From NCBI GenBank assembly GCA_009602725.1, contig WELB01000163.1, positions 173,131 through 198,958 on the forward strand: a DNA stretch of 25,828 nucleotides, read 5' to 3'. Source of the stretch: Spirogloea muscicola. Lineage: Eukaryota; Streptophyta; Zygnematophyceae; Spirogloeales; Spirogloeaceae. This document shows, piece after piece, positions 1 to 25,828 of the stretch. The translations under genes and the position numbers were made by a program. The first letter of the stretch is position 1, and each line of letters opens with the position of its first letter. The notes beneath the pieces were generated by a model. It worked only from the letters and a program-made list of their open reading frames with translations. It was not told the origin of the DNA and ran no database searches.

Positions 1-98
1 CCGTGGTTATTGAGCGGGTCAATCTGCAGTAGGTTATGTAGATTTTTAGATGTGCTTGCCTTTGTACCTGGCCATTTGGCCTACATTTGGCCTACACG
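1..98 (+). mobile_element. LINE family-1 3' tail, subtype A
   Basis: The sequence begins inside the end of a family-1 retroelement: a CGTGGTTATTGA segment (the LTRGY-stop region of the ORF), then GCGGGTCAATCTGCAG, GTGCTTGCCTTTGTACC and the hairpin GGCCATTTGGCC, finishing near CTACACGAA. The same series closes the copies near 11.04 kb (reversed), 11.8 kb and 24.7 kb. The copy is cut by the window edge. The protein-coding part is essentially missing. Confidence 0.7.

Positions 99-100
<2 letters not shown>

Positions 101-135
<35 letters not shown>
101..135. repeat. Poly(T) homopolymer, 35 bases
   Basis: An uninterrupted run of T directly follows the family-1 tail. Read on the opposite strand it is a poly(A) tract, so it may be the tail of a separate minus-strand retroposon. 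Other family-1 tails in the window have no such tract. Confidence 0.9.
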
Positions 136-138
<3 letters not shown>

Positions 139-528
139 GCATCGAAGCTCGGCGGCGGAGGCACGTTTTGGCGGGCCCGTCGTCTCCTGCCGTTGCTGCC
201 GCTGCTTTGCTGCTGGGTGCTGGCGTCCCGGGCGACTTGAAGCACCGTTGCAGGGCGGGCGGCGACGGCAGCGGCAGCTGCGTTCTGCGGTCTTGCAAGC
301 CTCCGGCTGTTGAAGCGCCTGCAAGGCGCTGAGCTGGTCGCTGGAGGTCGTCACTTGCTTGTGCCGCCTGGCGTTGTCAAACAGCAGCAGGGCCCAGCCA
401 CTCAGGAAGCGCAGCCCAAGTACACTAACTGGCGCTCAGGGCGAAAGCGAGTTACTGGCAATGACATAGCGGCCGGGGTGTCTCCACCGTTGCCATTGAC
501 GCCTCCCGGCGAGTGATGCTGCCGGGAC
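136..528. other. GC-rich non-coding stretch
   Basis: This stretch is rich in GCGGCAGC-type and TGCTGC-type words. No ORF in it resembles a known protein. It may hold the promoter and 5' UTR of the small ORF that follows; I see no firm promoter element. Confidence 0.4.
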
Positions 529-884
529 ATGGCTGCCTCTGCTGGGTATATTGTTGCGCCAATGACGACAGGCAAGGTCGCGCTGGCGGCCTTCCTCGTC
601 GGTGTGTTTGTTGGGTACCACCTCAAGGGCACCATCAGCCGCGGTGTGGAGCGGCTGCTAAGGAGGGTGAGCTCCCCGAACTCTGAAGCCTTAACCCTGA
701 ATCCTGCTCCACCTCCACCATCATCTGCATGAGCTATGACGAAGAACCTCAGGAGCTGCTGAAAAGATCAGATGCTGCCTGTGGCCTCGTTGCGGCACTG
801 ACTAAGGCTCAGCCTGAGCCTGGCACTGTCCACGCAGATTGCCTAATGGGCATGCCTCTACCTCAAGGTAGTGCAACTTGCTGA
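529..884 (+). CDS. Hypothetical small single-helix membrane protein
   Basis: I do not recognise this gene. An ATG at 529 (context GGGACATGG) opens a 67-codon ORF ending at 732. Residues about 17-33 form one hydrophobic helix (VALAAFLVGVFVGYHLKG), followed by a basic stretch ending RLLRR. Codon 47 starts with GTGAGC, a good donor. Splicing from 667 to an AG at 752 joins in phase to a second exon, 753-884, giving an 89-residue product ending ATC. Both the unspliced and spliced forms are open. An N-terminal helix followed by a basic segment would suit a membrane-anchored microprotein, but no function can be assigned. It is upstream of and convergent with the pyruvate kinase gene, with about 1 kb between them. 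Confidence 0.35.
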
Positions 885-1886
885 GACTGCACCTGGACTC
901 AAGCCTGCTTGGACCAATCTTCTGCCGCTTTGGGCTGCCTTGCATTCTGTATGCCTTGTACAAGGTGGTGCTGTAGAACTTGTGAAAGGACGTCAAGGCA
1001 GTGTAGGCTCGTGTTGAAAGAGTTGACAAGTGGATGTGCTGGTTATCAGGCAGCTCGCCTGTCACACGCCTGTCACTCTGGCATAGGGCTCCCTGGTCTA
1101 CCTGCTGACAGAAATCTCGGGCTTGTATTCTTTTGCTTGAGCTTGTGAGAGCTTCATGTGAGAAAGAGAAGCTGGACTGCAGTACGTGGACCCTGGCCTG
1201 CTCATGCTCCTATACTTTGCATGGTCAACTTAGCAATTGACAGGTTGCATGGACTACAATGTGGCGCGTGAACAGTCAATGGGAACACTCACTATCTTCT
1301 CATCCTCTCGAAAGCTGAGCTTGGCAACTTTATGCATCTCCTCAGCCTAGCTGCAAGCTTATCCCTGTGAATCTGCCAGCCTGTGAAGTCGATGTGACGT
1401 TGGATATCTGTGGTGCTAATTCAACTGCAATAGCAGTTACCATCAGCATGGATTGAAATAATCAGTTACCATTTCATTATAAATCAATCTTTTCACGTGC
1501 TCTGAGATAGGGCTATAAAAGTAGCTCTTGTGCTACATGGCAAGTTGCCAGAAGCGCACAGTCATCTATACTTTGCAACATCATGAACTCACGAGCCTTC
1601 TGGCACTGCTGCCCAGCTCTCAATGAGATATGCTCCCATTTGCCAGCCTCCACATAGGCGGAAAATCACAAGCATCAGTTTAGATCCTAAATGTAACATG
1701 AGATGGGGCAATTCATTTAGCTCCTGTGCTATAGGGCAAGTTGCCAATAGCACACAGTCAGCTACCTTTGTAAGCCGACCAGAACCACTAGTCTTCCTAC
1801 CCTGCTGCCCAGCCCGGTGCCTCCTGTCAGAGCCGCATTTACCGTAAGGCTCAGCTGGCGCCAGATCCACTTATATGACAACAGAA
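885..1886. other. Non-coding interval, 3' of pyruvate kinase
   Basis: No ORF here has a recognisable product; the short ones on both strands look random. It must contain the pyruvate kinase 3' UTR near 1886. A TATA-like CTATAAAAG lies at 1513-1521, just upstream of a duplicated short segment listed separately. Confidence 0.5.
1522..1770 (+). repeat. Imperfect 53-bp direct duplication with small hairpins
   Basis: Segments 1522-1575 and 1718-1770 match with scattered changes. Both carry TAGC-loop-GCTA (CTCTTGT or CTCCTGT in between), then GGCAAGTTGCC, a perfect 5-bp stem with one loop base, then AGC(G/A)CACAGTCA. The copies are about 196 bases apart. The first sits just after a TATA-like motif. 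No known RNA family is recognised. Confidence 0.55.
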
Positions 1887-4846
1887 TCACTTGATGTCCA
1901 CAATCTTAATGACTGCAGCATTACCAATGCGGTGCAAGGCAACTATGGAGTCTCCGATCTTGCACAAACCCCTGTCTTTGGCGAAGGCAAGAGCAGCATT
2001 TAGTATCTCGTCCGTAGTATCGGAGTCTGTGGCTTTTGCAGCTCCCTCAGCTAGGAGAGGGATAAGCCCTCTGCAGATAAGACTGCACAGTAACGCCCAG
2101 AAGCCTTCCTCAGATCAGAGGAAGTACCCCTCAGTTGACCATTTGCCTAGCATGACCAACTTACTCCATGTGCTGCTGCTTCACTAGCTAGATGCATTAT
2201 GCTTGGATGCTAAGTGCATTCCAACGGATTTGTACATCACAGTCATGCATTTGAAAGGACAACCTGTGACGTGCCGGTGACTCCTCAGAGCAGGACCAAG
2301 TCAGGTTGTCAGTAGTCAGCACTGGTACAGCCACAGAGAGAATTGGTATGGAAGGCCTGTATTTAGCCACCAGCTTGGCGGTGCTGCGATGTCACAGAAG
2401 AACAACATGAGAAGTCCATCAGCTCTTCATTCATGGGGATTCTAATGAAGTACCCATGTTTGACAGATGAGCACACATGTATGCAACTTCAATCACTCAA
2501 AGCATTTCCCCTCCTGGTGTCGCAGTAGTGCTGCAAGGCAGAGGCAAAGCAGAGCATACCTTCCACCTCTGGTGAGGACGACGATCAGTGCAGCCTGGAC
2601 TTTGTTAGCTGTCCGTACTGCAGAAGATGCCAGACTCTCCAATGGGCTCATGGGCAATGGCGTCTCCCTTATAATGGACTGCATCACAATAGTCCGACAT
2701 TGTCAGGCATGGCTTCTCTCTGTCAAGCATTGGCTTCCTAATATTGCAAGGCAAGGCAGTACACTTATTCATTTATTGCACTGTAAGCCACTGATGTCAT
2801 AATAGTTATTGAACGTCCTTACAGCACATGCCTGCAAGTCTTCCTGCATGTGGACATGTCAATTACACTGGACAATTCAGACATCCCAAAGTGCATGTAT
2901 GACAAAAACAACTGCACCAGGTAAATGACTGCAGACCTTGAAAATTGCATGGTAATCTAAGGAAGCCTCTGCTTCCCTGCAGATACGCGACATGACTGTT
3001 ACAGCCTCCTCTGGGTATGCACCAGCCGCAGTCTCGCCACTAAGCATAACACAATCAGTGCCATCCAGGACAGCGTTAGCGACATCTGTTGCCTCAGCGC
3101 GTGTAGGCCTTGGAGACTTGATCATCGATTCCAACATTTGAGTTGCAGTAACCACTGGCTTCCCTGCCAATCAGAGTAGCAGCAAACATGACTGTATCAG
3201 CCTCTCATGGGTTTGACAAAGCCTTGTCAGTGAGCACGAACCACGGATTACATCTGGAATCGTCCTTTCAGTAGCAGAGATCGCAGGCAAGCCAATACAG
3301 CATCTATAAGGGCCCTTATTTTCTGCATTTTTCTTGAGGGCTTGCAAAGCGCAATTATGTCCACATTTTGATCGGAGCAAAATTGACACAATAGTACCTG
3401 CAGCGTTACATTTGTGAATCATCATTTTCTGTGCTAGAAAAATCTTCTCTGTGGGGATTTCCATCCCCAGATCTCCACGGGCAACCATAATCCCGTCTGT
3501 CTCTGCCAGGATATCATCAAAATTGACTAGCCCCTCCTGATTCTCTACCTGAGCATCATTACACGAAGTCCCTTAGCAAGGACAAAAGGCCGACCTGAGC
3601 AGGACGTACATCATACAGGCAAGGTACTGGTAAGAAGCACACTCTTGTACCCTTGAACAAGCTTGGCCTACACACTTGCAGTCTTGGTCTCTAGCTTCTG
3701 CGCTGATGCACTGACACAACTTCATGCAGGTCCATCTCCGGGCTGACTTCAGTCTATTACCTTGGAGACAATTTGAATTGTCCTGGCATGAGGGCCAAGA
3801 AGCTTGCGAATGTTGACAAGATCAGATCCCTTTCTTACAAAGGAAGCCGCAATGAAATCAATCTTGTTAGGGACTCCCCACTCCAGAATGTCATTCTCGT
3901 CCTTCTCAGTGACAGTGGGCAAGTCCACAATGACTCCAGGTAGATTGACGTTTTTCCGCTCTCCTAGCATCGCTGTATTCTCGCACTTACATCGTACTGT
4001 GCCTTTCTCCTCATCACAGGCTAAGACCCTGAGAGTGAGACTTCCGTCTGCACACAATATCACACTTCCTGGCTGAACATCTGATGGGAGCCGCTTGTAG
4101 CTCATGGAGATCAGCTCATCATCACCCTGAATGCTGTAATCTGTGGTAATGGTGATCTCCTGATTGCGTTGAAGCTGGATGGGCTTCCCATCCTTCAGCA
4201 TTCCCGTTCGTATTTCCGGGCCCTGCGTGCACACAAGGAGCACTTTCGGAAGTTACTATTTGCCCAGCTTAATAGCCTTGGCTGGAAGAATGTGTGCTAC
4301 ACAGGCTGTGCATCCTTGATTACCCTAATTATCTCAAAGCAGCAGTGACGGATTCTCCACCACCTGTATATTCTCATGCAACAGCATCTGTTTGTGCTGA
4401 ATGCAGGTGCATGCAGAATCAACTGCATTGCTTCGTAAGTGATGTGAAATTTCACAACCAGGCAACTGGAAGGCGAACAGCTCGCTGTAGCTTATGAGAA
4501 GATCAGCGTCGATGCATTCTTAAGATCACACTATGATCTATAGAAGGGCGAGCAGCTGAGACATGAGTGCCCTGGGTCTAAGCTTTCGCACCTTGGTATC
4601 AAGCAGTACAGCGCACATAATCTGTGTGGACATCATCGCCTGGCGGAGAGCGTCGAGCGTCTCCTGGTGGTACTCGTGCGAGCCGTGCGAGAAGTTGAAG
4701 CGAGCCACATTCATTCCGGCGCGCAAGAGCTTCTCGAGGATGGGAACATCGCGGGACTTGGGCCCGAGGGTGCAGATGATCTTGGTCTTGGCGACTGCCT
4801 GCGGTGAGCCGTGGAGGATGCTGTCGATGTCGATGTTGGCCGCCAT
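1887..4846 (-). CDS. PK: Pyruvate kinase, cytosolic type
   Basis: Converts phosphoenolpyruvate and ADP to pyruvate and ATP, the last step of glycolysis. Seven exons on the minus strand: 4846-4592, 4222-3761, 3548-3398, 3163-2937, 2678-2560, 2383-2264, 2070-1887. All introns are GT-AG, all phases close, and the product is 505 residues, close to plant cytosolic enzymes. Visible landmarks: [13 protein letters not shown] near residue 20, [13 protein letters not shown] near 45, LLDTKGPEIRTG at the exon 1/2 join, the catalytic-lysine segment [12 protein letters not shown], then VENQEG (240-245) and [12 protein letters not shown] (260-271) with the metal-binding acidic residues, and [13 protein letters not shown]. 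The C-terminal domain contains [16 protein letters not shown]. The ATG at 4846 is the first in frame. The open frame continues upstream (to about 4954) but without an ATG, so a transit peptide is not supported. Confidence 0.96.
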
Positions 4847-5177
4847 GGCGACGGCAGCCGGTCTGTGTCGTGGGCGAGGCCCACCGCGTCTTCTGCCGTC
4901 GGGCGGCACGCGGCGCGAGAGCGGCAGGTGCGCGACGAGGCGCAGGCAGCTCACGGGGCCACGCTTGGAAGTTGACGCGGGGGCGGGGTGATGATCGCTA
5001 GGGCGCGCAAAGCGGGCTTAGATTGGCAGTGGGTCTGGCGCGCAGCCCCCGTGGTGGCTTTTGAGACGTTGAAGGTCGTCTCGGGCCGTCACGGCGCGGC
5101 CCAGCGGGGCGCTGCCAAATGTGGCGGCACGGTGAGGCCACCGCCAGGGAGACGGCTCTTCCTGATTACGGCGAATG
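4847..5177. other. Upstream region of pyruvate kinase
   Basis: This GC-rich DNA should contain the pyruvate kinase promoter and 5' UTR. ORFs on the plus strand here are shadows or random. A retroelement tail begins about 330 bases upstream of the start codon. No convincing TATA box is seen. Confidence 0.4.
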
Positions 5178-5417
5178 CGTGTGTTAAGAATGGAGGGCCA
5201 TGTGTGGCCAAGTACTTAGGCAAGCACATTGACAAATGTACGTCACCTGCTGCTCAGCTGACCCGCTCAGTAACCACGAGTCAGCACATAGAGGTCGCTA
5301 ATCGATGCCCGAATACCGGACGGCAATCGACAAGCTCTTGAGCTACCAGCTAAGGCTCGACCAGCTTTCTGATGCAACGCATGAGCCTGAGCTCGCTGCA
5401 GACAAGCTGACACACGG
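5178..5417 (-). mobile_element. 5'-truncated LINE family-1 copy
   Basis: Read on the minus strand this matches the end of the long copy at 12-13.7 kb: from the segment encoding [15 protein letters not shown] through the LTRGY end and stop, then the 3' UTR with GGCCACACATGGCC and a terminus near AACACACGC. The reading frame is broken. About 240 bases remain, the usual outcome of 5' truncation in target-primed reverse transcription. Confidence 0.75.
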
Positions 5418-5526
5418 CGATGGCTGTGAGGCGATGGCTGTGAGTGAAGCAGCTTCTCAACAAAGGGCGAAAGGGCCGCCCTTCGCTCGCTCCGTAGCTG
5501 CGAGAAGCCAGCAGCTCGATTGGTCC

Positions 5527-6000
<474 letters not shown>

Positions 6001-6050
6001 AAAGAAGGTGCTCGCCCATTGAGAAAAGTGGCTGGCAAAGACCGTAAGAG
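6001..6050 (-). repeat. GGCTGG hairpin module (degraded)
   Basis: On the minus strand: a degraded GCCAGCCAC, then CTCAATGGGCGAGCACC, directly joined to the 5' end of the truncated family-2 LINE fragment at 6000. This is one of about ten copies of the module in the window. The first stem arm is worn here. Confidence 0.55.
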
Positions 6051-6399
6051 GAAAGACGAAAGAGCCACCGAGAGAGCGATTGACGACTCCCTTTGATTCC
6101 GAACCCAGGGAGACCGGCTGTGCTGTACACTAACCGGACTACTTCCACGCCGTGGCCGACAGCTCTGTGCGACTGTTCGGCTCCGCCACTGGCGCTGCGT
6201 ACCGGGCACCGGGCACCGCCAGCTTACGTCACCCTCGAAACAGGCCAGTTGAGCAGATCACCGTACGCGCACCAGCCGAAGGGCAACAGCCGGAAAGGCA
6301 GCTGTCGAATAGTGCAATGGCACGGGAAGAAAGCGGAGAAAGGTGCGCGGTGAGTGCATGAAAATGCAAGTGAGGCCAATTTTCGAGCATTGCAAGTCC
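6051..6399. other. No recognisable gene
   Basis: Short ORFs on both strands have no recognisable domain. A weak GTGCGCGGTGAGTGCATGAAAA near 6343 resembles the GCGCGC box of family-2 tails (with extra bases). Otherwise nothing can be supported. Confidence 0.35.
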
Positions 6400-6922
6400 T
6401 GCGAATGGAGCGCCGCGGTCAGGCGGCTACTCCACCTCGTGGGCACAAGCCAGCAGCTGCCCCCGAGGGAAGCAGCCACGGACTCCCCGCAGCAGGCCCG
6501 CATTGAGCTGCGGCGGCGGCTGTGGCGGCGGGCAGCAGCAGGGCTGCGCCTCGTTTGAGCTTCACCAGCCACCGCCCTCTCCTGAAAGCGTCTTTCTCTT
6601 GTCTGAGCTTCACCGGTCTGAACTCCCGATTCCGGAACACGGCCCGAAGTCGGATCTCGGCCCGGTGAAGCATCAAGAGGAATGCGTGTTATTTAGAAAT
6701 GGAGGGCCATGCGTGGCCAAGAACAAAGGCAAGCACATTGACAAATGTACGTCACCTGCTGCTAAAAGAGGGGCGGAGCCCTGCTGCTGCCTGCCCCCGC
6801 AGCCGCCGCCGCAGCTCAATGGGGGCCTGCTGCGGGGAGTCCGTGGCTGCGATCCTTCGGTGACAGCTGCTGGCTTGTGTCCACGAGGTGGAGTCGCCGC
6901 CTGACGGAGGCGCCACAGGGCC
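6400..6922. repeat. Fold-back inverted repeat, ~140-bp arms
   Basis: The left arm (about 6416-6552) and right arm (about 6769-6905) are reverse complements at roughly 90 percent identity by eye. Matching words include ACTCCACCTCGTGG, ACAAGCCAGCAGCTG, CAGCCACGGACTCCCCGCAG and ATTGAGCTGCGGCGGCGGCT. Weaker matching extends the arms to about 6400 and 6922. The spacer of about 215 bases holds a smaller inverted pair (GCTTCACCGG / CCCGGTGAAGC, 6608-6672) and a family-1 LINE tail. A transcript across it could form a long hairpin. The proline- and glycine-rich ORFs inside are by-products of the repeat. Confidence 0.8.
6684..6768 (-). mobile_element. Short LINE family-1 tail inside fold-back spacer
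   Basis: Minus-strand copy of only the last ~80 bases of family 1: AGCAGCAGGTGACGTACATT, TTGTCAATGTGCTTGCC, the hairpin GGCCACGCATGGCC, and a terminus near AACACGC. It lies next to the right arm of the inverted repeat. Confidence 0.7.
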
Positions 6923-7087
6923 AGTCTTCCAGTGTGCAGATGCGCGAGTGCTTCGCCATGTATAGGGTTGGCTCCTTGATCCCCTACAGCCGTACCCAAA
7001 AAGGACAACTCACCCCTGATTGTGTGTAAAGGGGCAGGTTGTTACACCTTCGATGAATGTCCTATGACGGGCATGGTGTAGCGACTA

Positions 7088-7205
7088 CTATGTGTTGACT
7101 CGTGGTTACTGAGCGGGTCAGCATAGCAGCGGGTGATTTTCATCTGTCAATGAGCTCGCCTTTGTACTTGGCCACTCAGGCCCTCCATCACTCAACACAC
7201 ACTCC
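7088..7205 (+). mobile_element. LINE family-1 tail, subtype B
   Basis: Contains TTGACTCGTGGTTACTGA (end of the ORF), GCGGGTCAGC, TCGCCTTTGTACTTGG, the hairpin GGCCACTCAGGCC and the terminus CACTCAACACACAC. No coding sequence upstream is recognisable beyond the last few codons. Confidence 0.75.
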
Positions 7206-8220
7206 ATCTTTCCATGAGGGCCGGGGAGCAAAAGACCCGGAGAGTGGGAGAATTTTAGAGCGATGGTGGTGACTTTTTCAACCACGGTCCGACCCCTTTG
7301 CACAAGTTGCTGTCGTACAATTCGGCCCCAACCCATTGCCTTCGCTTGGACTTGGGGCGTCTGGGCTTGAAGATTTGGTCGTTCATCTTACAGGTATTGT
7401 GTGCATTAGGTGGTATATGTACAATAATGCTCAGGGTCCACACTTTCTGCCCATTCAGCAGGCAGGCACTTGGCATAATGAGCGATCCGCAGGCTCGGAC
7501 TTTTTCCCCGGGACTTCCTGCCCTGGACTTGTTGCACATGACATGGTTCAGCTGTCAGCAGGTGCTTTGCACTTGCCAAGCACTCAGGTAACCATGAGCC
7601 GGCTTGCATAAACAGTGACAGGACAAGACTGTGTCAGCGACCAGTACCGTGGCGGTGTGCCTCTGCATCCTCCCCAAGAGTGGCGGCATGGAGATGAGAC
7701 ATCCTGCCCATAGAGCAGTGCGATTGTGAGAGCCGATGAGAGATTTGGCAGAGCGGGCTAATCACAAACTTCGCTGCACGCATGACCAGAATGGCCACCC
7801 ACGACCTTCTTGGGGACGGCATCTTTGGCAATTTTCTCGAGGCGGGCCACCAGCTTGACCTTGAATTAACGTCCATCTTGCTTCTGCAGAATCAGGACAC
7901 TGGACCCCGGACGTTGTGCACAGACCTGGTAACCACCATGCTTGGCGCAGCCTGTGCACCATAATTGACTATGTTGATAAGTGACGCTTCTCATTGCGGC
8001 AATCTGGTCGAGCGGCCATGAGGCGGAGCACGTGGTCGCCCATAGTACACGGGTAACGAAAACAAAAGCGTGGGAGAAGAGTCTGTTTCAGTGACCTTAT
8101 ACGACCACGGGGCAATTGATAGGGTGGCTTGACCTCCTCCAGCAGCTTCTGTGACAAGCAATTGCCCGACGGCAGGGCAGCAGATGAGCAGCCGGCCCGT
8201 AATGCCACGGGCTTGCTAGC
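7206..8220 (-). other. Unidentified block with open minus-strand frames
   Basis: The minus strand holds several moderately long open stretches in different frames: 7539-7255 (94 codons), 7609-7406, 7876-7634 and 8208-7969. Their composition is protein-like (basic, with Cys and Trp) but I recognise no family, and frame changes would be needed to join them. It may be a decayed transposon ORF or an unrecognised gene with introns. I cannot choose between these. Confidence 0.25.
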
Positions 8221-9270
8221 TCTGGTGTAAGGCGTGCGCCACTCCTTTCCACTGCAGCAAGCACAGGCTTTCGCCTTGCATATGCATGCTGGCCGTGCCT
8301 GCCATCTCAGAAATATAACCGGGGCGACTCCTGCTGGCAGACACTTGAGGACTAGAGCTTACTGAGTGGCTCGCAGGAATTGCCACTTGTTTAACACAGT
8401 GCTTGGCGCTTTTGAGTTGGGTTCCCCATTCACAAATGTTATGAGCTGCCCTGCCACAGCCACTGCCTCTTTTTCCGGACCTTGTTCATGCTAGTTTGGG
8501 CTGGCCTTCGCAGTCATTGGCCCTTTCGATAAGGACATTCTCTTCCTGAAGAGCCTCTTTTTGTCACCCGCTGATGTCTTCTAGCTTCAATCTGGGCTGG
8601 CTCTCTCAGCCATCGCCCCTGCGAGCGCTACTACCTCGACTAATGTGGTGTCCCATCCCGGAGGCCCCCCTAGAAGAGCCAGCGTGGATGCAACCATTGC
8701 TCTTCTGGTCTCGCGTGGTCTGGCCATTCACTCCAGCTGCGGTAGGGTGCCACATCTGTCTTTCTTAGTGCACCCAGTCAGCTGGCATAGGCGAGCCGGC
8801 CCTTGCAAGGCCCTTCGGACCTTGTTCCATCTCTTCGGGCTGGCTTTCACAGCCCCCTTTGAATGAGTTCACTTCTTTCACAGCCCTCGCCCTTTTTGGT
8901 CTCTTCTTATCATAAGTGCATTCCGATTTTTATATTGCTAATGCATTGAGCATTTCCATTATATATGCACCTTTCTTTTATAAATTTTCTGGCACCTGGT
9001 CTAATCACGAAGGTAGTTAGCTTTTTTTGGTGTTGGACATTAAGTGCATGTGCATTTGCACTTTGTTATCTTGCCCGTTTTGCTTTGAATGTGAATATGC
9101 ATATCTAATTGTCCTGTTTTTCCCTTTGGTGTAGCAACTTCCAATCCACTCTTGCGTATCTCTTTTATTTGTACCAATTCTTTAACAGAGTTAAATCCTG
9201 TAGTCGCCCCTTCCATCTGCCGTAGACTCGTGTCTAGCTGTGTGGTTTTAGACGCGTTCCAGCTCTTAGC
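8221..9270. other. Degraded repeats and AT-rich stretch
   Basis: Three worn plus-strand copies of the GGCTGG hairpin module occur near 8481-8530 (ACCTTGTTCATG then GGGCTGGCC), 8590-8615 (GGGCTGGCTCTCTCAGCC) and 8817-8860 (GGACCTTGTTCC then GGGCTGGCTTTCACAGCC). From about 8920 to 9200 the DNA is clearly more AT-rich than its surroundings, with ATTATATATGCA and TTTTATAAATTTT. No gene is recognised. Confidence 0.4.
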
Positions 9271-9330
9271 ACCTTGTCCATTCTTTTTAGGCTGGCCTTC
9301 GCCAGCCCCTGCCTTCTATGGGAGCGCACG
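9271..9330 (+). repeat. GGCTGG hairpin module
   Basis: Lead-in ACCTTGTCCATTCTTTTT, stem AGGCTGGC-CTTC-GCCAGCCC, then CTGCC and TCTATGGGAGCGC, a variant of the usual CTCAATGGGCGAGC. Confidence 0.65.
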
Positions 9331-9520
9331 TTCTTTTGGGAAGAGCACACTTCTTTTCAAGAGTACCAACAAGCGTTCGCTCCGCCCGCTCTGGCGCGTG
9401 CTGGACCGCGCAAGCCACGGTCAACGCACGCGCGGGGGAAGGCTGGTGGCCCAATATAGTTATAGAAAATCTCTCAGTTGTAGCAGCTTATTCTTTTTAA
9501 AGGAGGAGAAAGGAGTGATG

Positions 9521-9570
9521 TTTTTTGGGCTGGCTTTTCCAGCCCCTATCCTCAATGGGCGAGCCCTTCT
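9521..9570 (+). repeat. GGCTGG hairpin module
   Basis: One of the best preserved copies: TTTTTTGGGCTGGCTTTTCC, then AGCCCCTATCCTCAATGG and GCGAGCCC. The stem pairs GGGCTGG with CCAGCCC. It is followed, about 65 bases on, by the terminus of a family-1 LINE fragment on the opposite strand. Confidence 0.7.
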
Positions 9571-9635
9571 CCACCAACCCCGCAAAGTCGGCAACGGTCG
9601 CCGGAACGCGGTCGCTTTAGCAGCTCTAAGAATAA

Positions 9636-10050
9636 CGTGTGTATCAAGAGATGGCCATGTGTGGCCAAATGCAAAGGCAAGCACATTGACAAATGTACGT
9701 CACCTACTGACCCGCTCAGTAACCATGAGTCAGCACATAGAGGTCGCTAATTGATGCTCGAATACCGGACGGCAATCGACAAGCTCTTGAACTCACGATC
9801 TTTTTTCTTGAACTCAAGAGCTACCAGCCACGGCTCGACCAGCTTTCTGATGCAACGCATGAGCCTGAGCTCGCTGCAGACAAGCTGACACTCGACGTTG
9901 CAAAAATGACAGATGGGCTGCCGGCATACCCATCTGGGCTGGAAGCATATCCTCGCGTCGTGCATATCCCAGACTCGCTATGTTCTCAAGTAGGGTATGG
10001 AAGCGAGGACCCAAGCAGCCAAAAGTGTCGATTGCGGCCGGGAGAAGAAT
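9636..10050 (-). mobile_element. 5'-truncated LINE family-1 copy
   Basis: On the minus strand the copy starts within LLPAAIDTFGCLGPRF and runs through the C-terminal segment ([28 protein letters not shown]) to the 3' UTR with GGCCACACATGGCC and GATACACACG. The frame is interrupted near 9790-9815, where a short extra segment duplicates part of GAGTTCAAGA. The 5' break lies directly against a GGCTGG hairpin module in the same orientation. Confidence 0.8.
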
Positions 10051-10387
10051 TGAAGGTGCTCGCCCATTGAGAAGAGGGGCTGGCAAAGCCAACCCAAAAA
10101 GAATGGACAATGTTCAAAGCCAAAGAAAGAGGTGCTGAAAAAGGACTACTTTACAAAGTGCAAGACGGTGCAGAGGGAGATGCAGATGGCTGCTCAGTAT
10201 CCACGTGTGAGCAACAGTAGATCAGAGTAACTCGGAGCAGGAGAAGCGGCACTTTGCCGAGACCCGGAAGCAGCAGCCATAGCACGGCCAGCCCGCGCAT
10301 GGACCGCATGAGCCAAAGAGCGCTGCAGCGAGACCGCCAGCCTCATCCGAAAGACCTGCGAGAGGGAGCCGGCAGCATTGGGAGAAG

Positions 10388-10545
10388 GCTCTAAGAAAGG
10401 AGCGCAAGTACGCGGACCACCCTCCCGACGATCTCTTCGCGGCCCTCGCCATTGACGTTCACGGGGCCCTCGGCAGTGGCTGCTTGGATCTCCTCCAGCG
10501 GCTTGCCCTGCAGGCCATCGCAATTTGTGTATTTAGGGTTTAGGG
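10388..10545 (+). mobile_element. LINE C-terminal fragment, third type
   Basis: A frame from about 10398 encodes LRKERKYADHPPDDLFAALA followed by IDVHGALGSGC. It resembles the ERKKERHYQDHPGGDHLYPC segment of family 2 and EQRKLRHYSDYPRSDHLLPA of family 1, both just after the nuclease-like core. Only about 49 codons survive before a stop at the telomere-like motif. Inference: remnant of a related but distinct LINE lineage. Confidence 0.5.
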
Positions 10546-10548
10546 TTT
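10532..10548 (+). repeat. Interstitial telomere-like motif
   Basis: TTTAGGGTTTAGGGTTT: two and a half units of the plant and green-algal telomere repeat, in the spacer of the fold-back structure. Confidence 0.8.
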
Positions 10549-10860
10549 CGAGCGACGGCCGGGTTCGCCAGGCTTCAATTCTGCCCGCTCCCTCGCTCAG
10601 GTTTTTCGAATGCGGCTTGCGGTCTCGCTCCAGCGCTGCCTCAGGGTCTCGGCAGATTGCCGCTTTTCCTGCTTCGAGTTATTCTTGATTTGCTGTTGCT
10701 CACTCGTAGCTACTGAGCATCCATCCGACTTTCCCTCTGCATTGTCTTTCGCTTTGTAGTGTAGTCCTTTTTCCCGGCATCTTTTCCTTTTTTGGCCTTG
10801 GATATTGCCCACTCTTTTTGAGCTGGCTTTGCCAGTCCCTCTTCTCTGTGGGCGAGCAAC

Positions 10861-11039
10861 TTTCTTCTCTGAGTGAAGGCGCGCGGTGCGCATGAGATGA
10901 AAGTTGAGGGAAAAACTTCAGCCATTAAAATCAGTCAACAGCTGGCGCAGAAATTGGGGCTACAGAGAATGAAGTGGGCGGGGGCTGTGGAAGATAGAGG
11001 AGCTCGCCCATAGAAAAGAAAAGATCGTGTATTAGAAAG
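10861..11039. other. Family-2 box and linker
   Basis: A GAAGGCGCGCGGTGCGCATG box at 10876-10895, as at the end of family-2 tails, is followed by diverged sequence. At 10999-11020 a fragment of the hairpin module (GAGCTCGCCCATAG) sits just beyond the terminus of the minus-strand family-1 copy that follows. Confidence 0.45.
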
Positions 11040-11600
11040 AAATGTAGGCCAAATGGCCAGGTACAAAGGCAAGCACATCTAAAAATCTACGTAACCTACA
11101 GCAGATTGACCCGCTCAATAACCACGGGTCAAAACATAAAGGTCACTACTCGATGCATGAATACTAGATGCCAGGAACGGAGCCCTTCTGCCACCTACTA
11201 GAGCTCGCCCAGCTTTCTGGTGCAAGGCACTAGCCTGAGCACGCTGCAAACAGGCCGAAACTCGACGTCGCAAGAGCGATAGATATGCAGCTGGCAAGCC
11301 CATCTCAGCCGGAAACACATCTGCGCGTCGAGTGTAGCCTAGATTGGCAATGTTTTGAAGCAGAGTGTGGAAGCGAGGACCCAGACAGCCAAGATGTCGA
11401 TTGCAGCTGGCAGGAGTTGATCGCATTGGGGGTAATCGGAGTAATGCCGCAGTTTTCTTTGCCCTGCTCCGCCCACTGCGTGCCCAGCAATGTGTGTTGA
11501 TACTGGGCCTTTATATGCCTCCGTAACAACAACGTCGACCAGGCCCGTGGTCCTCCACCAGGTAGCACGCCCACAATGTCAAGTGTGCGGCGATGAAAAG
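11040..11600 (-). mobile_element. 5'-truncated LINE family-1 copy, subtype A tail
   Basis: On the minus strand the copy starts at RRTLDIVGVLPGGGPRA, part of the nuclease-like core, and after frameshifts continues through HLGCLGPRFHTLLQNIANLG and [17 protein letters not shown] to an intact SSSDLYVLTRGY stop at 11115. The 3' UTR is subtype A, with the hairpin GGCCATTTGGCC and terminus TAATACACG. The 5' break abuts a GGCTGG module (11592-11640) in the same orientation. Confidence 0.8.
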
Positions 11601-11640
11601 AGGAGCTGACAGAAGCCAGCCGAAAAAGAATGGACAAAAG
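11592..11640 (-). repeat. GGCTGG hairpin module fused to LINE body
   Basis: On the minus strand: TTTTGTCCATTCTTTTTCGG, CTGGCTTCTGTCAGCTCCTC, then TTTTCATCG, running straight into the truncated family-1 ORF. The second stem arm is partly degraded. Confidence 0.6.
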
Positions 11641-11769
11641 AAAGGTGAAGGAGAAATGAAAGGGCAGCAGCCCGAATGGAATGATAAGGATCAATCAACC
11701 GGGGTGCCCGCCGCCAGCTTTTCCCGGCTCGCGACCGACCAGACCCGCTGCGTGGGACCCCAGAGCCAG

Positions 11770-11992
11770 CGAGAGAAAGAGAGAAGGCGCGCGGGGCGCA
11801 TGATAAGTAAACGGGTCAATCTGCTGTAGATTATGTACGCCTTAAGACTTGCGTGCCTTTGTACTTGGCCTTGTGGCCCTTCGTTTAATTCAAATTCACG
11901 GGGGAAAAAGGTTAGAAAGATGAAAGGGAATTCAAGCCAATACATTGTTCAGGCAGAGTCTAGTGCACACTAAACAAGGCTACATAATACGG
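11770..11992 (+). repeat. Interleaved family-2 box and family-1 tail
   Basis: In order: GAAGGCGCGCGGGGCGCATG (11783-11802); a subtype A family-1 tail (about 11810-11906: ACGGGTCAATCTGCTGTAG, GTGCCTTTGTACTTGG, GGCCTTGTGGCC, AATTCACG); then a family-2 UTR segment, AATTCAAGCCAATACATTG and TTCAGGCAGAGTCTAG, up to ACATAATACGG. The middle piece appears inserted into, or joined between, parts of a family-2 tail. Confidence 0.6.
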
Positions 11993-12009
11993 AGAAAGAA
12001 GAGAAGAAG

Positions 12010-13745
12010 CTTCCCACCCGGTTTCTTCCCAGCCCTTTTATCCCTTGCTCGTACACGAACTGAGCACAGTGGGCCTGCGGGTCTGCCCCACCAAGAACGT
12101 GGCATGGTCACCACACGGCCTTCCCACCAACCTCCAACTCCCACCAGGCTGCCAGACCCCTGCCAATGGGCTGGCCGTTCTAAAAGTTCCCCTTGGCACT
12201 CCATCTCACGTTGCGGAGGACTTACGTGAACGTCTGCAGCAACACCTTGCCCCCCTTCCCTCCCTTCCTCTCCTCGGAGATCCGCAACTGGCGCTGGCCA
12301 TCCTTACTCGCTGCATTGGTCAACGAGCTGGCTACCTACAGCGAACAGTCGCCCCAACGGACATGGTGGGCGAGCTGTACAAGGAGTTCGACACCTCCCT
12401 CCTGCAAACCCTGGCATCCCTGATTCAACACCCATCCTTCCCCTCACCTTCATCCTCCCTGCAGGCATCCCTTCCCACACGGATGGGCGGCCTTGGCTGC
12501 CGGTCACTTGAACAGACGGCACAGGCAGCCTTTCTCGGTTGCTGGCACCACGTTGCCTCCTTTCTTCCCTTGCGCTTCCCTTGCCTGGCCGGCCCTGCAG
12601 CCGAGGTGGAGGAAGGCTCCTTGGCATTCCAAGTGCAATTGAAGAGCATCCGGGAGTTAGCACTCTGCTCCTTCCCCTCCCTACAACCCCTCCTCACCCC
12701 CTTCTCAGCGCTTGCTCAAGCACCAGACAAAGCGGCACAGGCCAGACTCGTTGCTGCAGTTGAGGACGAGCGTCGCAAGGCGTTGAGGACGATGCCGGAT
12801 ATCAAGACCAAACCAAGGAGTCTGGCACGTCTCACATCGCTCGTAACGCCTGGGGCAATGGATTGGCTCACCACACACGCAATCCACAACGCTTTCAAAA
12901 TCAGCCCTGAAGCATTCTGGACGCTTCTCCAGCTGTTCCTGGGCCTGCCCCCGACCTGCCTACTTGGAGTAACTCAGTGTGAGTGTGGCTTCCGTGCGGA
13001 GGGCGGAGACCTAGCCACCCACATGCTGCGGTGTCTCACTGGCCCTGAGGTGGTGGGCGTCCACAATCTCCTACGAGACGCCCTGGCGGGCTTGATGCGC
13101 GACGCCGGCTACCGCGCCATTGTGGAAGTAAGCAATGTAATGCCCATCACCACGGATTCCCAGGGTCGCCATCACCGTCGCACCCTGGACATTGTGGGTG
13201 TACAACCTGGCGGAGGCCCACGAGCCTTGGTGGATGTGGTGGTGACCGAGGCATACAAGAGTTCGGCTTCCACACACATTGCTGGCCACGCAGTGGGAGG
13301 TGCTGAGCAGAGAAAGCTCCGACACTACTCTGACTACCCCCGCAGCGACCACCTTCTCCCGGCCGCAATCGACACTTTCGGCTGCTTGGGTCCTCGCTTC
13401 CATACCCTACTTGAGAACATAGCGAGTCTGGGATATGCACGATGCGAGGATATGCTTCCTGCCCAGATGGGTATGCCGGCTGCCTACCTGTCATTTTTGC
13501 GACGTCGAGTGTCAGCTTGTCTGCAGCGAGCTCAGGCTCATGCGTTGCATCAGAAAGCTGGTCGAGCCTTGGCTGGTAGTTCGAGAGCTTGTCGATTGCC
13601 ATCCGGTATTCGAGCATCAGTTAGCGACCTCTATGTGCTGACTCGTGGTTACTGAGCGGGTCGGCTTAGCAGCAGGTGACGTGCATTTGTCAATGTGCTT
13701 GCCTTTGTACTTGGCCACACATGGCCTCCCCATCTCATAATACAC
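12010..13745 (+). mobile_element. LINE family-1, longest copy (5'-truncated)
   Basis: A non-LTR retrotransposon fragment. It keeps the last part of the reverse transcriptase, a zinc-knuckle-like motif, a nuclease-like core, the LTRGY terminus and a 3' UTR with GTGCTTGCCTTTGTACTTGG, the hairpin GGCCACACATGGCC and the terminus AATACACACGC. The N-terminal half, including the catalytic FADD/YADD box, is absent. The 5' edge near 12010 follows a family-2 UTR segment. At the 3' side a family-2 tail in opposite orientation begins about 25 bases later. Confidence 0.85.
12045..13655 (+). CDS. Partial LINE ORF: RT C-terminus, zinc motif, nuclease-like domain
   Basis: 536 open codons, with no ATG at the start because the element is truncated. 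Residues 4-30 (ELSTVGLRVCPTKNVAW) match the segment after the RT catalytic box; MGGLGCRSLEQ near 147 is the usual GGLG region of LINE RTs. CECGFRAEGGDLATHMLRC at 312-330 is a C-x-C-x11-H-x3-C knuckle. RRTLDIVGVQPGGGPRALVD and VVVTEAYK at about 378-405 resemble the D...D-x-K layout of restriction-like endonucleases, then EQRKLRHYSDYP. It ends SDLYVLTRGY. A related domain order is known downstream of RT in some algal elements such as Dualen, which has two endonucleases; assignment to that clade is inference. It is the only long intact copy here and may be recent, but cannot be active without the RT core. Confidence 0.8.
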   Translation: MLVHELSTVGLRVCPTKNVAWSPHGLPTNLQLPPGCQTPANGLAVLKVPLGTPSHVAEDLRERLQQHLAPLPSLPLLGDPQLALAILTRCIGQRAGYLQRTVAPTDMVGELYKEFDTSLLQTLASLIQHPSFPSPSSSLQASLPTRMGGLGCRSLEQTAQAAFLGCWHHVASFLPLRFPCLAGPAAEVEEGSLAFQVQLKSIRELALCSFPSLQPLLTPFSALAQAPDKAAQARLVAAVEDERRKALRTMPDIKTKPRSLARLTSLVTPGAMDWLTTHAIHNAFKISPEAFWTLLQLFLGLPPTCLLGVTQCECGFRAEGGDLATHMLRCLTGPEVVGVHNLLRDALAGLMRDAGYRAIVEVSNVMPITTDSQGRHHRRTLDIVGVQPGGGPRALVDVVVTEAYKSSASTHIAGHAVGGAEQRKLRHYSDYPRSDHLLPAAIDTFGCLGPRFHTLLENIASLGYARCEDMLPAQMGMPAAYLSFLRRRVSACLQRAQAHALHQKAGRALAGSSRACRLPSGIRASVSDLYVLTRGY

Positions 13746-13767
13746 ACGCCTTACTTTGGACAGAAGA

Positions 13768-14620
13768 GAATAGGCGCGCGGGGCACATGAAATGAAATGG
13801 AGGCCAAAGCCGACACATTGTTCAGGCAGAGTCTAGGGCAAACTAAACAGGGCTACATAATACGGAAACCGAAACAAGGTGCCTAAGGTGACATCAGTAC
13901 CCACGGGTGAGCACAACCAAATCCGACAAGTTAACTTGGGGAGCTGGAGCGCCGCCACGAAAGCCGGAGGCCTGACTTAAAGCGCGCCCTGCACGTTGAT
14001 GAAGAGCCAATGCTTGCGAGCGCTGCAAACTAAAGTGAGAGCCGCATTCTATAGTATGCAACTAAGGCCTGCGGAATGCTGGAGTGGCCCAAGCTGCCCC
14101 CCCGACTTCGACGACGCGCATCAACCAGCCGGGCCAGATGCTGGATCAGGGAGGACCACTTTACGCCGTAGCTTCCGTAGATATCCATGGCACACGGATA
14201 AAGATGGTCCCCTCCAGGATGGTCCTGATAGTGCCGCTCCTTCTTGCGCTCCGCGCTGGACGTGGCCCAGCCAGACACGGTTGACGTAGGTTTAGTGGCA
14301 GCCTTGTACGCGTCGATCAGTACTACGTCCAGGAGCAGACGAGGCCGACCGCTCCGGGGGGTGGCGACCTCGTCTAGACGCCGCACGTATGGCTTGCCGC
14401 GCCTTGAGGAGATTGGCATGATGCCAGACACCTCCATCGCCGGATGATACCCCGCCTCTCGCACATTCCAAACATAGTGTCCCTGAGTATGTCGTGGGAG
14501 GCAATGCGCTCACCCCCCTCAACACATCTCAGCATATGAGCAGCCAGATCGAGTTTGTCATCGGCACTGTGGCCACACTCGCACTGGCGGATGCCAGCCA
14601 AGCATGGGGGGGGGGAGGCC
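13768..14620 (-). mobile_element. 5'-truncated LINE family-2 copy, frameshifted
   Basis: On the minus strand, in order: PPPCLAGIRQCECGHSADDK and LDLAAHMLRC (zinc knuckle, about 14615-14510), a frame change, MREAGYHPAMEVSGIMPIS, RRLDEVATPRSGRPRLLLD and VVLIDAYK (nuclease-like core), AERKKERHYQDHPGGDHLYP, LIQHLARLVDARRRSRGG, more frame changes, then QASGFRGGAPAPQVNLSDLV and VLTRGY with a stop at 13894. The 3' UTR follows to the GCGCGC box at about 13775. The layout equals family 1 but the sequence is clearly diverged. The 5' edge lies at a G10 run (14606-14615). Confidence 0.8.
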
Positions 14621-14982
14621 GAGGTGCACAGAAGAAGTGGATCTCCCAATGGGGCCAAGGGCGCTGGACAGACCGCTTTCCTTCGCACGAACGGGGGGGG
14701 CGCGGTGGGGGGTCGCCTCGCCCGGGGGCACAGCGGGGGAGCGGGGGGTACGAAGGCGCCCGCCACGTGGCACGCCGAGGAGGAGCGAGGCGGCCGTTAC
14801 CCCGACGCATGCTCGTGGATCTGCCCCAGCGCCCCCCCCGACGACCAGGCGGCGCTCGTCCGCGCCCGAGAAGGGGCGGTCGCCCCTCCGACAATTGTTC
14901 GTGATCCGCCCGACGACCGGGGCCACTCGGCCGCCAGGCCGCGGAGGGCCAGCCCGCCCCCCGACGATGTTCGTGATCCNCG
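14621..14982. other. GC-rich region before ZIP, with one N
   Basis: Very GC-rich with G and C homopolymers. Long open frames on both strands reflect the composition: all are Arg, Pro and Ala rich with no recognised domain. GTTCGTGATCC occurs at 14898 and 14969. Position 14980 is N. The ZIP promoter, and perhaps its first codons or a first exon, should be here. Confidence 0.45.
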
Positions 14983-16579
14983 CTGCAGCTGGCCCGCGGC
15001 GCCGTCGCGCACAGCGCCGAGTCCGGCGACGGCGACGGCGGCGGCGGCTCGCACGACCTCCAGCGCACCAGCCTGGTGGTGGCCAAGGTGGCCAGCCTCG
15101 TTATCGTGTTCGCGGCCACGTTCGTGGCGGGCGTGGCGCCCTACTTCGTCCGCCTCAACCACCACGTCCTGGTACTGGGCACCCAGTTCGCCGGCGGCGT
15201 CTTCCTCGCCACCGCGCTCATCCACTACCTCCCCGACTCCTCCGAGACCTTTGAGGACCACGGCGCCGACGGCTACCCCTACGCCTTCATGCTCGCCGTC
15301 GCCGGCTACGCGCTCACCGGCCTCGCCGACGTGCTCATCCAGGCCGTGTACGGCCGCATGCAAGCGCGCGGCCAGGACCCCGATGCCTTGTACGACGCCC
15401 CACCATCCAAGCTACCAGCCGTCGACGGTAAGCTCCAGCTGCCCCATGGTGGCTTCCGTCCTCCAACAGGCGCTTGGTCGATGTAACTGAGCTTTGCAGC
15501 AGCGATAGCTATGCCCCTCTCGCAACTATTGCAATGTTTGTGCATGCACTGACTTAGGTGGGTTTAGGCATGCTGCAGCTGAGTCTGCGATGCAAGCCGC
15601 CGACCAGCCGAAACTGGGCCCCTGCGGCGAGAATTGCATGTGCGAGAACACCGAGCCGACTCTCTGCAAGGTACCGCCTTGCGTTGCTCTTGGTGTTAGT
15701 AAGCCCCACTATCAGCATTCGTGGATGGACGGCTGTGCGTGTTGCATGACAATGGTGCTGTGACTCCGCCTGCAGTGCTCGACTGAGTACCCCGTGGCCA
15801 AGGAGGGCAAGCTCCTCATCCAGGCGTCCGACCACAAGACATCGGTCAGCGATGCCATCCTCCTCATGGCCGCCCTCTGCAGCCACTCCATCTTTGAGGG
15901 CCTCGCGATTGGCATAGCAGGTTGGTCAGCCGCGCCCAAGCCTTGCAGGCTGCTGTCATTACTGTCACCCAGATTCCTTCGTCATTCCCCCCTCCAAGAG
16001 CTACTGCATACTGCAGTCGTGGCTGTGTGAGGCTGTTGCTGTTGAGCAATGCGTAGCTTCAGCCAGCATTTTGGATGCCTCACCTTGACTACAGTCAGGA
16101 CTAGCAGATGCAAGTGTCACCCATGCCTCGACTACTCTAAACAGAGTACTCTGCGCTGACATCCTTGTGTTCTTTGTGGTGCAGAGACGGTGCGACACAC
16201 ATACTATGTGCTGTTCACAGTGTCCCTGCACAAGGTTTTTGCGGCCATGGCCATGGGAATTGCCCTCTTGCGCATCATTCCTGACCGGCCGCTCATCTCC
16301 TGCTGCCTCTACGCATTCATGTTTGCCATCTCCAGTCCCATTGGCGTCGCCATTGGCATCATCATCGATGCGACGACGCAGGGCTCCACGGCAGACTGGG
16401 TGTACGCCATCAGCATGGGCCTGGCCACTGGCGTGTTCATCTTTGTCGCCATCAACCACCTGCTGGTCAAGGGCTACAAGCCACCGTGCAAGATCCGGTC
16501 AGACAGCCCCTTCTTCAAGTGGCTGGCCTTTGCACTCGGCTGCACGCTTATTGCAGTTGTGATGAAGTGGGATTCATGA
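14983..16579 (+). CDS. ZIP-family divalent metal transporter (start uncertain)
   Basis: Membrane transporter of zinc, iron or related divalent metals into the cytosol. Exons: about 14983-15427, 15579-15670, 15776-15920, 16185-16579. All introns are GT-AG and phases close, giving about 358 residues, normal for ZIP. Eight hydrophobic helices fit: [38 protein letters not shown] and [19 protein letters not shown] before the loop; then [13 protein letters not shown] and [16 protein letters not shown], the paired metal-binding helices; then three more, ending AVVMKWDS. The usual His-rich cytosolic loop is replaced by a Cys cluster. The frame has a stop at 14974, and N at 14980 prevents choosing a start. 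CTGCAG just before 14989 could also be an acceptor, so an upstream exon is possible. It is convergent with SPCS2. Confidence 0.9.
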
Positions 16580-16686
16580 TGTCCTCGAGTACAAGCTGTT
16601 CAAGTGCAAGAGGGCTGATGTACACTAGGCTGCCAGAGCAAGCAGCCTTTGACTGCACTAAGCAGCCTTGATGCACTGACACTTTA

Positions 16687-16728
16687 CCTCTTTGAGTAAC
16701 CCTCTTTGAGTAACCCTCTTTGAGTAAC
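16687..16728 (+). repeat. Three perfect 14-bp tandem units
   Basis: CCTCTTTGAGTAAC repeated three times without change in the ZIP-SPCS2 convergent intergenic region. A plain minisatellite; no function is suggested. The rest of 16580-16954 holds 3' UTRs and nothing else recognised. Confidence 0.95.
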
Positions 16729-16922
16729 CCTTGAAGCACCAAACCCAATCCAGGCTCTTCTCTAGATAATGCAGCGCTAGCCAGGGGTGGCAGCATGATT
16801 GGCTCAGCAATTTTGACACCCAAGGACCTCTAGACAGGACAGGCAAACTATTGACACCAGAGAAGATGTATTGGCACATCATACATATTCTTGGCAGGGC
16901 TGGCCTGGATCACGCGAAGGGG

Positions 16923-16955
16923 AAAGTTGATAGCCTCTGAAGGGCTATCAACTTT
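16923..16955. other. Perfect 13-bp hairpin at the SPCS2 stop
   Basis: AAAGTTGATAGCC and GGCTATCAACTTT are exact reverse complements separated by seven bases. The right arm touches the SPCS2 stop codon (16955-16957), so the SPCS2 mRNA would fold this stem at the very start of its 3' UTR. It would also fold in a long ZIP transcript from the other side. Its role is unknown. Confidence 0.85.
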
Positions 16956-18572
16956 CATTTAGATTTGCTTTCATCGTCCTCATAGCTCTTGAGCAAGTCA
17001 TCTACGTCCGACTTGAATATGGATTCTACAAGGATGCCATCGCTCGTGAACCTGCAACACCACATGGTTGTAAGACTGGGTTACTAACAGGCTACTTCAA
17101 TGACACCTGCAACTATAGCATGGGCCACAATCTGCACTTGTGGTGCTTCAAGGAGGGGTGCATGCTTCAATTGCCGGGGAAAGAGCAGCCAAGGTGCCCA
17201 AAGCTTCCCAGTGTGAGGAGATGGTAAAGGAGACAGTACCAAGTGGTCACACTCTTGGTGAACTCCACAGGAGGGTGGGCGCCCAGGGACTTAGGGTCTG
17301 AACTGGCAATCCGCAGAGTGTACAGGTCCGAGAAGCGCGGGAGCTTTGACGACACTGCCACTCCAGTTGATGTTATAGAGCCCTGCGTGCAAGGAGAGAC
17401 AACTAATAATCTCAAGCAGTTCTCGTACCAATGTGGTGGACTCGCAACTTGGCTGCAAGGGCTCTCGCGTACTCACCTTGGGGGGATGGCTGAACAGGAT
17501 GTGATTCCTCTCCTTCAGGATTGCTAGGAGCTGGAGCACAATGTTCAGGAGCACGTACGTGCTGCTGGTGCAGTCAAGGCTGCTCTGCTTGCAACTGCGA
17601 CTTCAAGCTGCAAACCTCGGGCAGACTGATACAGGCCAGGCAGAGCGGCTGCAGCGTGACTCCGACTTGCTACCCATGAGCAGGCTTACTGCGGAAGCAC
17701 GGCTGCTGTTCCGCTGGCGCAAGACCAATAAAGGCCTCCACAATCTGAGGTTGACAAGAGGCCTGGCTGAGGAGAGGAGCGGACGCTGCGAGGGGTTTCA
17801 GCATGAATAGGCTGCTAGTCCATAAGTGCAAAAATGAGTTACCGAGACAGAGCAGCATGAGGCCCCAAGAAAGGAGGCCCATGACGTGATACCCAGACCT
17901 CGGGCCCGAGCATTCGTACTTCAAGCGTGCCGATCACGGACGCCAGTCCAGCATAATTACATCAGTTTAGGGTTAGGGTTTAAGGGGGTTAGGGTTTAGG
18001 GTATAGGGTTCAGGGTCAGCCATCAGGGTGGATCTGGGCGGAGGAGGATATAGGGAGACGCAGGCGATGAGGACGGGCCGGTTGTCGGGGAACTTGACGG
18101 GGTAGAGCTGCGCGGCGAGCGGCACGGCGCAGGCGAGCAGGCCCAAGCCCAGCTTGACGTTGCTCATCATGTTGTCCTCCTCGTAACCCCGCCCCACCAC
18201 CACCTGCGCCGGCGCCGGGAGCTGCTGGCTGAGACCAGGCCGGGCGCAGCAGCGCACGGGATGGGCGTAGCGGCTTATGGCTGGCCCCGCTGCGCCTGGA
18301 TGGCCTTCACAGCCGCCCTTTTGCAACAAGAGCAGCCGCATTCTTCAATGAGCCAGACGGCCGCTCAGGCAAGTCCCGCGGGATCAAGGAAACGAGGAGC
18401 AGAAGAAGTGAAGGCGGAGCGTTGGGACCTCGGAGGCGACGTCGTCCAGGTGGCGCTTTACGGCGTAGGGGTCGCTGAGCGCCACGCCCTTGGGCTTGGC
18501 CGCTGCCGCCGGGTCGCCGCCGCCACCGCCGCCGCCGCCGCCAAGCCACCGGGGCAGCCAGCTCGGCAGCAT
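16955..18572 (-). CDS. SPCS2: Signal peptidase complex subunit 2 (SPC25)
   Basis: Accessory subunit of the ER signal peptidase, which removes signal peptides at the Sec61 translocon. Exons on the minus strand: 18572-18429, 18203-18052, 17558-17477, 17382-17240, 17051-16955; 205 residues against about 192 in plants. Landmarks: glycine run at 11-19, DPYAVKRHLDDVASE (34-48), VVVGRGYEEDNMMSNVKLGL (49-68), two helices (about 64-82 and 91-111) separated by YPVKFPDNR, LKERNHILFSHPPKGSITST, VSSKLPRFSDLYTL, FTKSVTTWFTSDGILVES and an acidic-lysine tail, DDESKSK. The second helix is interrupted by the intron 18051-17559, which fits AT-AC splicing. ATG 18572 is chosen because it gives the plant-like N-terminus; the poly-Gly is an oddity of a GCC run. 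Confidence 0.94.
17559..18051 (-). other. Probable U12-type AT-AC intron of SPCS2
   Basis: On the minus strand the donor reads ATATCCTCC after CCT, matching the minor-spliceosome consensus ATATCCTTY at eight of nine positions. CCTTGAC, the core of the U12 branch site, lies about 15 bases before the terminal CAC. Removing 18051-17559 joins CT to GTACGTG and restores VLIACVSLYVLLNIVLQ, which aligns without gaps with the plant SPC25 second helix. No GT-AG pair tried gives as good a join. Confidence 0.75.
17966..18015 (+). repeat. Degenerate telomere-like tract inside an intron
   Basis: About six units of TTTAGGG-like sequence with variants (TTAGGG, TTTAAGGGGG, TATAGGG, TTCAGGG) lie in the AT-AC intron of SPCS2, close to its donor. 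Such interstitial tracts are known as relics of break repair or telomere insertion. Confidence 0.85.
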
Positions 18573-18724
18573 GGCGGCTGTGCTGGCGGGGCGTCGTCAG
18601 CGCGGCGCCGCCGTCCCGCGGGCCATCGGGCGGGGCAGCGGCGGGGTCCGCCCGTGAAGCCGGTGCTTGCGACGGCAGCTCCAAGTGACCACGGCTAGGG
18701 ACTTCCGCCAGGGACTTCCGATTG

Positions 18725-18806
18725 GGGCCGGGGAGTCGTGAACACGCCTTGTGCTTTCCTTCGTGCTAGGCCACTCAGGCCCTCCAGCACCTAATACACA
18801 CTCCCC
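18725..18806 (+). mobile_element. LINE family-1 tail, subtype B, short
   Basis: CTTGTGCTTTCCTTCGTGCT, then the hairpin GGCCACTCAGGCC and AATACACACTCC. Only the last ~80 bases remain. It lies about 150 bases upstream of the SPCS2 start codon. Confidence 0.65.
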
Positions 18807-18898
18807 CTCTGCATGCACCTGGCTGGGTTTTACAGCCGGTCTTTCAATATCAGCAGCCGCATTCCTCGGTAAGGAAAGCAAGCGCGGCCACATTAACT

Positions 18899-19060
18899 GG
18901 TGGCTGGGAGAGGCCAGCCCAAAGGAATGGACAAGGTCTGAAGGAGCCGGGTTAAGAAAGAGAGAGGAAGAAGGCGCGCGGTTCGAATGGAATGAAAGGG
19001 TGGCCACTTCAAGCCAACACATTGTTCAGGCAAAGGCTAATACAAACAGTGGAGCTACAG
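18899..19060. repeat. Hairpin module (minus) next to family-2 tail (plus)
   Basis: 18899-18940 is a minus-strand GGCTGG module (stem GGGCTGGC / GGCTGGGAG region, then GGAATGGACAAGGTC). From 18958 a family-2 tail follows: AGAGAGGAAGAAGGCGCGCG, TCAAGCCAACACATTGTTC and AGGCAAAGGC. A further GAAGGCGCGGAGTGCGCATG box is at 19080-19099. A related hairpin, GGCTGGGTTTTACAGCC, is at 18819-18835. Confidence 0.6.
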
Positions 19061-19249
19061 AAAAATGAAGCCATATGCGGGAAGGCGCGGAGTGCGCATG
19101 ACTTGAGAGGGAGACGTAAGCAAGCCAGTAGTGTTTCCGCAAGAGTCGGAGCCGGACCTTGTTCATTGTGGGCTCTCCTCTTCCAGCGATCGCCTTTGAC
19201 ACTTGAGGCGTAGGCGGCGTGGGAAGGCGGCGTCGGCGTTCCCCGGCTC

Positions 19250-19595
19250 CTTTTGGTACCCTACTTGAGAACATCGTAAGTCTAGGATATGCACGATGTG
19301 AGGATATGCCTCCAGCCGAGATGGGCATGCCGGCAGCCTACTTGTCATCTTGCGATGTCATGTGTCAGCCTGTTTGCAGCGAGCTCAGGCTCATGCTTTG
19401 CACTGCTGGTCGAGCCTTAGCTGGTGGCCCAAGGGCTTCTCAATTGCCGTCCGGTAGGGCATCAGTCAGAGATCCCTACGTGCTGACTCGTGGTTACAGA
19501 GCGGGTCAGCAGTAGCAGCAGGTGATGTACATCTGTCGATGTGCTTGCCAATGTACTTGGCCACTCAGGCCCTCCATCACTCAATACACACTCCA
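19250..19595 (+). mobile_element. 5'-truncated LINE family-1 copy
   Basis: Starts in the segment encoding TLLENI(V)SLGYARCEDM, passes MGMPAAYLSS with a small deletion and frame change, then DPYVLTRGY. The stop is altered (TTACAGAGC in place of TTACTGAGC). The 3' UTR has GGCCACTCAGGCC and AATACACACTCC. A GGCTGG-like sequence (GGGCTCTCCTCTTCCAGCG, about 19170) lies about 60-80 bases upstream. Confidence 0.8.
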
Positions 19596-19604
19596 TTCTT
19601 TGGC

Positions 19605-19757
19605 AGAGAAGGTGCGCTGTGCGCATGAATCGAGAGTGAGGACCAAAGCCAGGAAGAGCAGCTGGTTGTTTGCACTAGCTTTTGCCTGAATGAGATGTAC
19701 AGGCTTGATTTGGCCACCCTTTCATGTCATTCGCACCGCGCGCCTTCTCTCTTCCCC
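19605..19757. repeat. Two family-2 tails facing each other
   Basis: 19608-19645 has GAAGGTGCGCTGTGCGCATG and continues in plus orientation. 19672-19757 is the same tail in the opposite orientation: CTTTTGCCTGAATGAG, GGCTTGATTTGGCCACCCTT, GCACCGCGCGCCTTCTCTC. The second copy is the only one in that orientation. It ends about 280 bases before the NDUFA5 start; the DNA between is GC-rich with no recognised element. Confidence 0.65.
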
Positions 19758-20038
19758 GTGGTGCTTAATGGGTACACCATCACCGTCAACTCCTCTTCGC
19801 TCCCGCGCCACCTAGTCCGCACGGCTTGCCAAGCGGAGGCGCATCGATAGCCCTGCGGCAGGCGGCGGCGGCGGCTGCGGACCTCATCTGGGCGCGGGTC
19901 GAGCTCCATTAGCGCATCACCGTACCGGCTCTCCCTTAGCGCCTCTGCCCGCTTGGCAGCAGGGTTAGACGGGCCGGCTGTAAGGGGCCGCGCAGGCAGC
20001 AGCTGGGCCGCGGCGCGCATCCCCGCCCGTTGCGCGCC

Positions 20039-20846
20039 ATGTTCCTGCGGCGGCTGGCGGGCCCGCTGCTGGCGGCCGCCGGCGGCCGCCTGAAGGAGAC
20101 GACGGGCATCGCGGGGCTGGAGGTGGTGCCGGACGCACGCGAGAAGCTCATCGCGCTCTACCGCCAGACGCTGGCAGCGGTGGAGGCCATCCCGGCGGCG
20201 GCGGCGTACCGCCGCAACGTGGAGAAGATCGCGCAGCACCGCCTGCGCGTCTGCGAGGAGGAGCCCGACTGGGAGGGCATCGAGCGCCGCATCGCCTGCG
20301 GCCAGGTGGAGGAGCTCCTCGCGCAGGCCACGGACGAGCTTCAGCTCATCCCCAAGATGGCCGGTGAGCCCTCCACAGCCCTGGCGGCGGTGTCGAGCCA
20401 TGGTGCGGCGAGCCAACGTGCTCCGAACGTCTTGACGCACCTGTCCAGACAGCTGAGCTGGCCCTTGGACCACCACAGCCCCGGGCGAGCAAACGATGCA
20501 AGTTGCAGCACTTGAGAGAGGAAATGCCTCCTGACATCATCCAGGGTTGAACCCACGCTACAAGGAATGCGTACACGTGTGTGGCCTATGGAGACTGGCT
20601 TGGAAAGTTGAGGCCTAGCGCAGGTCCCATTGCTCGGCATGAAACCAGGGCAACACTGCCGGGGTCACCATCTGCACCGGGTCTTGACTTGTGACCAAGT
20701 GCCGCAACTTGCTATCTGATGACGTTGTTCCCTGAGCTGTGCATGCAGAGTGGAAGCCCTGGGAGGTTCCTGAAGGGCACAAGGTTGAGCTGGTGGTGGA
20801 TGACGACCCCGTCCCAGCGCACCTGCCAATCCACAGAAACTCCTAG
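20039..20846 (+). CDS. NDUFA5: Complex I accessory subunit NDUFA5
   Basis: Accessory subunit of mitochondrial NADH:ubiquinone oxidoreductase, in the matrix arm. Exons 20039-20363 and 20749-20846 with a GT-AG intron give 140 residues, a little shorter than plant homologues. Family features: RLKETTGIAGLEVVPDAREK, LIALYRQTLAAVEAIP, VEKIAQHRLRVCEEEPDWEG and IERRIACGQVEELLAQA, then EWKPWEVPEGHKVEL from the second exon and the end PVPAHLPIHRNS. The ATG at 20039 is the first in frame; an in-frame TTG precedes it. The N-terminus MFLRRLAGPLLAAAGGRL is basic and amphipathic, fitting mitochondrial import. It is convergent with GPN2. Confidence 0.95.
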
Positions 20847-21502
20847 GCATTCCTGCTAGACATTTGGCACATGCAGCTACTCTGATGCTGGTCTGCAAGG
20901 CGGGCTGTACCCTGTTGAAGTTGAAGAGCTGAGCTTTTGCAAAGCGAGAGTAGCAGATAACATAGGAGTGCTTGGAGGTGCACTGGACTATTGGACTTGG
21001 AAGTCATCCTGGGGCAACCCAGTTGAGTGACATCATTCTTCCATGAAGCTGGTCGAGCAGCAATGGGCGACACAACTAGGCCATATCTAACTCCAGCCAG
21101 GGCCTCAAAGTGAGGTCCTAAATGTATCACACTCTTCATAACGCTGACGGATTTGCCAAACACCATCAAACCTTCCGGCAAATGACCACCTCACAACTGC
21201 AACTTCTGGAGGTTTATCAGGTAGCATTCACAGGTTCTGTCTTATCAAAGCACCTGGATCAGGACCTGGGGAAGCACGGTCTTGCCATGAAAGTGCTACT
21301 GTTACCACAGAATTTGGGGCCTTGTTCAGTCACTGCCATCACTCATGTACCTCTCCTGGATAGCGCCAGTCGTACTTCTGCGAGTCAAGTTGAACTGCAC
21401 ACATTGTGCTGGCAATTTCTGAAGAGCTGTGGCAATGCATTGCAGTTGCAAGTGGCATGCATGATCGTCAATAGGTCACAAGCAACCTGTCTGCGTGCAT
21501 CC
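20847..21502. other. Convergent intergenic region NDUFA5-GPN2
   Basis: 656 bases between two facing stop codons, holding both 3' UTRs. No coding sequence or repeat is recognised. A long plus ORF starting at 21122 runs antisense through the last GPN2 exon and is a shadow. Confidence 0.5.
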
Positions 21503-23914
21503 TTAGGTTCGAGATTGCAGGAACCGCGCTCTGAGAGGATATCGGTTGTACTCCCAGTCCAAAGGGCCTGCAGCAATTTTGCTGTATTCCTTCATGCTGC
21601 CCTCAATGCCCCCAAAAACGTAACCATTGCTCTTATCAATCACTTTCAACAGGTTGTAAACGCTCTCCTTATCCTGTCCAAGACCCTCAAGTGATGAGTT
21701 GTAGATGTTCACTTGAACCTGCCAACTGTTCTCAAGATAGTATTAACTGCAGCTAAAGAATTGTGCCTGAACCCTTCTAGAGTACAAATGCAAGAAGTCA
21801 TGGATCTGATGCCTCAGCGGTGGAGCAACATGAGCACATGAAGTTGTCGAGCAGTCCTTGTGCCGGTTGCAATGATTGTCAGCTGATAGCAATTCCAAAT
21901 ACCTGAATGTCAAGCGTACTGAAACTGACAAGAGCGAAGTCCTCCACAATTTCGCACAGGGCAGCAGTGAGCTTCCTGTCGAAGTTGTCAGTAGAGGTGT
22001 CACCACAGAATGAAAAGAAAATCACAGTCTGGTCTGCTGAATGTGATGCCCAGCATTTGCTGGATGTGCAAGCTGCATCATAGGTCTCATTGCATTGTTG
22101 ATTTTGTGCATGGCGGTTGTTGCCAGGGCTTGTGATGCTCTTCTCCTCTACAAATCACAGAGCACAGTGCATGAGGGACGCGAGTTCTATGAATTGGCTA
22201 CCTGTATTTTTTTGCTCCTGGAGTCTTGTCCAAGTGGTGTTGTAAGTAGCTGAGATCTTGAACATCCATATAGTAGTCCAGATTGAAATCTGCCAAAAAA
22301 GCGTATTGTATTCGAGATGCTTCACTTGCAACTGAGTCAAGATTTCACCTCATACTTAGGCCAATATATCAAGCTGAATCGGGTGGCACTTTGTTGAGAC
22401 TCTACTTACCAAGTTTTCCATACTGCTCAATGAGGTCTATCTTTGAAAGGACGTTGACATGGGGTAGTTCCAAATGAAGCATGGTACTGAGGGACAAGAG
22501 CAGAGCACCCACATACTTCCCTGCGTCGCTGCATAGGTGTGCATCAAGTAGGTGAACTGCGGTGAGCTGTGAGCTCCACAAGCCAACCACGGCAGAGTCA
22601 AATCACAGGACAGGTGCCAGAAAGGACATCTGCATCCAGCTTGCATTGCAGCTTCTTAGCATTCTCAAGCACGACTATTTCAGTCAAGCTGCCCAAAATG
22701 AAATATTTTCTTTTGCTTTTCAAGTTCAAGAGCTGAGAGGCATTTGAAATTACCCGGTAGTCAAGTTTGTTTCGTAGAAGCTCGATGACATCTTTGATGC
22801 TGCTGTGAAGCGTGAAGAGCTCCACTTGACCGGGAAGGTCAAAGATGAAATAGTGGTCTGGCATACAGAAATTGCTCATTAGTTTCTGTATCTGGGCTCT
22901 GCTTGCGTGGCGTTTCCTACAAAATCCTCAAGCATGCAGGTGCTGATTTGACAGGCAGTGCTGCAGTAAGACTTGTATGTTCAGTTGTATATTTCAGTAA
23001 TAGTTCTAGGAGTACCTATTTGCAAGGGGCGCAGCTTCATGACTAGCCAGTCAACGTTTTTATCAAGGTAGTCCATGCAGTAGACAAGACCTGTAAGACA
23101 ACAGCTCGATTCTAATTGCTGCTGTCTATGAATCCAGCTTGACATCGAAAGAAGCAGAAACGCTAGAAGCAGCTCCATAATATGGCTGCCCTCCTGATAG
23201 ATGCAGGAGTCGATTACGTCCAGGCACTGCCGGCAGGCCAGAAGGTATAACCAGCTCACTACCTCCATTTGGTCCAAGGTGATGTTCGACCATTACGTCT
23301 TCGAGGTTGATTAGCTCCATGATATTGACAGCACAGTCGTATCTTTATCGAGTTAAGTGCTAGACTGCATACAATGATTCTGCCACTCGACATGAGAACA
23401 AGTATCTTGCTACTACAAGCACTCATACACACTTGTCACTCATTTGACCAGTAATTGCTTGGAGAGACGAAAGGAGTGACAGGCTCAAAGACTTAGTTCT
23501 AAGGACTGCCAAATTCTATGCGTGTGCTGTTTGCGCAACAGCAGTGTTGGATACGGGAGGGCGTCATTAGCCGGGTCCAAGTTCACGACTGCAACCTTTC
23601 TGTTGTTTGGACATCGAGTGGAGGGTCAGACAAAGCGGCTGGCCATTCATGTAGAAGAAGCAGCGGGCAAAGTGCATGGATGCAACTGCCACAGCGATCA
23701 AGGCAGAGACAGTTGAGGCAGTGCTTGCGAGACCTAAGAAATGTTCATAGCATCATGTAATCACACAGCCTCTTGTGATACGTTGCACATGCAATCGCGG
23801 AAGCAAGAGGGGCAGCCTCTACCTGCCAACGAGTTGGAGAAGCTGCTGCATCCCATTGCAGTATGTGGTCTTCCCTGACCCTGGCGGGCCGAGGACGAGC
23901 TGAGCAAACGGCAT
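21503..23914 (-). CDS. GPN2: GPN-loop GTPase 2
   Basis: GPN GTPases are needed for assembly and nuclear import of RNA polymerases II and III. Nine exons on the minus strand: 23914-23823, 23599-23555, 23342-23263, 23090-23016, 22857-22754, 22566-22410, 22289-22202, 21975-21903, 21673-21503. All introns are GT-AG and phases close; 294 residues, near the family's ~300. P-loop GPPGSGKT at 9-16; NLDPAND at 37-43; the diagnostic GPN insert in [13 protein letters not shown] (GPN at 69-71); G3 [10 protein letters not shown] from 104; G4-like SKID at 173-176; [15 protein letters not shown] near 186-200; STLDIQDKESV and [11 protein letters not shown] near the end. The C-terminal tail after PLDWEY differs from the usual acidic end, so the last few residues are less certain. 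The 45-base second exon is small. Confidence 0.95.
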
Positions 23915-24184
23915 ACCTGTTCCTCTCTCCACCACTGACTAGCAGAGCACGCTGGACAGGGACGGAGTGTGTCCACAAGAGAACCACGGCACGCCCAGAC
24001 AACCACCTCAACCGAATCCCGTCATGTTGTGCAGAAGCGACTGGCGGCGCGGAGGCGGTGGCTACACGGCGGAGGTGGTGCAGGAGAGGCCCGCGCCTGG
24101 CGCGCGGGTGGAGGCTGCAAGCAGGCTCGAGCACGGCGCCGCACCACAGCGACTGTGGCGTCGGAAGCCTCGTCTTTCACTTCG

Positions 24185-24300
24185 CCTTGTTCAGTCTTTT
24201 GTGGGCTGGCTTTTCACAGCCCCCCCTCGCCACCCTCAGAGATAGTGCTCGCCCATTGAGAATAGGGGCTGGGAAAGCCAGCCCAAAAAAGAACCAAGGA
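24185..24300. repeat. Head-to-head pair of GGCTGG hairpin modules
   Basis: 24185-24228 in plus orientation (CTTGTTCAGTCTTTTGTGGG, CTGGCTTTTCACAGCC) and 24244-24300 in minus orientation (GTGCTCGCCCATTGAGAATA, GGGGCTGGGAAAGCCAGCCC, AAAAAAG). Together they form a larger inverted repeat. It lies upstream of GPN2; 23915-24184 is presumably the GPN2 promoter, with nothing else recognised. Confidence 0.65.
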
Positions 24301-24449
24301 CGAGAAGGGGGCCAGGGGAAGCGCTAAGCACACAGAAAGCAGCTCAGAGAACTGCATTCCTCATTCACCTTGGGCTGGCCTCCTGTGGGCCGTGACTCGT
24401 ATTTATTCTTTCTTCTGGGCAGGCCAATCGCAGCCATCGCCCTCTACGA

Positions 24450-24746
24450 CGTGCAGATGTGTTTCAGGCTGAGATGGGCTTGCCAGCTGCTTATCTGTCG
24501 TTCTTGCGACGACGACTTTTGGCCTGTTTGCAGCGTGCTTAGGCCTTGCACCAGAAAGCTGGGCGAGCTCTAATTGGTGGCAGAAGGGCTTCGTATGTAA
24601 CATCTAGTATTCAGGCATCGATTAGCGACCTTTATCTTTTGACCCGTGGTTACTGAGCGGGTCAATCTGCAGTAGGTTATGTAGGTCTTCAGATGTGCTT
24701 GCCTTGGTACTTGGCCATTTGGCCTTCGTTTGTTTCAAATACACGA
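24450..24746 (+). mobile_element. 5'-truncated LINE family-1 copy, subtype A tail
   Basis: Begins in the segment encoding ADVFQAEMGLPAAYLSFLRR (frame broken), continues to a region matching SDLY-LTRGY with a TGA stop, then GCGGGTCAATCTGCAGTAGG, GATGTGCTTGCC, hairpin GGCCATTTGGCC and the terminus CAAATACACG. Worn hairpin-like GGGCTGGCC and GGGCAGGCC sequences lie at 24372 and 24418, just 5' of the truncated body. Confidence 0.75.
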
Positions 24747-24777
24747 AATATTCTACTCCCCTGGCCCCCTTCTCGTA

Positions 24778-24836
24778 CTTTGTTCATCCTTTTTGGGCTG
24801 GCTTGTCCAGCCCCTATCCTCAATGGGCGCGCCCTT
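24778..24836 (+). repeat. GGCTGG hairpin module
   Basis: Well preserved: CTTTGTTCATCCTTTTTGGG, stem GGGCTGGCTTGTCCAGCCCC, then TATCCTCAATGGGCGCGCCC. It lies between a family-1 tail and a family-2 tail. Confidence 0.7.
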
Positions 24837-24904
24837 TCTCTGCTGGAAGAGTCCATCCTGCGGAAGGAGGAAAGGCGCTTCCAACGCGGAAGAGCTCTTC
24901 CACA

Positions 24905-25060
24905 TTGGAGGAGAGAAGGCGCGCGGAGCCCATGAATTGAAATGGGGGCCAATTCAAGCCAACCCATTGTTCAGGCAGAATCTGGTGCAAAATACAAGGT
25001 TAGTTAAAGTGGAGGCCTATGCTAAGGTTCCTAAGGTAACAGGGTGACATTAGTATCTTA
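24905..25060 (+). repeat. Family-2 tail region (plus orientation)
   Basis: GGAGGAGAGAAGGCGCGCGG, CCCATGAATTGAAATGGGGG, TTCAAGCCAACCCATTGTTC, AGGCAGAATCTGG, then GCTAAGGTTCCTAAGG and GTGACATTAGTATC, matching the UTR of the 5.6 and 13.8 kb copies up to where their LTRGY stop lies. No coding part remains. Confidence 0.65.
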
Positions 25061-25527
25061 AGGAAGGGAAGTAGGTTAGTAAGCTCATATGAAGGCCTCA
25101 TGTCCCCTTCGTAGTTTGGCCCCTTCGAACCTTCTCACCTCTTTTCGCACATTGCTGCCTCTGGTTTCCGTCACGGTGACATCTATCCGCCTGCAAATTA
25201 CTCTGACTTGCACTCACTAACTCGCGGTTACTGAGAGCCCTCTTGCTGCCGGCTTAGCAATTAATACTCTTGGCGGCCGCCTCCGGTCCACTTCCTCTTC
25301 TCCGGCTGGGTCTTCGTGGCCAAGGCCTCTCTTTTCTCGTATGCATAGTTCTGTGTGCTGGCCTCTCACAGCCATTGCCTTACACTCGAACGAGCTGTTA
25401 CCTTTTCACTTCCTCAATTGAAGACTGCTCTGTCAAGGCGATGCCTGTAAGATGTAAGCAACTCCAAAGGGGGCGAAGGGCTGTAAGAGAAAGTGGCTCT
25501 CTGAATGGGGGCAAGGGCTGTGAAAAA
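25061..25527. other. No recognisable gene
   Basis: Mixed sequence. TGTGCTGGCCTCTCACAGCC near 25353 is a worn hairpin module, and ACTAACTCGCGGTTACTGAG (25218-25237) resembles a degraded family-1 ORF end. Short ORFs lack recognised domains. Confidence 0.35.
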
Positions 25528-25612
25528 AAGTGCTCGCCCATAGAGAAGAGAAAATATCGTGTATATGAAAATTGAAGGCCAATATGGCCAAGTACAAAGG
25601 CAAGCACATCTA
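25528..25612 (-). mobile_element. LINE family-1 tail, subtype A, with module fragment
   Basis: On the minus strand: ATGTGCTTGCCTTTGTACTT, hairpin GGCCATATTGGCC, terminus TATACACG, then TTTTCTCTTCTCTATGGGCG and AGCAC, the end of a hairpin module. Same arrangement as at 10999-11100. Confidence 0.65.
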
Positions 25613-25627
25613 ATGATGTAGCAGTTA

Positions 25628-25828
25628 GCAACTAGCAGCTCCTGGAGCTGCTAGAAGATAGTGCGGCCAAATTGACTGATAGAGGTATGGGGCAGCAGCA
25701 GTGGCAGGAGGAATGGAGGGTGGGGGGGAAGAGGGCCGGAAGTGCCATGTGCGGCGTTGTCGACCTGTCCTGCTGGAGCTGCTAGAGGAGTGGGGCAGCA
25801 GAAGTAGCAGGAGGGATGGCAGGGGGGG
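25628..25828. repeat. G-rich imperfect tandem repeat
   Basis: Two related units: about 25640-25740 and 25770-25828. Shared words are CTGGAGCTGCTAGA, TGGGGCAGCAG, GTGGCAGGAGGAATGG (or GTAGCAGGAGGGATGG) and closing G7 runs. AGCAGCTCCTGGAGCTGCT at 25633-25651 is a near-perfect palindrome. The second unit is cut by the window end. Confidence 0.65.

Follow-up and report, generated by a model that had tools for sequence, protein, structure and literature searches.

A probable U12-type AT-AC intron in the SPC25/SPCS2 gene of a streptophyte alga

The SPCS2 locus and the join across its second intron

The window analysed here, a stretch of DNA of 25,828 nt, carries on its minus strand an SPCS2 gene that was modelled with five exons (18572-16955). 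Exon 1 (18429..18572), exon 2 (18052..18203), exon 3 (17477..17558), exon 4 (17240..17382) and exon 5, which includes the stop codon (16955..17051), join into a single frame of 205 amino acids. The joined protein was assigned to SPC25/SPCS2 by Pfam (PF06703, E 6e-36, 124 bits against a cut-off of 24.3) and it matched the human SPCS2 chain 7p2p with an E value of 3e-14. The genes adjoining SPCS2 encode pyruvate kinase (2877-4252, minus strand), a ZIP transporter (14977-16579, plus strand) and NDUFA5 (19940-20512, plus strand). A 555-residue open frame on the plus strand (11988-13655) is partly similar to other frames of the window and looks like a repeat-borne gene; it gave zero Pfam matches. 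Rfam models produced two matches in the window, both under their gathering scores, and zero matches when run on nine loci.

Intron 2 of SPCS2 (17559..18051, minus strand, 493 nt, phase 2) has AT-AC ends and the signals of a U12-type intron. It opens with the 5' splice site ATATCCTCC (18043..18051), contains the branch site CCTTGAC (17573..17579) with its A at 17574, 15 nt upstream of the 3' end of the intron, and closes on the 3' splice site CAC (17559..17561). Its borders read exon ...GTCTCCCT / intron ATATCCTCC...CCTTGACTGCACCAGCAGCAC / exon GTACGTGCTCC..., so that exon 2 ends in VLIACVS(L) and exon 3 starts with (L)YVLLNIVLQLL. When compared to the donor consensus RTATCCTT, the intron matches over ATATCCT, has C instead of T at +8 and carries no T at +9. 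When compared to the branch consensus TTCCTTRAY, CCTTGAC matches and the two leading T are replaced, by AG in the window copy of the gene and by TG in two other genomic copies.

In order to evaluate this join, all GT-AG, GC-AG and AT-AC pairs with an intron start at 18110-17991 and an end at 17620-17521 were scanned, and those that keep the frame and are free of stops were tabulated. Only the AT-AC pair 18051-17559 yields ...VLIACVSLYVLLN... with zero residues gained or lost. The sequence-only reading had proposed a U12-type AT-AC intron at exactly these coordinates, with the same donor, CCTTGAC and CAC, and its proposal is borne out by the scan. The GTCTCC donor at 18059, which it had named as an alternative, pairs with three AGs in the scan, each of them gaining or losing residues.

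The scan also bears on the idea that an intron of the major spliceosome (U2-type), bounded by GT-AG or GC-AG, lies nearby and that the AT-AC signals are due to chance. GT and GC sites do occur in the exon end, AG sites are found near the 3' end and many of their joins keep the frame; however, all those tabulated gain or lose residues at the second membrane helix. If a single donor and a single acceptor position are fixed, finding ATATCCT at the one and an AC end with a well-placed CCTTRAC at the other has a joint chance of about 3e-8, a rough figure since the loci counted overlap and contain the introns themselves. When position is left free, random sequences of the size of the window contain on average 0.64 cases in which CCTTRAC and AC follow ATATCC within 2 kb (42 of 100 sequences have one or more, with a maximum of five), and the window itself holds six such donor-branch pairs, one of which alone joins recognisable exons. 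Chance pairs of this kind, which a U2-type reading would invoke, are thus not rare by themselves, and the weight for the SPCS2 intron lies in the exact join and in its conservation in three gene copies.

Conservation of the intron in three gene copies

SPCS2 is present in three genomic copies, on contigs C163, C52 and C10, where 15/15 matches fall. The intron ends are kept in all three, and the donor ATATCCTCCTCCGC, the branch site CCTTGAC and the terminal CAGCAC are identical across them; the invariant part comprises the first 14 intron bases, the branch site and the AC end. The introns measure 493, 497 and 492 nt and are about 86% identical in pairwise comparison, and the exon columns that flank them are 95-96% identical in all three copies. 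Columns identical in every copy amount to 15/16 at the 5' end of the intron, 23/24 at its 3' end and 70% in between. The ends are not the sole conserved parts, because two internal stretches are fully identical over at least 22 columns (11/491 windows).

These comparisons support the AT-AC call made from the window alone. The fact that the AT-AC signals stayed unchanged in three copies while the intron body diverged speaks, together with the residues gained or lost at every other join, against a U2-type GT-AG or GC-AG intron, which we consider very unlikely. The remaining three introns of SPCS2 are GT-AG in 9/9 cases (three introns in three copies), as had been claimed for the 16 other introns modelled in the main genes, three of which are covered here. 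Intron 1 (18428-18204) has an unusual donor, GTCCC, that is present in all three copies. Within the U12-type intron, 7.3 copies of a telomere-like TTTAGGG repeat were found at 17965-18016; they probably predate the SPCS2 copies, because both other copies contain degenerate counterparts.

The same copies are informative on whether the gene is a dead relic whose intron was formerly spliced. The sequence-only reading had allowed for a machinery that was recently lost, and the C52 copy, which has an N in exon 1, was modelled without its start. Against this, the window and C10 copies retain open frames and splice signals, and the snRNA genes described below are conserved, which leaves a relic hardly credible.

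Minor snRNA genes and placement of the alga

Rfam models of the minor snRNAs were searched over the whole genome (153 Mb, 471 contigs) with curated cut-offs. Three U12 loci (80-81 bits, cut-off 53), four U11 loci (46-60 bits, cut-off 39) and three U6atac loci (83-85.5 bits, cut-off 33) were detected. Fourteen control genomes gave zero U11, U12 or U6atac matches, which says little since the named ones are all prokaryotes. All U12 copies retain GAGUAAGGAAAA, the segment that pairs with the branch site, and AAAGGG is kept in 3/4 U11 loci. The RNA bodies of U11, U12 and U6atac are near-invariant between copies and their flanks diverge. Upstream of 9/10 snRNA loci an ATCCCA/TATCCC element is found at -68 to -77, and the same nine loci have a box near -31 that reads TATATA for U12, CATAAG or CATAAA for U11 and CATAGC, CATGAA or CATAAA for U6atac; for U6atac this box is weak, because the boxes were picked with the alignment already in view. 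Arabidopsis snRNA genes carry USE and TATA box elements, according to an extract of PMC545797. The fourth U11 locus (L007:1501-1639) has AGAGGG in place of AAAGGG; it is without the upstream element and without the -31 box and may be a pseudogene.

The U4atac model gave 0 matches genome-wide at E 0.001 and was also silent in every control genome, and two patterns derived from the way U4atac pairs with U6atac likewise had 0 matches in the genome. This search does not show absence, because Arabidopsis U4atac was missed when human U4atac was used as BLAST query and was recovered by motif only (PMC545797, in extract). The U11-48K zinc finger (Pfam zf-U11-48K, a model of 25 residues) had 0 matches in the genome. 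Of the four minor snRNAs, three thus have genes in this genome. The earlier suggestion that this organism keeps a minor spliceosome is therefore upheld as far as U11, U12 and U6atac are concerned, all over their Rfam cut-offs, and finds no counterpart in the searches for U4atac and the 48K zinc finger.

The snRNA genes also bear on a third reading of the locus. U2-type AT-AC introns exist, with donors like ATAAGT, and the major spliceosome would then splice the SPCS2 intron in spite of its AT-AC ends. AT-AC ends also occur outside the U12-type class, as stated in the extracted text of PMC3584512. Nevertheless, the donor ATATCCT, the CCTTGAC branch site near the intron end and the three minor snRNAs in the genome all argue against this reading, which we regard as highly improbable.

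The sequence-only reading had compared the organism, a presumed green alga, with chlorophytes such as Chlamydomonas. The 56.9-kb plastid contig (C392), with psaA, psaB, chlI and tilS, does not agree with this setting. Its odpB matches the NCBIfam model of pyruvate dehydrogenase E1 beta with 370.7 bits (cut-off 321). Its matK has the Pfam domains MatK_N and Intron_maturas2 and is flanked on both sides by trnK exons, which differ at 1 and 3 positions from the exon strings searched with. PMC1781420 (2007) includes odpB in its list of genes that had not been found in Chlorophyta; PMC4194372, on prasinophytes, also contains the word odpB once. As excerpted, PMC4877394 reports that matK is missing from the trnK intron in Klebsormidiophyceae and Coleochaete and that the trnK intron is missing in Mesotaenium, Cylindrocystis and Zygnema. 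Together, odpB in the plastid and matK inside a trnK intron indicate that the alga is a streptophyte.

Among the best 60 of 171 chains matched by psaA, 8htu, 9lut and 6l35 came first, above 6ijj, 6zzx and 6igz, and 5l8r scored below 6ijj. We take 8htu and 6l35 to be from moss, 6ijj from Chlamydomonas, 6zzx from Chlorella, 6igz from Bryopsis and 5l8r from pea. The ranking is in weak agreement with the streptophyte placement; psaA is a weak marker, because the presumed pea chain scores under the presumed Chlamydomonas chain although moss chains lead. SPCS2, CBP20, U12 and U6atac are present in three copies each and U11 in four, and a genome triplication is stated for Spirogloea muscicola in an extract of PMC7994812. 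The alga is probably a zygnematophyte, and on these copy numbers Spirogloea muscicola is the tentative first choice.

Taken together, these results argue strongly for a working U12-type AT-AC intron of SPC25/SPCS2, which the minor spliceosome of this streptophyte, probably zygnematophyte, alga very probably removes. From the sequence evidence we infer that the splice sites described above are those used in splicing. U11 would bind the SPCS2 donor and pair at +4 to +7, U12 would pair with the CCTTGAC branch site, whose A would bulge from the duplex, and before catalysis U6atac would take the place of U11.

Other U12-type introns, donor position +8 and intron age

CBP20 is present in three copies, on contigs C300, C314 and C68, to which 6/15 matches belong, the remaining 9 being weak. 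In 3/3 copies (loci L039, L040 and L041) we found an AT-AC intron, 173-180 nt long, whose branch reads CTCCTTGAC; the exons before it measure 139 nt, of which one base belongs to a split codon and 138 precede it, and 34 nt. One CBP20 copy has the donor ATATCTTCT.

A genome-wide search with the pattern GTATCCT...TCCTTRAC...AG in one length window gave 4 matches against 3 for the reversed control, hence no excess. L042 and L045 were rejected as U12 introns, the sequence around their branch-like motif being coding, as was L044, which is without clear coding context. L043 is a candidate GT-AG U12 intron with the donor GTATCCTGC. It splits a gene that we take to be ASHR3-like: Pfam detects an NSD-type PHD upstream and SET-like letters can be read by eye downstream. 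The part that spans the join had zero Pfam or PDB matches.

In 3/3 U6atac copies (L008, L009 and L010) the donor-pairing box reads GAGCCGAGAGAAGG, compared to GAAAGGAGAGAAGG in the Rfam consensus. U6atac positions 14 and 15 pair with donor positions +6 and +5, and in this register U6atac is mismatched to the SPCS2 and CBP20 donors at +6 and +7. Donor position +8 is C in SPCS2 (3/3), C in CBP20 (3/3), G in the ASHR3-like gene and T in none. Because +8 is never T, all three U12 introns depart from RTATCCTT, the donor rule as quoted in the available part of PMC2846911. Covariation between donor +8 and U6atac position 12 was considered: the C of SPCS2 and CBP20 fits opposite the changed G, and the G at +8 of the ASHR3-like donor breaks the pattern. 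Strict covariation is therefore unsupported and a relaxed +8 remains. A shifted U6atac pairing register was weighed on duplex energies and was not adopted. The altered box of U6atac and the relaxed +8, the latter seen in three intron families, are to be taken as a lead and not as a rule. These sequences could tentatively be read as a rewiring, in this lineage, of the second donor check, in which U11 and proteins would do most of the donor selection and U6atac pairing would contribute weakly; we consider this possible and rather unlikely. If it were true, scans based on RTATCCTT would miss such introns, and minor introns may in fact exist in some algae said to have none. With the changed box and the relaxed +8, the rules by which the minor spliceosome pairs can be put to the test in nature.

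Minor introns of streptophyte algae have been published before, and the SPCS2 intron adds a member to a known kind. They have been reported in Chara braunii and Klebsormidium nitens, which are also streptophyte algae but belong to other classes; the main text of PMC10639083 does not name Mesotaenium, Zygnema, Spirogloea, Chlorokybus or Mesostigma. Chlamydomonas was thus not the organism to compare with, and the intron surprises less, because the alga is a streptophyte and the minor introns of Chara and Klebsormidium are published (PMC10639083, same extract). Among the matches listed for the zygnematophyte and Spirogloea literature, no title or abstract deals with minor introns in zygnematophytes. 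No published link was found between U12 and AT2G39960, presumably the Arabidopsis SPC25 gene.

The sequence-only reading had also missed that human and Trichinella were already known to have a U12-type intron in SPCS2/SPC25. According to extracts of PMC3958305 and PMC11039992, intron 3 of human SPCS2 is U12-type; gene family and intron class are as in the alga. In the SPC25 gene of Trichinella spiralis (EST ES570647.1), an AT-AC U12 intron is flanked by ATC/GTA (PMC2846911, in extract). It shares with the SPCS2 intron of the alga the gene, the AT-AC ends and a U12 donor and branch; unlike the latter, it is 182 nt long, with the donor ATATCCTTTC, which has T at +8/+9, and the branch TTCCTTAAC. 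Read in phase 2, the Trichinella flanks encode Ser-Tyr, which fits CVIS-Y in human and CVSL-Y in the alga, on a phase that was chosen and with three flanking bases per side. On these sequence comparisons, the SPCS2 U12 intron was most likely passed down from an early eukaryote and not acquired in the lineage of the alga; common descent with the animal introns would be the simplest reading, for Trichinella on the strength of six flanking bases.

For CBP20, the exons just before the AT-AC U12 intron of land plants (intron 4) are 139 and 34 nt long (PMC5932401, in extract), and the intron of the alga also follows exons of 139 and 34 nt. The same extract speculates that this intron appeared during land-plant evolution; the alga nevertheless has it, which speaks against the speculated origin. 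The age of both introns is now directly testable: the SPCS2 intron may already have been present in the ancestor shared by animals and plants, and for the CBP20 intron the published speculation of a land-plant origin is contradicted by this alga.
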